Origin: a virus
Virus record (IMG/VR): IMGVR_UViG_3300012924_000012
Coordinates: 1-54,110 of that record
Direction: 5' to 3' (one strand)
Length of the DNA: 54,110 bases
Part shown: in pieces, positions 1 through 54,110 of the stretch
Numbering within the stretch: the stretch's first letter is position 1
Layout of the letters: the number at the start of each line of letters is the position of its first letter
Made by a program: the position numbers and the translations under genes
The notes under the pieces: generated by a model
Seen by the model: the letters and a program-made list of their open reading frames with translations, nothing else
Databases searched by the model: none
What the model was told of the DNA's origin: nothing

Positions 1-85
1 CGATGGCGAAATGAGCAAGGCTTTTAACCTCTGCGGCGAGCCGATCATCTTGCCGGGTAGTTCTTTTGCCGAGGAGACCGAATGA
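1..85 (+). CDS. C-terminal end of the 53617-54072 gene (partial copy)
   Basis: This is the last 28 codons of the unknown 151-residue protein that is complete at 53617-54072, repeated here because the contig is circular. The stop codon (83-85) overlaps the start of the next gene in an ATGA arrangement, which suggests translational coupling. It is not a separate gene. Confidence 0.9.
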   Translation, partial: DGEMSKAFNLCGEPIILPGSSFAEETE

Positions 86-123
86 ACCATTTGGAACTTG
101 TCCGCAAGCGTCAGGCCGAACCC
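1..123. repeat. Terminal direct repeat, copy 1 (circular overlap)
   Basis: Bases 1-123 are identical to 53988-54110. The repeat cuts through a gene (end of one reading frame, start of the next) instead of lying between genes. That is what an assembler leaves when a circular or circularly permuted genome is opened at an arbitrary point. A true physical terminal repeat of 123 bp is possible but less likely. Confidence 0.95.
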
Positions 124-684
124 GATTTTTTTACTGAAGCGCAACGACGGCAAAATGCTGTCTTCAAGAAGTTGAGGAAGACAACCATCAATAGGATGGC
201 CGTTGCCCTACAGGATGAACCGACCACTAAGGGTAAGTTCATCTGGCTCAAAAAAATCATGACGACTCTTGGCCAAGCAACCGAAGGCATAGTCCCCTGT
301 AAAGCGGGCTGTTCTGATTGCTGCAAGATGGCAACCAATATCACAAGCCTGGAAGCGGAAGAAATCTCTAAGGCCACGGGCATACCCGTTACGGTGCCTT
401 CGTCTACCTTGACCAACGAGGAATCCATAAAGGCTTTTCAAGGCATTCCTTGCCCATTTCTCAGAGAGTCGCAGTGCAGCATCTACCATGTCCGACCATT
501 CGCTTGCAGAGCGCATTACAGCATGGACAAAGACAACCTGCTATGCAAGATCGTACCCGGCGAGACTATCCGTTCGCCAACCGTGAACACTTCACAATTT
601 TCTTTGCTTCACGCTCTAGCACATGTTGCCGAGAATGAAATGCACTTGGCCGATATCCGTGAATTCTTTCCACCAAAGGACTAG
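82..684 (+). CDS. YkgJ-family cysteine-cluster protein (first of two)
   Basis: This 200-residue protein has a C-x3-C-x2-C-C cluster (C73, C77, C80, C81), followed by a CPFL...C-SIY-x3-RP-x2-CR block. This is the signature of the YkgJ/CxxCxxCC family, which is proposed to bind iron or zinc. It starts at an ATG overlapping the stop of the preceding gene (ATGA), so it belongs to the rightward operon that crosses the circle joint. A second, shorter family member lies at 52243-52614. The N-terminal 70 residues are basic and specific to this copy. The role in the phage is unknown. Confidence 0.8.
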   Translation: MNHLELVRKRQAEPDFFTEAQRRQNAVFKKLRKTTINRMAVALQDEPTTKGKFIWLKKIMTTLGQATEGIVPCKAGCSDCCKMATNITSLEAEEISKATGIPVTVPSSTLTNEESIKAFQGIPCPFLRESQCSIYHVRPFACRAHYSMDKDNLLCKIVPGETIRSPTVNTSQFSLLHALAHVAENEMHLADIREFFPPKD

Positions 685-686
685 AT

Positions 687-1163
687 ATGCAAACTTTTGA
701 ATACACCACTGTAGACAAATCCACCTGGGGCGCTGGCCCTTGGCAGACGGAACCGGACAAGATGCAATTTTCCGACCCGATTAACGGCCTTCCTTGCTTG
801 ATCGTACGTAATGGTATGGGTGCACTGTGCGGCTATGTCGGCGTGCCTACTTCACATCCCTTGTTTGGTAAAAACTATGGAAAGGCTGAAAACATATCGG
901 TCCATGGTGGCCTGACCTTCGCTGATGCATGCGATCCCGGTTCACCAGAAGACCATGGTATTTGCCACATACCCGGCCCTGGTGAATCCAATCAAGTCTG
1001 GTGGTTCGGCTTTGATTGTGCGCATCACAATGACTTAATACCGGCCTATCCTGCAATGACACCGGAATTTAAGAAGATGATGGCTACAAACACGTATCGA
1101 AATGTCGCCTATGTTAAGGCGCAAATCGCATCCCTAGCTCAACAACTTTCAGAGGTGAAATAG
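687..1163 (+). CDS. Conserved phage protein of unknown function
   Basis: This is a 158-residue soluble protein. Two stretches, CGYVGVPTSHPLFG and WFGFDCAHHNDLIP, resemble a hypothetical protein seen in many unrelated tailed phages (from memory, not searched). It has many Trp, His and Cys residues but no catalytic motif I can name. It begins two bases after the YkgJ-like gene and is followed two bases later by the next gene, so the group is clearly an operon. Confidence 0.75.
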   Translation: MQTFEYTTVDKSTWGAGPWQTEPDKMQFSDPINGLPCLIVRNGMGALCGYVGVPTSHPLFGKNYGKAENISVHGGLTFADACDPGSPEDHGICHIPGPGESNQVWWFGFDCAHHNDLIPAYPAMTPEFKKMMATNTYRNVAYVKAQIASLAQQLSEVK

Positions 1164-1165
1164 CC

Positions 1166-1375
1166 ATGGCTGCAATACCTGAAGCAGAACTAAATCAATT
1201 GCTAGATGCAACAATGTCGACCCTTGAAGAAATATTCAAGGGCTACGGAATCCTTTTTGTTCTATTCGGTCAAGGCGACGGCGCGGCCCTCTGTAACTGC
1301 GAAGAGGATGTTCTCGTTGAAGTCGCTAAAGGCATCATTGCGAACCGTGAAAGGGTGGTACGTAAAAATGGATAA
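1166..1375 (+). CDS. Small protein, unknown
   Basis: This 69-residue protein starts with ATG at 1166, directly after the previous stop. It has a mainly helical look with a hydrophobic middle (GILFVLFGQGDGAALC), too short to be a convincing membrane anchor. Its last codons overlap the next start by 8 bases. I do not recognise the family. Confidence 0.6.
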   Translation: MAAIPEAELNQLLDATMSTLEEIFKGYGILFVLFGQGDGAALCNCEEDVLVEVAKGIIANRERVVRKNG

Positions 1376-1586
1376 CCATACCGGGAAATACGATATTCCT
1401 TGCGAGTTTGCTGTAGCAATGACAGGTGGCGATTTAGTAGGATTGATCGTTCTAAACGGTAATCATGGAAGCGGTTTTTCTATCGCTACCAGAGACCCAG
1501 AATTGCTAAAAAAACTTCCAAATTTTCTTGAAACAATTGCAAAGGAAATCCGTGAAAAAACGAAAGAAAGCAATGAACTACATTAA
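1368..1586 (+). CDS. Small protein, unknown
   Basis: This is a 72-residue protein. I chose the ATG at 1368, which overlaps the end of the preceding gene and has GGGTGG shortly upstream. Longer in-frame starts upstream would overlap that gene almost entirely. The fold is not recognised; the sequence alternates hydrophobic beta-like stretches with a basic C-terminal helix. Confidence 0.55.
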   Translation: MDNHTGKYDIPCEFAVAMTGGDLVGLIVLNGNHGSGFSIATRDPELLKKLPNFLETIAKEIREKTKESNELH

Positions 1587-1893
1587 CAATTACCCTACGC
1601 TTTACTTCGGATCACCGAAGTTTCGCAAACCGGATGAAGAACAAGTTCAAACGCCTGTCGGTGCAACCTGCGGCTGGTGCGATGAAGATGTCCAGCTGGG
1701 TGACATGGGGACCATCATTGGCAATCAGGTTTGTCACTATGAATGTCAGATGCGGTCTGTCGCGGGATCAGTCGGCCACCAGCTAGGCCGCTGCTCTTGC
1801 TTTGGTGGCACAGAGGAAGACCCGGAAGGAATGACCAACCGACAGGCCGCTATCGCTGCTGCGCGGCTTTGGGATGAGACACATAGCCATTAA
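1573..1893 (+). CDS. Conserved phage cysteine-rich protein
   Basis: This 106-residue protein has zinc-binding-like spacing: C-x2-C in GATCGWCDE, then H-x-x-E-C and a C-S-C near SVGHQLGRCSC. It ends in MTNRQAAIAAARLW. This layout occurs in many phage hypothetical proteins (from memory). I chose the ATG at 1573 over an upstream in-frame start because the latter lies fully inside the previous gene. The stop overlaps the stop of the opposing gene at 1890, so two operons converge here. Confidence 0.7.
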   Translation: MNYINNYPTLYFGSPKFRKPDEEQVQTPVGATCGWCDEDVQLGDMGTIIGNQVCHYECQMRSVAGSVGHQLGRCSCFGGTEEDPEGMTNRQAAIAAARLWDETHSH

Positions 1894-2099
1894 CCTGGGA
1901 CTAGGCCACGGCGGACACCACCGCCGCCGCCTTTCCCTGTCAACTCCACCAGGATGCTTTGCGCTCGTAACTGCGATACGCTCTCTTCCAAAGCAGTGAT
2001 GCTCAACTTTAGCTGCTGCACATTCTTCGCCAAAATCACCATGGAATCGGCCAATTGCTTAACCATGCCTAAAAGTTGCTGTTCTTCTTCTTCCGACAT
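1890..2099 (-). CDS. Small coiled-coil protein ending in a Gly-rich RGLVPG tail
   Basis: This 69-residue protein starts at ATG 2099, with AAGGAAAAG in a good position upstream. The body is an acidic, heptad-like helix (about residues 5-50). The tail is five glycines followed by VRRGLVPG. The RGLVPG string recurs near the N-terminus of the next minus-strand protein (2366-2710). Function unknown. Confidence 0.6.
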   Translation of the reverse strand: MSEEEEQQLLGMVKQLADSMVILAKNVQQLKLSITALEESVSQLRAQSILVELTGKGGGGGVRRGLVPG

Positions 2100-2123
2100 A
2101 CTTTTCCTTGAGTTCGTGTAGTT

Positions 2124-2217
2124 CACCAACAAGGAAGACGACTTGCACTTGATTAGGACCAGACAGCCGCCAAGCATCACATAATCCCTATAGTGCAAAT
2201 CTTCTTCCTTGTTGGTG
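2124..2217. repeat. 26-bp imperfect inverted repeat
   Basis: The left arm 2124-2149 and right arm 2192-2217 are reverse complements at 24 of 26 positions, with a 42-base loop. The outer 15 bp (CACCAACAAGGAAGA and its complement) are perfect. The repeat lies just upstream of the minus-strand gene at 1890-2099 and would form a long hairpin in a leftward transcript. Confidence 0.8.
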
Positions 2218-2365
2218 CCGGTCTTTCCCGGCTGTCCACATCATCACCGTAGTAAAGCGTGAAGTCTGAAAGGGTGACGGCTGATGCAGCAGAAGTTATA
2301 TTCCCCAATTCTGCTAGGGTTAAAGGCTCATGCTAAAACGAGCAACGCTACCAACCACAACAACT
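2218..2365. other. Intergenic stretch, no gene found
   Basis: This stretch lies between the inverted repeat and the next gene and has no reading frame with a plausible ribosome site. A short hairpin, GCCGG-tctttc-CCGGC, occurs near 2217-2232. I see nothing else of note. Confidence 0.4.
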
Positions 2366-2710
2366 CTATTTTTTCTTTGGTTTTTCCTTGAAATCAACAG
2401 TCTCTACTGTCGTCATATCAAACTTTGATGCCTCTTGCTGACCTAGCAAATCCCGCAATTTCTCTTTCAACTGATCATCAGTGAAGCCGGTCAACTGCGT
2501 CTCGCCAGTATGATGAATTGCCGTCAAACTCGGCATGATCCGATCCAGCGCCATGCCTAAAAGTCTCGCCCCTGTGGGACTCATTTGACCGACTTTTTGC
2601 GCCTCAATCTCATGGATCAATCGCAAAACCAGTTTCGGACCTTGAATCTCTGCAAGCCATTCAGGGCTACCAGGAACTAAGCCCCGTGGGCGCGGTGTTG
2701 TTATATCCAT
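2366..2710 (-). CDS. Conserved phage protein, possible small-terminase-like
   Basis: This 114-residue protein starts PRPRGLVPGSPEWLAE, has a central helix (QMSPTGARLLGMALDRIMPSL) and a TDDQLKEKLRDLL segment, and ends in a lysine-rich tail. The DRIMPSL...TGE pattern reminds me of proteins annotated as small terminase or terminase-adjacent in some phages. However, this gene is far from the large subunit, so the assignment is weak. It is on the minus strand in the same group as 2760-2972. Confidence 0.5.
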   Translation of the reverse strand: MDITTPRPRGLVPGSPEWLAEIQGPKLVLRLIHEIEAQKVGQMSPTGARLLGMALDRIMPSLTAIHHTGETQLTGFTDDQLKEKLRDLLGQQEASKFDMTTVETVDFKEKPKKK

Positions 2711-2759
2711 TGCAAGTTCTCAAACTGAAAATTCTATGGTAGATGTCTTGTATCTCATA

Positions 2760-2972
2760 TTAATCAGTGGCTGTAAAGACATCTACAAGCTTTCGTTGCT
2801 CAGCCTTCCATTTTTCATCCCTCAAGCTTGAGTAGCGCCTTTCCCGTTCGCAAACGTTTGAACAACACGGCGCTGTCTGTCCTCTTCCTATTGCGTTGCG
2901 TACCTGATCGTTGCGAGCCTTGAATGATTTACCACAGATCGGACACTTACAGGGGATCACCTTTGCACTCAT
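2760..2972 (-). CDS. Small zinc-finger-like protein
   Basis: This 70-residue protein has C-x-C-x2-C (CKCPICGKSF) and a second cluster, C-C-x3-C (PCCSNVCERERR). Together these could form one zinc-binding site. The C-terminus is basic. It may be a nucleic-acid-binding accessory protein; family not identified. It starts at ATG 2972 and is divergent from the promoter region at 3001-3033. Confidence 0.6.
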   Translation of the reverse strand: MSAKVIPCKCPICGKSFKARNDQVRNAIGRGQTAPCCSNVCERERRYSSLRDEKWKAEQRKLVDVFTATD

Positions 2973-3000
2973 GTAATTTTCTTTGCTGTTCTCAAACTTA

Positions 3001-3033
3001 GTGCTTGCACTATGACATAGGATGTCATACTAT
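3001..3033 (+). promoter_or_regulatory. Rightward promoter with operator-like palindromes
   Basis: The -35 TTGCAC (3005-3010) and -10 TACTAT (3028-3033) are 17 bp apart. Inside the spacer is a perfect palindrome, ATGACAT-agg-ATGTCAT (3012-3028). The -35 overlaps TGCTTGCA (3003-3010), which resembles the recurrent ATGCTTGCAT motif found at other promoters in this genome. It would drive the genes starting at 3080. Confidence 0.55.
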
Positions 3034-3079
3034 ACGGTCTTAGGCAGCGCAACGGGCGCGGCGAAATTGGAGAATGAAA

Positions 3080-3307
3080 ATGATGCAAGAAAAATTGGTT
3101 TGGCCTTCTCTTGAATCGAAAGGTACGATTTTCCCAAAATCTGGCGTTCGTGCAATTACGCTGAGTGGCGAAGAAATCCCTCTGGAATCTGAAGGCGATT
3201 TTATGAAGGCCGAGCGATGGAGCAATGGGACGATCTTTGCACTTATCAATGGTGTACAGCGCCGTATCCATCCTGAAACTATTGATTACGTTATTCAATC
3301 AGTCTAA
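3080..3307 (+). CDS. Small protein, unknown
   Basis: This 75-residue protein starts at ATG 3080, with GGAG at 3069-3072 giving good spacing. The ATG at 3074 would be too close to it. The sequence looks beta-rich (GTIFPKSGVRAITLSGEEI). Family not recognised. It is the first gene behind the promoter at 3001-3033. Confidence 0.55.
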   Translation: MMQEKLVWPSLESKGTIFPKSGVRAITLSGEEIPLESEGDFMKAERWSNGTIFALINGVQRRIHPETIDYVIQSV

Positions 3308-3314
3308 CAACTGC

Positions 3315-3330
3315 ACCCGCTTCGGCGGGT
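3315..3330 (+). other. Strong hairpin with TTCG loop between genes
   Basis: ACCCGC-TTCG-GCGGGT is a perfect 6-bp stem with a stable tetraloop, located between the stop at 3307 and the ribosome site of the next gene. There is no T-run, so it is more likely an RNA-stability or translation element than a terminator. Confidence 0.5.
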
Positions 3331-3347
3331 AGGACTTGGAGAAAAAA

Positions 3348-3560
3348 ATGGAAGTAACAACTGTACAACTGGCACGTATCGAACGTGACTATTCAAAGAT
3401 AGCTGGCGAGCCGGTAGGCGTTGAACAGGTTAGCAATGCAATCTACGTTTTTGGCTCCGAAATCGCTACACTTCGCCTCTTCCGTAAGATGCCGTACGGG
3501 CGTCAGGATTACAGCAAAAACTTGGGTAAGTTCTTCTTTTGTGTCGAACTTACTTCCTAA
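3348..3560 (+). CDS. Small protein, unknown
   Basis: This 70-residue protein starts at ATG 3348, behind GGAGAAAAAA. The sequence MEVTTVQLARIERDY looks helical, followed by beta-like stretches and a FFFCVELTS end. No family recognised. It is the second gene of the short rightward group. Confidence 0.55.
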   Translation: MEVTTVQLARIERDYSKIAGEPVGVEQVSNAIYVFGSEIATLRLFRKMPYGRQDYSKNLGKFFFCVELTS

Positions 3561-3562
3561 AC

Positions 3563-3730
3563 ATGAGTCCAGAGCAAAAATGGCGCATCAGCCAAGCCAT
3601 CGTCCAGTGCGATGATTTTATCGACCAAGAGGAGCAGCGAGACCCGGAGTTACGCCCAGCCGCTGCTAAAGATCTTCTTGACTTTTACAGGCAACATAAA
3701 GTTAAATTGCAATCTATGTTAAATTCCTGA
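3563..3730 (+). CDS. Small protein, unknown
   Basis: This 55-residue helical protein starts at ATG 3563, two bases after the previous stop. It has no good ribosome site of its own, so coupled translation is likely. The sequence has an acidic middle (DDFIDQEEQRDPE) and a basic end. Function unknown. Confidence 0.5.
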   Translation: MSPEQKWRISQAIVQCDDFIDQEEQRDPELRPAAAKDLLDFYRQHKVKLQSMLNS

Positions 3731-3737
3731 TAATAAG

Positions 3738-3756
3738 CCGCTCATGAAGCGGTTTT
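3738..3756 (+). terminator. Probable intrinsic terminator
   Basis: CCGCT-catga-AGCGG is followed by TTTT. It is a short stem placed directly after the 3563-3730 gene on the plus strand. The T-run is short, so termination may be partial. Confidence 0.45.
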
Positions 3757-3803
3757 GTCAGTGAAAGGACCGGAATCCACCGTCCATCTGAAAGGAAAAT
3801 ATC

Positions 3804-3983
3804 ATGCCATCACTTTTGAATCGTCTTATCGCCTTCTTGAATGCCCATAGCGTGGACATTATTACGACCACCGAAACCACTATTACGGTTTCTGGCATGT
3901 ACTGCCGTGATGGTGTTGCATTTTCCCAGCCTGATGTATTGCCTGCGAATCTGGAAGCCATTCGCAATTACCTGGGCTACTAA
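3804..3983 (+). CDS. Small protein, unknown (59 residues)
   Basis: An ATG at 3804, preceded by AAAGGAAAATATC, opens a 59-codon frame ending with TAA at 3981. The protein starts MPSLLNRLIAFLNAHSVDII, is rich in Thr in the middle and ends in NLEAIRNYLGY. The strong ribosome site and the tight junction with the next gene support it. No family recognised. Confidence 0.6.
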   Translation: MPSLLNRLIAFLNAHSVDIITTTETTITVSGMYCRDGVAFSQPDVLPANLEAIRNYLGY

Positions 3984-4006
3984 TCTTGGACAAAATCCTA
4001 AATGTC

Positions 4007-4192
4007 ATGTTCTGGCTGTCTATCGATGGTAAACCGCTGGCAAGCTTTCAGAACTTACCCGGTCCCGACCCTGATATGACACCTGCGCAAATGCGAAACC
4101 TTGCTGCGGCTCTTGTCAAGATAGCCGATGACTGTGAAGCAGTCCCGACCAAACACAAGCCAAGAAGGATTGTTCTAGGTTATGAATTGTAG
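4007..4192 (+). CDS. Conserved small phage protein, unknown
   Basis: This 61-residue protein is taken from ATG 4007 (MFWLSIDGKPLASF...). A TTG at 3986, just after the previous stop, is an alternative start, and neither has a clear ribosome site. The motif MTPAQMRNLAAALVKIADDCEA is shared by small phage proteins I recall as hypothetical. It ends just before a clear terminator. Confidence 0.55.
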   Translation: MFWLSIDGKPLASFQNLPGPDPDMTPAQMRNLAAALVKIADDCEAVPTKHKPRRIVLGYEL

Positions 4193-4194
4193 TG

Positions 4195-4222
4195 AAAAGG
4201 CCCGGTAATCCGGGCTTTTTTC
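4195..4222 (+). terminator. Intrinsic terminator
   Basis: GCCCGG-taat-CCGGGC (4200-4215) is followed by six T, with an A-run before the stem, so it could also work on the other strand. It closes the 3080-4192 group. Confidence 0.85.
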
Positions 4223-4273
4223 TTGTGTAAGGAATTTTTTACATAAAGCCATGTAAGTAAACCAATTTTACTA

Positions 4274-4319
4274 TTGACAATGCTTGGCATACTCATATAA
4301 TCACGATGCAAGATAGCAT
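4274..4319 (+). promoter_or_regulatory. Perfect-consensus sigma70 promoter with ATGCAAG motif downstream
   Basis: TTGACA (4274-4279), a 16-bp spacer, then TATAAT (4296-4301). Just downstream is ATGCAAGATAGCAT (4306-4319), close to ATGCAAGTATGCAT found at the same relative place behind the promoter at 13773. The motif covers the expected transcription start, as an operator would. Confidence 0.85.
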
Positions 4320-4339
4320 TTGTTACAAGGGGAAATACA

Positions 4340-4570
4340 ATGGCTGATGCCATTCAACCAGAAGAAGTTGTAAAAGCGAAAACCTTGCAGGCCGTCGAGT
4401 TCTACTATGCAAATAAGCATCTAGGCGTATCGCCTTATGCTGCGGCATTAAAGTTTTCAATTAGCCCTTCTGCTGTCTATCGTAAAATCCGTAACCTGGA
4501 AGAGACGATTGAAGATCGTTGCCCTTGCTGCGGCCAACTTACCAGAAAAACCTTAAAACTGAAGGATTGA
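4340..4570 (+). CDS. Small helix-turn-helix protein with C-terminal CPCC motif
   Basis: This 76-residue protein starts at ATG 4340, behind AAGGGGAAATAC. Residues about 28-52 (VSPYAAALKFSISPSAVYRKIRNLE) look like a helix-turn-helix, with ISPSAVYRKI as the recognition helix. CPCCGQ near the end could bind metal. It is probably a DNA-binding regulator. Being the first gene behind the strongest promoter in the window, it is a candidate for the protein that reads the ATGCAAG motif; that link is inference. Confidence 0.65.
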   Translation: MADAIQPEEVVKAKTLQAVEFYYANKHLGVSPYAAALKFSISPSAVYRKIRNLEETIEDRCPCCGQLTRKTLKLKD

Positions 4571-4571
4571 A

Positions 4572-4946
4572 ATGAGCAAAATCGTATCCGTTGATGACAA
4601 GATGAAACAGGCATTGGATGATGCCGTGGCATTGATTTCGACTCTTGAAGGCCCGTACCTGAAACAGCTTACCGGTATTCTTAATCGTGAAATCGAAGCA
4701 CGCGATAAAAACCGCATTCAAGAAGTGCGCCTTCAAATTCAGCGCCTCGCCGCTGATGTTGGCATGAGCATTGAAGATTTGATGACGTTGCCCAAAGCGA
4801 GAGCCGCCCGTGCGCCGCTCGGCATGCGTTTCCAACATCCTACCGAACCAGATAAACAATGGTCAGGAATGGGTCGTAGACCAGAATGGGTCCGTGCGTG
4901 GATTGATAGCGGTCATAGCTTGGCAGAAGCATCTATTCCAACCTAA
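4572..4946 (+). CDS. H-NS-family nucleoid/xenogeneic silencer protein
   Basis: This 124-residue protein has an N-terminal coiled-coil region (about residues 10-65) typical of the H-NS oligomerisation part. The C-terminal DNA-binding motif is W-S-G-M-G-R-R-P-E-W-V (about residues 96-106), matching the H-NS family core W-x-G-x-G-R-x-P. It starts at ATG 4572, right after the HTH gene. Host H-NS silences AT-rich foreign DNA by bridging it. A phage copy may protect or silence phage genes or interfere with host H-NS. The family call is firm; the role is inferred. Confidence 0.85.
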   Translation: MSKIVSVDDKMKQALDDAVALISTLEGPYLKQLTGILNREIEARDKNRIQEVRLQIQRLAADVGMSIEDLMTLPKARAARAPLGMRFQHPTEPDKQWSGMGRRPEWVRAWIDSGHSLAEASIPT

Positions 4947-4957
4947 GAGACCATAAA

Positions 4958-5215
4958 ATGACTGACGAAGAAGAAATTAAGTTCAAGAGCGAAGTCAGCC
5001 AAGCAACGCAAGGCATTGTCTCGTTGTTGCTTGGAATGGGCTTAGGTCCGAACGAATCAGCTTATACACTTGGGGTAACAATGAGTGCATTGATTGAATT
5101 TCTTGATCAAAAGAATCCTGATAGTAATTCCGATGTACATAAGGATATGATGATGAAAATTTTCAATAAAGCATTGGCAACAGTCAAATCTAAAATTTTG
5201 ATTATTGAAAGCTAA
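4958..5215 (+). CDS. Small protein, unknown
   Basis: This 85-residue protein starts at ATG 4958. It has an acidic N-terminus, a hydrophobic helix (GIVSLLLGMGLGPNESAYTLGVTMSALIEFL) and a basic C-terminal helix. It may dimerise through the helix. It is the last gene of the HTH/H-NS group; no family recognised. Confidence 0.55.
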   Translation: MTDEEEIKFKSEVSQATQGIVSLLLGMGLGPNESAYTLGVTMSALIEFLDQKNPDSNSDVHKDMMMKIFNKALATVKSKILIIES

Positions 5216-5221
5216 TCAATC

Positions 5222-5377
5222 TTAAAACCCCGCTGCGACCGCCGCCAGTACACAAGCCGAAAGGTTCAAACCCATGAAGCTTTGGCCGGTTTGCAGCGTT
5301 ATCACCATCATCGGTTCCGTTTGATCAATGCCTCTGACATTTTCCTCAATGTAGGCAAGGATTTCGGTATCAGTCAT
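5222..5377 (-). CDS. Small protein, unknown (51 residues)
   Basis: A minus-strand ATG at 5377 overlaps the stop of the gene before it (ATGA) and opens a 51-codon frame, MTDTEILAYIEE..., ending in LSACVLAAVAAGF. The tail is a short hydrophobic helix. Tight coupling supports it. It is the last gene of the leftward early operon. Confidence 0.55.
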   Translation of the reverse strand: MTDTEILAYIEENVRGIDQTEPMMVITLQTGQSFMGLNLSACVLAAVAAGF

Positions 5378-5517
5378 TTTTTCATCCCCTTTTGTTCTGC
5401 CTTGATCAAATCGTGCCCAAGCAGCCGCCGAATCTCTTCATTGGTTGGCTTGTGTACCCGGTAAGTCACTACGGATACTTGCACTGGCTTGCGCTCTTTC
5501 TTGATCTCGGTATCCAT
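5374..5517 (-). CDS. Small basic protein, unknown (47 residues)
   Basis: This minus-strand frame from ATG 5517 gives a 47-residue basic protein (MDTEIKKERKPVQVSVVTYR..., then NEEIRRLLGHDLIKAEQKG). The ATG sits directly behind the T-run of an intrinsic terminator and has no clear ribosome site. It would therefore be expressed only when that terminator is read through, or from an internal GTG. Confidence 0.45.
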   Translation of the reverse strand: MDTEIKKERKPVQVSVVTYRVHKPTNEEIRRLLGHDLIKAEQKGMKK

Positions 5518-5520
5518 AAC

Positions 5521-5547
5521 AAAAAAGCCAGCATTGCGGCTGGCTTT
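5521..5547 (-). terminator. Intrinsic terminator after the Q-like gene (leftward)
   Basis: On the minus strand, GCCAGC-(6-base loop)-GCTGGC is followed by six T. It is located between the Q-like gene (ends 5601) and two small downstream genes. Confidence 0.8.
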
Positions 5548-5600
5548 GAGAATATTGGTTTCAATTTACCTGAATGTATAGTCTTTTTTCCACGAAGTGT

Positions 5601-6056
5601 CTACCCCGCTACGGATATTTTTTCATTCTTTTTTTCTTCCAATTTTCGCCACTGACGGAACACCATGTTATGGGCTTGCGTTAGCAAAACGTAGTACCTG
5701 GACCGGTGGACGCCGAGTAGCTTTGCATTCTCTGAACCTGTACGCTTCTTCTCTATGATCCTGCCGTTGACATCAGCGCGGCTCAGGTGATGCATAACGA
5801 ATGCTTGCCGGTGCTTAACGGGTAGTCCTACCACTAACTTTTCAAACTCTATCACCTGAAGCAAGTTGACCTTTGGAGGCTTGTAGAGCGTCACCTCAAG
5901 GTCGCCGCGCATGGGGAGGTAGAGGAACCCTAGCGGACAGCGAAACGATGGCGGCAGGTAGTCCCTGTTGCGGCCCCAGCGTATCCAGTCGCTTATCTCC
6001 GTGGACAGGATTTTTTCGATCTGCCTAATGCCCAAGTCTTCGGATTCCGTGAACAT
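5601..6056 (-). CDS. Putative late-gene regulator (Q-like antiterminator / sigma-region-4-like HTH)
   Basis: This 151-residue protein starts at ATG 6056, with AAGAG upstream. The C-terminal half contains LPVKHRQAFVMHHL, then ENAKLLGVHRSRYYVLLTQAHNMVFRQW, a layout like sigma-70 region 4 and phage late activators or antiterminators. Its position as the last large gene of the leftward early operon matches lambda Q. The late operon has a terminator before its first gene and several more inside, which fits an antiterminator. The exact mechanism cannot be seen. Confidence 0.6.
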   Translation of the reverse strand: MFTESEDLGIRQIEKILSTEISDWIRWGRNRDYLPPSFRCPLGFLYLPMRGDLEVTLYKPPKVNLLQVIEFEKLVVGLPVKHRQAFVMHHLSRADVNGRIIEKKRTGSENAKLLGVHRSRYYVLLTQAHNMVFRQWRKLEEKKNEKISVAG

Positions 6057-6061
6057 GGTCG

Positions 6062-6277
6062 TTACTCTTTGCAATCACAAAGTTCTATCGTCATAGAACG
6101 TTCTTCTTTGTTAATCTCTGTATTCATTTGAATTGCACCACTTGAGAAAATTTTTAATGACTCTTTTAATTCATCCTCTGTGATAGTCGTTTTCTGAAGA
6201 TTTAGCCGATGCATTAGAACAAGGATAAGAACAGTTTTTGAACCTGTTTCTTGCTCTGTAGTCATATTCGCTCGCAT
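6062..6277 (-). CDS. Small acidic protein, unknown
   Basis: This 71-residue protein starts at ATG 6277 behind GAGGGGGAAAT, one of the best ribosome sites in this operon. It is helical and acidic, and ends in ELCDCKE. It sits between the AAA+ ATPase and the Q-like gene. No family recognised. Confidence 0.6.
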   Translation of the reverse strand: MRANMTTEQETGSKTVLILVLMHRLNLQKTTITEDELKESLKIFSSGAIQMNTEINKEERSMTIELCDCKE

Positions 6278-6321
6278 ATTTCCCCCTCGATTGAACCCCG
6301 GCCTAGACCGGGGCATTGTGA

Positions 6322-7752
6322 TTAGCAAACGCGGCTATGGATCGCCTCAACCTGCTCTTTCGTGCCGTTCATCGCCTTTGCAAAGACAGCGGCCAAGGCA
6401 TCCGCGACATCTGAAGTTTCACGCGGTTTTTCAGCCGAACGATCTTTCAACAGTTTCAATTGTTTTGCCATCGAGTCAGCCGATGCGACAAGGGCAGCTT
6501 CAGAAAGCTTTGTGACTGGCAGGCCGGGTTCTTGCAGGTCGAGCTGCGCCAGCTTCGCACGCTTGACAACTTCGGAAATGACAGCGGGAATTTCACCCGC
6601 GAGTACGTTCCCGGCATCGGTCAAATCCGTATCGGCCTCGATTGCATCACCCCCATACAGTCGCAACAGTTTTTCGACAGCCTTTGCATCGGGCGGCAGC
6701 ACCTCGATCACAGCATCAAGGCGACCAGGGCGTAGCATGGCCGGATTGATTGCGTTAAGGTCATTGGTGGTCAGGACGACAATCACGTTTGTGGATTTCG
6801 TGTCGATACCATCGATGACGTTCAAAATATCGTCCATTTCGACCGAACGTTCGCCGGCCATGGCGCGGTCGATGTCTTCGCAGAACACAACGCACGCTGG
6901 CGACTGATTTTGTTTGGCAAAACCGATGGCATGGCTCAGTTCATCCGCACGCGGGATGTACACGTAAGTAATTCCGTTATCGACAGCGATCTTGCTGGCG
7001 ACTGTCGCCGCAAGGGTCTTACCGGTCCCGTACGTACCGCCCAGGAGTACACCGCGCTTGATCGGGATGTGATTTGCGATGCAGTCTTTCACGCGCTTAA
7101 TTGGTGTAAAAAGATTAATGCGGATTTGCGTTTGAACTGCTTCAGGATAGATCACCATGTTTTCGGAAATGGTCGACGTATCCATAAACTTAGGTTCTGG
7201 CATTTCCAGCTTATCGCCGTCATCGTCCAAGAAGCGCATCTTGATGGCTTGTCCCTTGTAGATCGAATTGACTTTCAGGTATGCGCGCACTTCCTCAAAA
7301 ATCTTCTTGATGGTCGCTTCATCCTTACGCTTGACCTTTGCAACGAGTTGGAACACGACGCGACCCTCTTTTTGGTCTGTGCTTGTCGAAAGCAAACCCG
7401 CCACACCAGGCAGAGTGAATGAACCCCACGGTACTTGTTTCGTTTTGTTAAAACCAATTTCGATAGAAATCAAGCTCGGTGGACGCGGGCCGAACATGCC
7501 GGGCGTTGCCGTCGCTGCGGACCAGCCAAATTTTTGCGTCAATACTTCATCGATAGCGTTTGCGCCGTCCCAGGGAAACACGTCGAATGTTTCCATCAAA
7601 TTGACTTCTTCTTCCAAGAACTTTTCCCGGCGTGTCAACAAGTCCTTCGCGTCACTGATGCTCATGCCCTCTGGCAGAATCATCTTTTCGCCGTGGTAAA
7701 CGATTTCCGCGACATGTGCTTTTTCGCCTACTTCTTGCAACGTTTTAGCCAT
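6322..7752 (-). CDS. AAA+ ATPase, classic (CDC48/FtsH-type) clade
   Basis: This 476-residue protein has Walker A GGTYGTGKT (238-246), Walker B VVFCEDID (288-295), sensor-1 in TTND (about 328-331) and the classic second region of homology LRPGRLD (340-346) with arginine-finger residues. The N-terminal 220 residues are unlike known substrate domains I can name. It has no protease domain and no membrane segment, so it may be a remodelling or unfolding ATPase. It starts at ATG 7752 behind AAGGAAG and lies in the replication operon, so a role in replisome or repressor remodelling is possible (inference). Confidence 0.9.
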   Translation of the reverse strand: MAKTLQEVGEKAHVAEIVYHGEKMILPEGMSISDAKDLLTRREKFLEEEVNLMETFDVFPWDGANAIDEVLTQKFGWSAATATPGMFGPRPPSLISIEIGFNKTKQVPWGSFTLPGVAGLLSTSTDQKEGRVVFQLVAKVKRKDEATIKKIFEEVRAYLKVNSIYKGQAIKMRFLDDDGDKLEMPEPKFMDTSTISENMVIYPEAVQTQIRINLFTPIKRVKDCIANHIPIKRGVLLGGTYGTGKTLAATVASKIAVDNGITYVYIPRADELSHAIGFAKQNQSPACVVFCEDIDRAMAGERSVEMDDILNVIDGIDTKSTNVIVVLTTNDLNAINPAMLRPGRLDAVIEVLPPDAKAVEKLLRLYGGDAIEADTDLTDAGNVLAGEIPAVISEVVKRAKLAQLDLQEPGLPVTKLSEAALVASADSMAKQLKLLKDRSAEKPRETSDVADALAAVFAKAMNGTKEQVEAIHSRVC

Positions 7753-7803
7753 GATAACTACTTCCTTTTTAGGTTCCTGCCAGCATGATTGCTGATCAGG
7801 TTG

Positions 7804-8175
7804 CTACATGAGGCCCAAGTAACTTTTTACGGTCTTTATTGCTGCTTCAGAGTCAGTCATAACGACAACTAACCAATGCTCTTTTACCAATAAATCGATG
7901 TATGCCAACTGTTCCGGCCTGGGCGTCTCCCCTGGCCGTTTAAATTCAATTGCAAGGCCCGTAAAACCGTTTCTAGGGACCGGCAATATCATGTCGGGTA
8001 CACCCTTCCTAAGACCTTCCGCAATCATCATGGCGGCAGTCTTATAGCTGCGCTTCCCAGCGTTCGGTACAGCAAACATCAGCCGCAAGGTAGGGTTAGC
8101 TTTTTCGGCCAACTTTACCCATTGAAAAAATGCGGCTTGGATATCGTGCTCAAGTGGAACAAGGCGACGTATCAT
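7804..8175 (-). CDS. VRR-NUC domain nuclease
   Basis: This is a 123-residue, single-domain protein. NAGKRS, EGLRKGVPDMILP and AIEFKRPGETPRPEQ match the VRR-NUC (virus-type replication-repair nuclease) core, with the acidic D and E-x-K residues expected for metal-dependent cutting. The start overlaps the previous gene by 26 bases. Such nucleases sit in phage replication/recombination modules and may act on branched DNA. Confidence 0.88.
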   Translation of the reverse strand: MIRRLVPLEHDIQAAFFQWVKLAEKANPTLRLMFAVPNAGKRSYKTAAMMIAEGLRKGVPDMILPVPRNGFTGLAIEFKRPGETPRPEQLAYIDLLVKEHWLVVVMTDSEAAIKTVKSYLGLM

Positions 8176-8464
8176 GCTCTACCGTAGCGGGTTCATCTTT
8201 CATTTTATGCAACAGGATACCTTGAGTGCGTGGAATACCCGCAAGAGTGCGCAATTCGTCCAGATTCCAGCCTGTGATGTCATGGGCATGGATCAGCAAC
8301 GAAGCGGTGATGACCGTTTGCTTGTTACGCATGCGACAGATGGCCGCTGCACCGATACCGAGCGCACGGGATAGCGAGGCATCGCTACGCAAATGGAACT
8401 TGTCCATGATGGCATCAAAGAGTTCGCCGGGTTTGTAATTTTCATTTTTTAGCAATTCAATCAT
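8150..8464 (-). CDS. Helix-turn-helix protein
   Basis: This 104-residue protein has ASLSRALGIGAAAICRMRNKQTVI (about residues 30-53), a clear Cro/XRE-like helix-turn-helix, followed by ITGWNLDELRTLAGI. I chose ATG 8464 because AAGGAGG in the end of the P-like gene gives ideal spacing, while the ATG at 8470 is too close. It may be a regulator, or a ninX-type accessory protein. Confidence 0.7.
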   Translation of the reverse strand: MIELLKNENYKPGELFDAIMDKFHLRSDASLSRALGIGAAAICRMRNKQTVITASLLIHAHDITGWNLDELRTLAGIPRTQGILLHKMKDEPATVEHDTSPCST

Positions 8465-9173
8465 AGTCATCCTCCTTAGAAATTTTCAGCGCATCCCGCG
8501 CAAATTGGACTTGTATTAATGTTAATTTTTTATCACCTTCTTTTTGTTGCTGTAAAATCCTTCTAGCCCATTCTTTCCCATCAATGATTTTGGGCTTTAC
8601 TCCACTGACAAATTTCAATTCTTCAAGCATCTTGGTAGCCTGCTCCCTCGATAATTTGTCTTTCCCCGGCGCTGGTAGTGCGAACATGGGTGCCGGGATT
8701 TCATCCCATGAATTTTTAGCAAGTTCGGCGGCTAATGCGGATTCCCAACGCTGCCGGATTTGCGAATACGTCTGATTTTTGAGTTCAAACGCAGAAACGC
8801 GCACAGATGCCCAAAAAATCGCCGGATGACTCCATGTACCAACCTCCCCTTGTTCGCGGCTCCTAGACCCCTCCAGAGCCTCGTAATAGGCTGTTAGCGG
8901 GTTCACCTCTGGCCTACATCCCTTCAAAAACTCAGGTTGGCTTGGTGGACGGTCAAAATTGTTCATTTTGGCAACGCCTCGTCGCCATTCCAACTCGGTC
9001 AAGCCGTACAACGCTTTTCCCCAATCGCGTTTTAGCTTGTCCGGGTCTACCACCGACCACTTATCGGCAAACTGCTTGCCCCACTTTGACAACATTTGGT
9101 CGAACAGCCATTCAACGAGCTTTTGCGGTAAAGCATTCTTTGGCCATGGTTCAGATGTCGATAACGTCATCAT
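8457..9173 (-). CDS. Replication protein P-like (helicase loader)
   Basis: This 238-residue protein carries the block KRDWGKALYGLTELEWRRGV, then RPPSQPEFLKGCRP, the conserved pattern of lambda-P-type proteins. These load host DnaB helicase at the phage origin. No helicase or primase gene is present in the genome, which fits borrowing the host's. It overlaps the O-like gene's end by 23 bases and has GGGGAGG before its start; ATG 9173 or 9170 is possible. Confidence 0.75.
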   Translation of the reverse strand: MMTLSTSEPWPKNALPQKLVEWLFDQMLSKWGKQFADKWSVVDPDKLKRDWGKALYGLTELEWRRGVAKMNNFDRPPSQPEFLKGCRPEVNPLTAYYEALEGSRSREQGEVGTWSHPAIFWASVRVSAFELKNQTYSQIRQRWESALAAELAKNSWDEIPAPMFALPAPGKDKLSREQATKMLEELKFVSGVKPKIIDGKEWARRILQQQKEGDKKLTLIQVQFARDALKISKEDDYD

Positions 9174-9957
9174 CGCCTCCCCTGCCTGTCAACCTGTTCA
9201 CGAAGTCCTGGCTTCCGTTGCGCTTTGCCGTCCAGTCGTTCATGAAATGCTTGTCCGGCCCTAAAAACGTTGCTGCTTGCTTGATGTATTGCGGTTCAAC
9301 ATTCATTGTTTCGCAATATCTTCGATATCGATCTGCTCCCCTAAGCATGTCTTCAATCGCAACATCAGTATTTAGCCTTGCATCCCAAGCCTTTTGTGCC
9401 TGGGTCTTGTTCGCCCCTGGCCTTTTGGGGTACAGGTTCCAGAATTTTTCAAAATCGGCGTCAGCCGTAATTTTTCGGGTTGGCGCTTTTTCAGTAATCA
9501 GGAATCTGGAATCAGGAATCAGTAAATCAGGAATCAATGAATCAGAGCGTTTTACCACCGGTATTTCACCGTGTTCTAACGGTGTTTTAACCGTTAAAAT
9601 TTTATCACCCTTACGAATCAAGGACTTATCAGAGCATGCCGGTAAAATGCTTGCTTTTTCGGTATGGTGTGGCTTCTGATGTTTCAAAAAATTAATTACT
9701 TGGATCAGTTCAAAATCTTGTTCTTTATACCTTTTTATAAAACCCATTCGTTGTAATTCATATAACATTATATCAACTTCGTTGTCATTCCTATAAGGAA
9801 ATGTCTCAACTTTTATACGAAGTGGCCTATCTTCTAACCGTCCTTCACGGTCTGCAAGGCACCAAAGAGACATAAATAAGATCGTCAAAAGCGGGTCTGC
9901 CTCCCCAAGAATTTCATTCATGAAAAGGCTTGGTTTGATATTCCTAGCGCGTGGCAT
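9151..9957 (-). CDS. Replication initiator (lambda-O-like, winged-helix)
   Basis: This 268-residue protein starts MPRARNIKPSLFMNEILGEADPL. It has the LWCLADREGRLEDRP block seen in a widespread phage replication protein with a winged-helix N-terminal domain (about residues 1-110). A C-terminal DnaT/DnaD-like region follows (WNLYPKRPGANKTQAQKAW). The middle is a low-complexity linker whose DNA carries iterons and an 11-bp-phased motif array, as in lambda, where the origin lies inside O. It is followed directly by the P-like gene. Confidence 0.8.
   Translation of the reverse strand: MPRARNIKPSLFMNEILGEADPLLTILFMSLWCLADREGRLEDRPLRIKVETFPYRNDNEVDIMLYELQRMGFIKRYKEQDFELIQVINFLKHQKPHHTEKASILPACSDKSLIRKGDKILTVKTPLEHGEIPVVKRSDSLIPDLLIPDSRFLITEKAPTRKITADADFEKFWNLYPKRPGANKTQAQKAWDARLNTDVAIEDMLRGADRYRRYCETMNVEPQYIKQAATFLGPDKHFMNDWTAKRNGSQDFVNRLTGRGGDDDVIDI
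9496..9545. repeat. Iterons, candidate replication origin
   Basis: Three exact copies of AATCAGGAATC start at 9496, 9510 and 9525, and a half copy (AATCAG) starts at 9540. The spacing is 14, 15 and 15 bp. They lie inside the O-like gene's linker and encode a repetitive peptide of no obvious structure, so the repeat is probably kept for DNA binding. Confidence 0.8.
9556..9599. repeat. Four 11-bp-phased CACCGT/AACCGTT motifs (array A)
   Basis: Related 7-mers start at 9556 (CACCGGT), 9567 (CACCGTG), 9578 (AACGGTG) and 9589 (AACCGTT), exactly 11 bp apart. The last two form a palindrome, TAACGGT-gtttta-ACCGTTA (9577-9596). Eleven is not a multiple of three, so a protein repeat cannot explain it. 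The array follows the iterons and leads into AT-rich DNA. Confidence 0.75.
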
Positions 9958-10278
9958 TTATTTCAATCTTTCTTTATCAACAACTAAATACCCTTGCTCA
10001 ATCAGTGCGATCAATGTTAAGGCGATGTGTTCATACTCGAATGCATAACGCTCTAGCTTGGTCATGTGCGAACCCTGATCAAGTTCGGCATGACAGCCTG
10101 GCATCCCGAAATCCGCATGACACAGCGCCATGATGGCGGCATCACTACCCTTTAAACCTCTTCCTTTGCCAAAACGCAATTGATTGCTATGGGCGGCCTG
10201 AGTCCTGCCAGCTATTTCGCAGTGAACACAATTCAAGCGGCGAACAGCAGCAAGTAATAAATCATTTCGATAAATCAT
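9958..10278 (-). CDS. YbcO-like (DUF1364-type) putative HNH nuclease
   Basis: This 106-residue protein has C-x2-C (CVHC), then QAAHSNQ, LKGSDAAIMALCHADFGMPGCHAELD, which resembles the E. coli prophage YbcO family of putative HNH-fold nucleases found in phage replication/recombination regions. Metal-binding Cys and His residues are present. It starts at ATG 10278 with a weak ribosome site and ends one base before the O-like gene. Confidence 0.65.
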   Translation of the reverse strand: MIYRNDLLLAAVRRLNCVHCEIAGRTQAAHSNQLRFGKGRGLKGSDAAIMALCHADFGMPGCHAELDQGSHMTKLERYAFEYEHIALTLIALIEQGYLVVDKERLK

Positions 10279-10290
10279 TGATAGACGGCT

Positions 10291-10470
10291 TTACGCCGCT
10301 TTGGGCATTCTCAAATAGCAACGATCACAGATCAAAGGATCGTATTTGAATTGACCGGTTGAGCGCCGAGACTTGCACGGGCCTTTACAGGTGCGCTGAG
10401 AGAAATTCAACGGTTTGACCACTTGGCTACGAAAATTAGCCTGTTGCGTTGGATTAAGAGATATTTTCAT
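10291..10470 (-). CDS. Zinc-ribbon protein (59 residues)
   Basis: A minus-strand ATG at 10470 opens a 59-codon frame ending with TAA at 10291. Two cysteine pairs, CKGPC (C28, C32) and CDRC (C48, C51), with about 15 residues between, form a typical zinc ribbon. The rest is basic. It fits between the YdaS-like and YbcO-like genes without overlap. It is probably a nucleic-acid-binding protein. Confidence 0.65.
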   Translation of the reverse strand: MKISLNPTQQANFRSQVVKPLNFSQRTCKGPCKSRRSTGQFKYDPLICDRCYLRMPKAA

Positions 10471-10505
10471 GACTCAACCTTATTGGCCACAGCGTTTTCT
10501 CCAAA

Positions 10506-10769
10506 CTAAATTATTGTTCTGGTACTCCGATTTTGTAAAACAATTACTACGCAATTAGTAGTCGTAAGGCGCTCGCCAAAATGCGCCGGATTCAGTTCAT
10601 AGCGGTCGATCTGACCTGCGAAATTTTTCTCTATGGCGAGACAGTGCTTAGGGAGGATATTCCCATTTTTTATTTGCTTACCCAGTGCTTGAGGCGAAAT
10701 ACCTAAAACCCTTGCGAGCGCGCTTTGTGATCCTGCAATTTTTATTGCTTTGTCGATTCCGTTTTGCAT
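10506..10769 (-). CDS. YdaS/Cro-like regulator, probably leaderless
   Basis: This 87-residue protein starts MQNGIDKAIKIAGSQSALAR. The helix-turn-helix SQSALARVLGISPQALGKQI and the following LPKHCLAIEKNFAGQIDRYELNP match the YdaS family of Cro-like proteins. I chose ATG 10769: the promoter at 10777-10805 predicts transcription starting almost on this ATG, as for lambda cI from PRM, and there is no ribosome site. It is the first gene of the leftward early operon and probably controls it and the divergent operon. Confidence 0.75.
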   Translation of the reverse strand: MQNGIDKAIKIAGSQSALARVLGISPQALGKQIKNGNILPKHCLAIEKNFAGQIDRYELNPAHFGERLTTTNCVVIVLQNRSTRTII

Positions 10770-10776
10770 AGAAAAT

Positions 10777-10805
10777 ATACTAAACTTCAAATTTAAAAAC
10801 TTCAA
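10777..10805 (-). promoter_or_regulatory. Leftward early promoter with direct-repeat operators
   Basis: On the minus strand, -35 TTGAAG (10800-10805), 17 bp, then -10 TAGTAT (10777-10782). Two 9-bp direct repeats, AAACTTCAA at 10782-10790 and 10797-10805, cover the spacer and the -35 and touch the -10. They are likely operator half-sites for the adjacent regulator. Confidence 0.65.
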
Positions 10806-11076
10806 GGTAAAGTTGAGAAAATTTTATCTTCACAAAGATTATGTTGAAAATTCACAATCATGTTGTATAAATGATGAATACCTAGATTGACTTAGGCTTA
10901 CTTCATTCTACTTATGCAAGCATTTACCGTTTCCTTCCATCCTTGAAACGATACCAATTTTCTTTTCAACTTTATCTTGAAAACTAGAATTTTCAAGTTT
11001 ATATTTACCTTTCCCAATTGCGTATTCGATCATTTTTAAAACGTGATTAAGAGTTCAAAACGGAAAGGAAAATAGC
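10806..11076 (+). promoter_or_regulatory. Divergent early control region with rightward promoter and palindromes
   Basis: There is no gene here. A rightward promoter TTGAAA (10844-10849), 16 bp, TATAAA (10866-10871) points at the recombination operon, leaving a leader of about 200 bases. ATGCAAGCAT, one of the recurrent motifs, is at 10914-10923. A perfect palindrome, CTTGAAAA-ctagaa-TTTTCAAG, lies at 10976-10997; its half-site is the complement of the TTCAA core in the leftward operators, so one repressor may bind both. Confidence 0.6.
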
Positions 11077-11244
11077 TTGAAAATCAATCCTCCAAATCCT
11101 GTTTATCATATTCTTAGCCCTGATTGGGTTTATGTAAACTCTGCGAATACTGATATTCGGGTAACGTTTAACCGTCAACGTCAGAAAATCGCATCGGCTA
11201 CACAATCCACTACGAACAAAATTAAGGAGCTTCGGGCCAAATGA
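11077..11244 (+). CDS. Small protein with TTG start, unknown (55 residues)
   Basis: A TTG at 11077 behind AAGGAAA opens a 55-codon frame (LKINPPNPVYHILSPDWVYV..., basic C-terminus). Its TGA stop overlaps the recT start (ATGA). The coupling and the ribosome site support it as the first gene of the rightward operon. No family recognised. Confidence 0.6.
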   Translation: MKINPPNPVYHILSPDWVYVNSANTDIRVTFNRQRQKIASATQSTTNKIKELRAK

Positions 11245-12008
11245 ATGACCTTGTTACGAGCAGCAATCTATATCCAACTTCCTTAAAAGAAATGCTGGAA
11301 TTTTCAAAGGAAATTGCTCAATCAACAATGATTCCAAAAGACTACATTGGCAACCCTGGAAACGTACTTGTAGCTATGCAATGGGGGATGGAAATTGGTT
11401 TGAAACCTTTACAAGGGTTGCAAAGTATTGCCGTCATCAATGGCCGACCTACGATATGGGGTGATGCTGCCCTAGCGCTGGTTCGTGCATCACCAGTATG
11501 CGAATACGTGGAAGAAGGCGATAGCGACGCTACACATGGCGTATGCAGGGTTAAACGCCGTGGTGAAGCTGAACACACCCAAATCTTCACAGTCGATGAC
11601 GCAAAGAAGGCTGGCCTTTGGGGCAAGGCTGGTCCCTGGACGAATTATCCGCCCCGCATGTTAGTGATGCGCGCCCGGTCCTGGGCATTGCGTGACAAAT
11701 TTACGGATGTTCTGCGCGGTCTTTCCATCGCAGAAGAGATACGTGACATTGAGCCGATTGACATCACACCACGCCCACAACGGGAAAACGCGGTCGCTAT
11801 CGCTACACAAGCAAATTCGGTTGACGATACGGAAGAACGTTTGCATCTGATTGCCGATCTTGACGCCGTGGCCGATAACGGTACTGCGATCCTGCGGGAG
11901 ACCTGGGAAAGTTTGACACCAGAACAGCGAAAATTACATGGTGGCCTTTCGGAAAGTACAAAAGAGCGTGCGGCTAAAGCCGATGCTTTTATGAAAGTCG
12001 ATAGTTAA
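11241..12008 (+). CDS. recT: RecT-family single-strand annealing protein
   Basis: This 255-residue protein has the RecT core: IPKDYIGNPGNVLVAMQWGMEIGLKPLQGLQSI, then NGRPTIWGDAALALV and GPWTNYPPRMLVMRARSWALRDKF. RecT anneals complementary strands after a 5'-3' exonuclease has exposed single-stranded DNA. The exonuclease is the next gene, giving a complete phage two-protein recombination pair. Its start is coupled to the small upstream gene. Confidence 0.93.
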   Translation: MNDLVTSSNLYPTSLKEMLEFSKEIAQSTMIPKDYIGNPGNVLVAMQWGMEIGLKPLQGLQSIAVINGRPTIWGDAALALVRASPVCEYVEEGDSDATHGVCRVKRRGEAEHTQIFTVDDAKKAGLWGKAGPWTNYPPRMLVMRARSWALRDKFTDVLRGLSIAEEIRDIEPIDITPRPQRENAVAIATQANSVDDTEERLHLIADLDAVADNGTAILRETWESLTPEQRKLHGGLSESTKERAAKADAFMKVDS

Positions 12009-12010
12009 TC

Positions 12011-12646
12011 ATGGCTGAACAAGGCACCGATGAATGGCATCTTGATCGGAGCGGATGCGCTACCGCATCGGGCTTTGCTGACATCATTGCAGTTAGTAAA
12101 AAAGACGGTTCCCCTCTCAAGGCGCGTAATGATTATTTATGGAGGTTGGCAACAGAACGGGTTTATGGAAGTCCAACAGAATCTATCAATGCCAAATCTA
12201 TGGAATGGGGAAAAGACTTAGAACCGTTCGCACGCCGGGCATATGAAATTGAAAAAGGGGCAATCGTTGACGAAACAGGTTTCATTCCACATCCGACTAT
12301 TGAGTTTTGCGGCGGGTCGCCAGATGGTCTAGTAGGGATCGATGGAGGGATAGAAATCAAGTGTCCGAAAGATAGACGGATACATATGCAAACATGGCGT
12401 TATGGGATGCCTGTTGAACATATAGCGCAGGTGCAGGGAAATATCTGGATCAACGGATTGAAGTGGATAGATTTTATTTCTTATGATCCACGGGCACCTG
12501 AACAATTCAGATTATACGTTCAACGTATCCACCGTGACGATAAATACATCCTAGCCCTTGAAAGTCATGTTATAGAATTCTTGGGACAAGTTAAAAACCT
12601 TGTGGAGCAAATCAATGAAAACCAAAATAGAAATTTACAAAAATGA
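12011..12646 (+). CDS. YqaJ/lambda-Exo-type 5'-3' exonuclease
   Basis: This 211-residue protein has the YqaJ layout: GTDEWHLDRSGCATASGFADI, MEWGKDLEPFARRAYE, GGSPDGLVG with the catalytic D, IEIKCP (E-x-K), and HIAQVQGNIW with the conserved Q. This is the PD-(D/E)xK fold used by lambda exonuclease to degrade one strand from double-strand ends. It follows recT by two bases. Confidence 0.92.
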   Translation: MAEQGTDEWHLDRSGCATASGFADIIAVSKKDGSPLKARNDYLWRLATERVYGSPTESINAKSMEWGKDLEPFARRAYEIEKGAIVDETGFIPHPTIEFCGGSPDGLVGIDGGIEIKCPKDRRIHMQTWRYGMPVEHIAQVQGNIWINGLKWIDFISYDPRAPEQFRLYVQRIHRDDKYILALESHVIEFLGQVKNLVEQINENQNRNLQK

Positions 12647-12902
12647 TATCGAGCCGCTTGTTGATATCATCAATGAAGTATGTTCTAAAAATAATTTACC
12701 TATGCTGATTGCTATCTGCCTTGAACGGAAAGACTTAGGACAGGGAAATATGGAAATGTTGATTGCCGGTTCTAGCTTTCTAACTGAATCTGTCAAACCT
12801 CCTCAACCGATGCTTGCCGCTGCATCGATCCTTGGCATCCCTGGCTTTGAGAATATTCTTATTCCAAACTATGAGATTGTTGAAAATGTTGCGGTGCATT
12901 GA
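12615..12902 (+). CDS. Small recombination-module protein, unknown
   Basis: This 95-residue protein starts at ATG 12615, inside the end of the exonuclease gene, with GGAGCAA upstream. The sequence (KNDIEPLVDIINEVCSKNNLPMLIAICLE) looks like an alpha/beta fold. Similar small genes sit next to recT/exo genes in other phages (from memory). Function unknown. Confidence 0.6.
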   Translation: MKTKIEIYKNDIEPLVDIINEVCSKNNLPMLIAICLERKDLGQGNMEMLIAGSSFLTESVKPPQPMLAAASILGIPGFENILIPNYEIVENVAVH

Positions 12903-13234
12903 TGGTCATTTCTGATGAACAGGTACAAGAGGCATTTGATAGGCTGCGCTTCGGTGGTAAGAAAGCAGCCGAAGCAAAGGCAAATCGTATCTATATGACA
13001 GAGTATCGTAAGGTAATGAAGTCTGAAGGTATGAGAAAGTATATAAACCTGCCTTTAGCAGCACAGGAAAGGGAAGCATATTCAAGCCATGAATATAAAC
13101 AACATCTTCTGGCCTTGAAGGCAGCGATTGAAGAAGATGAATTAATGACATGGCAGATGGTAAGAGCTAGAGCAGTCATAGAAGCATGGAGAACGGCATC
13201 GGCGAATCAACGTGGGGAATCCAAAATTGGGTAA
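12902..13234 (+). CDS. Conserved phage helical protein
   Basis: This 110-residue protein starts with MVISDEQVQEAFDRLR at an ATG sharing one base with the previous stop (TGATG). AKANRIYMTEYRKV, then LPLAAQEREAYSSHEYKQHL and IEAWRTASANQR form a pattern seen in small proteins of phage recombination modules. It is almost all helical and strongly charged; an accessory role in recombination is possible. Confidence 0.65.
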   Translation: MVISDEQVQEAFDRLRFGGKKAAEAKANRIYMTEYRKVMKSEGMRKYINLPLAAQEREAYSSHEYKQHLLALKAAIEEDELMTWQMVRARAVIEAWRTASANQRGESKIG

Positions 13235-13237
13235 AAA

Positions 13238-13462
13238 ATGAAGACCGAATTTATGTTACTAGCAATTTATGAAAAGCCTATTTTGAACTTTCAAGAGACA
13301 TGTAAGGCAATGGGTATATCGACTCAAAGCGGCTATAACATGCGAGCGCAAAATATTTTTCCTATCCCACTCATGGAAGGACCATTAAGAGCCAGTGTGC
13401 AAGACATCGCAACCTACATTGATCAACAACGGGAACAAGCTAAAAAAAGGGAGAAAGAATGA
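13238..13462 (+). CDS. PrtN-like (pyocin activator) DNA-binding protein
   Basis: This 74-residue protein resembles PrtN: MKTEFMLLAIYEKPILNFQETCKAMGIS, a helix-turn-helix, then RAQNIFPIPLMEGPLRASVQDIATYIDQ. PrtN activates pyocin genes in Pseudomonas, and related proteins occur in phages as activators or excisionase-like factors. Its position in the operon that ends with the integrase fits either role. Confidence 0.7.
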   Translation: MKTEFMLLAIYEKPILNFQETCKAMGISTQSGYNMRAQNIFPIPLMEGPLRASVQDIATYIDQQREQAKKREKE

Positions 13463-13713
13463 ACATTATCAAGGACTCATGGGAAGAGTTTGTAAAATCC
13501 GGTATGCCAAAAAATTCGTCAACTACATACATTGACGATATGCGCTGTGCATTTTATGCAGGGGCCGCAAATCTGTTTGCAACGCTCTTTGTGCGCGTAG
13601 AAGACCCGACAGTCACTAATGAGCAAGGAGCGGATTTTCTAGCAGGGATACAACAAGAGATTTCCGACTATCTTCTTGGTATCCTAGACGGCCATGGAAA
13701 GCCAAATATTTAG
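13459..13713 (+). CDS. Conserved small phage protein, unknown
   Basis: This 84-residue protein starts with an ATGA overlap on the previous gene. The MRCAFYAGAANLFATLF block followed by an acidic region resembles a hypothetical protein common in phages of Gram-negative bacteria (from memory). It is helical, with no catalytic motif. Confidence 0.6.
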   Translation: MNIIKDSWEEFVKSGMPKNSSTTYIDDMRCAFYAGAANLFATLFVRVEDPTVTNEQGADFLAGIQQEISDYLLGILDGHGKPNI

Positions 13714-13772
13714 GCAGAATAATCGTCTGAACCCTTCACCGTAAAATTTCCTTGTTAATGCTGAATTTATCA

Positions 13773-13819
13773 TTGACAAGGACTTTCTTTTTTAGTAATT
13801 TATCGATGCAAGTATGCAT
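13773..13819 (+). promoter_or_regulatory. Rightward promoter with ATGCAAGTATGCAT operator-like site
   Basis: TTGACA (13773-13778), 17 bp, TAATTT (13796-13801). Downstream is ATGCAAGTATGCAT (13806-13819), starting 4 bases after the -10, exactly as at the promoter at 4274. It drives the large repeat protein at 13860. Confidence 0.75.
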
Positions 13820-13859
13820 CTCTTAGGTATGACCCTGTTACAGCCATATGGAGACCTTC

Positions 13860-15464
13860 ATGTTAGATCATAAAATACAACATATGAACAAATTTTCTTC
13901 TACCAATTGGCAGGCTTCAGAGTGGGACGCGATAGCAGCAGAACTCAATAAACGATACCCGCTGAAACAATTTAACCTTTTTTCCTATGATGGATTTACG
14001 TTAGATGAATTTGAAGAGGCAATGGAGACCGTAATTTTACAAGGACGGCATAAGTCCTTTAACTCATTTTCCGATGTTCGCAGGCCACTTTTTGAAGCGT
14101 TTCAGCGCCTATACAAACCGTCCGCATCAGTCAAATCTATCAAGGTAGTAGAAGGCACTGTACATGCTGATGGTAAGATCGTTTGGAGTCCTGAAGAATG
14201 GGAAGTAGTAACCTTAGAATTTCATCGCCAGTATCCTAACGTTTTCAATGAACGATGCGTAAATATTCGTCTTAATCAGATTAGAGGGGCAGTCGAAATT
14301 CTCCCTGTACATCGTAGGCGTTATTTCAGTCAAATCGAGATTTTCAGACGTATGGTATTGCTGACCTGGGATGCACTTCCAGACGATATCAAGAAGGCTT
14401 GGAAACTTGAGCGATCCGTGGTTGAGTTTCCTAGCGGCCCTATCGTTGAACCACCTTCCAAGAAGTCAGATGAAACAAGCTCTATGGCTATGGCTATGCA
14501 TGGCGCTTTCAAACAACCGACAGAGAATAAACAGAAGAAAAGAAAAGTTTACTGGAAGCCTGAAGAATGGATTGCTGTAGCTAGAGAAATGCACCGTCAA
14601 AATCCGCATGCAAATTTCATAGAATCGCATTTCTTTACTATCGATCTTCCAGCTATTCGTGCTGCACAACGTGAAGTTCTCCCCCTTGAGCGCCGTAAGC
14701 TCTTAGCCGGTAGTGCTGATTTACGTGAACCATTAGTAGAAGCCTTTAAGATTTTGAAATTAGAAATTTTGACAGAGAAATTTTCGGATTCTCAAATACC
14801 TGTTTCCGTACCTCCTGCTATGCCTGTTCCGGCCCCTGATAAAGTCATTGAGTCCATACCATTGCCCACAGCAATGTTACCCGCTGTCTCGGAGCCTGCA
14901 AGCGTCAATTTTATGGCTCGGTTCGCAGAAGCTGCTAAACCACTTATCAGCCTGGTAGCAGAGGGTCTAGCATCTGAACTGATGCGCCTGATGATGCCAG
15001 AATTTACTAAGTTGGTTGCAAGTGTTGCAAACCAACCGGCAAAGCCATCAGAACAGCCTGTAGCACCTCCTACGCATGAACCTATGGCACAGCCCAACCA
15101 TGTGTTTTCAATGCCTTCAGCGCCCGTAGAAGCGGCTCCTGTAGTACGTCAACCAATCATCAAACCGCCAGAAGTTCCCAGGAAGCCGAAAATCGTTGTT
15201 CTTGGCCCACTCGGTAAGCAAAAGGAGGAAATCGAACGGGCATTTCCTGACTATCGCTTTGCCTTCATAGAACATGGTCATGGCGTCAAAGAGGCTGGCG
15301 AAAGTTGCGTGCTGTTCATCGCTGTAGTAACGCATACAAATTCGTCCATGAAGCAATCGATAAAATCTCATGTTCCAAGCGAAAAAGTAAGGTATGTGAA
15401 CGGTGGAACATCCGCCGTAAAACGTCAGATTTCCGCCTGGATAGCATCGATAGCTCAATCATGA
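13860..15464 (+). CDS. Large three-repeat (W-x-x-E-W) protein with DUF2325-like C-terminal domain
   Basis: This 534-residue protein starts at ATG 13860, with GGAG eight bases upstream. Three diverged repeats of about 70 residues start at W17, W109 and W232. Each opens W-x2-x-E-W-x2-(V/I), then an R/K-x-x-P, and ends in an L-x-EAF-like helix; the openings look like Myb/SANT DNA- or protein-binding helices. A Pro-rich linker follows. The last ~95 residues (KIVVLGPLGKQKEEI..., then a CVLFIAVVTHTN segment) resemble the DUF2325 alpha/beta domain. The gene has its own regulated promoter. Not a phage family I know. Confidence 0.65.
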   Translation: MLDHKIQHMNKFSSTNWQASEWDAIAAELNKRYPLKQFNLFSYDGFTLDEFEEAMETVILQGRHKSFNSFSDVRRPLFEAFQRLYKPSASVKSIKVVEGTVHADGKIVWSPEEWEVVTLEFHRQYPNVFNERCVNIRLNQIRGAVEILPVHRRRYFSQIEIFRRMVLLTWDALPDDIKKAWKLERSVVEFPSGPIVEPPSKKSDETSSMAMAMHGAFKQPTENKQKKRKVYWKPEEWIAVAREMHRQNPHANFIESHFFTIDLPAIRAAQREVLPLERRKLLAGSADLREPLVEAFKILKLEILTEKFSDSQIPVSVPPAMPVPAPDKVIESIPLPTAMLPAVSEPASVNFMARFAEAAKPLISLVAEGLASELMRLMMPEFTKLVASVANQPAKPSEQPVAPPTHEPMAQPNHVFSMPSAPVEAAPVVRQPIIKPPEVPRKPKIVVLGPLGKQKEEIERAFPDYRFAFIEHGHGVKEAGESCVLFIAVVTHTNSSMKQSIKSHVPSEKVRYVNGGTSAVKRQISAWIASIAQS

Positions 15465-15643
15465 TCAAAGGTAGGGTATTGATCGAAATTTCGGTATTTT
15501 TAGGTTTAGGATTTTTAATGAATATTTGGTTCTATTTTTTTGATTGTGGACCATGGATCAACCTAGCTTTAAGCTTCGCCTGGGGCGCGTTTGTAATGCC
15601 TGATCTTTTCGTCGGAATCATGAGTTGGATAGATAGGAGATGA
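15461..15643 (+). CDS. Small membrane protein (two segments)
   Basis: This 60-residue protein starts at an ATG overlapping the previous stop (ATGA). Two hydrophobic segments (about residues 7-26 and 32-53) are separated by CGPW, suggesting a hairpin in the inner membrane. It could be a superinfection or signalling factor, but nothing specific is visible. Confidence 0.6.
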   Translation: MIKGRVLIEISVFLGLGFLMNIWFYFFDCGPWINLALSFAWGAFVMPDLFVGIMSWIDRR

Positions 15644-15644
15644 C

Positions 15645-15827
15645 ATGCATATATCAGAACAAAAGAAGGATAATTTCTATGAAATTATTCTTAAATCTGT
15701 TTACGTTTTAGTCGAACTAGACCCACCTATTAATACGCCTGAATTCTTGTTGTTGGAAGGGTTGAGTAAAGTAATGGAAGAGTACGAAAAATCTGTCTTT
15801 AAAATTGGAGAAAAATACAATGGATAA
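15645..15827 (+). CDS. Small protein, unknown
   Basis: This 60-residue protein starts at ATG 15645 behind AGGAGA. It is mostly helical and acidic. The stop overlaps the next start region. Family not recognised. Confidence 0.55.
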   Translation: MHISEQKKDNFYEIILKSVYVLVELDPPINTPEFLLLEGLSKVMEEYEKSVFKIGEKYNG

Positions 15828-16104
15828 AAAAAGTATCGAGGAAATTTGTAAAGAATGTTCATGCCTTGATCTAAAGTTTTTCTCAAACGGTGGTGATGCA
15901 GCAATCATGCCTTTAATGTTCACACATGCAATTGTTTCTGGATTTACGCCATGGGGATATAAAGACCGCTGGTGTTATGGGTCTTATGAAGAGGCAAGAG
16001 CAGCCTTAGATGCTTGGGACGGTGTTGGAGAACCTGATGGATGGCATAGGCATCCAGCGACCGGGAGACGTAGGAAAAATGGAAAGGAAGAGGTCTACTT
16101 ATGA
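15820..16104 (+). CDS. Conserved phage protein with GWHRHP motif
   Basis: This 94-residue protein starts at ATG 15820 behind GGAGAAAAAT. It has two Cys near the start (CKECSCL), then AIMPLMFTHAIVSG, YKDRWCYGSYEEARAAL and GWHRHPATGRRR. The last block is a signature I recall from many phage hypothetical proteins in early regions. Function unknown. Confidence 0.7.
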   Translation: MDKKSIEEICKECSCLDLKFFSNGGDAAIMPLMFTHAIVSGFTPWGYKDRWCYGSYEEARAALDAWDGVGEPDGWHRHPATGRRRKNGKEEVYL

Positions 16105-16637
16105 ATGATGAAAAAAAACAAAAATTCCCGTTTGAGAATGTTTATCGACATTTCGCTGATGAAATTTTAAAGGATGGCTTAGGAAAGGAAGGCTTAGAAC
16201 CATTCATGGCTATTGTGAAGACAGATTGGAATGCTATAGAAGATATACAATTCATACCAAATATTTTAACAAATAAATTTTTTTCATCATCGCTAGGGAA
16301 AGATTTTCTCGGTGATCTTATAAGGAAAGTTATCAAGGAGATTGGAACTAATCCGTTCTGCCTTGTAATAGTTAGTGAAGCCTATTTTAAGGAAATGAAG
16401 AAGCCGTCTGAAGAGGCGATAAAACACCTTGAAAAAGCAAGCTTACAATATGACGTAGAAGCAAAAGAATGCATCATGATTTCAATCTATGGTCCTGGTG
16501 AACAACGTATGGGTATCCTGAAGATTGGTTCTGATCGGTCGCTTACTGATGATGGTCTACTCCCGCTAGGAGATATTACCGGTCGCATGACAAATAATCC
16601 AGATTCTATAAGTGAAATGATGAAGAAGGGACATTGA
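16101..16637 (+). CDS. Unknown protein, first of a diverged tandem pair
   Basis: This 178-residue protein is an alpha/beta fold by eye. Starting at residue 8 it aligns with the next gene: F-x-F/x-x-VY-x-x-F-x-D, then a shared GKD-x-L-x-D-x-I block, a C-x-V-I/L segment, YDVEAKECIMISIY matching HDPEAKNVIIIAIH, and a common RMGILKIG/RVGFLYID end. The pair arose by duplication. Start ATG overlaps the previous stop (ATGA). Confidence 0.6.
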   Translation: MNDEKKQKFPFENVYRHFADEILKDGLGKEGLEPFMAIVKTDWNAIEDIQFIPNILTNKFFSSSLGKDFLGDLIRKVIKEIGTNPFCLVIVSEAYFKEMKKPSEEAIKHLEKASLQYDVEAKECIMISIYGPGEQRMGILKIGSDRSLTDDGLLPLGDITGRMTNNPDSISEMMKKGH

Positions 16638-16638
16638 T

Positions 16639-17172
16639 ATGGAATTCTCTTTTCAAGCTGTTTATGACCTTTTTTCTGATAAATTAGTTGGGAATAAAAT
16701 ACCTTCTATACCATATGGTCCTCTCTTGATACGAATCTTTTTTGATGACAATAAAACACCAAGATTCTTAGAGCTAAATCCTGAATTGGTTTTACCTTTC
16801 TTTCTTTCTCAAGGTGGAAAGGATCGTTTGAGAGATTTCATAGATGAATCTCTAAAACGTGACACAGAAAATTGCCTTGAGCATGAAGGATTGGATTTTT
16901 GTATTGTCCTGATAAATGAAGGCCACATCAAGGAATTCCCGGATGACTTCAAGAACATAGAGAGTATGAAATCTATGGGTCTGATTCATGATCCTGAAGC
17001 AAAAAATGTCATCATCATTGCTATCCATCACTCAAGTGGGAAACGAGTTGGGTTCTTGTACATCGACAAGGATAGGCATGTAACGTACGGCCCGCTAAGA
17101 CCGCCAGAAGACGCTTTGCTTGATACCCATCTCAGTGCTGACCAGAGGGGCGAAAATGACCGAATCCACTAA
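16639..17172 (+). CDS. Unknown protein, second of a diverged tandem pair
   Basis: This 177-residue protein starts at ATG 16639, right after its paralogue. It keeps the same order of blocks (VYDLFSDKL, GGKDRLRDFIDESL, CIVLINEGHIKEF, HDPEAKNVIIIAIH, RVGFLYIDKDRHVTYG). The shared DPEAK/DVEAK block and the following beta strands are the best-kept part. No known family. Confidence 0.6.
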   Translation: MEFSFQAVYDLFSDKLVGNKIPSIPYGPLLIRIFFDDNKTPRFLELNPELVLPFFLSQGGKDRLRDFIDESLKRDTENCLEHEGLDFCIVLINEGHIKEFPDDFKNIESMKSMGLIHDPEAKNVIIIAIHHSSGKRVGFLYIDKDRHVTYGPLRPPEDALLDTHLSADQRGENDRIH

Positions 17173-17398
17173 GCCACAAGCAAGAGCGACGTTTGAGTCT
17201 GATCTTATGCAGGCAATGCTATGCCTGGGCATCGTAAGCGGCTCTCTGACGCGGCCAGAGCTACTAGCAGAGGTTAGCGTAGTGACGCGGCGCAATCCGC
17301 TTACACGCGCCCGCATAGAGCTTTTGCGCGACCAACTTACCTCGATTCTTGACACTTGCGACGCATCGCTGCTGCCTGTCGTATCACCTCCAGCCTAG
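17156..17398 (+). CDS. Small protein, unknown
   Basis: This 80-residue protein starts at ATG 17156 behind GAGGGG, overlapping the end of the preceding gene by 17 bases. It is helical, with a higher GC content than the genes before it, which may mean a separate origin. No family recognised. Confidence 0.55.
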   Translation: MTESTKPQARATFESDLMQAMLCLGIVSGSLTRPELLAEVSVVTRRNPLTRARIELLRDQLTSILDTCDASLLPVVSPPA

Positions 17399-17665
17399 AC
17401 TCTTCTTGCACCTTGCTACGTAGCACTGCTACAATAGTGCTACGGAAACGCAAAAAAGCCAGTAAACAAGCCATAACTGTGACAACCCTTCATTTTACTT
17501 TACTTCTTTTCCGGGTTGTTGTAACTTATTGAAATTGATGATTTTCCCTATAAAATCAATAGCTTATTGCGGTTTCAAAATTACCTATGATTACCTCGTT
17601 TTACCCACTTTTCACAGAAAAGTGCTACGAGATTGCTACAAGACCGGAAAAAAGGAGCAAGAAAA
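17399..17665. other. Candidate attP region with repeated TGCTAC motifs
   Basis: There is no gene here. TGCTAC occurs at 17414, 17427, 17438, 17623 and 17634. The first group contains a palindrome TAGCACT-gctacaat-AGTGCTA (17421-17442). Two clusters about 200 bp apart directly before the integrase gene look like arm-type integrase sites around a core. ACAACCC (17481-17487) and GGGTTGT (17514-17520) form another inverted repeat between them. The core site itself cannot be identified without the host sequence. Confidence 0.5.
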
Positions 17666-18775
17666 ATGGCATCAATTATCCAGACTGGCAACAAATGGCG
17701 CGCTCAAGTTCGCCGCGCTGGTCAACCTGTACAGACTAAGACTCATGACACGGAAAAAGAGGCTAAAAAGTGGGCTGCTGCGATTGAAGTCGAGATTGAC
17801 TCAGGAAAGCGGGTAGGCATCCATGGCAAGACGGGCGTCACACTTGCACAGGCGATTGACCGCTATCTTGATGAACACAAGAGCAGTGGGCGAACGGCTG
17901 GGGATATCCTTAGATACCTTAGAGATGGTATGGGTAAAATTTACCTAGAAAAAATGACTGATCAAGACATCGTAAACTACATCAATTCTAAGGGTTTCAG
18001 TGCTGCCTCTGGAGCCTTACATTTTGCATTTTTGCGTACAGTTTTGAAGATGGCAAAAGTCGGTTGGAACTATCATGTTCCTGATATTTTAGACTCCGCA
18101 AGGGATCGATTAAAAATTCTCAAGCTGATCGGAAAATCTACTGAACGAGATCGCAGACCAACAGAAGATGAGTTAGAGAGACTCATCAATTTTAATGGTT
18201 ATCCATCTACTATGCCAATGGGTGACATCATTCGTTTTGCTGTTTCCAGCACGATGCGACAAGCAGAAATTACTAGAATTAAACACTCGACTTTTAATGA
18301 AGTTGAACAAACAATCGTCATTACTGATCGAAAACATCCCACTAAAAAAATGGGAAATAATAAGATAGTTCCTTTACTTCAAGAGTCCATTGATATCATA
18401 AAAAGACAAAACAAAAAAGAAGGAAATGATAATGTTTTTCCATTCCCTCCAACCTATATTGGTAATTTATTTTGTACTGCTTGCAATGCATTAGGAATTG
18501 TCGATTTACATTTTCATGATCTACGCCATGAAGGGGCAAGCCGATTGTTTGAAATGGGTTATAAAATAGAAGAAGTTGCTATGTTTACTGGTCATGAAGA
18601 TTGGTCTATGTTGAAACGATATACACATCTCAAGGCTAAGGACATCCGCAGATTGAAGGCTGTAAAGACAGAACCGGCAAAGTCTGAACCGGCTGAAATG
18701 GACGCTGAAACCATGAAGCAATTCAAACAGTTTCAAGCGATGATGGCAATGATGAAGCAGAATGAAACTGCCTAA
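17666..18775 (+). CDS. int: Tyrosine-family integrase
   Basis: This 369-residue protein starts at ATG 17666 behind AAGGAG. The N-terminus is an arm-binding-like fold (SIIQTGNKWRAQVRRAG), followed by a core-binding SAM-like region (about 57-150). Catalytic residues are R198 (STMRQAEI), a lysine near K227-K228, H284 and R287 (HDLRH), H310 (TGHEDW) and Y319 (KRYTHL). The set is complete, so the enzyme should be active and the phage temperate. The C-terminal tail is rich in Met and Gln, with a TEPAKSEPAE repeat. Confidence 0.95.
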   Translation: MASIIQTGNKWRAQVRRAGQPVQTKTHDTEKEAKKWAAAIEVEIDSGKRVGIHGKTGVTLAQAIDRYLDEHKSSGRTAGDILRYLRDGMGKIYLEKMTDQDIVNYINSKGFSAASGALHFAFLRTVLKMAKVGWNYHVPDILDSARDRLKILKLIGKSTERDRRPTEDELERLINFNGYPSTMPMGDIIRFAVSSTMRQAEITRIKHSTFNEVEQTIVITDRKHPTKKMGNNKIVPLLQESIDIIKRQNKKEGNDNVFPFPPTYIGNLFCTACNALGIVDLHFHDLRHEGASRLFEMGYKIEEVAMFTGHEDWSMLKRYTHLKAKDIRRLKAVKTEPAKSEPAEMDAETMKQFKQFQAMMAMMKQNETA

Positions 18776-18788
18776 CAAGGAGGATGGA

Positions 18789-19001
18789 ATGAGGAAGATA
18801 AGGCAACGTATTTATATTGATTACTGGATTCTTTTGTTCAGTTTTGTATTTAATATAGGCTGTATTTTTATGAACATAAATTTTCCATCTCCCTATTTTC
18901 CAGACGTACTTTTGTTTATAAATTCTATCTCTCTAACATTTAACTTGTATAGTTTTTGGACGATTATTCGCCGGAAGTTACAGGCCCGTAAAATCCGTTG
19001 A
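18789..19001 (+). CDS. Small membrane protein
   Basis: This 70-residue protein starts at ATG 18789 behind AAGGAGG, one of the strongest ribosome sites here. Two hydrophobic segments (about residues 12-30 and 38-58) and basic ends suggest an inner-membrane hairpin. It follows int on the plus strand, and its last 38 bases overlap the end of the opposing Rz gene. Confidence 0.6.
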   Translation: MRKIRQRIYIDYWILLFSFVFNIGCIFMNINFPSPYFPDVLLFINSISLTFNLYSFWTIIRRKLQARKIR

Positions 19002-19497
19002 GACGAATCCAAGCTTGACAGGATCGGGCTACTTCTGTAACTCGGTCGGCTTCGGCGGCGAGTTCAAGAAGATCGTTTGAAGTCTGTTCAGGAAGTGCGA
19101 TTGTTCCGGTAGTGTAATCATTATGTCCACTGTTGCTTGTGGCTTCGGTAGTGGTTCCAGCGGAACCACTACAGATTGAACGGGACACGCGCAAGCCGCC
19201 AGCAGCACGTATAGCGGTAACGTCATTAACATACTTCTGTTGAAGTGCATTTAAAGCCCTTTCATGGTCATCTGAGACCTTCCTAGCGTCTGCATCCTGC
19301 CGCGCTTTCAAATCCACAATGATTTTCTCATGGTCCGCTGTAAGCTTTTCCTGAGCCATCAATAAGTGGACTTTAGAGGCATCCCAAGCGGCCTGTACGC
19401 TGTTTTCTCCAACATGATGACCATAGAAGAATACAGCCAACAATAACGCCGTTATAGCCCCAATTTTAGCTAATAGAAGGTAGGCAGAAGGTATCAC
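18964..19497 (-). CDS. Rz: Rz-like inner-membrane spanin
   Basis: This 177-residue protein starts with GTG at 19497 (GTGA overlap with the holin-like gene; GGAG upstream). One N-terminal membrane segment (about residues 6-25) is followed by a long charged periplasmic coiled coil (about 35-95), as in i-spanins. These join with the o-spanin to fuse inner and outer membranes at lysis. A second lipoprotein frame, Rz1, is embedded in it. The C-terminal part (TTEATSNSGHNDYTTG...) is less typical. Confidence 0.85.
   Translation of the reverse strand: MIPSAYLLLAKIGAITALLLAVFFYGHHVGENSVQAAWDASKVHLLMAQEKLTADHEKIIVDLKARQDADARKVSDDHERALNALQQKYVNDVTAIRAAGGLRVSRSICSGSAGTTTEATSNSGHNDYTTGTIALPEQTSNDLLELAAEADRVTEVARSCQAWIRLNGFYGPVTSGE
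19029..19232 (-). CDS. Rz1: Rz1-like outer-membrane spanin lipoprotein, embedded in Rz
   Basis: In a different frame fully inside Rz, a 67-residue protein starts MLMTLPLYVLLAACACPVQS. This is a lipoprotein signal with a LAAC lipobox, followed by a proline-rich mature part (PLEPLPKPQ), as expected for an o-spanin. An in-frame ATG at 19250 or 19226 could also be the start. The embedded arrangement is the same as in lambda. Confidence 0.8.
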   Translation of the reverse strand: MLMTLPLYVLLAACACPVQSVVVPLEPLPKPQATVDIMITLPEQSHFLNRLQTIFLNSPPKPTELQK

Positions 19498-19709
19498 TTG
19501 TTCTCCAGTCCCTTGTCGGTCTTGAAGCGTAGAAGTATGTTTGCAATCAACACTATCAGGCCGATCTTTTTGTATAAACTATCGGGTACATATTGCGAAA
19601 TTTCGCCGAGGGATGAATGGAATAAATCAAGCAATCCTATGATGGAAAGTAAAATACCATTGAACCAAATCACCGTACTTTTATAGGATTTTTTAAGTTT
19701 ATTAAACAT
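19494..19709 (-). CDS. Holin-like small membrane protein
   Basis: This 71-residue protein starts at ATG 19709 behind GAGGAAAATC, overlapping the lysozyme end by 8 bases. Two hydrophobic segments (about 17-34 and 48-63) with a basic N-terminus and the LRFKTDKGLENK end match small two-segment phage holins. It sits between lysozyme and spanins, the usual place. Confidence 0.7.
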   Translation of the reverse strand: MFNKLKKSYKSTVIWFNGILLSIIGLLDLFHSSLGEISQYVPDSLYKKIGLIVLIANILLRFKTDKGLENK

Positions 19710-20142
19710 GATTTTCCTCACTTAGAAAAAGTAATTTTTCAGCAGCGCGACGGTGAACCAAACCATCTACAATCATCCCATTATCTCTATTCCATTTAGA
19801 AAATTCGTTTGCTGCTCCAAGATAGTTTCCAGAGTTAAGAATCCTAAGCAATGTAGACCGTCTTAGGCTCCAATAACCAAGGTTAAAGGTGAACGAGACA
19901 AGTGCATCAAACTGGTTTTGAGTAAGGGAAACTTTGACCAATTTATTGACATCATCTTGTGCAGATTGGATATCACTTAGTAGCCATTCATCGGCCTGAT
20001 CTTGAGTACATTCCATGTACCTTTTAATGCCATTTGTATGCCCATAACCAATAGTCCAGACTCCACCACTATCGAGATAAGAAACTAGCTTACATCCTTC
20101 AAATTCCTTGGTAAGTTCTAACCCATTTTTTGAAATAATCAC
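19702..20142 (-). CDS. Endolysin, GH24 (T4-type) lysozyme
   Basis: This 146-residue protein starts with GTG at 20142 (GTGA overlap). The E-x8-D-x5-T catalytic set is visible: E15 in FEGCKL, D24 in SYLDSGG, T30 in WTIGYGHT. NQFDALVSFTFNLG and the HRRAAEKLLF end are family hallmarks. It cuts peptidoglycan glycan strands. It has no signal-arrest sequence, so it needs the holin to reach the wall. Confidence 0.95.
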   Translation of the reverse strand: MIISKNGLELTKEFEGCKLVSYLDSGGVWTIGYGHTNGIKRYMECTQDQADEWLLSDIQSAQDDVNKLVKVSLTQNQFDALVSFTFNLGYWSLRRSTLLRILNSGNYLGAANEFSKWNRDNGMIVDGLVHRRAAEKLLFLSEENHV

Positions 20143-20423
20143 TTGATTTTCCCTTTCTCAATGGAATCTATTCTTAGATTTATAATCTCCTCATTCCTAC
20201 GTATATCATACCCATCTTTAATTAGCCTATCTAGCTTTGCATCGCGCTCAATGTTATAGCGTTCTGTCTTATCTGACTGTATTACAAGTTGGTCTAATTT
20301 GTTACCTTGAGATGCAACATTCCATAAGACTGAACCTAGTAAAAAAAGTACGGTTGCCGCACTTGAAATGAGCCATGTTAAAGGAATTTTGTTATCAAAA
20401 GAAATTCTTCGACGATCATCCAT
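20139..20423 (-). CDS. Lysis-cassette membrane protein with coiled coil
   Basis: This 94-residue protein has one membrane segment (about residues 15-35, TWLISSAATVLFLLGSVLW) and then a charged helix. It is the first gene of the lysis group. It could be a second holin, an antiholin or a holin regulator; the sequence does not decide. Confidence 0.6.
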   Translation of the reverse strand: MDDRRRISFDNKIPLTWLISSAATVLFLLGSVLWNVASQGNKLDQLVIQSDKTERYNIERDAKLDRLIKDGYDIRRNEEIINLRIDSIEKGKIK

Positions 20424-20486
20424 GATTAGCCAAATATGTAGTTAATAATGATATTTTACTGATCTATCTAAGTTTGTTTTATCCTC

Positions 20487-21413
20487 TTACCACCAGTAGA
20501 TACGGCATATCCCATTTCCACCATTCCCACCTAATGCCGTCGCTGTAGCACCAGCACCAGCACCACCGCCGCCACCGCCCGGAAAGCCTCCATTACCACC
20601 CGCGTTACCCGTTCCCGATGTACTTCCCCCACCACCATTCCCACCGCTACCAGATAGATTGATGTTCGGCGCATCGATACCATTAGCACCAGCACCAGCC
20701 CCGCCAGAGCCTGTAGCAGCAATAATAACTACTCCACTAACGCCACCACTACCACCATTATTTGTTGCTGCGGCATCACCACCGTTACCACCGCCACCGG
20801 GACCAAATAAAGACCCTCCACCTCCTGCACCTGCACCATTTGCACATTGAGCGCCAGCACCGCCGCCATACTCTGCTGAACCGTTTGTTCCCCCAGGAGA
20901 CATACCACCGGAACTTGGAGAACCACCAAAACTCATACCAAAGCTAACCGATCCTGTAGTTGTAGCAGCCGGAAATCCACCCAATCCAGAAGTCGCACCA
21001 GTAGCCCCAACAGTACCAGCAGAACCAGCACCGCCTCCACCGCCTCCCGTACCACTAGCAACACCTTTAGCACCACCACCCCCGCCAAATGCAGATACAA
21101 ATGAACCAAATGAAGTCGTCCCACCGGTAGCGCCTGCTGTTAAACTCCCTGCCCCTCCTGTACCTATGGTTACTGTTACAGGCGCAGTAATTAAAGATGC
21201 CGGAATGAGTTTGAAAACCCTTGCACCACCACCGCCTCCCGCACCTCCGTTAATTGAAACAGTCGCACCACCACCACCACCACCGCCTCCCGTAAGGTCT
21301 ACAAGATACATAGTTGCACCTGCTTGCGGTTGGAATGTTCCACCTGTCGTAAACGATAGAGAATTAAATCCATTTGATAAAACTATCGGAAATCCATATA
21401 AACCGAAGTTCAT
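20487..21413 (-). CDS. Glycine-rich tail tip/adhesin protein
   Basis: This 308-residue protein starts at ATG 21413 behind GGAGATTTCTC. After a short N-terminal beta region (NGFNSLSFTTGGTF), most of the chain is made of Gly-rich stretches (GGGGGGGG, GGSGGVSGV and the like) separated by short variable segments, and it ends CRIYWW. This resembles glycine-rich domains of phage adhesins, where polyglycine helices pack in a sandwich and the loops bind the receptor. It is the last virion gene before lysis. Confidence 0.75.
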   Translation of the reverse strand: MNFGLYGFPIVLSNGFNSLSFTTGGTFQPQAGATMYLVDLTGGGGGGGGATVSINGGAGGGGGARVFKLIPASLITAPVTVTIGTGGAGSLTAGATGGTTSFGSFVSAFGGGGGAKGVASGTGGGGGGAGSAGTVGATGATSGLGGFPAATTTGSVSFGMSFGGSPSSGGMSPGGTNGSAEYGGGAGAQCANGAGAGGGGSLFGPGGGGNGGDAAATNNGGSGGVSGVVIIAATGSGGAGAGANGIDAPNINLSGSGGNGGGGSTSGTGNAGGNGGFPGGGGGGAGAGATATALGGNGGNGICRIYWW

Positions 21414-22075
21414 GAGAAATCTCCACAATTAGTAGAATCGATATAATAAGTTTCTGCATTATTTGTACTTGCTCTTAGGCTATGCCCTGCATCTAAAATG
21501 AGTGGCATATAACCAGTATCAGCAGCATTTGCAGTTGAAATAGTAGTTGAATAAACCGCTACTGATGTACTAGGCGTGATAGCAGGAACTAGAATTTCCC
21601 GCCATAATTGAGTGACTGGAATTGCAGGCGTAGTAGAATATGATCCGATAGTTGACGCTGTTAAAACAGTCGGCGTACTAGCCATAATATAAGTAAAAGT
21701 AGATGCACCAGTTACTATTACAGCTACGCCACTAACGTTATAATTAAATGGAAAACATCCTTGCATCGTCACTAAATCGCCTGTCGTCATACCATGTGCA
21801 ATAGAGGTCGTAACCGTTGCCGTAGTGCCTACTCCGGTAACTGAGGTAATTGCAGCCCCTACTCTACCTTGCGTAATGAATAGTCGTACTACATTAACAG
21901 TAGTCGTACCTCCAGCAATAATTTGAATTCGATCAAAGCGCCTTCCATTACCCGGAGTTCCGGGAGCAGTAGCAACAATTCCTAATGTGCCGGTTCCGTC
22001 GCGTGCGGTATTAGCTACTGAAATTGTTACTAAGGGAGTGCGTGGGATATTTACATATTGCGCTTGGGCTGTCAT
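21410..22075 (-). CDS. Virion protein with inserted Ig-like/beta domain
   Basis: This 221-residue protein's outer part (RFDRIQIIAGGTTTVNVVRLF ... LDAGHSLRASTNNAETYYI) is a beta-rich structural protein type I recall from many phages. A segment at about residues 75-150 (TTATVTTSIAHGMTTGDLVTM...) is a repeat-type beta domain often found in phage fibres. It is coupled to the fibre gene before it and the Gly-rich gene after it. Confidence 0.65.
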   Translation of the reverse strand: MTAQAQYVNIPRTPLVTISVANTARDGTGTLGIVATAPGTPGNGRRFDRIQIIAGGTTTVNVVRLFITQGRVGAAITSVTGVGTTATVTTSIAHGMTTGDLVTMQGCFPFNYNVSGVAVIVTGASTFTYIMASTPTVLTASTIGSYSTTPAIPVTQLWREILVPAITPSTSVAVYSTTISTANAADTGYMPLILDAGHSLRASTNNAETYYIDSTNCGDFS

Positions 22076-22594
22076 TTAAATTATTCCTTGTTGAAATAGG
22101 AGAAAATCAGGTGCGCCAGATTGTCCACCAGAACCACCATTAGCTAATGGAAGTTGACCGATTACGTTAATAGCTAGATTAATAAATGTCCAAAATGCAT
22201 TAGTCCCATCTGTAGAAACAAACTTCCCAGCATTCCCGGTTTGATCTGGTAACGCTGTATCAAATGCAATGTTATTTACAAATTCTGTAGTAGCTAACTG
22301 CGTCGTATTCGTTCCAGTCGGTTGTGTAATACCTGTGGTAGTTGAATCAATAGTTGATCCGACAATGCTTCCACCTGAAAATATAGAACCCATTATCGTT
22401 GCACCAGTAATAGTCAATCCCGGTGCAATAGAAATGAGTGCAGTTAAAGAGGTAATATCACTGTTGACGCCATTCTTTGCTGCATTTGCATTTACATTAG
22501 ATGCAATAGCATTTAAATCTGTCATTACTTGCCCAGCATCTGCGACGGTTCCATTAAGTAATTGGATCGGTAAAGGAACTGTTATGATCGACAT
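22076..22594 (-). CDS. Tail-fibre-like protein
   Basis: This 172-residue protein starts MSIITVPLPIQLLNGTVADAG, with a helical VMTDLNAIASNVNAN segment, then Ser/Thr/Ile-rich triangular-helix-like repeats (TITGATIMGSIFSGGSIVGST) and a tip with GGSGGQSG. The N-terminal ADAGQVMTDLNAI block faintly resembles the anchor block of the proteins at 35-37 kb. Start ATG 22594 directly follows a terminator and GGGGAG ribosome site. Confidence 0.65.
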   Translation of the reverse strand: MSIITVPLPIQLLNGTVADAGQVMTDLNAIASNVNANAAKNGVNSDITSLTALISIAPGLTITGATIMGSIFSGGSIVGSTIDSTTTGITQPTGTNTTQLATTEFVNNIAFDTALPDQTGNAGKFVSTDGTNAFWTFINLAINVIGQLPLANGGSGGQSGAPDFLLFQQGII

Positions 22595-22608
22595 TTTTTA
22601 TTTCTCCC

Positions 22609-22634
22609 CAAAAAAAAACCGCCCGAAGGCGGTC
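22609..22634 (-). terminator. Intrinsic terminator directly before the fibre gene's ribosome site
   Basis: Leftward, the stem ACCGCC-ttcg-GGCGGT (22618-22633) is followed by a T-tract of nine, then immediately GGGGAG and the ATG of the 22076-22594 gene. Confidence 0.85.
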
Positions 22635-22654
22635 TTGCTGGTTATCTATTTAAA

Positions 22655-23959
22655 TCAATATGAAATTGTCTTGCAATATCCCAATTTTTGAAGTTCTGGA
22701 AGTTCTTTCTTCAGCCGGTCGCCAATATCAATCCGGTATCCTGGACTATTTGGGATATCAATTTCTTTGATGACTTCATAGGCTTTTTTAGACGATCCTG
22801 ATACCGTATTGGCTATTCCTGTAGCGACTAGAAGATAGTTACCAGCAGAGACCCATGTAGGAAGATCGATTAGCTTGCTTCCTATAATATGTGAACAAGT
22901 TCCAGCCATGATTTCCGCAGGATGTATATGTTCGTTATGATCGCAGTAGATCGGGATACCGCAATTTTCATCCCTTGGCTTGACGTTAAAAGGGAAGTCC
23001 CCCATTGTTACCACTACTCCTGTACAGATTCCTTTTTTTGTCTCTAAGGTATCGTATCCGTCCAATAAATCAGCCATCCATTCGGCAGGGTCGCTATCAT
23101 GTAGGGAAGTGATAATTTGCTTGTGTGGCCAGCCAAATCTTGCCGTTACTTCTAAAGGCCAAGCAGCATCTTTATCAACAATCGCCGCAGCATCCATATA
23201 GCCGGTATATCCGATGCTATGCAAATAGTCTGATAACGGTAAAAGGATTTCTCTAGCAAGCTTTTCAGCTTTTGTATAGTAAATTACCGTTCCTTGCTCC
23301 CCTGTATTGCATGATAGGTTTCCTGTCAAAAATTTCTTATGTTCAAAATTGATATTGAAATTCTCAGAAAATCCATGCTTACCAAACCACCCACCGACAG
23401 CGACCTCTATACCTGGCTTAAACTCTTGGAGAATGAAAGGCTGCTGCAATTTTCCTTTTTTCTTCCAGCGCCTTAGCATTTCTCGCATGTCACCCGCATC
23501 CTTTGATACGTAAGATAAGGCTTTGTCAGCATCGCCACTTGGCTTTGAGACATATCGTTTATTGGCATTCTTTTCAACAAATTTGATAGCATCATCATAG
23601 GAATGAAACGTTTTATACTCCATGATAGGGACACCGGCTTGCTTCCACACATCCTGTCCAATGCTTCGGTTTAGCTCCATTTCAGCACCCGCTACGTTCG
23701 GGCCGAAGATTGGATAGCCTAGCTTCCTATATGGTTCTAGTGCGACCATGTAACGGGTATTGTCTGATGTAAGGATGAGGTCGCTCGCCCCCATCCACTT
23801 CTGCCATTCGTTGACTTTTTCCACTAAACCATCACCGATTGGTAGGCGTTCACCATTTTTACCGGGAGCAATAAACCATCTCACTGTATGACCCGCAGCG
23901 ATACAGCGTAAGGCGAAATCGAGGAAATTACCGCCTACGTCTATGAGTAGTATTCTCAT
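22655..23959 (-). CDS. ATP-grasp ligase, PurD (GARS)-like
   Basis: This 434-residue protein starts MRILLIDVGGNFLDFALRCIAAGHTV, a Rossmann-like N-domain as in glycinamide ribonucleotide synthetase. FGPNVAGAEMELNRSIGQDVWKQAGVPI, RYVSKPSGD and PFILQEFKPGIEVAVGGWF follow the ATP-grasp order, with LEVTARFGWPHKQII at the metal-binding end. It sits inside the virion operon, so it is more likely to act on a virion part or nucleotide/sugar precursor than in purine synthesis. That is inference; the substrate is unknown. Confidence 0.75.
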   Translation of the reverse strand: MRILLIDVGGNFLDFALRCIAAGHTVRWFIAPGKNGERLPIGDGLVEKVNEWQKWMGASDLILTSDNTRYMVALEPYRKLGYPIFGPNVAGAEMELNRSIGQDVWKQAGVPIMEYKTFHSYDDAIKFVEKNANKRYVSKPSGDADKALSYVSKDAGDMREMLRRWKKKGKLQQPFILQEFKPGIEVAVGGWFGKHGFSENFNINFEHKKFLTGNLSCNTGEQGTVIYYTKAEKLAREILLPLSDYLHSIGYTGYMDAAAIVDKDAAWPLEVTARFGWPHKQIITSLHDSDPAEWMADLLDGYDTLETKKGICTGVVVTMGDFPFNVKPRDENCGIPIYCDHNEHIHPAEIMAGTCSHIIGSKLIDLPTWVSAGNYLLVATGIANTVSGSSKKAYEVIKEIDIPNSPGYRIDIGDRLKKELPELQKLGYCKTISY

Positions 23960-25605
23960 TGTTTATTATCCTGTGGCGGTTTAGGAATTCCCAGGTAAGC
24001 GTACGGATCGGTTACCGCTCCCGCTGGAAGCGTATAGCCTAATCCTGGCTTGTAAGTTGGTGGTTTGAGGTTTGCATTTTGATACCAGTCCGAAAGCAGA
24101 ATAGGTTTTACCAAAGGCCGCGCAACGGTACTTGCTACACCTAGCGCACCATGTCCTAATCCGGCTAGCATAGCGGCTTTTCCTACGTCAAGATTTGATA
24201 TTTTTTCACTCGCTGTTGCTGGAAGGGTATCAACATCGCGTAGCTGTTTCGGGAAGGCAGTATAGGATTCAGCGACGTTTTTAAGCCCTCCTGTAAGCGT
24301 TCCTTGCTTCTGCCATAGCTTGGCTAAGGATCGAGCCGAGACGTTGCCTGTAGCATCGTTTAAGGCTCCCTCGACGGCGTACGTTTGGGCTATCGTCTTC
24401 CGCGCACTGGCTAGATTGGTTGCAAGTTTAGACTGAAAATTATTGACTCCTAGCGGTGCTTTCATGGCTAGGTTTTCATCAATCAGATTGTCAATCGCCT
24501 TGGCTGCATTTAGCTGTGCCTCGCCTAAAGCTTGCTGATTTGGCTTATCAAAAGCTTTCAGGTTTGCGTTGCCATCGTATCGCAATTTTTTCTGCATCTG
24601 GATGGCTGCATCAGACGAAAACTGGGGTTTTGACAGCGTTTTAGTCAGTTTTTCAATCTCTGCATCCTTGAAATATTCAGGAAATTCCGACCTTGCCTTG
24701 TCGAATTTACTATTAGGATTTGACAATGCATCTTTGAAAGCTTTGGTCGTCTGAAGTTGTGGAACGGCTGTTTTTACAGCTTCGTAGGCATCCCCTGCCT
24801 TATCCCGAATGTCATTCAGTGACGACTTGCTAATCGCTTCATCGGCTGGCAAACCAAGCTCAGTTTTAATCTGAGAATTCGTAACACGTTGGTTCTTGTA
24901 GGACGATCCATAATCAAGTTTTGTGCTACCCACTTCCCCTTGGAAGAAGCTACTCAACGGACCCGTGTTGCGTGCTACCGAAGGAGGAAAAACATAGCCT
25001 TGACCGCGAGCCTGTGCGAGCGCGGCATCAGCGGGAGCATTCTGTAATTTCTGTTTCGCTAGGCTTGCTTCCTCCCCCGTAAGACGCGCTACTGCCCTTC
25101 CTTTAAGCCCAGGCGCTATGAAGCCCGGAGCTTGATTGATAACCTCTCTAAGCGCATCTGCACCCATGGAACGAGCCGTATTGCTACGATCACCTGCGGC
25201 AATGTTCGCGGCCACATCGGCTACCTTTCCTATACCTTTTCCAGCTAAGGCCAGCGGGTTGTACTCAGCCGCCATCTTTCCGGCTTCTGTACGTGGCTGA
25301 TAGGTCAAGGCATTTTGTACGTAGTTCTTGAACCCTTGCGGGTCTCCACCACCGGGCGTTGGTGAAATCATTTCTTTGCCCACGGCAGCAAGCCCCGCGA
25401 CATCGGAAAGAGGTTTAGCAATGGTTCCTGATGCAAGATTGCCGATTGCTTCCAGCGGACCTAAGACGTTTGCAGCCTTAGACAAGAATGACGATTTTTC
25501 TACCTCTTTAGGCGTGGCAGGGCTTGCTAGGCTCCCGAAATCGTAACTTTTAGCAGCAGGCTTTTTTACTGGTGAAGCCAAGTCACCGAAATCATAATCT
25601 GCCAT
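23956..25605 (-). CDS. Large virion-internal (ejection) protein
   Basis: This 549-residue protein opens with two copies of a YDFG(D/S)LASP motif. Then come Ala/Gly-rich helices (about 45-190), a charged helical middle (KTAVPQLQTTKAFKDAL...), and a Pro-rich end. Size, amphipathic helices and place between neck and fibre genes fit proteins carried in the head and injected with the DNA. No enzymatic motif seen. Confidence 0.65.
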   Translation of the reverse strand: MADYDFGDLASPVKKPAAKSYDFGSLASPATPKEVEKSSFLSKAANVLGPLEAIGNLASGTIAKPLSDVAGLAAVGKEMISPTPGGGDPQGFKNYVQNALTYQPRTEAGKMAAEYNPLALAGKGIGKVADVAANIAAGDRSNTARSMGADALREVINQAPGFIAPGLKGRAVARLTGEEASLAKQKLQNAPADAALAQARGQGYVFPPSVARNTGPLSSFFQGEVGSTKLDYGSSYKNQRVTNSQIKTELGLPADEAISKSSLNDIRDKAGDAYEAVKTAVPQLQTTKAFKDALSNPNSKFDKARSEFPEYFKDAEIEKLTKTLSKPQFSSDAAIQMQKKLRYDGNANLKAFDKPNQQALGEAQLNAAKAIDNLIDENLAMKAPLGVNNFQSKLATNLASARKTIAQTYAVEGALNDATGNVSARSLAKLWQKQGTLTGGLKNVAESYTAFPKQLRDVDTLPATASEKISNLDVGKAAMLAGLGHGALGVASTVARPLVKPILLSDWYQNANLKPPTYKPGLGYTLPAGAVTDPYAYLGIPKPPQDNKQ

Positions 25606-27317
25606 TAGTTCACCGTATGGGGATTGCCGGATGGATCAGTAAATGTATCGCCTTTTTTTACTTTTCCTGCTGCGATAGCTGCTTTAAGTTCTGCTTGGTT
25701 TGAAAATACCAATGCACCCGGCTGTGCTGTCTGCCCTCCTACCTGTGCCGTATCGCGTGGGCGACCAATAGCGAGATTTCGCAATTCTTGTGCTGTTTGT
25801 CCGGGAGCCTGTTTAGCTGCATCAATTTCTTTCATAATTACATCAACACCAGCTTTATATTGTCCTTTACTAAAATTGGTTTCCAATATTTCTCGTGCAT
25901 GATCTTTATCACTGACAGTTGGTGTTCCAGATGGACTAACTGCACGAGCATATGCGTTAATCAATGAATTATTATATGAGCCAAATGCTACTACATCAGG
26001 ATTGCCTATCCTCTTTTCTCCAGATATCAGTATCTTATTCAGGTCAGGAAATTGAGTACGATCTACTTTTTCAGATGCATCAAGAGCATTCTGTGCAAAT
26101 GTTTTAGCTTCATTACCAGCCATACCGATATTCGCTGTTTTAGTGGCTAATGTTTTTTCTCCCGATATCAATCCCGCAAATTCAGCGGTTGTTGCAGCAA
26201 GTTGAGCACCGGTTATTCCTTGCTCTTTTGCTTTTCGTGTAACAGCAGAACGAATTGAGGCTATAGCCTTTGGATCGCGTCCAAGACCTGTTAAAACACT
26301 TTTATCGCCTGCTAATACCTGATCAGCGATCAAATCATAGTCATCTTTATTTAATATTCCACCAGCAGCAATTTTATTTTTTAATGTCGATGACCTTGTA
26401 TTAGCATTCTGTTGCGCGATATTCCCCATCATTACACCTAGCATCTGGCGAGTTTGATTTGCAGCCGCTGCGGCAGATTGTCGTTCAGAAACAGACAATT
26501 TACGGTCTTCAGAAGCTTTATCTGCCTCGCGTGCTTTTTCTTGTAATGCTTGTACTTTATTCTGTTGATCCATCTGCGTTTTTAAACTAGCTGCTTCTTG
26601 CCGTGCATCATTATTCAAATATGGCGTCAACTTATCTAATATTTGCATCGCTGTCGTAGGGTCGCTAATACCCTGATCCTTGATGAATTTTGCGGCATCT
26701 TGGATACTCATCTGTCCGGGCGGTTGTGCGTTCGCCTGTTGCGGTGGTGGCGGGATACCTTGTTGCTGTTGCGGTGGCATTTGTGGCCGTACCGTTTGGT
26801 AAGGCGGTATCTGTCCCTGTGGCGGCATCGAGGGGCGTTGCATGCCCTGTTGTGGCATCCCTTGCGGCATTTGCTGCTGTGGCCCTCCTGGCGGCATACC
26901 CTGCGGCGGACCTTGAGGTGGCATTCCTTGAGGTGGACCGCCTTGTTGTGCGCCTTGTGGCGGCAGCTGTGATGGTGGACCGATAGAACGTTGTACAGGT
27001 GGATATTGTTGTGTTTGTTGTGGCTGCATCATCCGTACAGATGGTTGCCCAGGCGCGGGCGTTTGGCCGGTTGGCGGTGGCGCACCGATCCCTTGCACTC
27101 CCTGTCCGAACTGAGCTAGATAATCCAATGTTGATTTATCAACTTGAGACTGGCGTTGTCGTTGTTGCTTGGCTTGATCGGATAAATCCTGAATCTGAGC
27201 CAAATTCGCTTTATCAGCTTCAATTTTTAACTTAGCAGCTTCCCGTTGATCGAGATATGTTTGATAATTTTGTTGGCCTTGAAAAGCAGCACCTAAATTC
27301 CCAAGAAAATTTGCCAT
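25605..27317 (-). CDS. Large virion-internal protein with Pro/Gln-rich linker
   Basis: This 570-residue protein has an N-terminal coiled coil (residues about 15-60), then about 130 residues almost only of Pro, Gln, Gly and Met (PPQGMPPQG-type repeats), then a helical C-terminal half. It is most likely an ejection protein; the linker would let two folded parts move apart. The last gene shares its start region with this stop codon, so it is in one operon. Confidence 0.65.
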   Translation of the reverse strand: MANFLGNLGAAFQGQQNYQTYLDQREAAKLKIEADKANLAQIQDLSDQAKQQRQRQSQVDKSTLDYLAQFGQGVQGIGAPPPTGQTPAPGQPSVRMMQPQQTQQYPPVQRSIGPPSQLPPQGAQQGGPPQGMPPQGPPQGMPPGGPQQQMPQGMPQQGMQRPSMPPQGQIPPYQTVRPQMPPQQQQGIPPPPQQANAQPPGQMSIQDAAKFIKDQGISDPTTAMQILDKLTPYLNNDARQEAASLKTQMDQQNKVQALQEKAREADKASEDRKLSVSERQSAAAAANQTRQMLGVMMGNIAQQNANTRSSTLKNKIAAGGILNKDDYDLIADQVLAGDKSVLTGLGRDPKAIASIRSAVTRKAKEQGITGAQLAATTAEFAGLISGEKTLATKTANIGMAGNEAKTFAQNALDASEKVDRTQFPDLNKILISGEKRIGNPDVVAFGSYNNSLINAYARAVSPSGTPTVSDKDHAREILETNFSKGQYKAGVDVIMKEIDAAKQAPGQTAQELRNLAIGRPRDTAQVGGQTAQPGALVFSNQAELKAAIAAGKVKKGDTFTDPSGNPHTVN

Positions 27318-27327
27318 TTTTTATTCC

Positions 27328-28704
27328 TTAACTACTGGTGAATCCGCTAAAAACATCGCTTGTACCTAGATTGGTAGACAAATTACTAGGAGACATATAA
27401 GTTGAATTCATTGGAGCATTCCATCCAGAATTCCCGAAAACATTCCCCCAATTTGTATTTGAAAATGCCCCGGTAAGTGGCCCAGTAATTTGACTAATTG
27501 CCTGATTTTGCGCCGCTTGGTTTTGCATATTCTGGCCATATCCTTGACTTTGCGCGCCTTGTCCATAATTCATATAAGACAGATCATTTGACTGAAGTTG
27601 ATTTAATCCAGATAAATATTGCTGAGTATTCCCCTGATAATTTTGCAATGCTTGATTTTGTGCGCCATATATCTGCTGACTTGTATTAAATGGAACTTGC
27701 CCAGCATTGTAAACAGATTGTGCCGCCTGATTTCCAAGACTAGAAGCATTTTGTTGTGCAGCACCGATATTTTGAGTATTAACAGAATTACTTTGGTTCA
27801 TCGCATTCAAATAATTTGTATATTGGTTTTGCGCCGCATTGGTCAAATCGATATTTTGTGTATTTTGACCAGATTGCAACCCTGCTACTGCTCCAGTATA
27901 ACTATTCCCTAATCCTTGAGCCGAACCATATGCACCTTGGGCCGCAGAGAGTCCCTGTGTTTGCCGAGCCAATTCCTGATTCTGCCAATTCAAGTTGAAA
28001 TTCTGGTTATTAGATGCTTCTACTGCTGCGCCATATGGACTAGATTGGATTCCCCGCGCATATTCGCCTGCCCTCGATTGGTCTGTTACTTGTTGTAAGG
28101 TTTGGTTATATAGTGCATTTTGCGGGTCCATTGCCGTGTTTAATACCTGATTACCAGCCCCATATAAATTACTTTGAGAATTAGCCACATTAGGCATTTG
28201 TGCATTCTGATAATTCAGTAGATTTTGATATGTCTGATTTGATGCATTTGCTTGGTTATATAGACCAGCTACTGAATTTTGTACATTTCCCAATCCAGAT
28301 TGAAATAATTGATTTGCTTGAGCAGCATTCGCATTCTGTTGATTTGCGTAATTATAATCACTCATCGATGCGCCTTGCTGCTGCTGCGAATTTAAATCAT
28401 AAACATTTTGTGCCCAACCTGAATTAATTGCAGCAGTTTGATATGCGGGATTATTGAATTGAGAATTAAGTAATTGTTGATTGTATGGTGATACTTGACC
28501 TTGCGTTTGATTAATCTGATTCTGATATTGATTAATATTTTGATTAAAATTCGCATCCATACCGGCTTGATTAGTTGGAATATATACGGGCGGCGCACTT
28601 CCTCCTGTTGTTCCACCACCCCCGCCACCACCCCCGCCACCGCCAGATAAGGCACTTCCAGCCACTGCGCTTGCAACTCCTCCTGCTACCGCTGCCCAAG
28701 GCAT
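27328..28704 (-). CDS. Gln/Asn-rich virion-internal protein
   Basis: This 458-residue protein starts with a hydrophobic Ala/Gly stretch and eleven glycines. Then nearly the whole chain is Gln, Asn, Ala, Tyr and Ser (NQYQNQINQTQ-type). This prion-like composition is unusual but occurs in podovirus ejection proteins. It is preceded by a terminator abutting its ribosome site. It could form a channel or core in the head; no motif supports more. Confidence 0.65.
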   Translation of the reverse strand: MPWAAVAGGVASAVAGSALSGGGGGGGGGGGTTGGSAPPVYIPTNQAGMDANFNQNINQYQNQINQTQGQVSPYNQQLLNSQFNNPAYQTAAINSGWAQNVYDLNSQQQQGASMSDYNYANQQNANAAQANQLFQSGLGNVQNSVAGLYNQANASNQTYQNLLNYQNAQMPNVANSQSNLYGAGNQVLNTAMDPQNALYNQTLQQVTDQSRAGEYARGIQSSPYGAAVEASNNQNFNLNWQNQELARQTQGLSAAQGAYGSAQGLGNSYTGAVAGLQSGQNTQNIDLTNAAQNQYTNYLNAMNQSNSVNTQNIGAAQQNASSLGNQAAQSVYNAGQVPFNTSQQIYGAQNQALQNYQGNTQQYLSGLNQLQSNDLSYMNYGQGAQSQGYGQNMQNQAAQNQAISQITGPLTGAFSNTNWGNVFGNSGWNAPMNSTYMSPSNLSTNLGTSDVFSGFTSS

Positions 28705-28720
28705 AATTATTTCTCCAATA

Positions 28721-28743
28721 AAAAAAGCCGCTCTAAAGCGGCT
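28721..28743 (-). terminator. Intrinsic terminator directly before the Gln/Asn-rich gene
   Basis: Leftward, AGCCGC-tttaga-GCGGCT (28726-28743) is followed by a T-tract, then GGAG (28713-28716) and ATG at 28704. Confidence 0.85.
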
Positions 28744-28767
28744 CAGTAACTGTTTATGCGGATTTAT

Positions 28768-29118
28768 TTAAAACTTGAGGTCGTGTAAATCATGAACATC
28801 GACTATCCCGGACCTAGAAATATTATGGATGCACAAAATCGTAGTGTTAGCGGTCGTTGTCATGAACGTATGCTGACAATGTTTCTTGATGAAAATCGCA
28901 CATGGAGCTTTAAAATGTCCTAAATATTCTTCATCACACCAAGCATGTAATTCACCTAAAGCGATAAATGTCGTATGGTCATATTCATGGCTATGTTGTG
29001 GAACTACAGTTCCAGCATTTTTAAATATTCCTGATTTAACGAAAACGTCATCAGCAAGATAGAATTCTTCTGTTTCTGGCTGTTCGCATTTCGTCAATTC
29101 AATATCGCTTAATTTCAT
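28768..29118 (-). CDS. Cupin-fold protein
   Basis: This 116-residue protein starts at ATG 29118 (ATGA overlap with the oxygenase gene). PQHSHEYDHTTFIALGELHAW fits cupin motif 1 (H-x-H ... E ... G), and FIKKHCQHTFMTTT fits motif 2 (H). It could bind a metal ion, as an enzyme or sugar-binding protein. Its coupling to the 2OG oxygenase suggests joint action. Confidence 0.75.
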   Translation of the reverse strand: MKLSDIELTKCEQPETEEFYLADDVFVKSGIFKNAGTVVPQHSHEYDHTTFIALGELHAWCDEEYLGHFKAPCAIFIKKHCQHTFMTTTANTTILCIHNISRSGIVDVHDLHDLKF

Positions 29119-29675
29119 TCTACCCTCATACAAATAATTAAAGTTATACGATCATCATTTCCATTATTTATAACTTCATGTTCAACATTATTATTGAAGT
29201 ACCAGCATTCTCCAGAATTCATAACGACAACTTCATCTTCGCACCGATTAAAGCATTTTTGATTACTTTGGATTGGAATGTATAGTTTGCAGTTAAAAAA
29301 ATTAGCATGCCAATTATTATCTATATGCGGCTCTATACGCCCACCAGGAGGAATCTTTGTTATAAGTATTCCACCAAGATGTACAGCGGACATTTTTGTC
29401 ATTAGACCTAAAGCGATATTCCTTATCATTGGTAACTGATTGATAGATGGATACCATATTGGATAATGTAAATTATGAAAATCAGAATAGTCACCGGTTC
29501 TCTTATTCTCTTTATCATCGTTATATCTTACCCAAATGTCAGACATCGCCAGATGTGGAGAATTATCCTGATCTTTTCTAAGTGTTTTTTGATTCCAAAG
29601 ATATTCATTTCTTTTTAGAATAAAATTCAATGGATCGACATTTATACCTTCGCAAATCTTCAAGAAATTACGCAT
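29115..29675 (-). CDS. 2-oxoglutarate/Fe(II) oxygenase, Asp/Asn-hydroxylase-like
   Basis: This 186-residue protein has the 2OG-oxygenase facial triad H117-x-D119 in EPHIDNNWH and H166 in EHEVIN, with R176 (DDRITLI) for 2-oxoglutarate. IPPGGRIEPHID and LYIPI resemble the aspartyl/asparaginyl beta-hydroxylase branch. It lies inside the virion operon, next to the tail beta-propeller and cupin genes. It may hydroxylate a virion protein or a small molecule. ATG 29675 is inside the end of the previous gene; a TTG at 29687 is an alternative. Confidence 0.8.
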   Translation of the reverse strand: MRNFLKICEGINVDPLNFILKRNEYLWNQKTLRKDQDNSPHLAMSDIWVRYNDDKENKRTGDYSDFHNLHYPIWYPSINQLPMIRNIALGLMTKMSAVHLGGILITKIPPGGRIEPHIDNNWHANFFNCKLYIPIQSNQKCFNRCEDEVVVMNSGECWYFNNNVEHEVINNGNDDRITLIICMRVE

Positions 29676-31290
29676 TGGTATATCCAAGAGTTTGAAGTCT
29701 AAAAAATGCTGCTTTGATGGAGACGTTTAATGCCGATGTAACCCTAACTGCAAAAACCATCTTCTTAAAAACTACTGGATTGATCCAAGGTATAGTAAAA
29801 ACTTGTCCATTGATGACAGCAGATCGCCATGTGAACTGACCCCATTTAACAGAACCCCATAACGGGTTTATTTCATCCAATTTTATAGTAGCAGGAGATA
29901 GATTGTTATTTTGATCATCATACATAGAAATATAATAAACAATTCCTATTCCAGCACCTCTTAACTCTATCGTTGATTCAATGACACAACTCATTGTCAT
30001 TGGTGCGCCTTCTATAGCTGTCGATACTAATTCTGATAGGATATCCACACCATTATCTTGATATACCGCCGATGGATGATTAGATACATTACTTTGAAAT
30101 AAAATACCAGGCATTGAATTCGATGCGATAAAGAACGTCTGAAGAACTCCAACAGCACAGTGATAATCAAATGTATGTGGACCATTCCATCGTTGATATA
30201 TGAAGTCATACCAATAATCTTGATTAGTAAAACTGCTATCCCAAGAAGTAATATTTCCGTCTAGGCATACTCGATAGATACCATTGGAATAAGCGCCAAC
30301 CGTTCTTGATTGATTAGTAGCAGTTGAAAATGGCTCAACAATATCAGGGGTAACGCCTTGTCTAACTTGTAGATAAGTTACACCTCCTCCTAGATTGATC
30401 ATTCTAGGACCATCATTGGCAATAAATAACACACCCATTGGCGTACTTTGGATCGTTCTAGGAGCAACACATCCGACATTTGCTACTATTTTGGACAGCG
30501 ATAATGGATTATTTGTTAGTGCGATATCACCAAAGATTTGCCATATTGAAGCCTGTTTAAATACCAGTAATGATTGTAAAACCCCACCGGTTGTTTGATT
30601 CATCGGTAAGCCTACTGCACCCGTAGTAGTGCTTTGATCTCCAATGGTTAATGCACCGGCAAAGTTTGTATTGCTAATTGATAACAGCAATTCATCTGTA
30701 AAGACGACTGTATTGCCCAAACCAAAATAGAACCTTCCAAAAAATTGTGCTACCCATTGCGGTTTAGTTGGCAGTGCATTGACAGTCGTATTACCTGCAT
30801 TCCATACTGGCGCTGCTGGATTCGTTACATCAAACCATCCAAAGAAATTAGTCAAATTAAATCCCGGATGCGTAACTACAATATAGATTCCGCTTGCATC
30901 CATCGTTGGAGGAACCCAATCACCAGTCGTCGCTTGTGTAACAGGAACATTTGTAGGGGTAACGTTACTTACCGTAATAAATGCATTGGCTACGGTATCA
31001 TATACAAATGGCTCATCAAATCCTGGATTTCTATTTGTCGCAATCATTCCATAAATTATAGTTCCTACAGAAAACATAACTGAAATAACACCAGGATTTA
31101 AAAATGACAAGAATGTATTAACTTGTAAAACACCGGCTCTAGGAATTACTTCACCACGATTTTCTCTATCAAATACAAGATTTGATAGTACCTGACATGC
31201 CCCTGGGAATGATGCCGATTGATCTACTGCGTCTGTAAGGCCAACCGGAATAAACTGTACAGGTGTAGAATTACGGATAGGCATTACCAT
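29668..31290 (-). CDS. Head-completion/tail beta-propeller-like protein
   Basis: This 540-residue beta-rich protein starts MVMPIRNSTPVQFIPVGLTD, followed by a VLSNLVFDRENRGEVIPRAGV block. Repeated blade-like strands (QSLLVFKQASIWQIFGDIAL, GVLFIANDGPRMINLGGG) resemble P22 gp10-like DNA-stabilisation or tail-tube-B proteins. It directly follows the adaptor-like gene, as in podovirus necks. Confidence 0.65.
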   Translation of the reverse strand: MVMPIRNSTPVQFIPVGLTDAVDQSASFPGACQVLSNLVFDRENRGEVIPRAGVLQVNTFLSFLNPGVISVMFSVGTIIYGMIATNRNPGFDEPFVYDTVANAFITVSNVTPTNVPVTQATTGDWVPPTMDASGIYIVVTHPGFNLTNFFGWFDVTNPAAPVWNAGNTTVNALPTKPQWVAQFFGRFYFGLGNTVVFTDELLLSISNTNFAGALTIGDQSTTTGAVGLPMNQTTGGVLQSLLVFKQASIWQIFGDIALTNNPLSLSKIVANVGCVAPRTIQSTPMGVLFIANDGPRMINLGGGVTYLQVRQGVTPDIVEPFSTATNQSRTVGAYSNGIYRVCLDGNITSWDSSFTNQDYWYDFIYQRWNGPHTFDYHCAVGVLQTFFIASNSMPGILFQSNVSNHPSAVYQDNGVDILSELVSTAIEGAPMTMSCVIESTIELRGAGIGIVYYISMYDDQNNNLSPATIKLDEINPLWGSVKWGQFTWRSAVINGQVFTIPWINPVVFKKMVFAVRVTSALNVSIKAAFFRLQTLGYTNA

Positions 31291-31961
31291 CCACCTTGTA
31301 ATTTAGTTGGTCTGACTCGCCTCGCAGTCCGAAAAGTTCTTTCATCTTTTTCGACTACAATTGCATAATTTTCTTTGTCATTAGACATTTGAATTAATCG
31401 CCGGAATTTATCATCATTCTGGCGAAACATCATTTCCACTCGCGTATCATCAGAAATACTCATTAGATTTTCTGCGACCATGTTTATCAACAATGATTGA
31501 TCTTGAAACCAAGGTATAACTTGAGAATTTTCAGGATCATCAATCTCAACAAGATTATCCATGTAACGGATATTAAGAGTAAAAGCTAATGATGGAGGTG
31601 GATATAATAATAGTGTCGGTGGAGTTGTTCCGATATCTGTCGAATAGTAATATGGGTAATCAGTCAAACCAGGGTTAGTATTTAGTTGATCATAGTTTTT
31701 TAGTGCAAGCTGTACTAACCAAAATACTGATCCATTGATATTATAAAATGCTTCCCGCATCCTCAGATAATTAACTGGAAGTGCATAAGAAGCTTGCCCA
31801 GTTACGACGTTGATCGTCGTTGTCCTACGAATGATATCCATATCCTGATCGAGAGCCAATTGAATCAAACGTGCATTCAAGAATTGGCCTGCTTGAGTCG
31901 TCATGCCTGGGACTTTTGCAATCTGAACAGCCAAATTAATTATTTGGGATGCGGTTAACAT
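31284..31961 (-). CDS. Head-tail adaptor-like (P22 gp4 / tail-tube-A-like) protein
   Basis: This 225-residue protein starts LTASQIINLAVQIAKV, an N-terminal helical bundle. YALPVNYLRMREAFY, a beta sheet (PTLLLYPPP), and a C-terminal charged helix follow, the usual plan of podovirus connector/tail-tube-A proteins that bind below the portal. Its gene is adjacent to the beta-propeller gene. Confidence 0.65.
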   Translation of the reverse strand: MLTASQIINLAVQIAKVPGMTTQAGQFLNARLIQLALDQDMDIIRRTTTINVVTGQASYALPVNYLRMREAFYNINGSVFWLVQLALKNYDQLNTNPGLTDYPYYYSTDIGTTPPTLLLYPPPSLAFTLNIRYMDNLVEIDDPENSQVIPWFQDQSLLINMVAENLMSISDDTRVEMMFRQNDDKFRRLIQMSNDKENYAIVVEKDERTFRTARRVRPTKLQGGW

Positions 31962-32344
31962 TACGCTGCCTCTTTTTCCATCGCCTGAAGAATTTCTTCA
32001 CCTTTTTGTACGTCTTCAGTCAATTTCTCGATCTGTTTATGACACGTCTCTTGCTGTGCTTTTTCAGCGTTATTCAACTTACGCCCTTGCTCCTGGAAGG
32101 CCAGTTCTTCATAACGTTTTTTAGTCCGTTCCAGTGCGTCTTTTTGGTCCATTAGCGCCCCTTTGATAGCGGGAAGTTTCATTCGCTTCAGTTCCTGTTT
32201 TTCCATAGCGTTAAAAATACGATCCAATTCCGCTTCGACAGATTTTGCTTCAGCATCGGATGGCAAGTTACCGCTGACGGTAAGCGCCATACGTTCACCA
32301 ATCTGGATCGATGCTTGAAAAAGATAGCCTGGTTTATCACTCAT
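31961..32344 (-). CDS. Coiled-coil structural-operon protein, unknown
   Basis: This 127-residue protein has a short beta N-terminus (YLFQASIQIGERMALTVSGNLP), followed by about 95 residues of charged coiled coil. It stops at the start of the adaptor gene. It could be an assembly chaperone or a minor virion protein. Confidence 0.6.
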   Translation of the reverse strand: MSDKPGYLFQASIQIGERMALTVSGNLPSDAEAKSVEAELDRIFNAMEKQELKRMKLPAIKGALMDQKDALERTKKRYEELAFQEQGRKLNNAEKAQQETCHKQIEKLTEDVQKGEEILQAMEKEAA

Positions 32345-32347
32345 TTT

Positions 32348-32719
32348 TTAAACTCCTGTGCCAATAAATGCCCGACGTTGCGAGCGACCTTTGTTTTCCG
32401 ATTCATGCAACGAAGATTCATGTGCCCAGCATCGACGTTCACACTCTTCCAATGTCCATTTAACATCATTAGAGACATTATAGGTTTGACCGTGATAATA
32501 CATTTTTCCGGCCAGATGAATGCCCCGGCCTGCGGCTGGTGGAAGATTCAAAGTAATACTTGTTGCAGCGCGTTGTTCTGCATCAATCCGTTTTTTTTCA
32601 GTAAGTTCCCGGACATCACGCTCCGCTCGCAATTGTTCAAGTTCTTCGCGTTCTGCATCCCTTAGCATTCCATATTGTTCTTCAGTCAATGCTTGTTCTT
32701 CTTCAATTTTCGTTTTCAT
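32348..32719 (-). CDS. Structural-operon protein, unknown
   Basis: This 123-residue protein starts at ATG 32719 behind GAGGAAAAA, itself directly behind a terminator. The N-terminal 55 residues are a charged coiled coil. The C-terminal part (LPPAAGRGIHLAGKMYYHGQTYNV...) is a compact domain with CERRCW. It lies directly after the capsid gene. Confidence 0.6.
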   Translation of the reverse strand: MKTKIEEEQALTEEQYGMLRDAEREELEQLRAERDVRELTEKKRIDAEQRAATSITLNLPPAAGRGIHLAGKMYYHGQTYNVSNDVKWTLEECERRCWAHESSLHESENKGRSQRRAFIGTGV

Positions 32720-32729
32720 TTTTTCCTCA

Positions 32730-32756
32730 AAAAAAAGGGGAATCCGAAGACTCCCC
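32730..32756 (-). terminator. Intrinsic terminator after the capsid gene
   Basis: Leftward, GGGGA...TCCCC (32737-32756, TTCGG loop region) is followed by eight T, then GAGG and the ATG at 32719. It could reduce expression after the highly expressed capsid gene. Confidence 0.85.
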
Positions 32757-32762
32757 ATTTGA

Positions 32763-34154
32763 TTAGCTCAATGCGCCATTGGTGATGACATTGGCATAAT
32801 TCGATCCAGATTCAAACCGCATAAAGAAAGCTTGGTTCAAAATCATCGTACCGTAGAAAATCTTCCACGTAATCACACGCAATTGGTTATGCGGATCGGA
32901 TTTATCCGCTTTGTTCAGGTACTCAAATTGCGCACTGTCAAGCGTCACTTGACCGTATGCACCTTTGCCGATGAAGAAGGACGGATAGACAGTCACACCC
33001 GTAGCTGGTGCAGCAGGAGCCACCAGGGAAGGCGTGGCGCTGTTTTGCAATGAAGACACCGTAGGACCAGGACCGGTCAGCAAAACTGTCTGAGAGCCTG
33101 CCATTTGCGTCGCATAGCCAGCAAACGCACCGACCGTCGGACCAGCAGCCGACAGAGCCAAGGTGAACGGCGTAGAGCCGCCAGCAGCCGACAGGTAGGC
33201 ATTGAAGGTGTAACCGGCCACGGTTGGCGCTGGCAATACCACCGACATACCTTGTCCCGCAGTCATTGCGATGTTGCCGCTCGACTGATGGACGATCCGT
33301 TCGTATCCAAAGATAGGATCGGTCTCGGTAATGAACAGTTGATAGTTGGCAGTAGTGAAGGTGCCGACACCCGAAGAAGTACCGGTAATCAACGCTGCAC
33401 CCAAATACCAAGGCGTCATGTTGGTGGACGTGAAGCGAACACCACCCCAAACGCCGACCTCCATGTTGTAAAGCACATCGATATCGCTATACGACCATGC
33501 ATTAGTCATCGTTGTGTTAGAGCGCAAGTCCTGCTCGACTAGCGGATGGATGACAGCAACATAGTGCGGTTTGTTCTTGCCACCGCCGCGCACGATGTCC
33601 AGTTCTTCTTTCTGGTCCTCAAAATCGGGAGCGCCATACTTCGGTGCGCCTACCGTATTCAACGAACCAACCGCCTTATTGATTTCAGTCACGCCGAGAA
33701 CGTCCGTAGACAGCAACGATGCACGGGTCGTTTTGAAGTTGGCATACCCGATATTCGTGCCGGACATCAAGGCATTTTGGGTATTACGTTCCAGCGTTTC
33801 TGACAGTTGCAAAGCGGTCAAACGCATTGCTTCCTTAAACAGATTATGCTCAATGGTTAGCATATCCACGTCAGTGATATAGATCGAATCGCCCCATTGT
33901 TGAGCCGTTGCAACCTGTTGGCTGATCGGCATGATTTCACCAACCGAAGGCACGCCCTCAGCAAGTGGCGCACCTGGCAGATTGACACGCGAATAACGAG
34001 TTGCCGTATAGCTAGTACCACGATTTTTCGGCAGCGTCAGCGGGATACCGAATTGGAATGCAACGAGTTGACGTTGTGCCAAAGGCAGTGTTTTTTTCTG
34101 GATGTAATTACTGATATCCGCGCTAAATGACGCTGATTTATTTACGTTTGCCAT
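32763..34154 (-). CDS. Major capsid protein, N4-gp56 family
   Basis: This 463-residue protein shows the N4-gp56 pattern: YIQKKTLPLAQRQLVAFQFG, YTATRYSRVNLPGAPLAEG, ITDVDMLTIEHNLFKEAM, YVAVIHPLVEQDLR and GVWGGVRF. About residues 260-400 are an extra Thr/Ala/Gly-rich beta segment that may form an exposed capsid domain. The chain ends with KIFYGTMILNQAFFMRFES. Scaffold is the gene before it. A terminator separates the two, directly ahead of its GGAG. Confidence 0.88.
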   Translation of the reverse strand: MANVNKSASFSADISNYIQKKTLPLAQRQLVAFQFGIPLTLPKNRGTSYTATRYSRVNLPGAPLAEGVPSVGEIMPISQQVATAQQWGDSIYITDVDMLTIEHNLFKEAMRLTALQLSETLERNTQNALMSGTNIGYANFKTTRASLLSTDVLGVTEINKAVGSLNTVGAPKYGAPDFEDQKEELDIVRGGGKNKPHYVAVIHPLVEQDLRSNTTMTNAWSYSDIDVLYNMEVGVWGGVRFTSTNMTPWYLGAALITGTSSGVGTFTTANYQLFITETDPIFGYERIVHQSSGNIAMTAGQGMSVVLPAPTVAGYTFNAYLSAAGGSTPFTLALSAAGPTVGAFAGYATQMAGSQTVLLTGPGPTVSSLQNSATPSLVAPAAPATGVTVYPSFFIGKGAYGQVTLDSAQFEYLNKADKSDPHNQLRVITWKIFYGTMILNQAFFMRFESGSNYANVITNGALS

Positions 34155-34169
34155 TTTTAAACTCCAAAT

Positions 34170-34194
34170 AAAAAACCGCCCGGGTTAGGCGGTC
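34170..34194 (-). terminator. Intrinsic terminator directly before the capsid gene
   Basis: Leftward, ACCGCC-(7 bases)-GGCGGT (34175-34193) overlaps the scaffold stop and is followed by T5-ATTT, then GGAG (34162-34165) and the capsid ATG at 34154. Confidence 0.85.
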
Positions 34195-34927
34195 ATAGGA
34201 TAATGTCTCTGAGCCGATCATATTCATTCGTCTCGGTCTTTGTTGTTACCACATTCGATTTATTAGCAAGAGGTTTTCCTTTTGCGGCTGTAACGCGCTC
34301 GGCTGCTTCGCGTTTGACAGCCGGTGCCTGTTTCATTTTGCTACGGGCATCCATACCCATTAGGCGAATCAATACATCGTCTCGTTTAGGGTTAAAACCA
34401 TTTTTCCGTGCATCGGCTAAGGTTTGTTCAACCCTATCGATATAAGCCGCTTCTGCTGGGTTTTTAGATACCTGCATTAAGAAATTGGAACGATCTTGCA
34501 TATCCAAATTCTGAAACTGAACTTGCCGGATAGTCTGATCTGCTTGACGTTGCCATTTTTCAAGGTCGGTAAGGTTTTCCTCTTCCTGTGGCCGCTGCGG
34601 CTGTACTCGCTGCTGACGCTCCATTTCCAATTGCCGTTCTAGGAGTTCGGCACGCTGTTCAGCCAATTTCTTTTCATTGGCAAGTGCTTGGATACGCTGT
34701 TGACCACGGGTTAAAGGTTTTGGCTCATCATCATCTGTTTCCACCTTGCTTTGTTTAGGTGGAATTTCTTCTTCACCTTCTTCTTCTGAGTTGACTCCTT
34801 CAGATTCAGTTCCTGTTGATTCATCAACATTCTCTTCCTCTGCATTTTGGCCGTAGCCATCATCATCATCAGTTGAAGTATTCAAACCTTGATTTAATGC
34901 TTCTACATCTACAGTATTCTCAGCCAT
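34193..34927 (-). CDS. Scaffolding protein
   Basis: This 244-residue protein has a very acidic N-terminus (residues 1-70; DDDDGY, EEEGEEE), a central coiled coil (about 80-140) and a basic C-terminus, the usual build of podovirus scaffolds that guide capsid assembly and leave afterwards. It sits immediately before the major capsid gene. No protease motif seen. Confidence 0.8.
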   Translation of the reverse strand: MAENTVDVEALNQGLNTSTDDDDGYGQNAEEENVDESTGTESEGVNSEEEGEEEIPPKQSKVETDDDEPKPLTRGQQRIQALANEKKLAEQRAELLERQLEMERQQRVQPQRPQEEENLTDLEKWQRQADQTIRQVQFQNLDMQDRSNFLMQVSKNPAEAAYIDRVEQTLADARKNGFNPKRDDVLIRLMGMDARSKMKQAPAVKREAAERVTAAKGKPLANKSNVVTTKTETNEYDRLRDIIL

Positions 34928-35014
34928 TTTTTCCTCTTGAGTGAATTAACGATCACAATTCCGAATGTCCATAACGTGAACAGGTCGAATATGGCAAATA
35001 ACGTTTTGCCGGGC

Positions 35015-35038
35015 GAAAAAAAAGAGCCTTTCGGCTCA
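35015..35038 (-). terminator. Intrinsic terminator before the scaffold gene
   Basis: Leftward, GAGCC-GAAA-GGCTC (35024-35037) is followed by eight T. Unlike the others, it lies about 90 bases before the next start codon. Confidence 0.85.
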
Positions 35039-35058
35039 TCATTATGCTATTGGACTAC

Positions 35059-35523
35059 TTAATTATTTGAACCTTTGATTACAGTAAAATTAATCAATGG
35101 AGAAAGCGTATCAGCCGTTGCAGTATTAAGATTAGCAATGCGAATTACAAACGTTCCATTCGTTACTGCTGAGACAGTGAAAATAGATGTACTAGCAGTT
35201 GAACCGCCGGCCAAATTAAGCAATATAGTATCTGTTGCAGCAACAAGACTATTATTAACAGTAAAGCTTACCGAAGTAGATGCCGCAAGCGATGTTGCCT
35301 GACCAGTGATTTGGCCGGTAAGTTTATTTAATGTTACCGCAGTAGTCCGGTCAGTAAGTTGACTGACTGCACCGCCAGCACCTTGACCAGTCACATAACC
35401 GATACCAGTACCGGTTACACCATTAAGTTGTTGAACAACGTTATAGAGATCAAGCATTGTTTGGGTAACATCTGCGAGCCGACTAGGTGCATTTTGATAA
35501 GTATTAGGTAAAGTGACTGGCAT
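35059..35523 (-). CDS. Fibre/decoration-like protein with shared N-terminal module (third copy)
   Basis: This 154-residue protein has an N-terminal module VTLPNTYQN-x4-R-x-ADVTQTMLDLYNVVQQLN (residues about 3-36) shared with the proteins at 36425 and 36847. The rest is a different Ser/Thr/Ala-rich beta domain. The module is probably a trimerising helix that anchors different tips to the same virion site. Its place beside scaffold and capsid suggests a head or neck position. Confidence 0.65.
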   Translation of the reverse strand: MPVTLPNTYQNAPSRLADVTQTMLDLYNVVQQLNGVTGTGIGYVTGQGAGGAVSQLTDRTTAVTLNKLTGQITGQATSLAASTSVSFTVNNSLVAATDTILLNLAGGSTASTSIFTVSAVTNGTFVIRIANLNTATADTLSPLINFTVIKGSNN

Positions 35524-35540
35524 TTTAATTTCCTTAGTTA

Positions 35541-36428
35541 TTACATCAAAATTTCTTGACCAAATCGATATGAGAATGCTGGCGTTCCAGTATTATTTAC
35601 GGTCCGCAATCTAACATAATATCCAGTTGGTACGAATCCAGAGACAACGAATGTTTGCGCCAATACAGAATTTAGAGCTGCCGCAAGAGTAACCGTTTGG
35701 GAATTTTCACCGACTGAAAGAGTTTGAACATTCGTAGTGAAACCTGAATCACTTGCGATTTCTAGTATTACGTCACCATCTTGATTACTTCCAATGGAAA
35801 CCGTAGTAGTTATCTGTACGCTGTAGATCATAAGCGCCGGACGGCTTGCGCTTACCTGGAAAACACTGTTTAAGGAACGGGATGCGGATGACTGGCTAGG
35901 CGTTGCGGCTGGCGTTCCTGCTGTTCCTTGCGGCCCCGTAGCTCCAGTTGCTCCCGTAGCACCGGCAGCGCCCGTTGCCCCGGTAGCGCCATCTGCTCCT
36001 GCCGTACCTTGTGGACCTGTTGCCCCGGTTGAACCAGTTGCCCCTGTCGGACCTGCTATCCCCTGCGGCCCGATATCACCCTGGATACCTTGGCTTCCTG
36101 TCGCACCGGTTGTACCTTGCGGACCTGTGCTACCCGTTGGACCTTGTGCGCCGGTTGCACCAGTCGGCCCTTGTGGTCCTGTCGGACCTGAAACACCGGT
36201 GATATTCAGGACTCCAGCATCAATACTAATTCCAGTTCCAAGCGTTGCATATCCGGGCAATAGATTTACAGAGTCATAAATCATTACGCCCATGGTCGAA
36301 GGATGCGTTGGCTGTCTTGTATTGTTACCAGTATCAGTAGAATTCCGTTGTGAAAATAAAATGTCATTGGGACCAGCAAAACAGATACTGCTGATAGACA
36401 ATAAAAATACAATAGTTAGGTTTTTCAT
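35541..36428 (-). CDS. Collagen-like protein with N-terminal signal peptide
   Basis: This 295-residue protein starts [18 protein letters not shown], a convincing Sec signal peptide (cleavage expected near residue 18), very unusual for a phage virion gene. Residues 78-173 are 32 consecutive Gly-X-Y triplets ([13 protein letters not shown]-type) that should form a collagen-like triple helix. A C-terminal beta domain follows. The ATG overlaps the previous stop (ATGA), so it is coupled to a fibre-like gene. It could be a fibre, or a secreted/surface protein. Confidence 0.8.
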
Positions 36429-36835
36429 TGTACAAATATCCAAGTATTTGCAGCTACTTTTTGAAATGCAAAACAATCATTTGCATTTATGGTCGTAATC
36501 ATATTTAGAAATATAGCATTTGCTAATGTAAGCGTAGTAATATTTTGTGTAGTCGCTAGAATGCGCATTTGCCCGAGTATGCTATTAGCATCACTCGGAA
36601 AATTAACTGTTAGAGTTGCAAGTGTCCCAGCAGGCGTTAAAAATAATGTCCCATCTGCCGAATTATCTGTCATCTGAATAGTTTGCCCAGTTAATGCAAC
36701 TACAGTTTGGACAACTCTAGGCAAAATTCCTGAATTTATTTGTTGTACTACAGTATAAAGATCGAGCATTTGTTGCGTAACATCTGCTGTCCTAATAGCT
36801 GCATTTTGATATGCGGCTGGCAATGTAATAGACAT
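36425..36835 (-). CDS. Fibre/decoration-like protein with shared N-terminal module (second copy)
   Basis: This 136-residue protein has the module ITLPAAYQN-x4[20 protein letters not shown] at residues 3-36, then a beta domain ([18 protein letters not shown]...) resembling a small virion tip or knob. The stop overlaps the start of the collagen-like gene, so the two are made together. Confidence 0.65.
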
Positions 36836-36846
36836 GTTTACCTCAT

Positions 36847-37425
36847 TTATGAGCTAGAACCTGCAATCGTTATCCTCTTTGCCGGAACCATTAAAGCGCC
36901 ATCAGGCAGAGACGTTAGAGTAGTGGTATTAAATGTTGCAGTTCCATTACTTGCCCACATATAGAACTTTATTTGCTGTCCCGCGACAAAATTGGCATTT
37001 ACTGAAAATATAAGTTGACCCTGAATATTGACATTTATATTTTGCTGCCTACCAGATAATGTTACTGCTGAAAATCCAGAGCCAGTATTTATTTCTGCGC
37101 CATAAAAAACTGTAGTTAAAACAGAATTAAAACAATTTACAGCTAAAATAATGGAATAAATACCAGGGGTTATGATAGTAACTATACCTGTACCTGTATC
37201 ATATCCCATATTTACATTAGAATTAACGGTTGGGAATACTATAACCGTCGGTGTGGATGGAATTAGTTGTGAAGCCGTTGAATCATATACGTCCAGAAAA
37301 GAAATAATATCGGGAGATAAACCAGCATTAATTTGCGTTACAACACTAGCCAAATCAGTCATATCCTGAGTTAAATCGGCCTGCCGCTGGGTAGGATTTT
37401 GGTATCTACTTGGAAGAGTAATCAT
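36847..37425 (-). CDS. Fibre/decoration-like protein with shared N-terminal module (first copy)
   Basis: This 192-residue protein starts at ATG 37425 behind GGTGGAAAA. The module ITLPSRYQN-x4-R-x-ADLTQDMTDLASVVTQIN is at residues 2-35. The C-terminal ~140 residues (GIVTIITPGIYSIILAVNCF...ATFNTTTLTSLP) look like a C1q/TNF-like jelly-roll, a common trimeric tip in phage fibres and often paired with collagen stalks. Confidence 0.65.
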   Translation of the reverse strand: MITLPSRYQNPTQRQADLTQDMTDLASVVTQINAGLSPDIISFLDVYDSTASQLIPSTPTVIVFPTVNSNVNMGYDTGTGIVTIITPGIYSIILAVNCFNSVLTTVFYGAEINTGSGFSAVTLSGRQQNINVNIQGQLIFSVNANFVAGQQIKFYMWASNGTATFNTTTLTSLPDGALMVPAKRITIAGSSS

Positions 37426-37433
37426 TTTTCCAC

Positions 37434-37742
37434 CTATGGACGATTGTAAAAAATAGTACAGCTTACCGTTCCAGTAATTACGACATTGCACCCAGTTTTA
37501 TATTTAGCTGGAAGAGAATAAAAAGTTGATGCAACCGGAATAAAAGTATCAATTATCTTTGTTGATGTCCCTGCGGCTGGATCGTCATATACCGTAATGG
37601 TCGGAGTTGCAGAAGCAGCAGAAACAAAAATTCCTCTGATAAATCCATTAGATGCTGTTGCACTTCCAACAGTAGCGACGTTAACCGTCGCACTTGTCTG
37701 TGCATAGTCATAGCAGTCCGTAATAATTTGGTTTGTTGACAT
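37434..37742 (-). CDS. Small beta-rich structural protein
   Basis: This 102-residue protein is made of short Ser/Thr/Ala/Val strands with little charge (TVNVATVGSATASNG..., SAASATPTITVYDD). It lies directly after the portal gene. The composition and place suggest a capsid decoration or neck protein; no family recognised. Confidence 0.6.
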   Translation of the reverse strand: MSTNQIITDCYDYAQTSATVNVATVGSATASNGFIRGIFVSAASATPTITVYDDPAAGTSTKIIDTFIPVASTFYSLPAKYKTGCNVVITGTVSCTIFYNRP

Positions 37743-37751
37743 AGTTTTCCT

Positions 37752-39809
37752 TTATCCTGGCGCTTGTGCCTGGGCGTCTTGCATCTGTTGTGGATTCACT
37801 GCACCTGGCGGTTGCTGGCCTGCCTTTGGTGGAGCCGGTACAGCCCCAGGGCGCGGTGTTCCTGCTACTCCTGGGGGGTTACTACCTCCTAAGCCTCCCG
37901 GCGTGCCTGGGTAGCCCTGTGGTGCGGCCTGTTGCTGCTTTTTCTGGATCGCTTGGATATGTTCTTGGATATGCTGGCGGAATTTCCCGTTTAGGTCGCC
38001 AGTTACTTGCGCGCCTTGTTGGTGTTCTTTGATATGTTCAACATCGTCATCAAGTGGGGAGACAATCGCAGGAATATTATTGACCATGAATTCATTTTCA
38101 ATCGAGGCCGGTACAGAAATTTTAGTACGTTCATCGATCAAGACGTTTTGTGCCATAGTCGGACCTAAAACAGCTTCATTTAGGAAATCAATCATCGGAC
38201 CAAGATCAAGTTTTCGACCATTTAGAACCTGCGGCGGCATACCACGTAAAACATTCATCCAAGAGATCATTTGTTGATTGTTCTGCGCACCCATCGCTTT
38301 ATCTGCACCTAACCATTTGAACCAATACCGATGTCCAACCTGTTGCGGTGGAATTTTTTCAATAGAACTCTGTACGCCATGCTCGCCATCAATCATGACG
38401 GCTAGTTCTTCATCACGGAATTGTAAATCTAGGTCATAAAACCATTCCATGATTCGATTCATAATTCCAAATTCAAAACGCTTAACTACATCTCCAATCG
38501 TTGCCATTGCTTCTTGGCTTTGTGCGCCAATTGCTTGTGCATTTTTCTTTCCTGACGGTGGACGACCAAGCATTATTTCATTTACATCCATCGATTCCAT
38601 GATCTGAGCTTTGATCGCGCCCTTAATCGTCAAAGCATGTTGATAAAGTGGCGGGAATTCCACTACCTTAGTGTCATTTGGATTGGTAGACCAGACAGCA
38701 GCCATTGCCATAACCATAGACGAATATTGTGGATTCTTTAATGGGTCTGTCATCACGATTGGCATAAGAGAATACATTGCCGAATCCATTCCCATATTAG
38801 TAATATCGTTTAATTCATATTGCAATGGTGCGACATTCTTAACTTTAGAGCGCCCCCAAAATGAACCAGCAACTTTATCTACTGGCTCAGAAATCATCGG
38901 GATTTTTTGGTTCCAATAAGGATTAGCAATGATTCCTAGTACATTATCCGGTCCACCAAGATATATAATTGCTGGCTTCTTTTCACCATCAAGTTTTAAC
39001 TTGGCAAATACCATATAAATCAAGCCAAATTTTTGACCTGATTTCAATTTAATCCCGGCCTCTGCTGTCCTAGCTTTTTCAGCCCAAATTACTTTTTCAT
39101 CTCCTGCATCTTTCGTCAAAAGCTTGACTTGGCTCTTGAGAAATATTCCTTCCTCGACCATATCGTCAATTGCATCGGTTGTTAGCCGCATTGCGACTGC
39201 GACGATTTCGGCATCTTGAATATCTGAGACAGTTGCTGGAAAGACCCATAAATCTTGAGCCGGAATAACTGTTAATTCTGGTCCTTCATCAATGATTGTT
39301 TCAGTCTCTACATCGGGATAATCCTCTGTCGTACCGTCAAGCGTCTTCTGAACTTTTCGCGTGATTTTCCGTTCTTTACGCTTCCATCCGGGCATAACGG
39401 ACCATTGCCCCTCGATATCACCGTTTAGAAATAAAGTAGATGCTACAGCCCGGAGGTTCGTATCTTTGATATACCGTTGCAAGATAGATAGCGTTGCTAT
39501 TGGCATGTCACCCTGTTCTGAAACTACCTCAAGGTTATTCCCAACATTGGGAAAGCACATCCCAGTAAAGCGTTTTCTACGCGCTTCTAATGCATCATGT
39601 ACGATAGGCTCAAATATTTCTGAATCACCGTCATATTGCTGATTATCGCCAAGCTCGCAGTTATAGATATCCCAGCATTCTTCTATTGAATCATTTTGAT
39701 CTTTCTTTTCCTCACGAAATCCGGTAATTATTTGATCGTAAAGCCTTGCGCATTTCTCTTGCAATTGCTTATTCGATGCATAATTTTTGATTTTTTCTTC
39801 AGCCATCAT
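37752..39809 (-). CDS. Portal protein
   Basis: This 685-residue protein has the size and plan of podovirus portals: acidic N-terminus (QNDSIEECWDIYNCELG), WGRSKVKNVAPLQYELNDITNMGMDSAMY (the conserved stem-helix region), and AQAIGAQSQEAMATIGDVVKRFEFGI. A long C-terminal tail rich in Gln, Pro and Gly could be the barrel or disordered end. The portal makes the 12-fold DNA entry ring. It follows the terminase and a small coiled-coil gene. Confidence 0.85.
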   Translation of the reverse strand: MMAEEKIKNYASNKQLQEKCARLYDQIITGFREEKKDQNDSIEECWDIYNCELGDNQQYDGDSEIFEPIVHDALEARRKRFTGMCFPNVGNNLEVVSEQGDMPIATLSILQRYIKDTNLRAVASTLFLNGDIEGQWSVMPGWKRKERKITRKVQKTLDGTTEDYPDVETETIIDEGPELTVIPAQDLWVFPATVSDIQDAEIVAVAMRLTTDAIDDMVEEGIFLKSQVKLLTKDAGDEKVIWAEKARTAEAGIKLKSGQKFGLIYMVFAKLKLDGEKKPAIIYLGGPDNVLGIIANPYWNQKIPMISEPVDKVAGSFWGRSKVKNVAPLQYELNDITNMGMDSAMYSLMPIVMTDPLKNPQYSSMVMAMAAVWSTNPNDTKVVEFPPLYQHALTIKGAIKAQIMESMDVNEIMLGRPPSGKKNAQAIGAQSQEAMATIGDVVKRFEFGIMNRIMEWFYDLDLQFRDEELAVMIDGEHGVQSSIEKIPPQQVGHRYWFKWLGADKAMGAQNNQQMISWMNVLRGMPPQVLNGRKLDLGPMIDFLNEAVLGPTMAQNVLIDERTKISVPASIENEFMVNNIPAIVSPLDDDVEHIKEHQQGAQVTGDLNGKFRQHIQEHIQAIQKKQQQAAPQGYPGTPGGLGGSNPPGVAGTPRPGAVPAPPKAGQQPPGAVNPQQMQDAQAQAPG

Positions 39810-39997
39810 TTTTTCCGGGAGGTCGTTGTCGGTTTTTTCTCAACTATTTTTTGCATTTCTTTGATTTTCTTTTCCGCCTCACGTTTAGCCGCAGCCATGC
39901 GAGTACGATCTGCTTCAATTTCTTTGGCACGGGAAAGCGTATGCATATCCTCTATCGCTCGCCACTTTGCCTCATCAAATGATTTACTCGTTGCCAT
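39806..39997 (-). CDS. Small coiled-coil protein between terminase and portal
   Basis: This 63-residue protein starts at ATG 39997, inside the last codons of the terminase, behind GGGAAG. It is a single charged helix (AKWRAIEDMHTLSRAKEIEADRT...) with a KKPTTTSRKK end. Its stop overlaps the portal start. Possible packaging or portal-assembly accessory factor. Confidence 0.6.
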   Translation of the reverse strand: MATSKSFDEAKWRAIEDMHTLSRAKEIEADRTRMAAAKREAEKKIKEMQKIVEKKPTTTSRKK

Positions 39998-40736
39998 ATC
40001 GTCTTCCCGGTCTTGAGGTTCTATACGAAATACCACCTTGCGTTGTCGTGTAATGTCCTGATTTTTCATTTGAATATGAAAGCATTGGTATTGCTCTAAC
40101 GATATATCTCATGCAATCAAGAGCATGATCGTTTTTCTTAACAATTGCGCCGTTTGTATCCCTGCGATAGAAAGGAAGTTCTTTTAAGAGATTGCTTAGA
40201 GTATTGAATATTTTCAATCTTCCAGATGTCATACGTTGATAAACATCATATATCCCAGCCTCCCTAGCATTATCTGCCAATGCTAGTTTTAGACCTTCAT
40301 TTCTGTATAACTGAATCAACTTTTCGCCGTCAATTTGTGATTTACCCTGAGACGCTGGATCAATAAATCCTGTCATTTCTCCGCGAGCTTTGATTGCTGA
40401 AGCATGGACGGCAGGCTCTGCCATTCCTTGATAATGTTCGGAATAGAGATAAAGTACATCAGATTCACGGTCTAATGCAGCCCATACAGCAGCCGTCTTA
40501 TTCCAACCAACGTCTAGGGCATAACCTTTAGGCCAATATTTCGGCAGTTCAAACGGTTCAACTATTAATTCTTGTATGTCAATTGGATATACCTTTCCTG
40601 AACCGATGGAAGGAATACCTTTTGCCCTGGCTTCACGTTCATGAACAGGAATTGATTCCCAAAGTTCCTTTTTAGTCGCTTCGTCAAGGTGTAAAACCTG
40701 ATCCCAATTGCAAGTTATATAGAATTTACCTAACAC
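39984..40736 (-). CDS. Terminase large subunit, C-terminal nuclease part
   Basis: This 250-residue segment carries the RNase-H-like nuclease domain: GYALDVGWNKTAAVW with catalytic D75, FIDPASQGKSQIDGEKL, and KKNDHALDCMRYIVRA with the last acidic residue. It is in the same frame as the ATPase part upstream. Only one TGA (40749-40751) and four codons separate it from that part. Translation could restart at GTG 40736 (weak GAG upstream), or ribosomes may read through. See the finding. Confidence 0.9.
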   Translation of the reverse strand: MLGKFYITCNWDQVLHLDEATKKELWESIPVHEREARAKGIPSIGSGKVYPIDIQELIVEPFELPKYWPKGYALDVGWNKTAAVWAALDRESDVLYLYSEHYQGMAEPAVHASAIKARGEMTGFIDPASQGKSQIDGEKLIQLYRNEGLKLALADNAREAGIYDVYQRMTSGRLKIFNTLSNLLKELPFYRRDTNGAIVKKNDHALDCMRYIVRAIPMLSYSNEKSGHYTTTQGGISYRTSRPGRRYGNE

Positions 40737-40748
40737 AATGGTCTCGCA

Positions 40749-41447
40749 TCATTTTTTAGGTTCACCGCAAGTACCATGTTCCATAAACGACTGTGTCACC
40801 TCTGTCATGCCGAGCATTGGTGTAAAAGTTAGGATCACTAGGCCGTTTGTCGTCATGGTCCTGATGAGACCTTCAGAATAGATCGGCATAGGTGGCTCCT
40901 CATCTAACCATACGCCCTGTTGCTCTGTACCTTGCCAAGCCTCGCGGCCCTGGTCATAGGACTTTAATTGCACAACTGAACGACCACCAGAAAGATGCTT
41001 TACATAAATATTCTCAACAGCATCTGGAACACCACGTTTATTAGAGGTATCTATCAATAAATTACCCGGAATTAGACCTGTACCAAAATCGCCAATTTTC
41101 CCAAGCAATTTAAATTGAATGATGTCCCGAACGGTGGTTGCGGTATCGCCTCCAATCCACCAGGATACCGGCTTGTCAAACCGCCTTCCTATCCACCAAT
41201 CTGGATAACGCCCCGTTAAATGAAGGACCGTTTCGTAACCGCCAATGGATTCTGTCTTGCCAGTCCTGTTACCTGCGAGAACGAGCCGTTCCCGATAGTG
41301 TTTTCCAGCTTCAAAGAAAGCCATATGAACCGGATACCCGGCCCGGTTCTCAGGAGTGACGTAGAAGGTATCGATCTTGTTACGCTGCTTACGCCGCTCT
41401 AGCTCCCGAATAATGGTTTCGGTGGCATAGCGGTCTTCAGGACTCAT
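40749..41447 (-). CDS. terL: Terminase large subunit, N-terminal ATPase part
   Basis: This 232-residue segment has Walker A LAGNRTGKTES (57-67), Walker B GVWLDEE (178-184) and the coupling motif TFTPMLGMT. It is the packaging motor ATPase of a P22/T7-type large terminase. It ends EPKK-TGA, where a full-length protein would continue into the nuclease domain. The A-run before the stop does not give a frameshift solution, because both other frames stop within a few codons. Start ATG 41447 overlaps the previous stop. Confidence 0.9.
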   Translation of the reverse strand: MSPEDRYATETIIRELERRKQRNKIDTFYVTPENRAGYPVHMAFFEAGKHYRERLVLAGNRTGKTESIGGYETVLHLTGRYPDWWIGRRFDKPVSWWIGGDTATTVRDIIQFKLLGKIGDFGTGLIPGNLLIDTSNKRGVPDAVENIYVKHLSGGRSVVQLKSYDQGREAWQGTEQQGVWLDEEPPMPIYSEGLIRTMTTNGLVILTFTPMLGMTEVTQSFMEHGTCGEPKK

Positions 41448-41896
41448 GCAATGACGCCTGAACCAACCGCAAAGGCACCTTGGATAGTGACAGCCGGTGT
41501 AGTTACGTTCGTTACGGTGCCGACGAAGACCCGCATAGCTGCGATTGGAACCGTAGTAGTCCCGGATAGCGTTACGCCAGTCCCTGCGGCTAACGTCACT
41601 GCGCCCGAGCTTGTATTGACGTTTACATACATAAACATGAACGTCATCCCTAGAAAGACGCCTGGACCAATCGCATTGATGATGTTCGTAGCTGTATCTG
41701 TAGTTGAAGTTACCGCTGCCGTTGCGCCTGAACGAACATAGATACCTGCATCCATTTGCTGGCCGGTCAAAGTGTCAGTTACACCAGCAGATGCTAAAGA
41801 AGCAATAGCCGGGTTGCCGGACTGAAACAATGCAACAACATCGCCGAAGGCTGGGATTGCGCCTTGATTACCAGGGATACCATGAGAGAAAGCCAT
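41444..41896 (-). CDS. First late gene: small beta-rich structural protein
   Basis: This 150-residue protein starts at ATG 41896 behind GGAG. It is Gly/Ala/Thr/Val-rich with beta strands (AVTLAAGTGVTLSGTTTVPI). A QQMDAGIYVRSGATAAVTSTTDTA block suggests a virion protein of the decoration or fibre type. It is the first gene of the leftward late operon, ahead of terminase. Confidence 0.6.
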   Translation of the reverse strand: MAFSHGIPGNQGAIPAFGDVVALFQSGNPAIASLASAGVTDTLTGQQMDAGIYVRSGATAAVTSTTDTATNIINAIGPGVFLGMTFMFMYVNVNTSSGAVTLAAGTGVTLSGTTTVPIAAMRVFVGTVTNVTTPAVTIQGAFAVGSGVIA

Positions 41897-41908
41897 TTTG
41901 AATACTCC

Positions 41909-41934
41909 AAAAAAAAAGCCGCTCAAGGCGACTT
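41909..41934 (-). terminator. Leader terminator at the head of the late operon
   Basis: Leftward, AAGTCGC-cttga-GCGGCTT (41916-41934, one G-U pair) is followed by nine T, then GGAG and ATG 41896. A terminator before the first late gene is how Q-dependent lambdoid late promoters are arranged. Confidence 0.75.
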
Positions 41935-42007
41935 GTACATCATTCGTAATTGCGTTTTCACAATTTCTATGCTACCTTGATAGCTCTCAACTTACTTGGA
42001 GTTACCT

Positions 42008-42295
42008 ATGAAACTGCTACTTTGTTTGTTTTTGCTTGGTTCCGTAACTGGATGTGCTGGCATCGCTGCCGAGCTTGATAGAGAAAGACAATGGAGGGAT
42101 GATCATCCTGAACAAGTCGCGCAGCAGATGCAGTACCAACAGCAATTGCGGCTACAACAAGCACAAGCAAATCAACAAGCTTTACAACAATATAGGCAAA
42201 ACAATCCAGTCAAACAAATAGACCAACAGTGCGCTCAACAATGTACACAGAGCGGATATCAATTTGGTCTGTGTCAAAGTAAATGTTCCTATTGA
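42008..42295 (+). CDS. Small lipoprotein, glutamine-rich
   Basis: This 95-residue protein starts at ATG 42008 behind GGAG. MKLLLCLFLLGSVTGC is a lipoprotein signal with lipobox VTGC. The mature part is Gln-rich and ends in two C-x3-C pairs (CAQQC, CQSKC). It is transcribed against the late operon, as a lysogenic-conversion gene might be; it could alter the host surface or block superinfection. A weak promoter TTGCGT-17-TACCTT lies just upstream. Confidence 0.75.
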   Translation: MKLLLCLFLLGSVTGCAGIAAELDRERQWRDDHPEQVAQQMQYQQQLRLQQAQANQQALQQYRQNNPVKQIDQQCAQQCTQSGYQFGLCQSKCSY

Positions 42296-42465
42296 GATGC
42301 CCTGTATCTAACTCTACGGTTCCATGCAGCAATGACTAAAGCCGGGTCTTTATCTGGCTTTTTCATTTGTAGACCACAATCCAAACACCGGACCTGTATA
42401 GCTTCGGGCGTTATCTCTACTTCAGGCAAAGACCCGCAACAGGGACATGTCAAAAGTTCCATCAT
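42289..42465 (-). CDS. Lar-like zinc-ribbon protein (58 residues)
   Basis: A minus-strand ATG at 42465 overlaps the previous stop and opens a 58-residue frame, MMELLTCPCCG..., with a second pair CLDC and an AAWNRRVR end. The C-x2-C ... C-x2-C ... WN-R layout is that of Lar-like (restriction-alleviation) zinc ribbons. A longer relative lies at 44122-44403. Its 3' end overlaps the opposing lipoprotein gene by 7 bases. Confidence 0.7.
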   Translation of the reverse strand: MMELLTCPCCGSLPEVEITPEAIQVRCLDCGLQMKKPDKDPALVIAAWNRRVRYRASQ

Positions 42466-42617
42466 TTTTTAACAACGGAATTTGCTTGACGGATTGCTGA
42501 ACCCTCTGATGCACCACTTTTTAGAGCCGAGTTGGCTACATGGCTCCACTGGCGCTGTTTTTTTGGCGTAGCAGCCTGTTTAGTGTGCTTCTTAGCGTCT
42601 TTTTTCTGGTATGGCAT
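42462..42617 (-). CDS. Small basic protein (51 residues)
   Basis: A minus-strand ATG at 42617 opens a 51-residue frame, very lysine-rich at the start (MPYQKKDAKKHTKQAATPKK). It then has RQWSHVANSALKSGASEGSAIRQANSVVKK, a pattern seen in small phage and bacterial proteins of unknown role. It is coupled to the Lar-like gene (ATGA overlap). Confidence 0.6.
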   Translation of the reverse strand: MPYQKKDAKKHTKQAATPKKQRQWSHVANSALKSGASEGSAIRQANSVVKK

Positions 42618-42619
42618 CG

Positions 42620-42772
42620 TCAAATTTTCCTTGTACGAATCGGCTTAGGTTTCCGCATCGACTCCATAGGGCGTTTTGCAATGTCTGTCGGCATCTTTGC
42701 CATAGATGGTTTCTTACCTTTAGGTGGCATGGCAGGGACGGACTGAGACATTGGCATCTTCGTCTTTTTCAT
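42620..42772 (-). CDS. Small Met/Pro/Lys-rich protein (50 residues)
   Basis: A minus-strand ATG at 42772 behind AGGA opens a 50-residue basic frame with a repeated look (KMPMSQSVPAMPPKGKKPSMAKMP...). No fold is expected. It is first in a three-gene leftward group with the next two. Possibly a DNA-charge-neutralising or host-takeover peptide; unknown. Confidence 0.5.
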   Translation of the reverse strand: MKKTKMPMSQSVPAMPPKGKKPSMAKMPTDIAKRPMESMRKPKPIRTRKI

Positions 42773-42796
42773 GTTTGATCCTATATGTTGTATGAA

Positions 42797-42834
42797 ATAG
42801 CCTTGAGAATTTTGTTGCATTTTCTCAAGGCTAT
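42797..42834. repeat. Perfect 13-bp inverted repeat
   Basis: ATAGCCTTGAGAA (42797-42809) and its exact complement (42822-42834) are separated by 12 bases. It lies in the divergent gap between the leftward group (starts 42772) and the rightward gene at 42873. With no T-run it is probably an operator or an RNA hairpin. Confidence 0.8.
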
Positions 42835-42872
42835 GTTAGAGTGGCATTTCTAAACCACAAGAGGGGAACAAA

Positions 42873-43313
42873 TTGTCACTATCTAATGCGATGAAGCAAC
42901 TAAATATGAGCCTTGAAAAAGCTCAGACTGACCTTGCAAAAGCAGAACAAGCAGTAAAATCTAACCGTATTCAAGTAGCAAAAATACAAGCCGCTATGGA
43001 ATCAATCAACAGTATTGACCCTTCTGTTTTAGGTGAACTCGGACAATTTTCTGACTCAGCGGACGTGAAGCCACGTTCACGCAGTACCGGCTTAGTACCT
43101 GATACCAGGGCAGAATTCTGGCTTGGTTTGATCACTGATCAGCATCAGAAGACCGCTGAACTCTTGAAGAAAGCGACTGAAAAATTAGAAGTTACCGAAG
43201 AAAAAGGCATCGCTTTGATCAAGCAGCGATTGACGTTCTACCTCAAGAAATACACGGATGAGGGGAAGATTCATTCTCAAGGGAAGCAACAAAATCGGAC
43301 ATACTTTCTTTAA
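42873..43313 (+). CDS. Coiled-coil plus possible winged-helix protein
   Basis: This 146-residue protein starts with TTG 42873, seven bases behind GAGGGG; the ATG at 42891 is an alternative. Residues 1-50 form a coiled coil. TGLVPDTRAEFWLGL follows, sharing GLVP with two proteins at 1.9-2.7 kb, and the C-terminal 70 residues look like a winged helix (IALIKQRLTFYLKKYTDEGKIHSQGKQQNRTYFL has the wing). Possibly a regulator. Confidence 0.6.
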   Translation: MSLSNAMKQLNMSLEKAQTDLAKAEQAVKSNRIQVAKIQAAMESINSIDPSVLGELGQFSDSADVKPRSRSTGLVPDTRAEFWLGLITDQHQKTAELLKKATEKLEVTEEKGIALIKQRLTFYLKKYTDEGKIHSQGKQQNRTYFL

Positions 43314-43476
43314 CCGATGCATTACCATCAATGGCCGGGGTCTCCCCGGCTTTTTTTATGGCTGCATAGTTTTCCCAACGCTTTTTGACAGCCAATATAG
43401 CGATCTCTTGCCTGCGCTCTGGCGTCAATGCTGCGGCTCTTGCGAACCCGCCTATCTGTTTATCTGCTCTTTTCAT
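43243..43476 (-). CDS. Small basic protein, unknown
   Basis: This 77-residue protein starts at ATG 43476, behind AAAGGA. Starts further upstream (43512) lie inside the promoter and lack a ribosome site. GGFARAAALTPERRQEIAILAVKKRW matches a small-protein pattern common in phages and plasmids. Its coding part contains a plus-strand terminator, and its end overlaps the opposing gene by 71 bases. Confidence 0.6.
   Translation of the reverse strand: MKRADKQIGGFARAAALTPERRQEIAILAVKKRWENYAAIKKAGETPAIDGNASVKESMSDFVASLENESSPHPCIS
43334..43357 (+). terminator. Intrinsic terminator after 42873-43313, inside an opposing gene
   Basis: GCCGGGG-tct-CCCCGGC is followed by seven T on the plus strand. It is perfectly placed for the rightward gene but lies within the coding sequence of the leftward gene at 43243-43476. 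Confidence 0.85.
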
Positions 43477-43500
43477 AATATCCTTTGCTAAGTCATGCAA

Positions 43501-43530
43501 TGTATAAGCCATGCTTGCATAGATCGTCAA
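43501..43530 (-). promoter_or_regulatory. Leftward promoter with ATGCTTGCAT in the spacer
   Basis: Minus strand: -35 TTGACG (43525-43530), 18 bp, -10 TATACA (43501-43506). The palindrome ATGCAAGCAT (43511-43520) lies in the spacer. It drives the gene at 43476. Confidence 0.7.
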
Positions 43531-43542
43531 GAACTCTAAGCA

Positions 43543-43570
43543 TAAAAAAAGGGACCGTATGGTCCCTTGA
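43543..43570 (-). terminator. Intrinsic terminator (leftward)
   Basis: The stem GGGACC-gtat-GGTCCC (43551-43566) has a seven-T tract on the minus strand. It ends the leftward group 45177-43605, just before a new promoter. Confidence 0.85.
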
Positions 43571-43604
43571 GTTACTTTGATTTACTTAATACATTCAGTT
43601 TGAA

Positions 43605-43976
43605 TCACGCATTATCTGCATCAAGCGTGTACTTGAAATAAGCGTCATATGCAGCTACTAGAGCAATGTAGTTTTTTTCTGTATGGAAGCGGCCTTTTGA
43701 CTTGATCAAGCATGCTATGGCGATGACAAGATCGGCAGAAAGCAATTCGCCTTCTTCAAACTTATACTTCCATTTTTCTTTCTTTTGTACTTGCCGGGAA
43801 ATCTCAGCTTCAGCAAGTTTTAGGTCTGCTTGAACCTGGAACCATGCTTCCCGCGCGCCGAGGTAAGCTGGGTTATCACGATCATATTTTTGACGATGCG
43901 CAACACTATAAAACCAATCATCAAATAACTTTACTTCTTCACTATGGTCTGTCTCGGTTTGAGATAAAGGGATCAT
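43605..43976 (-). CDS. Helical protein, unknown
   Basis: This 123-residue all-helical protein has a charged middle (LKLAEAEISRQVQKKEKWKYKFEEGELL). Its ATG (43976) overlaps the stop of the ribbon-helix-helix gene. Last gene of its operon; no family recognised. Confidence 0.55.
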   Translation of the reverse strand: MIPLSQTETDHSEEVKLFDDWFYSVAHRQKYDRDNPAYLGAREAWFQVQADLKLAEAEISRQVQKKEKWKYKFEEGELLSADLVIAIACLIKSKGRFHTEKNYIALVAAYDAYFKYTLDADNA

Positions 43977-44125
43977 TTATTTTTACCCTCTTTGATAACA
44001 TAGTCTTGAACAGCCTTTTCAATCAGGCTATTAAACGATAGCCCGTTGATGAGTGCTTTACATGCAAGCCGACAGATCACCGACCAGGGAAGCCGGATTT
44101 GTACATCTTGATAGCGGTCCATCAT
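43973..44125 (-). CDS. Ribbon-helix-helix (Arc-like) protein (50 residues)
   Basis: A minus-strand ATG at 44125 (or 44122) overlaps the Lar-like gene's stop and opens a 50-residue frame. DVQIRLPWSVICRLACKALINGLSFNSLIEKAVQDYV fits a ribbon-helix-helix: a beta strand DVQIRLP, two helices and the GLS-x-N turn. Probably a DNA-binding regulator. The overlap at both ends supports it. Confidence 0.65.
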   Translation of the reverse strand: MMDRYQDVQIRLPWSVICRLACKALINGLSFNSLIEKAVQDYVIKEGKNK

Positions 44126-44403
44126 AGTTCACCCGGAAAGAATCGTTTCTTCAAATCGGCAGCAATGTTTCGTAAGATACGATCCCTAGCCTGTTCTGCG
44201 GCATCCGGGCAACGCTGATTCCAAATACGTCCAATCGCCTCTTGACCCGCTTCCTTGATCTTATCTTGTTCGGGGACGGTTTCAGACAAGTCAAATTCGC
44301 CTTTACAACCTTTGCAGATGATGATGTGGCAAAGCGATCCATCACTATGCTGATGGAAATCTACTTCGCTGCCGCAGTGCGCGCATGGCAAAAGCTCAAT
44401 CAT
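44122..44403 (-). CDS. Lar-like (restriction-alleviation type) zinc-ribbon protein
   Basis: This 93-residue protein starts MIELLPCAHCGSEVDF, then CKGCKGEFDLS and a IWNQRC end of the core. This is the C-x2-C ... C-x2-C ... W-N-x-R pattern of Lar-like proteins. Rac prophage Lar relieves type I restriction; many relatives have no proven role. A charged helical tail follows. Confidence 0.75.
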   Translation of the reverse strand: MIELLPCAHCGSEVDFHQHSDGSLCHIIICKGCKGEFDLSETVPEQDKIKEAGQEAIGRIWNQRCPDAAEQARDRILRNIAADLKKRFFPGEL

Positions 44404-44707
44404 CGAGGCTCCCGAAGTCTGAGTCAGGAACGATTACTACATCCCCCAAAATCTGCCATTGCACACCAGGCCGACAGACGCCATGGTAAAGAAACGTTGC
44501 GGCATAGTTCACTGGCAAATTTTTCAGATGTCCGATATCGTCAAGAGCCATAACCATACCATTATGTAATCGGACACTATCAAGAGTATCGGCATTGATT
44601 AATGCATGGATTTCAGAAATAGTTTGAGGCACTTCTAGCAACTCGACCGAACCATCCGCCCGGATTATACGGCGTAAAGTCTCTGAAGGATTAATATTAC
44701 TCATCAT
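44396..44707 (-). CDS. Conserved phage protein (DUF3846-like)
   Basis: This 103-residue protein has INADTLDSVRLHNGMVMALDDIGHLKNLPVNYAATFLYHG, then GDVVIVPDSDF. The hydrophobic strands, VM-x-x-DD-x-G and LP-x-N-x2-AT are typical of a small alpha/beta phage family I would compare with DUF3846. Its end overlaps the Lar-like start. Confidence 0.65.
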   Translation of the reverse strand: MMSNINPSETLRRIIRADGSVELLEVPQTISEIHALINADTLDSVRLHNGMVMALDDIGHLKNLPVNYAATFLYHGVCRPGVQWQILGDVVIVPDSDFGSLDD

Positions 44708-44933
44708 CGGCCTTTATCCATGCTGTCTTACCGATGAATTCCATCTGTTCCCAGGTTGCCCGAAAATAAGCTTGACCACCCATTTTTTCTCGGGTACTGA
44801 TCATCTGAATATAACCTTGAGCGCCCCAGGGTTTCAGTTCTGTAACTGTCATAAAACAGCCCCGGAAGAAACATTCTTTCAAGGTCGGATCGATTTGAAC
44901 CACATCGCCAACTTCTAATTCTTTCTTAATCAT
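44697..44933 (-). CDS. Small beta-barrel-like protein
   Basis: This 78-residue protein starts at ATG 44933, within the stop region of the previous gene. VGDVVQIDPTLKECFFRGCFMTVTEL looks like an SH3-like barrel start, followed by GAQGYIQM and a WEQMEFIGKTAW end. Similar proteins are common phage hypotheticals. Possible RNA or protein binder. Confidence 0.6.
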   Translation of the reverse strand: MIKKELEVGDVVQIDPTLKECFFRGCFMTVTELKPWGAQGYIQMISTREKMGGQAYFRATWEQMEFIGKTAWIKADDE

Positions 44934-45177
44934 TCCCAATTCTTTCATTGCGCGTGCCGAGCGGAACCTCTACTAAACCATAACGATGGATAGCCGATAG
45001 CAATTCATCTTCGGGATACAGAAAAGCCCACATAGTCCCATAGTGATTTGTCATGATTTGATGCGCAGCTTGATAGCTCAAGGCACGTACCTTTACATAA
45101 CATTGTGCCAGCGACTGGCTAAAGCCGAAGGTCGCATAGAACGTTTTCAACTCTTCTTCGTCTTCGTCTAATGACAT
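44926..45177 (-). CDS. Small acidic protein, unknown
   Basis: This 83-residue protein starts with DEDEEELKTF at ATG 45177 behind AAGGAGG (in TATAAGGAGGCAAGTAA). It is the first gene after a strong ATGCAAGCAT-type promoter. It is mostly helical; function unknown. Confidence 0.6.
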   Translation of the reverse strand: MSLDEDEEELKTFYATFGFSQSLAQCYVKVRALSYQAAHQIMTNHYGTMWAFLYPEDELLSAIHRYGLVEVPLGTRNERIGND

Positions 45178-45200
45178 TTACTTGCCTCCTTATAAGTATA

Positions 45201-45234
45201 ATGCATGTATAACCTCATGCAAGCATAGTGTCAA
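45201..45234 (-). promoter_or_regulatory. Leftward promoter with ATGCAAGCAT in the spacer
   Basis: Minus strand: -35 TTGACA (45229-45234), 17 bp, -10 TATACA (45206-45211). ATGCAAGCAT (45217-45226 on the plus strand) lies in the spacer, and ATGCAT (45201-45206) adjoins the -10. It drives the 45177-43605 operon. Confidence 0.85.
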
Positions 45235-45260
45235 GTAAACTCAGGGGGAATTTTAAACCA

Positions 45261-45461
45261 CTAGGTCTTTATGTTTCGCTTCATCAATGTACGCAAGATG
45301 AAAGCCCAAACTTTGGTAAGTTCTTCCGTATCCATATCACTGATCAAACCAATGATTACTGCCCGTCGCTCTTGTTCCACGGTTTTACTAGCTGGCTTCC
45401 ATGTCAATGGAATGTCGCTGTATTCCGTACTTACATAAGGATAAGCGGTGAATTTTTCCAT
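45261..45461 (-). CDS. Small protein, unknown
   Basis: This 66-residue protein starts at ATG 45461, seven bases after the zinc-finger gene's stop. Helical, with EELTKVWAFILRTLMKRN at the end. No family recognised. It lies just before the -35 of the next promoter. Confidence 0.55.
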   Translation of the reverse strand: MEKFTAYPYVSTEYSDIPLTWKPASKTVEQERRAVIIGLISDMDTEELTKVWAFILRTLMKRNIKT

Positions 45462-45467
45462 AAATTC

Positions 45468-45686
45468 TTAATATTGATCTGCGCAACGTTTCAGAACTGA
45501 ATTTGTGTATGCATCTGGATCAGATTTCAATACCTTAGTGTGTGACAAGACAGAATGATTTTTCTTCATCTTTTTCCGCTTCTCAATCTGAGTATGGCAA
45601 TTTTCACAGAGCGGCTTACCGCTTTGTTTCTTCGGTCCATCGACGGTAGCCGTCGGTCTCAAGCAAGAGGAACACGTAATTTTCAT
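45468..45686 (-). CDS. Small zinc-finger protein beside the 11-bp repeat array
   Basis: This 72-residue protein has C-x2-C (CSSCLRPTA) and C-x2-C (CENCHTQIEKR), 21 residues apart, and is strongly basic. It is likely a DNA- or RNA-binding zinc ribbon. Its ATG (45686) directly adjoins the four 11-bp-phased AACCGT repeats, so it may be controlled by, or may bind, that array. Confidence 0.65.
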   Translation of the reverse strand: MKITCSSCLRPTATVDGPKKQSGKPLCENCHTQIEKRKKMKKNHSVLSHTKVLKSDPDAYTNSVLKRCADQY

Positions 45687-45730
45687 AACCGTTCTTTAAC
45701 CGTTAAATAACCGTGAACTAACCGTTATAT
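45687..45730. repeat. Four 11-bp-phased AACCGTT repeats (array B)
   Basis: AACCGTT or AACCGTG starts at 45687, 45698, 45709 and 45720, exactly 11 bp apart, with AT-rich 4-base spacers. The motif and period are the same as array A at 9556-9599 inside the replication gene. It lies between a membrane-protein gene and the zinc-finger gene and would place protein on one face of the helix. Confidence 0.9.
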
Positions 45731-45886
45731 GAAACATAGTACTATACCAATACATGCGAAGACCAGGAATAGGACGTAGCAATATATTGCTGCATTCCAA
45801 GCCCATGAGTGTGCATTCAAAGGATCAAAAAGAGGTATGACCAGAGCGACAAGGAACAAGATAATAGCGATAGAAAATAATATCAT
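45725..45886 (-). CDS. Small membrane protein (53 residues)
   Basis: A minus-strand ATG at 45886 overlaps the previous stop (ATGA) and opens a 53-residue frame. Two hydrophobic segments (residues about 1-19 and 34-53) are joined by a DPLNAHSWAWN turn. It is probably an inner-membrane hairpin protein. Its last codons overlap the 11-bp repeat array. Confidence 0.6.
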   Translation of the reverse strand: MILFSIAIILFLVALVIPLFDPLNAHSWAWNAAIYCYVLFLVFACIGIVLCFI

Positions 45887-46239
45887 TTCAAGCCTACAAG
45901 TAACGATGGCGGGCGCGGCAACTCGACATCAATCGGACGCCAGAGGTGAAGACAGTAGGGATGATTATTTACGTATTCCGATTGCGGCGGATGGTATTGC
46001 ACTACGCAATCTTCCTCGCCCCAAAATAATAGCTTGATCATCTGCATTTCTTCCCAGGTTGGGCAACGCCTATTGGTCGAAATACTGACGTGTTCCCAAC
46101 CAGCACCATCTGCGGCAATCGCTAAGAATTCGGGACCGCCTAGACTGAAATGGAATACTCCATTATTGCCGTCTGCGGCTATTGTGGCGAATTTTCCATG
46201 GTTCAAGCGGTATTGCTCTGGTACTTTAAATGCCATCAT
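45883..46239 (-). CDS. Conserved phage protein (DUF7694-like)
   Basis: This 118-residue protein has HVSISTNRRCPTWEEMQMIKLLFW and EDCVVQYHPPQSEYVNNHPYCLHLWRP, a highly conserved block of a phage/prophage family I recall under DUF7694. N-terminal ATIAADGNNGVFHF is a beta segment. Function unknown. It is first gene after a strong promoter. Confidence 0.75.
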   Translation of the reverse strand: MMAFKVPEQYRLNHGKFATIAADGNNGVFHFSLGGPEFLAIAADGAGWEHVSISTNRRCPTWEEMQMIKLLFWGEEDCVVQYHPPQSEYVNNHPYCLHLWRPIDVELPRPPSLLVGLK

Positions 46240-46259
46240 TCCCCCTATAATTTGGAGAA

Positions 46260-46288
46260 TGTATATCTACTTGCATGGATGTTGTCAA
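46260..46288 (-). promoter_or_regulatory. Leftward promoter with ATGCAAG in the spacer
   Basis: Minus strand: -35 TTGACA (46283-46288), 17 bp, -10 TATACA (46260-46265), with ATGCAAG (plus-strand CTTGCAT 46270-46276) in the spacer. It drives the 46239-45468 operon. Confidence 0.85.
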
Positions 46289-46500
46289 GAATTTCATAAA
46301 AATTACTCTAGTACGTATCAACGCAACTTTTCCGACTTCATCTCTGGCGTCATCACATGCTGGGCGGACGCTAACCCGCCTAACCGGCTGATCCTCTAGG
46401 CTCCCGTGATCCTATTCTACGGATGCCTAGCGATGCTCCCACCGGCCCCATGGTTGGCTCCACGGGCGTTTCTGCTCTCAACGCCGCAGCCATGGACGAC
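46289..46500 (-). ncRNA. GC-rich promoter-driven segment: possible small RNA or 37-codon gene
   Basis: No gene of normal size fits here. A strong leftward promoter (46508-46536) points into about 180 bp that are clearly richer in GC than their surroundings. Hairpins include GGCGTT (46465-46470) with AACGCC (46480-46485), and CCCGTG (46403-46408) can pair with CACGGG (46461-46466). A 37-codon frame (46380-46493, minus, MAAALRAETPVEPTMG...) begins 8 bases after the expected start of transcription without a ribosome site. I cannot decide between RNA and peptide. Confidence 0.35.
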
Positions 46501-46507
46501 AGATGCA

Positions 46508-46536
46508 TGTATAAATTGTCTTGATTTTTTTGTCAA
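46508..46536 (-). promoter_or_regulatory. Leftward near-consensus promoter
   Basis: Minus strand: -35 TTGACA (46531-46536), 17 bp, -10 TATACA (46508-46513), followed by TGCAT. It reads into a GC-rich stretch without an evident gene. Confidence 0.75.
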
Positions 46537-46539
46537 CTG

Positions 46540-46568
46540 TTTACTTTGCTACTTGCATGGGATACCCT
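46540..46568 (+). promoter_or_regulatory. Possible rightward promoter with CTTGCAT in the spacer
   Basis: TTTACT (46540-46545), 17 bp, TACCCT (46563-46568), with CTTGCAT (46552-46558) in the spacer. The boxes are weak, but placement ahead of the gene at 46589 and the shared motif support it. Confidence 0.4.
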
Positions 46569-46588
46569 GCCGGAAAAGGGAGGGATAC

Positions 46589-46903
46589 ATGGGGAATCAA
46601 AACATTGCTAATATGGAAGATCGAGCCATTAAAGCCGAAGAGGAAGTTTTAAACTTATACCGTAAGCTTGCTGCGGTAAAGCTTGATAGTTCTAACGTAT
46701 GGAGTCGTTATGAATCTATAAATATATCTCGCGGAATAACAGAGTACAAGCTTCTCAGGGCTAATGAAGAACTTCATTTATTGCGTAATCTGCATAATGC
46801 GGTGCTTCAACAAGTCGCTATGTATGAAGGTACTAGCGATGAATTTAACATGATGGAATCAGAAATAGTTCTGGCACTCAAGGAGTTGAAGGATTTCAAA
46901 TGA
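46589..46903 (+). CDS. Coiled-coil protein, unknown
   Basis: This 104-residue protein starts at ATG 46589 behind GGGAGGG. It is almost entirely charged helix (IKAEEEVLNLYRKLAAVKL, TEYKLLRANEELHLLRNLHNAVL). First gene of a rightward accessory operon; its stop overlaps the next start (ATGA). Confidence 0.6.
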   Translation: MGNQNIANMEDRAIKAEEEVLNLYRKLAAVKLDSSNVWSRYESINISRGITEYKLLRANEELHLLRNLHNAVLQQVAMYEGTSDEFNMMESEIVLALKELKDFK

Positions 46904-47073
46904 TTACTGAAGAACCGACCGAAACACCATTGAGTATCTGGAAAAAAATCATTTCTCTAGGTGGACCATGGGTTGTTTATTCTAGTCAAGAACCATCGCT
47001 TGTATTTACTAATCCTCAAGAATTTTTTGACCTACTACTTTCACTTGCAAAGGATACAAAATTAATGAATTGA
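46900..47073 (+). CDS. Small protein, unknown (57 residues)
   Basis: An ATG at 46900 overlaps the previous stop and opens a 57-codon frame (MITEEPTETPLSIWKKIISL...), with LVFTNPQEFFDLLLSLAKD near the end. The stop overlaps the TTG start of the next gene. Overlaps on both sides support it. No family recognised. Confidence 0.6.
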   Translation: MITEEPTETPLSIWKKIISLGGPWVVYSSQEPSLVFTNPQEFFDLLLSLAKDTKLMN

Positions 47074-47261
47074 AACAACGCGCTGAAGAAGTTACTGATA
47101 AGCAGCAGGCCGTCGCGTTGACGGATGAGCAGATTCTGAAAATGTTTGCACAAGCTGTTGGCAATGTAAATGAAGATGAAAAATATGTTGAAGTTTACCC
47201 GGATGAAGTAATCGAATTTTCCCGCGCACTCCTCGCCGCAGCTCAAGGCGGTGCCCAATGA
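47070..47261 (+). CDS. Small protein with TTG start, unknown
   Basis: This 63-residue protein starts at TTG 47070 (TTGA overlap), the only start that covers its conserved part. VALTDEQILKMFAQAVG followed by YPDEVIEFSRALLAAAQ resembles a segment of the next protein (LLDDQILSFAEMHLSLVFEPQEVIQFARDIES), suggesting shared ancestry. Confidence 0.6.
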   Translation: MKQRAEEVTDKQQAVALTDEQILKMFAQAVGNVNEDEKYVEVYPDEVIEFSRALLAAAQGGAQ

Positions 47262-48217
47262 GCCGCGCTGATCTGGATGCTGAGCGGGCGAAATTCGTGT
47301 CTGCTATGCAAGAACGTTTTGGTGATGATGAAAACTTTGAGTGCAACGAAGATGAGTCCTTCAAAATCGATTCCTGGCGTGATGCATTCATAGGCTGGCA
47401 AGCCGCCCTCGCCTCACAAGTCCCTAAGCCCGGCGATGAACCGCCAGTCTGGAAAGCCCTACAAGCCCTTGCGAATCCTTATACCGCTAAAGATGGCGAC
47501 AAATCGTATGTCTCTGCGCATGCCTGGGATCAAGCGATTATCATAGCCATGCGGATAGTGTTGACTACACCGGCAATGCAGCCAGCGCCAAGAGTCCCGA
47601 CTGACGAAATGTGCATTGCAGCCCGAGAAAAATTCGGCATAGGCGCTAATTATGCACAACATGTCTACGAGCATATGGCGGCGCAAGCACCGGCAGTACG
47701 CCCGGTCGCACTTCTGGATGATCAGATTCTTTCATTTGCCGAAATGCATCTCTCACTCGTTTTTGAGCCACAAGAAGTAATCCAGTTCGCCCGCGACATT
47801 GAATCGCATACGCCAGCTATAGGTTCTGCTCCATCACTGCAAGAGGATGCTGAGGATGTGCTACCAAAATATGAAGCTGACTTTCGTAAGAAAATTACCG
47901 ACCTGGTGATGCGGCATATTGACCGCATGAACGATATTTGTGAGCAAGACACCGCCGAAAAAATAATCGGTAGCTTCGAGATACAGTTTCGGCCAATATT
48001 TGATGCCTACATGGAGATAAAATTCCCCTATCGCACCGGCATTTACGCAGCCAGGAAGGCATGCGATTGCCAAACCTGCCGCCCTATAACCCTGGAAGAT
48101 AACCGTATGGTTCTATGTTCCATCTGCGGCAATAAGCGTTGTCCGCATGCGAACGATCATCGTAACGCCTGTACGAACAGCAACGAACCTGGGCAGAAAG
48201 GTAGTGCTTATGAGTAA
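47258..48217 (+). CDS. Modular phage protein with C-terminal zinc motif
   Basis: This 319-residue protein seems assembled from parts. The N-terminus has an ERAKFVSAM...FIGWQAAL block common in short phage proteins. The middle repeats the DDQILSF...EVIQFARDI motif of the preceding gene. The end has CDCQTC and CSICGNKRCPHANDHRNACTNSNEPGQ, a cysteine/histidine cluster found in many phage hypotheticals. Zinc binding is likely; function unknown. Confidence 0.65.
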   Translation: MSRADLDAERAKFVSAMQERFGDDENFECNEDESFKIDSWRDAFIGWQAALASQVPKPGDEPPVWKALQALANPYTAKDGDKSYVSAHAWDQAIIIAMRIVLTTPAMQPAPRVPTDEMCIAAREKFGIGANYAQHVYEHMAAQAPAVRPVALLDDQILSFAEMHLSLVFEPQEVIQFARDIESHTPAIGSAPSLQEDAEDVLPKYEADFRKKITDLVMRHIDRMNDICEQDTAEKIIGSFEIQFRPIFDAYMEIKFPYRTGIYAARKACDCQTCRPITLEDNRMVLCSICGNKRCPHANDHRNACTNSNEPGQKGSAYE

Positions 48218-48440
48218 TGATTTATTCATTTGGACAGCATACGACCATCCTAGCGATTTTCCAGATTATTATGTTGCTAGGAAATTCAGCGTTAATAATA
48301 ATGGTCCAACTGACGAATTTTGTCTTGCGAATACCTTTGATGAATTATACGAGCGCGTACAAGAACGTTCGCCGTATTATCTTGATTTCATTTGTCGCTC
48401 GCCAGAAGACAACCCAGTGATCATGGGAACATGGATTTGA
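48210..48440 (+). CDS. Small protein, unknown
   Basis: This 76-residue protein starts at ATG 48210 behind CAGAAAGG, a ribosome-site context nearly repeated before the next gene. HPSDFPDYYVARKFSV and FCLANTFDELYERVQERSPYYL look like a compact alpha/beta fold. Common hypothetical in phages, I believe; role unknown. Confidence 0.6.
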   Translation: MSNDLFIWTAYDHPSDFPDYYVARKFSVNNNGPTDEFCLANTFDELYERVQERSPYYLDFICRSPEDNPVIMGTWI

Positions 48441-48458
48441 AACAGAAAGGCAGTTCTT

Positions 48459-48563
48459 ATGAGTGATCAATCTATCGAATCAATATGCGTAACAATCGCA
48501 GTTATTGCATTATTCGTTTTTATTGGTTTTATTTTTTGGGTAGCGAATAAGTACAAAGATTAG
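48459..48563 (+). CDS. Very small membrane protein (34 residues)
   Basis: An ATG at 48459 behind CAGAAAGGCAGTTCTT opens a 34-codon frame with a single membrane segment (CVTIAVIALFVFIGFIFWV) and a charged KYKD end. The ribosome-site context nearly copies that of the gene before, which supports real translation. Confidence 0.5.
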   Translation: MSDQSIESICVTIAVIALFVFIGFIFWVANKYKD

Positions 48564-48572
48564 GGACTACAT

Positions 48573-48740
48573 ATGCAATCGAGAAACAAACGCGAAGGGC
48601 TTTACTGTGGTACGTTCTATGCGAATGGTCGCAGGCCCGGTATTAAAAAGAAGTCCTATAGAAAACCTTATATGAAAGGCATGTTTATAACGCTTAAAGA
48701 ATATGGAAAACTCCAGAAAAGGAATAAATACAAAGACTAA
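48573..48740 (+). CDS. Small basic protein (55 residues)
   Basis: An ATG at 48573 opens a 55-residue strongly basic frame (RNKREGLYCGTFYANGRRPGIKKKSY..., ending KRNKYKD). GGGACTAC upstream is a weak ribosome site. It lies nine bases after the previous stop and overlaps the end of the opposing gene by 4 bases. Possibly nucleic-acid-binding. Confidence 0.5.
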   Translation: MQSRNKREGLYCGTFYANGRRPGIKKKSYRKPYMKGMFITLKEYGKLQKRNKYKD

Positions 48741-49171
48741 GAACCAACTACAGTCCCATCTTTCCACCTGAATTCTGCGACTGGGTAATGCTTTTCGCAA
48801 TGCGCGCAATACGTCCCGCCGTAGAATTTAGGTTGCCGTGCATAAGTCTCGGCGATGGCTTTACCCATGGTCGTAGTCATACCGCAACCATGATTACTCA
48901 TCCCCGCCTTCGTTACATACCGACCAACTAAAGGCAACATGCTTTCGGGATACTGCTCAAATTTCACGTAACCGAAGGTGGCATATCTCGATTGCTCCTC
49001 TTCGGTTAAGTCCCTTAAAGGATACTTGGGACTGTCACCAACGTGTACATAAGTGTCCCTATAGGGTCTTACAAAGTCGCCAGCACGTTCTTCTAGGACT
49101 AGGTATGCTTCCTGTTGACCTTCAGGGACCGGCTCTAGGCCCGGATGGTTTCTGTCTGTAGTAATTGTCAT
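48737..49171 (-). CDS. Conserved phage protein with C-x2-C end
   Basis: This 144-residue protein starts at ATG 49171. Its second half, HGCGMTTTMGKAIAETYARQPKFYGGTYCAHCEKHYPVAEFRW-x-DGT-x-VGS, is a block I recognise from many phage hypothetical proteins; CAHC and nearby His could bind zinc. It is downstream of the PP-loop gene in one leftward operon. Confidence 0.7.
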   Translation of the reverse strand: MTITTDRNHPGLEPVPEGQQEAYLVLEERAGDFVRPYRDTYVHVGDSPKYPLRDLTEEEQSRYATFGYVKFEQYPESMLPLVGRYVTKAGMSNHGCGMTTTMGKAIAETYARQPKFYGGTYCAHCEKHYPVAEFRWKDGTVVGS

Positions 49172-49179
49172 TGTTAAAT

Positions 49180-50073
49180 TTAATCCCCACAAAAACACTC
49201 AATGCCTTCATCCTGGCCATCAAACATGTCTACCTGGGCAATCGCGTAATCATGCATCTGTTGGTAGGAAGGACGGTCCGAGCGGAACCTAGCGCCACTA
49301 GGCTTTGAAGACAAACCCATCGACTCCTGTTTCGCCCACCATATCGCCCGCGAAGGCTTCTGTTTAATCAAACCAAGAATCCGATTCGCACCTTTTAAAA
49401 AGCAAAGATCACAATTCCCGGCAGGCGTTGTGCCATCAACGTTTTCCAACTCAAGATCAAACGGCTGATTGCGCCAGAAATCCCCAACCATCGTCCTAGT
49501 AACACCCGATTCCGCTAACGGAATAATCAACGTTTCCTTGGTAGTCTCCGGGGAAGGCCGAGCGCGTATCTTTGCAATCCTTCGTGGCTCATCAGCCCTG
49601 ATCCCGACCATCTGGTCCCAACCATCTTCCTTCCACCCCAAAGACTTCAAATGCTTATGCATCGCCCGTATCTTCAGTTCCACAGTACAAAACCGTGTCA
49701 CCGGATTAGGCAAGTATTGCCGCTTCCTGATGATCGCTTCCAACGGTTCACCATGTCGGCTTGCCGTCTCAAAGTTCACCACCGCATAACCCTTCTCATC
49801 ATCCCTGTATTCAACCCACACAATCGGTACACCCCACCTTGTCTCTATTTCATGGACAAAGCGCAATGTCTCCTCCATCTCCTTACCAGTGTTCGCAAAA
49901 CACACCACAACACCTTCAGGAAGCCCACTATTCGCCTCTAGGACTCGCCACAACATATAGGCCGATGTCCGACCACCAGAAACACTTAAACAAGTCTGTG
50001 AATCGATCTTAAAAGGATCACGCATAAAGTCACCAAGGTATAACGTAGCATTGCCAATTATCATAGGCTCCAT
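49180..50073 (-). CDS. PP-loop (PAPS-reductase-like) protein
   Basis: This 297-residue protein has the PP-loop SVSGGRTSAYM (30-40), which binds ATP pyrophosphate, VVVCFANTGKEMEETLRFV, and an RFCTVELK block typical of phage PAPS-reductase/sulfurtransferase-like proteins. Four late cysteines (CDLC, CFC) could hold a metal. It starts at ATG 50073, behind AAGGGG and its own promoter. The substrate is unknown; similar phage genes lie beside DNA-modification genes, as here. Confidence 0.8.
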   Translation of the reverse strand: MEPMIIGNATLYLGDFMRDPFKIDSQTCLSVSGGRTSAYMLWRVLEANSGLPEGVVVCFANTGKEMEETLRFVHEIETRWGVPIVWVEYRDDEKGYAVVNFETASRHGEPLEAIIRKRQYLPNPVTRFCTVELKIRAMHKHLKSLGWKEDGWDQMVGIRADEPRRIAKIRARPSPETTKETLIIPLAESGVTRTMVGDFWRNQPFDLELENVDGTTPAGNCDLCFLKGANRILGLIKQKPSRAIWWAKQESMGLSSKPSGARFRSDRPSYQQMHDYAIAQVDMFDGQDEGIECFCGD

Positions 50074-50092
50074 AACATCCCCTTTGAATGCA

Positions 50093-50121
50093 TGTATATC
50101 TTGCATCACCGGGCGAGTCAA
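50093..50121 (-). promoter_or_regulatory. Leftward promoter with ATGCAAG in the spacer
   Basis: Minus strand: -35 TTGACT (50116-50121), 17 bp, -10 TATACA (50093-50098), followed by TGCAT. ATGCAAG (CTTGCAT at 50100-50106 on plus) is in the spacer. The -35 lies in the last codons of the methyltransferase gene. Confidence 0.85.
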
Positions 50122-50876
50122 TAGCTTTTGTAGGCTTCTATACGCTCTTGTGCAATCCTGAAATATTCTGTATCTAGCTCAAAACCGATGAAGTTACGAC
50201 CAGTATTCAGGCATGCCACACCAGTGGTTCCACTGCCCATGCAGTTATCCAGTACCGTATCGCCCTCGTTCGTGTAGGTACGGATCAGGTACTCCATCAG
50301 GGCAACTGGCTTTTGGGTTGGGTGCAACCCTGCTTCCTTTTTATTGTCACCCGGTATCTGGATTATTGTGCACGGATTATGGCGGCCATCATTCACTGTC
50401 ATCCTGTCATCTTTTTCATAACCGTATTCGGTATGCTTTCCGTGCCCATTTGTATTCGTTGACCGGTACGGCTTTCCAGCTCTGTATTGCTTGTTGTAGG
50501 TTGGCAGAGATCGGTAGAAAACACATACATCCTCGTGGCGCTTCATCGGCATACGGTTGGCGTTTAGCGATCCGGTGTATTTGTTCACCTTGTCCCACAC
50601 CCAGTTGTAGCGAAAGTCTTTGAAATTTGATGCGATAAGGGCGCTGGTGAACGGCTGCGATGCCGTCAGTACAATGGCTGCGTTTCTTTTCGCTATACGC
50701 CGGTACTGCACCCAAAGCGGGTCGAATGGAATCACCGAATCCCACGCGCACGCCGTAATCCCATACGGCATATCGCACAGAATCATGTCAACACTCGCGT
50801 CAGGAATACCTTTCATTAACTCAAGACAATCACCGCAACGTAAATCTAATTGTATTTTATCGTTGCTAAAAATCAT
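50118..50876 (-). CDS. DNA adenine/cytosine-N4 methyltransferase
   Basis: This 252-residue protein has catalytic motif IV as DMPY (35-38), a variant of D/N-PP-Y, LHPTQKP (the motif after the target domain), and DNCMGSGTTGVACL (FxGxG-like SAM site) near residue 215, giving the beta-type order for N6-adenine or N4-cytosine enzymes. There is no partner nuclease. It may protect phage DNA from host restriction or regulate genes. Start ATG 50876. Confidence 0.85.
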   Translation of the reverse strand: MIFSNDKIQLDLRCGDCLELMKGIPDASVDMILCDMPYGITACAWDSVIPFDPLWVQYRRIAKRNAAIVLTASQPFTSALIASNFKDFRYNWVWDKVNKYTGSLNANRMPMKRHEDVCVFYRSLPTYNKQYRAGKPYRSTNTNGHGKHTEYGYEKDDRMTVNDGRHNPCTIIQIPGDNKKEAGLHPTQKPVALMEYLIRTYTNEGDTVLDNCMGSGTTGVACLNTGRNFIGFELDTEYFRIAQERIEAYKSY

Positions 50877-51028
50877 AAACGTTTAGCCAATCCCGCTGGA
50901 AATTTTAGAACCACTTTATCAAGGACTAAGGTCAAGGATTGTGGGAAAGACCTTTAGCAGGCCAGGTATCAGAAACCAGCTATGATCTTATGAAGCATTG
51001 CCGATTTGCGATACCAGATCATGTCTTG
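50877..51028. other. Intergenic stretch, no gene found
   Basis: This 152-bp stretch lies between the methyltransferase and the small cysteine gene. I see no reading frame with a ribosome site and no clear promoter boxes. Confidence 0.4.
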
Positions 51029-51244
51029 TTAATTCGTTGTGGGAAGGCAAGGACGTTTAGCGGATCCGGTAAAAGGAAGGGGGTATTCCCATTGGCACGG
51101 GGGACGGGTTCCCCGAGTTTGTTTTCCTGGATTTTCTGACAACAAACTTGCTTCCAATGCAACAGAATCGGATTTCTCCGCAGGCGCACCATTGCTGTCT
51201 TCATAACAACTGCATACCGGCCTGCCGCATATGCCGCAATCCAT
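51029..51244 (-). CDS. Small cysteine-motif protein
   Basis: This 71-residue protein starts at ATG 51244 behind GGAAAGGGC. It opens with CGICGRPVCSC, a metal-binding-like cluster, and the remainder is low in regular structure and proline-rich. The ribosome site supports it, but the coding signal is weak. It is possibly the first gene before the methyltransferase. Confidence 0.45.
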   Translation of the reverse strand: MDCGICGRPVCSCYEDSNGAPAEKSDSVALEASLLSENPGKQTRGTRPPCQWEYPLPFTGSAKRPCLPTTN

Positions 51245-51622
51245 GATCGCCCTTTCCTGGAGCCTCTATTTTGTTGCCATTGAATATCGGGCTATAGGGG
51301 GAGTCCCTACCAATACAATCATGTATTGTACCCAAACCCGCATGTAGACTCACTCTCAAGCAATTCCGTAGCAATACCGTAGCAAAATGCTCGATATCGG
51401 CTTACTTGGCTCTACTCGGCGGAAAGCCTGCTTTTCCGATTCTGGCGGTCTAAACCCGAATATTTTGAGCCTTTTTTGTTATATTGATATCGTATATTGA
51501 TAATATGTATTTACCGGTTTATACTTGGGTTTTGAGGCACGTTTTACCATGGCGTGAAGGCGATTGACGCCCACATTTGCCTACTGCCTGATCCATCATC
51601 CTAATCGAGGAAAGTCCTTCCA
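51245..51622. other. Intergenic control region before the rightward operon
   Basis: There is no gene here. It contains the palindrome TACAAT-catgt-ATTGTA near 51325-51341. Two GTAGCA copies at 51368 and 51379 (TGCTAC on the other strand, 11 bp apart) match the motif repeated before the integrase. A likely rightward promoter TTGTTA-17-GATAAT lies near 51476-51504, within two ATATTGATA direct repeats. Confidence 0.45.
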
Positions 51623-52246
51623 ATGTCAATCTGGTCATACGTTCAAACAGTCATCTTCATAGGCGTCTGGTACGCTGTAGCTCGTCGTTCTAAGAAGAAG
51701 GGCGGCGGGATATTGGGTCGACACCTAGCTGGTATAGGTGCGGGCTGGGGGGTCTTGCTCGTCTTTGGCGCTTTGCTTGCTATTTACGCTTCTGCTAGAG
51801 ACGCTTATGCAAAGCCTAGTGTATCTACAGTACAGACAACCCCAACCCCGTTTACCGCTATACGGGGAGATAAGACTAAGGAGCCTGAGCGCGATGTTGC
51901 CGCCGATCTTCTTGTGTCCTACTACTCTGAAGACGATGACGGCGAATACGGCTACCAGCCTGCCATCACTGACGAGGACAGGACGAAAGGTATCGTTGCC
52001 AAGACATTGATCATATTCCGCTACCTGGGCGAAAAGGATGGTACTTACTCCGTAGAGCAGCGCGGGATTACGACCTCTATCGTCTCTTCCTGTAAAGCGC
52101 CTTGCGCATTTATCAAAGACAGGTTTTACGCAAGCGGGATACTGCACCATACCGAAATGGTCAACAACGAACCTGGCTCTATCATTTGGGAAGTGATGAC
52201 CGACGCCCAGCGGGGCAACCTAACCGTCTACAAGAGGAAACCATGA
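51623..52246 (+). CDS. Membrane-anchored periplasmic-type protein
   Basis: This 207-residue protein starts at ATG 51623 behind GAGGAAAG. Two N-terminal hydrophobic segments (about residues 5-20 and 40-58), separated by a basic loop RRSKKKGGG, anchor a C-terminal soluble part of about 140 residues with two cysteines (SCKAPC). It is first gene of the operon that crosses the circle joint. Possibly a superinfection or envelope factor. Confidence 0.6.
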   Translation: MSIWSYVQTVIFIGVWYAVARRSKKKGGGILGRHLAGIGAGWGVLLVFGALLAIYASARDAYAKPSVSTVQTTPTPFTAIRGDKTKEPERDVAADLLVSYYSEDDDGEYGYQPAITDEDRTKGIVAKTLIIFRYLGEKDGTYSVEQRGITTSIVSSCKAPCAFIKDRFYASGILHHTEMVNNEPGSIIWEVMTDAQRGNLTVYKRKP

Positions 52247-52614
52247 CTGATGCTACGGAGCTAAAAGCCTTATACGACGCCATACCGGGCTTCCAGTGCC
52301 GACCCGGTTGTAGTGACTGCTGCGGGCCTGTTCCTTTTGCTCCGGTTGAATGGAAGCGCATTAAGCTGGCTAAGACTGGGATAGCCTGTGATAGTTGCCT
52401 GTACCTTGTGGACTCTAAGTGCAGCATCTATCGAGACCGACCGTTCCTTTGTCGTCTCTTTGGTGCGACTGAAGATGCAAAGATGGCTTGTCCACATGGG
52501 TGTGGGCCTGAACACCCTTTAAACCAAAGGCAAACCGATATCTTGATGTCGAGGTATCTGAAGCTAGTTGGCAATGGTACGGCGTATCTTACCGGGCCGA
52601 TTGATATCTCTTGA
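52243..52614 (+). CDS. YkgJ-family cysteine-cluster protein (second of two)
   Basis: This 123-residue protein starts at ATG 52243, overlapping the previous stop and behind AGAGGAAA. C19-x3-C23-x2-C26-C27 is followed by CLYLVDSKCSIYRDRPFLCR, the same signature as the 200-residue protein at 82-684. Extra cysteines lie later (CPHGC). It is a compact version of the family; metal binding expected, role unknown. Confidence 0.8.
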   Translation: MTDATELKALYDAIPGFQCRPGCSDCCGPVPFAPVEWKRIKLAKTGIACDSCLYLVDSKCSIYRDRPFLCRLFGATEDAKMACPHGCGPEHPLNQRQTDILMSRYLKLVGNGTAYLTGPIDIS

Positions 52615-52621
52615 GGAAACC

Positions 52622-52852
52622 ATGACTGAACAAGAAGAACGAAGCATCGCAATCAACAAACTTTCAAAACTGATACAGGAAACACTAGACGGGTGCATGT
52701 TCACCCTTCACGTCATTGACAATAATGGGCATTATTTCGTGTCTAACGCAGTCACAGAGGCGGCTGTACAGGGCTTGCGTCAGGTCGTCAAAGACTATGA
52801 CAGCGGGATCATGCCTGAGACTACCTTTGGAGATACCCCTAAGTGCCACTGA
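52622..52852 (+). CDS. Small protein, first of a paralogous pair
   Basis: This 76-residue protein starts at ATG 52622 behind GAGGAAAC. It aligns with 53034-53279: KLSKLIQETLDGCMFTLHVID versus KLAFLAQEKLEGAGFALVVFD, then YFVSNAVTEAAVQGLR versus SFVSNRPTTESMHAMR, then a G-I-x-P-E-x-T end. Function unknown. Confidence 0.6.
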   Translation: MTEQEERSIAINKLSKLIQETLDGCMFTLHVIDNNGHYFVSNAVTEAAVQGLRQVVKDYDSGIMPETTFGDTPKCH

Positions 52853-53037
52853 TGAACCTACAGGAACGTAAGCAATACGCCATCCTGCTACTTGAAGAGA
52901 TGATGCGAACTGAACAAGGTCTACAGGTTGCGTTGTTTGTCCTGGAGCGCGGCAAGGGTCTTGATCGGCTTCTAGCCTTGAAGGCTGAAGCGAAGTCTAT
53001 TGTCGCCGAGGCGACTCAACCAGCGGAGGATAAATGA
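52852..53037 (+). CDS. Small helical protein, unknown
   Basis: This 61-residue protein starts at ATG 52852, sharing one base with the previous stop (TGATG). It is all helix (QERKQYAILLLEEMMRTEQG...). It lies between the two paralogues. No family recognised. Confidence 0.55.
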   Translation: MNLQERKQYAILLLEEMMRTEQGLQVALFVLERGKGLDRLLALKAEAKSIVAEATQPAEDK

Positions 53038-53279
53038 GCGATCCAAAAAAGCCTGAATATGCCACTAACATGGCGAAACTGGCCTTCCTTGCACAAGAAA
53101 AACTTGAAGGTGCTGGCTTTGCCCTGGTGGTGTTTGACGGCGAACAATTATCGTTTGTCTCTAACCGTCCTACGACCGAATCCATGCACGCCATGCGGGC
53201 GCTGATACTGCACCATGAAGAAAATGGCATCCCTGAACAAACCCTTTTTGAGTCTGTGCATCAGGGGAAGACACATTGA
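53034..53279 (+). CDS. Small protein, second of a paralogous pair
   Basis: This 81-residue protein starts with an ATGA overlap. It keeps the helix-strand-strand pattern of its paralogue at 52622 (QEKLEGAGFALVVFD, LSFVSNRPTTES, GIPEQT). Probably dimeric; no recognised function. Confidence 0.6.
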   Translation: MSDPKKPEYATNMAKLAFLAQEKLEGAGFALVVFDGEQLSFVSNRPTTESMHAMRALILHHEENGIPEQTLFESVHQGKTH

Positions 53280-53620
53280 TGAAATACCGGATTTTCCTTG
53301 TGCTTTTGACCTGCGCATCTATAGCACTTACGGTTGCTTTTCTGGTCAATCCTATCTATGGCTTGCCGTTGGTCTTGAATATCATTGGGATCATGATGGT
53401 ACTCGTCATTCTACTTGTGAAAGAATTTACTACGTACACAGTAGAGCGTCAAATACGCGACCGGTTACTAGAAAAAAGCTTGATCGTTGCTCACCTGGGA
53501 GTCTTGAAGGCGATACAGGCAATGTACAGCGCCAACGCACCGGAAGAAGAAATCCTTAGAGAACTCAAGGAAGCGCAGTCCTACATAAACCTATTGGTCG
53601 AAGACCTAGAGACAGAATGA
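53279..53620 (+). CDS. Membrane protein with cytoplasmic helix
   Basis: This 113-residue protein starts at ATG 53279, overlapping the previous stop, with GGGGAAG upstream. Two membrane segments (about residues 4-25 and 28-48) are followed by a charged helical tail (TVERQIRDRLLEK ... EEEILRELKEAQSY). Possibly a holin-like or superinfection factor, but far from the lysis genes. Confidence 0.6.
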   Translation: MKYRIFLVLLTCASIALTVAFLVNPIYGLPLVLNIIGIMMVLVILLVKEFTTYTVERQIRDRLLEKSLIVAHLGVLKAIQAMYSANAPEEEILRELKEAQSYINLLVEDLETE

Positions 53621-54072
53621 AAATCAAAACACACGTAATCCTTGGTGGCTCGCTAGATGGTCCCCTTGGAACCAAGCTTAAAGAGCAATACGGCACATCA
53701 CAAAAAGAAGTCTGCATCGCTCTTTACAAAGCCATCGTCGGCACGAAGGAAGTCTTCTGTTGTTGGGCCGGTGGCACGATCAATCGAGAGACCAATGAAC
53801 CTATGCTGACTCTTGTAGGTGCCGCAAGCGTTGAATCTCTTGCAGCACTCCCCGGGGAACCTTACGATTTAGTTATCCAAGAGGTCCGCAAGGGTAAGCG
53901 CCCTATACAGGACAAGATCATTGAATCAATCCTTGCTGCACCGGAAGGTGCGCGTATCTGCTTTGTTGGTGATCTTGCTGGCGAACTCGATGGCGAAATG
54001 AGCAAGGCTTTTAACCTCTGCGGCGAGCCGATCATCTTGCCGGGTAGTTCTTTTGCCGAGGAGACCGAATGA
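53617..54072 (+). CDS. Unknown alpha/beta protein (complete copy)
   Basis: This 151-residue protein starts with an ATGA overlap. It looks like an alpha/beta fold (HVILGGSLDGPLGTKLKEQYG, VFCCWAGGTINRETNEPMLTLV, ARICFVGDLAGELDGEM). Its last 28 codons appear again at the start of the window because the contig is circular. No family recognised. Confidence 0.65.
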   Translation: MKIKTHVILGGSLDGPLGTKLKEQYGTSQKEVCIALYKAIVGTKEVFCCWAGGTINRETNEPMLTLVGAASVESLAALPGEPYDLVIQEVRKGKRPIQDKIIESILAAPEGARICFVGDLAGELDGEMSKAFNLCGEPIILPGSSFAEETE

Positions 54073-54110
54073 ACCATTTGGAACTTGTCCGCAAGCGTCA
54101 GGCCGAACCC
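53988..54110. repeat. Terminal direct repeat, copy 2 (circular overlap)
   Basis: This is identical to 1-123. From 54069 it holds the first 14 codons of the YkgJ-like gene that is complete at 82-684. Confidence 0.95.

Follow-up and report, generated by a model that had tools for sequence, protein, structure and literature searches.

The window analysed here, an entire virus record of 54,110 bp, carries four phased 11-bp units within the gene of a RepO-like replication initiator. We consider, at a probability of roughly 0.84, that these units are the iteron set of a phage replication origin that lies inside the gene of the initiator reading it, as in lambda O. The window as a whole is a probable case of a lambda-like origin with a new 11-bp iteron class, an unusual second array and a link between specificity and a single residue. 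The features concerned are listed in Table 1.

Table 1. Positions of the replication genes and repeat arrays in the window.
Feature	Position	Strand	Basis or context
RepO-like replication initiator, 268 aa	9151..9957	-	PHROG 16167, E=1.7e-51
P-like helicase loader, partner gene downstream within the replication module	8457..9173	-	phrog_109, E=1.5e-12
TGATTCC repeats, 7/8-bp (15-bp), GGAATCA on + strand; proposed unwinding region	9491..9545	-	TRF
Proposed iterons, four wTAAC[C/G]GTTAA-type units; class A array as in relatives	9554..9597	+	Repeat, simulations, relatives' profile
Second array, four near-perfect 11-bp units	45685..45728	+	In the gap separating two small genes of the minus strand, adjoining the start codon of the downstream gene
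Cys-rich (zinc-ribbon-like) ORF, 72 aa, ATG abutting the 45.7-kb array	45468..45686	-	

A phased array in the initiator gene

The four units read ACCACCGGTAT TTCACCGTGTT CTAACGGTGTT TTAACCGTTAA and are directly repeated 11-bp near-palindromes with a period of exactly 11; their cores start at 9556, 9567, 9578 and 9589, as the original prediction had stated. With the second locus (45.6-45.9 kb) masked, this array is the top period-11 match on either strand of the window (19/21 for three units and 23/28 for four), and not one of 300 Markov simulations at each of orders 1, 2 and 3 matched it. The count of chance occurrences at 11-bp spacing, proposed earlier as a check, leaves only one such array outside 45.7 kb. 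Loose period-11 pairs of the motif number 15 in the window, against 3.1 +/- 1.9 in dinucleotide shuffles. A second 11-bp tandem, 2.5 copies of AGCAATACCGT, was found by TRF at 51359-51385, and PAPS reductase-like and DNA methyltransferase-like genes occupy 49180-50876 on the minus strand. Cumulative GC skew, lowest at 51.7 kb, is not informative.

The initiator also matches PHROG 12556 and 270, which are replication-initiation families. In its AlphaFold model the N-terminal blocks reach a pLDDT of about 90 and the winged helix is confident; a disordered linker (residues 115-163) then leads to a helical C-terminal part. Foldseek gives weak matches (E 0.03 and weaker), the best of which are to winged-helix proteins, among them TubR, BlaI and MecI. 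The N-terminal winged helix ends in KHQKPHHTE, with T as residue 99, and the linker region is encoded by the 11-bp array together with the TGATTCC repeats. Family match, N-terminal winged helix, linker repeats and adjacent loader gene are all as in RepO/O-like initiators with the origin in the gene; the 18-19-bp inverted-repeat iterons of the lambda type are absent, the units here being of 11 bp. The linker repeats are probably binding sites of the initiator.

Phased arrays among related initiators

Three exact copies of AACCGT at period 11 occur in 96 IMG/VR contigs, where a rough estimate of chance gives about one. Many of the ORFs that hold them match RepO-type PHROG replication-initiation families, and the arrays within these ORFs lie mostly around residues 105-240. 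In other RepO genes the arrays are distributed over the three codon frames as 10/7/11; since all frames are used, the constraint acts on the DNA. Within the window, the coding strand of the linker reads ILTVKTPLEHGEIPVVKRSDSLIPDLLIPDS at the array, so that the codon frame changes from one unit to the next. These results support the earlier view that a DNA signal is embedded in coding sequence.

We also analysed 137 non-redundant relatives of the initiator, chosen by protein alone. At period 11, three copies of AACSGT are present in the linker of 30 of the 137; each of the other periods between 7 and 19 gives 0-2, and scrambled motifs at period 11 were found in 0-4 of the same relatives. Moreover, lag-11 self-repeats occur in 46/137 linkers versus 2/137 N-terminal halves. 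Relatives without AACSGT often hold other 11-mers at the same place, chiefly of the AAGCAC and AAGCC(T)AGG types, and in some class-A relatives the array is located in the N-terminal coding part, not in the linker. Among whole records, 18 of 26 relatives have an AACSGT array, usually at one place, and a reversed control pattern gave 0. The original prediction had held that a scan finding many phased sets would count against it: many do exist across viruses, but usually at one place per genome checked and mostly in the RepO-type initiator gene. In the open-licence papers searched, we found neither this class of 11-bp arrays nor the link to residue 99 presented below.

Several individual arrays differ in position. 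One initiator gene (L125) has two AACSGT arrays, at about +183 and +346, one of them inside the part coding for the DNA-binding domain; arrays near +183 are also present in L122 (same contig as L068), L206 and L218. In five further phage contigs (L040, L041, L056, L025 and L063) phased AACCGT arrays mostly have no overlapping long ORF, and that of L063 consists of about 10 perfect 11-mers.

Residue 99 and the class of 11-mers

The class of 11-mer tracks residue 99 of the initiator, which belongs to the KHQxPHx-[99]-E motif closing the winged-helix domain. When only the sequence downstream of this motif is counted as linker, proteins with T or S at residue 99 have 34 AACSGT and 0 AAGCAC arrays, and those with K have 3 and 27, respectively. 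R99 goes with a third class, AAGCCT (2 cases), and the N99 group is mostly unclassified, without a clear 11-mer; a motif class could be assigned in only 70/147 genes. The association has a Fisher p=5e-16, a value that ignores shared ancestry, and no other N-terminal column is associated as strongly as residue 99 (z=24). A motif-free k-mer test agrees: ACCGTT 17 vs 0 in T/S99, AGCACC 15 vs 1 in K99 and CCTAGG 3 vs 0 in R99. The window conforms to this pattern, combining T99 with an AACSGT array. On the tree only one well-supported independent pair is available (eight when all branches are taken), too few to correct the association for ancestry; none of the sampled pairs goes in the opposite direction.

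Because the 11-mer class follows residue 99, the N-terminal domain of the initiator is most likely the reader of the 11-mers. N-terminal nearest neighbours predict the motif class in 56/70 cases and C-terminal ones in 45/70, and six class-A proteins with a class-B N-terminal neighbour are T/S99 all the same. A host factor or the C-terminal domain as the reader is disfavoured in the window's family, as the motif follows the N-terminal domain better (discordant cases 17 vs 6, p=0.035, hand count).

The second array at 45.7 kb

The second array reads ATAACCGTTCT TTAACCGTTAA ATAACCGTGAA CTAACCGTTAT, and its units are better than those at 9.56 kb. Both arrays contain TTAACCGTTAA, a full 11-bp near-palindrome. 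They are separated by 36.1 kb directly and by 18 kb round a 54.1-kb circle, and a 123-bp direct terminal repeat (1-123 and 53988-54110) is consistent with a circular or complete genome; the shared motif and the distance round the circle agree with the original prediction.

A profile was built from the relatives only, with the window excluded (consensus about wTAAC[C/G]GTTAA). Its best match in the window is 45.7 kb, at 52 bits, and 9.55 kb ranks next with 38 bits; no third site is among the best ten matches listed. As the profile ranks the two arrays at the top, the initiator probably binds both. The earlier suggestion of one factor for both places thus appears likely, and since the motif follows a residue of the DNA-binding domain, that factor can be named as the RepO-like protein itself.

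For the role of the second array, we slightly favour an initiator operator or titration site (a transcription roadblock, autoregulation or an incA-like iteron sink) rather than an origin, which is compatible with the reading of the 9.56-kb array as iterons. The array takes up the gap separating two co-directional small genes, adjoins a start codon, is free of coding constraint and matches the profile better than the origin copy does. Outside the initiator gene such arrays are rare, with two loci in 830 kb of class A/B relatives: one in L013 (+6.6 kb) and one in L136, where a comparable AACSGT array is located 84-45 bp before the initiator start and suggests autoregulation. There is no TGATTCC/[AG]ATCA array near 45.7 kb, and a role in regulation or in titration of the initiator would fit the site better than that of an origin. 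Against it, a promoter and terminator scan beside the array gave matches at chance level only, and the array is not conserved elsewhere: phages sharing the neighbouring DUF7694 gene have no array there, though most of them are also without this initiator. No relatives of the 72-aa Cys-rich ORF were found in a search.

The TGATTCC repeats and remaining alternatives

The TGATTCC repeats form a more regular tandem array than the 11-mers according to TRF, and coincide with the densest [AG]ATCA bin on the plus strand of the window. At least three copies of TGATTC are present in 70/147 initiator relatives, including both main 11-mer classes, and a lag-15 self-repeat of at least 17/22 is found in 42/137 of the relatives' linkers. 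The TGATTCC array is most likely the element common to the 11-mer classes and the unwinding region: the 11-mers track residue 99, whereas TGATTC is found across classes, which points to the former as iterons. We therefore revise the earlier statement that the phased motif lies right beside the iterons, since the 11-mers are most likely the iterons themselves. The single-strand motif of RctB in its unwinding region is 5'-[G/A]ATCA (PMC10797057), and the GGAATCA strand of the TGATTCC repeats resembles it, a likeness we take as a lead only.

RepO genes of another N-terminal type (sets A6 and A7, L279-L438) were picked by N-terminal protein sequence, with the Pfam domain HTH_36 for part of them. 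At least two AACC[GA]T boxes 10-12 bp apart are present in 39/43 of A7 and 25/53 of A6, with 0-2 for scrambled motifs or other spacings. The boxes, AACC[GA]T(C/A)A, typically stand right after the last variable iteron (e.g. in L359 at +362 of the initiator gene) and form a conserved origin element. Here the boxes are constant and the iterons variable, whereas the window's family shows the opposite pattern, so the likeness of the hexamers may be coincidental.

The roles of the two repeats could also be exchanged, with the TGATTCC repeats as the initiator-bound iterons and with another factor reading the 11-mers, which would then be an accessory or unwinding element. The greater regularity and the wide occurrence of TGATTCC would agree with this, as would the boxes of the HTH_36-type group, whose place behind the variable iterons is that expected of an unwinding element. 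We regard it as unlikely, since in the window's family it is the 11-mers that change with residue 99 while TGATTCC spans the classes, as expected of binding sites and a shared unwinding element, respectively.

Slightly less likely still is a second replication origin at 45.7 kb, or a loop partner of the first, as the original prediction had proposed. The better fit of that array to the common profile would be in its favour, but the lack of unwinding-type repeats nearby makes a second origin improbable, and it was rejected; the rarity of arrays outside the initiator gene (one of the two loci being just upstream of the initiator start) and the phages sharing the DUF7694 gene also speak against it. 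Finally, a chance array or a protein-level repeat is very improbable in spite of a linker peptide, LTVKxP, that recurs among relatives: the simulations reject chance, the use of all three frames in RepO genes rejects a codon repeat, 11 is not a multiple of the codon, successive units encode different peptides and only period 11 is enriched for the motif.

Proposed model

In the model that we prefer, the initiators would use their N-terminal winged helices to bind the four near-palindromic 11-mers and, standing one turn apart on the same face of the helix, would form an O-some-like complex. This complex may open the adjacent TGATTCC/GGAATCA repeats, after which the P-like loader would deliver DnaB. 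The same initiator would also bind the stronger array at 45.7 kb, which is most likely a site of regulation or titration rather than an origin. A wider proposal, to which we give somewhat less than even odds, is that the choice of 11-bp iteron across a large family of phage initiators is determined by a one-residue code (KHQxPHx-[T/S, K, R or N]-E), and that here, through the distant high-affinity array, the initiator gauges its own level or ties replication to a small-gene operon. If this is right, sequence data could serve to locate the origins of numerous unnamed phages and prophages and to predict the specificity of their initiators, and residue swaps could show how phage initiators change their origin specificity.

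Comparison with known systems

The Pseudomonas phages JBD44, vB_PaS_IME307, vB_Pae_U8 and Aurca01 encode initiators 36-48% identical to that of the window, and share with it the N-terminal HQxPHx-[99]-E and TGATTC(C/T) repeats in the linker. Like the window, vB_Pae_U8 combines T99 with TAACCGT-type units. Unlike it, JBD44 and IME307 have R99 and CCAAGG/CCTAGG-type repeats, and Aurca01 has N99. No distant second array was seen in these four phages, for which the initiator region alone was covered.

In iteron plasmids and RctB systems, remote or inhibitory sets of sites are known. The window resembles iteron plasmids and Vibrio cholerae chromosome 2 (RctB) in having phased initiator sites and a separate motif in the putative unwinding region. 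It differs from them in that its array is inside the gene and that any handcuffing or inhibition would be hypothetical; the likeness is one of the layout of sites.

In lambda O/ori-lambda and the Stx phages, the origin is inside the initiator gene, with iterons beside an unwinding tract and a P-type loader downstream (PMC5043065, PMC7466680). The lambda iterons are 18-19-bp inverted repeats and not 11-bp phased units, no AACSGT array was seen in the lambda origin stretch, and the window protein matches other PHROGs than lambda. The arrangement is nevertheless that of lambda O/ori-lambda: the array of the window lies inside the initiator gene, next to the proposed unwinding repeats and with a P-like loader gene downstream.

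Follow-up and report, generated by a model that had tools for sequence, protein, structure and literature searches.

The large terminase (TerL) is regarded as a hallmark of tailed phages, made as a single chain, and serves as a phylogenetic marker; some phage annotation guides name ATPase-domain and nuclease-domain terminase genes separately. The single-chain enzymes P22 gp2, D6E, P74-26 and T4 gp17 have in common the Terminase_6N and Terminase_6C domains, Walker A and B motifs, TFTP, the acidic residues of an RNase H nuclease and adjacency to the portal gene. In the D6E terminase, the lid residue is Y213 and the linker spans residues 230-241 (PMC5727402). Cutting T4 gp17 at the linker leaves its ATPase and nuclease activities in place and abolishes translocation (reviewed in PMC3012670 and PMC9958956). 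Division of a phage enzyme between genes has been described for RNA polymerase, which is encoded by one gene in T7-type phages, two adjacent genes in N4-type phages and two genes set apart by HNH or other genes in G7C-type phages (PMC5418858).

The locus described here differs from the single-chain terminases, each of which is one gene, in that it comprises two genes, divided where the ASCE core meets the lid. It lies in a virus record that is linear, 54,110 bases long and carries an integrase gene; the record was analysed over its whole length and is referred to below as the window. On the minus strand, the ATPase reading frame (gene 1, 41447-40749, 232 aa) stops at a TGA (40751-40749), and the nuclease reading frame (gene 2, 40736-39984, 250 aa) opens in the same frame with a GTG (40736-40734). 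The minus-strand letters at the junction are GGT GAA CCT AAA AAA TGA TGC GAG ACC ATT GTG TTA GGT AAA TTC. The initial annotation was right that the two parts share a frame and are parted by the TGA and four sense codons for C, E, T and I (TGC GAG ACC ATT, a 12-nt stop-to-restart gap at 40737-40748, minus strand), and its statement that both other frames stop also holds (ATG ATG CGA GAC CAT TGT GTT AGG TAA and GAT GCG AGA CCA TTG TGT TAG).

The flanks are intact, as they had looked from the letters alone. Gene 1 matches PF03237 (Terminase_6N, 2.9e-9) and carries Walker A (GNRTGKT), Walker B (VWLDEE) and TFTP; its residues N60, G63, K64, D182, E183, T207 and T209 are invariant. Gene 2 matches PF17289 (Terminase_6C, 6.5e-10), and its acidic metal-binding residues of the RNase H-like nuclease, D75 and D203, are likewise invariant; all catalytic residues are retained across the two halves. 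The best PHROGs matches, an ATPase-only family of 261 positions for gene 1 (phrog_31467) and a nuclease-only family for gene 2 (phrog_5653), were the first hint that these halves occur alone. The locus thus has the Walker A, Walker B and coupling motifs of a P-loop ATPase, the nuclease acidic residues, and a place beside portal and head genes as the sole TerL of a record that may be a fragment (there is one phrog_2 match only, and no second TerL). The ATPase and nuclease are separated by the TGA rather than carried on one chain, and we therefore file the window as a two-gene variant and not as a standard TerL.

All neighbouring genes discussed here are on the minus strand. The start ATG of gene 1 overlaps the upstream gene (41444-41926), a weak match to head scaffolding proteins, as ATGA. 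An 87-aa reading frame (39806-40069) overlaps the end of gene 2 by 86 nt and has a counterpart at 3731-3949 in L001, the closest relative of the window. It is followed by an intact portal gene (37752-39809, 685 aa, SU10_portal 2.2e-10) whose product has the same length in L001. Elsewhere on this strand, an ATP-grasp protein resembling phosphoribosylglycinamide synthetase (22655-23959, GARS_A 2e-8) is encoded amid structural genes, and at 49180-50876 a PAPS-reductase-like gene and a gene for a DNA methyltransferase overlap by 4 nt.

To place the cut in the protein, the sequence read through the TGA, about 487 aa, was modelled with AlphaFold2 (mean pLDDT 89). Residues 228-231 are the only internal stretch with pLDDT below 50 before the C-terminal region, and the TGA, at residue 233, falls in the same disordered loop between core and lid. 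The isolated ATPase domains of P74-26 and T4 gp17 align to model residues 24-282 and 26-280, and the nuclease domains of P22, SPP1, G20c and RB49 start at model residues 280-284; Z scores were 25.3 for the P22 nuclease (4dkw, model residues 280-462), 22.5 for D6E and 20.9 for the P74-26 ATPase. In the profile alignment, D6E Y213 and linker 230-241 match residues encoded by gene 2 (with a chain-numbering offset of three, which is our deduction). Together, the model and D6E alignments indicate that gene 2 encodes a last strand, lid, linker and nuclease. The cut is therefore predicted to divide the ATPase domain itself, parting the ASCE core from the lid. The original division into an ATPase part and a nuclease part stands as far as the order Terminase_6N then Terminase_6C goes, but has to be amended in that the lid belongs to the second part. 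When chain 2 is folded alone, the lid helices are kept and strand 241-246 of the joined model is lost, and the modelling suggests that the ATPase sheet of the partner chain may be extended by the start of chain 2.

Relatives were gathered with an ATPase query, with a nuclease profile and from bacterial genomes, and 200 non-redundant loci (designated by L numbers) were classed by profile searches: 93 are split, counting the window, 88 are joined and 19 are partial. The split thus falls at the same loop in 93 of 181 complete non-redundant loci and the remaining 88 are joined, a fraction that is not a population estimate because the loci were found with queries from the window's own clade and best matches were kept. 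Only one of the 181, L002, is broken outside this loop; its frame break near 2855, within the ATPase part, probably reflects a pseudogene or an error. Among named phages in the collection the joined form appears to prevail, with MW202785 a split exception. Split forms also occur in isolate genomes and prophages, including those of Sphingomonas melonis (strain AS2.3, L185), Vibrio galatheae, Acetobacter musti (L177), Phenylobacterium deserti and Azospirillum cavernae, and metagenome assembly is therefore not their cause. The initial annotation had suggested looking for relatives with or without a sense codon at the TGA, and here the outcome was divided: the three nearest relatives (L001, L016 and L017) are unsplit, L001 being one unbroken gene, with amino-acid identities of 82% (gene 1) and 75% (gene 2), yet the same loop is split in half of the wider set. 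To call the gene "interrupted", as was done at first, is thus wrong for the class.

The junctions of split loci are varied. In all 93, a tail of 3-25 residues (about 10 aa in the window) separates the ATPase domain from a stop, which is TGA in 65, TAA in 19 and TAG in 9; the relative frame of the halves is 0 in 14, 1 in 33 and 2 in 46. Leaving the window out, the halves meet in an NTGA overlap (26 loci), TRATG (8), a longer overlap (10), abutting genes (2), a short gap (3) or a spacer of more than 60 nt (42), and one lacks a standard start. Spacers reach 3.9 kb; the two genes are some 800 nt apart in L003, L005 and L006 and about 1.2 kb apart in L007. The same-frame, short-gap form of the window recurs in L199 (GAC TAA ATG), L151 (GGC TAA ATG), L165 (TAG, 27 nt, GTG) and L100 (TGA TAA ATG). 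No recoding mechanism fits three stops, all frames, overlaps and long spacers at once, whereas two independently started genes do. Wide spacers hold ordinary phage genes or, in three loci, HNH endonuclease genes placed precisely between the halves (L088, 3447-3986; L104, 2483-3001; L180, 2013-2567; HNH_3 with NUMOD4 in L088 and L104), and free-standing homing endonucleases may use the split terminase junction as a landing site.

Substitution patterns argue that both halves are maintained. dN/dS for the first and second half, respectively, was 0.007 and 0.086 in L063/L094, 0.006 and 0.013 in L069/L070, 0.05 and 0.07 in L021/L024, 0.063 and 0.072 in L030/L177, 0.095 and 0.125 in L072/L201, and 0.24 and 0.087 in L107/L194; that is, 0.006-0.13 in both halves for five of six informative split pairs, with the single value of 0.24 in the sixth. 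Judged by these ratios, both halves of the split pairs are under strong purifying selection, and the split terminase genes are, on sequence grounds, working genes. For the window and L001, dS is saturated, so we give only codon-position counts: third positions differ at 0.66 and 0.57 in the two halves, and other positions at 0.12-0.24.

On a tree of 172 loci, at least 28 changes between split and joined states are needed (58 with shuffled labels), and well-supported branches alone call for at least 15. The counterparts of 28 and 15 were 14 and 6 on a smaller tree under a mixture model, and separate trees for each terminase part gave 27 and 32 changes. In every tree the window clusters with L001, L017 and L016, all joined, which makes its split a separate event in its own lineage and, within this sample, private to that lineage. 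One pair of close relatives, L050 and L060, in which one is split (with a ATGCCTAG overlap) and the other joined, is suited to tracing such a change.

Given that about half of the compared relatives are split at the same loop, the stop in the window is most likely a gene border and not damage, and we consider it highly probable that its large terminase consists of two separate proteins, made by termination and restart and predicted to be functional. Restart at GTG 40736 to give a two-chain terminase, one of the options first listed, is supported by the many split relatives: the product would begin MLGKFYITCNWD, in the register of their starts (MSRFxVxATWD, MQLNKWYTQIAWE). For the window itself we nonetheless only infer two chains, because its three nearest relatives are unsplit. 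Further counting against this reading are the lack of a second near-identical copy of the exact junction in IMG/VR, the weak Shine-Dalgarno-like pairing at the GTG (-3.0 kcal/mol, compared with -3.2 for gene 1 and -1.7 at random sites) and the T4 gp17 linker-cut result. The unsplit nearest relatives, the missing second copy and the weak pairing would also fit an otherwise single-gene terminase with a private nonsense mutation or a wrong base call, as the initial annotation had allowed, or with an assembly error, leaving the virus defective or the record wrong at one base. We regard this as unlikely, and as a poorer fit than two chains. A random nonsense codon would be expected in the 19-codon loop only about 4% of the time, which, with 93 of 181 relatives split in that loop, makes the position of the TGA more than chance. 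The loop, with 19 codons between SF and KF against 8 residues in L001, is also 11 codons longer than that of its closest relative, so that a single base change cannot interconvert the forms. The start codon lies in the family register, and the adjacent packaging genes and catalytic residues are intact. A DNA-level search of phages with the window locus gave no match.

The remaining alternatives would join the halves after all. Programmed readthrough of the TGA, giving some joined terminase beside a short ATPase core, gains from the frame being open on either side of a lone stop, but halves that in relatives are ended by TAA or TAG, lie in other frames, have overlapping starts or stand behind long spacers could not be joined in this way, and a search of the record found no tRNA gene, which also disposes of a suppressor tRNA; we think readthrough very improbable. 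Frameshifting was rejected, as the other frames of the window stop within a few codons and relatives keep neither one stop nor one relative frame, as conserved recoding would. Reassignment of the stop codon was set aside because all three stops serve at this site among relatives. Between them, the varied stops, frames and spacers and the isolate prophages mean that the class as a whole can be explained neither by readthrough or frameshifting nor by assembly error. Rejoining by split-intein protein trans-splicing or by an intron has precedents in other phage terminases (PMC7156551; PMC3322345), and the HNH endonucleases in three spacers would suit it. It is, however, extremely unlikely here: ATPase tails of just 3-25 aa hold no intein half of the kind that marks a fractured gene, chain 2 starts at most about 15 residues before its domain in short-gap forms, and the 12-nt gap of the window excludes both intein and intron by size. 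That gap also contains no endonuclease gene, which sets aside a gene in pieces made by a homing endonuclease.

If two chains are made, translation of the ATPase core would end at TGA 40751-40749, with restart 12 nt downstream at GTG 40736 coupled to that termination. The second protein would comprise lid, linker and nuclease. The chains would reassemble without a covalent bond, with the first segment of chain 2 as an extra strand on the ATPase core, and ATP hydrolysis by chain 1 would move the lid-linker-nuclease unit of chain 2. That half of the relatives are split is surprising because the linker-cut T4 motor stops packaging. The artificial T4 gp17 is likewise a terminase in two pieces but is severed at the inter-domain linker, whereas the cut found in nature precedes the T4 linker position by about 45 residues and keeps lid, linker and nuclease on one chain. 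Such a cut may be tolerated for the reason that this unit is left whole.

An open-licence literature search turned up no report of a TerL naturally encoded by two genes, and the phrase 'split terminase' returned no paper. A close counterpart is GenBank MW202785 (podovirus ct2G2228), with the same split as the window in two adjacent CDS, each annotated 'large terminase protein'; its spacer is about 150 nt as opposed to 12 nt, and its feature table carries no remark on the split. The three gene arrangements of the N4-like RNA polymerases are identical to those of the split and joined terminases, in a different enzyme. Friedrich in 2007 reportedly described, going by the title, a homing endonuclease between the halves of a ribonucleotide reductase that stays functional; in that case an endonuclease separates the halves, whereas most split terminases here have none.

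More broadly, we lean towards the view that the motor of this clade is a two-chain machine that has many times been split, and perhaps rejoined, where ASCE core and lid meet. Chain 2 would dock by contributing a strand to the ATPase core, and DNA translocation would need no covalent connection from the ATP site to the lid. If half of the clade works with two chains, the core-lid link need not be covalent, which would bear on models of force transmission. Work on T4 holds that a covalent hinge is required for translocation, and a working split clade would conflict with it. Annotation pipelines would call such terminases 'truncated' or overlook the nuclease half. The clade offers a set of naturally split and naturally joined motors for testing.

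Follow-up and report, generated by a model that had tools for sequence, protein, structure and literature searches.

Iterons that lie outside the minimal origin and control copy number are well known from plasmid replicons, where P1 incA and F incC sit adjacent to the origin. In lambda-type phages, the origin is found in the middle of gene O and is built from iterons and an AT-rich region (PMC7466680). In the Bacillus phage SPP1, similar direct repeats mark two origins: oriL, located in gene 38, and oriR, located in a segment of the late region that also contains moron genes (PMC6316719, PMC3485210). The product of gene 38, gp38 (G38P), binds both oriL and oriR with nanomolar affinity and, when bound to oriR, has been proposed to stall replication forks and trigger the switch from theta to sigma replication (PMC6316719, PMC3485210).

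We analyzed a repeat array in a viral DNA stretch of 54,110 nucleotides, hereafter the window. A 123-bp terminal repeat at the ends of the record indicates that the window probably represents an entire circular genome, 53,987 bp in length. The array takes up all of the space from the stop codon (TAA) of one small open reading frame (ORF) to the start codon of the next:

45686–45725, minus strand: four-unit ACGGTTA array with an exact 11-bp period (units 45725–45719, 45714–45708, 45703–45697 and 45692–45686)
45468–45686, minus strand: 72-residue CxxC/CxxC ORF (‘zinc finger’), predicted only, whose ATG abuts the array
45725–45886, minus strand: 53-residue hydrophobic ORF, predicted only, whose stop codon overlaps the array

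The 45.7-kb array is a genuine, non-random feature. An earlier, sequence-only reading had described four AACCGT motifs at an exact 11-bp period adjoining the ATG of a small zinc-finger gene. Their positions (starts at 45687, 45698, 45709, and 45720 on the plus strand) and spacing are confirmed, as is the junction with the ATG at 45686, and the conserved core can be refined to 7 bp, TAACCGT on the plus strand or ACGGTTA on the minus strand. The units approach an odd palindrome, TAAC-S-GTTA. The three spacers (TCTT, TAAA, and GAAC) all differ, and the combination of four perfect cores with diverged spacers fits selection on the core. Three AACCGT pairs spaced by 11 bp were observed in the window against 0.01 expected by chance; likewise, four identical 6-mers at any fixed period between 8 and 20 occur once in the window, whereas 40 Markov sequences averaged 0.025. 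The 72-residue ORF has no Pfam match above the cut-off and no significant family match. Rfam and tRNA scans found nothing, and the GC skew along the window tracks transcription, with no turn at 45.7 kb.

Scanning the window with four units of ACGGTTA, a consensus derived solely from the 45.7-kb array, at period 11 yielded a score of 28/28 for the array itself and 23/28 for a site in the O-like gene, with no other independent locus; the best of 100 Markov genomes scored 21, and periods of 9, 10, 12, and 13 returned nothing in the window. Using three units of the degenerate motif ACSGTKA and allowing up to three mismatches, the same two loci, 9555–9594 and 45686–45725, were the only matches in the window (0.00 in shuffles). 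The former lies within a replication module:

9151–9957, minus strand: O-like replication initiator (phrog_16167 replication initiation protein, E 1.7e-51)
9555–9594, minus strand: four-unit array within the O-like gene (ACGGTTAAAAC ACCGTTAGAAC ACGGTGAAATA CCGGTGGTAAA), the presumed iterons of the replication origin
9491–9545, minus strand: AT-rich 15-bp repeats (TCAGTGAATCAGGAA on the plus strand; TRF period 15, 3.8 copies), presumed DNA unwinding element
8457–9173, minus strand: P-like helicase loader gene, next to O and downstream of it (phrog_109, E 1.5e-12)

The AT-rich repeats directly adjoin the O-gene array, and the two together have the anatomy of a lambda-type origin. The predicted model of O comprises a winged-helix N-domain, a disordered linker over the iterons, and a helical C-domain; the best fold matches of the N-domain model, all of them weak, are TubR (top), BlaI, and MarR-type proteins.

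The window phage resembles SPP1 in having one array in the initiator gene (9555–9594) and a distant, intergenic one among small genes (45686–45725), in carrying the same repeat type at both sites, and in the order of the initiator and helicase loader genes. The two phages differ in the identity of the initiator, and binding was measured in SPP1, whereas we infer it here; the comparison with the SPP1 repeats uses their published description. SPP1 oriR also contains an AT-rich unwinding element, whereas no clear one is found beside the 45.7-kb array, where the flanking 40-bp AT maximum is 0.65 (86th percentile of the window) and no repeats are seen. Finally, the two sites are separated by 12–13 kb in SPP1, as opposed to 36 kb in the window phage, or 18 kb if the 53,987-bp circle is followed in the opposite direction. 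Of the known systems, SPP1 offers the best precedent. The iterons of lambda are longer than the 7-bp core repeated here every 11 bp, and the window has a second array outside the gene, unlike a lambda-type origin. P1 incA and F incC are, as proposed for the window array, initiator iterons beyond the minimal origin, but they are next to the origin in plasmids, whereas tens of kb separate the window array from the origin, and the phage encodes an integrase. In TubR/tubC and ParR/parC, as would be the case in the window, a small dimeric protein binds phased short repeats, and TubR is also the best, if weak, match of the O N-domain model; however, no TubZ or ParM partner gene was identified, and the motif of the window array is present in the O gene. 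The sequence-only reading could name no known array type of this kind, a statement that does not hold, since initiator iterons, Pho boxes, CtrA sites, and parC/tubC arrays are all known phased repeats. SPP1, moreover, has a published pair of initiator-bound repeats (PMC6316719). The element is most likely of a known kind, initiator iterons, in an uncommon two-site arrangement.

To place the motif in a wider setting, O homologues were gathered by protein similarity, leaving the motif unused in the selection (n = 114 genes). The linker between the N- and C-domains scored at least 18/21 for a three-unit ACSGTKA array at period 11 in 29 of the 114 genes, as opposed to 3 of the 4365 control windows drawn from those loci. 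Other periods between 8 and 15 were flat in these linkers, and reversed-pattern controls gave 0 or 1 match per search. Across nine whole genomes with such prophages (~30 Mb, the host of the window phage not being among them), all matches with two or fewer mismatches were on the contig carrying O. The iteron type tracks the O N-domain, being like that of the nearest neighbor in 24 of 29 positives and 45 of 48 negatives, while the C-domains differ and are exchanged. Other O clades carry CGATAC, GCACCAT, ACGTCAC, and CGAAAAC motifs in the same linker, also with an 11-bp period. The motif is specific to its clade, as ACSGTKA arrays are missing from the O region of annotated phages with O homologues, including those of Pseudomonas, Vibrio, and Acinetobacter. 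Clade-specific linker motifs at near-constant spacing suggest a general rule for these origins. In the O-like genes L085, L090, L054, L038, and L099, clade-specific motifs of 6–7 bp recur at 11–12-bp spacing (11 in four of the five), and L125, L162, L171–L173, and L193 each have a single O gene with two ACSGTKA arrays in or around it, separated by ~110–210 bp.

Together, the two-locus match in the window, the recurrence in O linkers, and the restriction to O contigs point to ACSGTKA as the origin iteron of one O clade, which would make the 45.7-kb array a second iteron set outside the gene. The presence of the same motif and period in the phage's own O-like gene, and in the O-like genes of many phages, also lends support to the proposal in the sequence-only reading that the repeats, phased with the helix, bind a protein in the way that origin repeats do. 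Since a recurrent peptide, NGxxTVKxPL, is encoded by the linker arrays, constraint on the protein could be part of the reason for the in-gene pattern; arrays outside the gene are mostly noncoding and argue for a role at the DNA level. We regard binding of O to the 45.7-kb array as likely, and, on balance if only just, we favor a second, extragenic iteron set for the phage's own O-like initiator with a role in replication.

A different reader has to be considered. Among the DNA-binding candidates of the window, only O is common to array-bearing loci, although this follows by construction, as the loci were found through O. The neighboring zinc-finger protein, put forward earlier as a candidate binder, was abandoned, together with the ribbon-helix-helix (RHH) and helix-turn-helix (HTH) proteins, because homologues occur in 0 of 30 array-bearing loci; none of the zinc-finger protein was found in the fetched parts of the related phage G006 either. 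An autoregulatory zinc-finger operator, whose gene would be expected to accompany the array, is accordingly not supported. A search of viral contigs for near relatives of the flanking and nearby ORFs returned none for the zinc-finger or RHH proteins. The array could instead be the operator of an OmpR/PhoB-type host response regulator, or of the phage RHH or HTH protein, with a merely convergent likeness to O iterons. Direct repeats phased at 11 bp characterize Pho boxes and CtrA sites, an Arc-like RHH protein is encoded nearby (43973–44125), the HTH gene (8150–8470) is common to the window phage and G006, and three phages (G001, G002, and G005) have ACGGTTA arrays at period 11 with no detectable O of the window's family. 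Against this, the sole other match in the window genome falls in the O-gene linker, with an equal number of units (four) and an equal period (11), the candidate phage regulators are missing from the 30 loci, and no host regulon with such a box is seen in the nine bacterial genomes, where the pattern is absent off the O contig and which do not include the host of the window phage. We consider such an operator improbable.

Comparing related phages bears on two further explanations. Second arrays are sporadic among relatives and absent from most O-array records, many of which are fragments; in the few other O clades tested, the motif proper to each clade formed no second array. The Endomicrobiia contig G044 has a perfect second array (0 mismatches) 25.4 kb from its O array, positioned between a TATAAT and the next gene. 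G031 has two extra arrays, of which one separates small genes, like the window array, and the other lies within an ORF. In G014, the second array is intergenic, 5 kb from O, and adjoins an AT-rich promoter-like stretch, and in G015, it lies within an ORF. G006, to which the window phage is most closely related (TerL 82%), has a degraded array of three units, one of them imperfect, in the same interval as the window, between the p153 and DUF3846 homologues, and ending 12 bp upstream of TTGACA-17-TATACA. The sequence-only reading had staked its case on the period persisting in close relatives with conserved flanks; in G006, it is kept at 11 between homologous flanking genes.

The N-domain of the G006 O belongs to a different clade, and its gene seems to carry another iteron, roughly ATCGNGA, so the syntenic ACSGTKA array of G006 either dates from before an exchange of O, as a relic, or is read by another protein. 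The 45.7-kb array may be a relic or mobile origin fragment, left over from recombination between phages whose O genes differ and without a present role, as the G006 array beside a foreign O and the sporadic distribution of second arrays would allow. The window array, however, retains four perfect 7-bp cores between diverged spacers, and it is the O-gene copy that is less perfect than the extragenic one; a relic is therefore quite unlikely.

Alternatively, O may bind the 45.7-kb array for transcription control, repressing or timing the small-gene operon that begins with the zinc-finger ORF and coupling its expression to the O level or to replication. The array fills the space before the ATG, an extended -10-like TGGTATAGT is located upstream, and promoter-like sequences accompany the second arrays of G044, G006, and G014. 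However, the position of the array relative to the promoter varies between phages, the TGGTATAGT promoter of the window is weak and absent from the promoter scan output, and lambda-type O proteins are not known as transcription regulators. This leaves transcription control by O an unlikely role, if slightly less so than the foreign operator discussed above.

The gene order invites one more comparison. The array heads a minus-strand run of small genes leading into the terminase and late genes, with TerL ~4.2 kb downstream in the same run. Small terminases wrap DNA on phased contacts, and the array could, in principle, be a packaging (pac/cos) site contacted by the small terminase once per helical turn. 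Yet the vicinity yielded no identifiable small subunit of terminase, the other match of the motif is in the O gene rather than near TerL, and O-gene arrays are found in unrelated phages with other packaging genes, making a packaging site very improbable. The large terminase of the window reads as two adjacent ORFs (Terminase_6N and 6C; 40736–40749), whereas in the relative L031 it is a single frame of 478 residues; the split reading may be due to a frameshift, a sequencing error, or a split gene.

Returning to the second iteron set, the N-terminal winged helix of O would bind ACGGTTA with one protomer per unit, and the 11-bp phasing would stack the protomers along a single face of the helix, just as in the O-gene origin. 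Since the 45.7-kb site is 36 or 18 kb from the origin and heads the run into the terminase and late genes, the most likely effect of O at this site would be on replication, in the manner proposed for SPP1 oriR, either as a fork barrier or as a late start that aids the passage from theta to concatemer-making replication. Alternatively, the array may be a sink that limits free O. Having no clear unwinding element, the site is likelier to be a barrier or an O-titrating site than a full second origin. In its boldest form, this model holds that O-like initiators of one clade, found in environmental phages of several bacterial phyla, contact a 7-bp iteron at every turn of the helix, and that a second array tens of kb away, free of an unwinding element, is a programmed fork barrier driving the theta-to-concatemer transition, so that an SPP1-like switch would have evolved in a lambda-type replicon. 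We offer this only as a speculation, and an unlikely one. The lambda-type switch from circle to concatemer is still poorly explained, and a second initiator-binding site of defined sequence would afford a direct test. In addition, the fixed 11-bp period and the clade-specific motifs could make origins and initiator specificity readable from sequence across uncultured phages.

Other repeats were noted in the course of this work. In the window, AGCAATACCGT is present in 2.5 copies at 11 bp (51359–51385; TRF), TTACC occurs three times with 10-bp spacing directly upstream of the integrase gene (17581–17610), and a GC-rich, repeat-bearing intergenic stretch with no Rfam match is flanked by divergent genes (46240–46590). 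The DUF7694 relatives have no ACSGTKA array; three of them (L019, L021, and L022; L021:4542) contain three copies of TAACTTGC at 11 bp, flanked by a late-regulator-like gene and by a small gene that lies upstream of DUF7694. GGTTA or ACGGTTA arrays at 11 bp, by a hairpin and a sigma70-like promoter, are found in L002 (4955–4992), L005 (2423–2460), and L001, which have no detectable O of this family. Lastly, many CTAAC/GTTAG arrays with a 10–11-bp period are spread over intergenic regions along the whole of the L004 contig (2660–2850 and 5540–5710).
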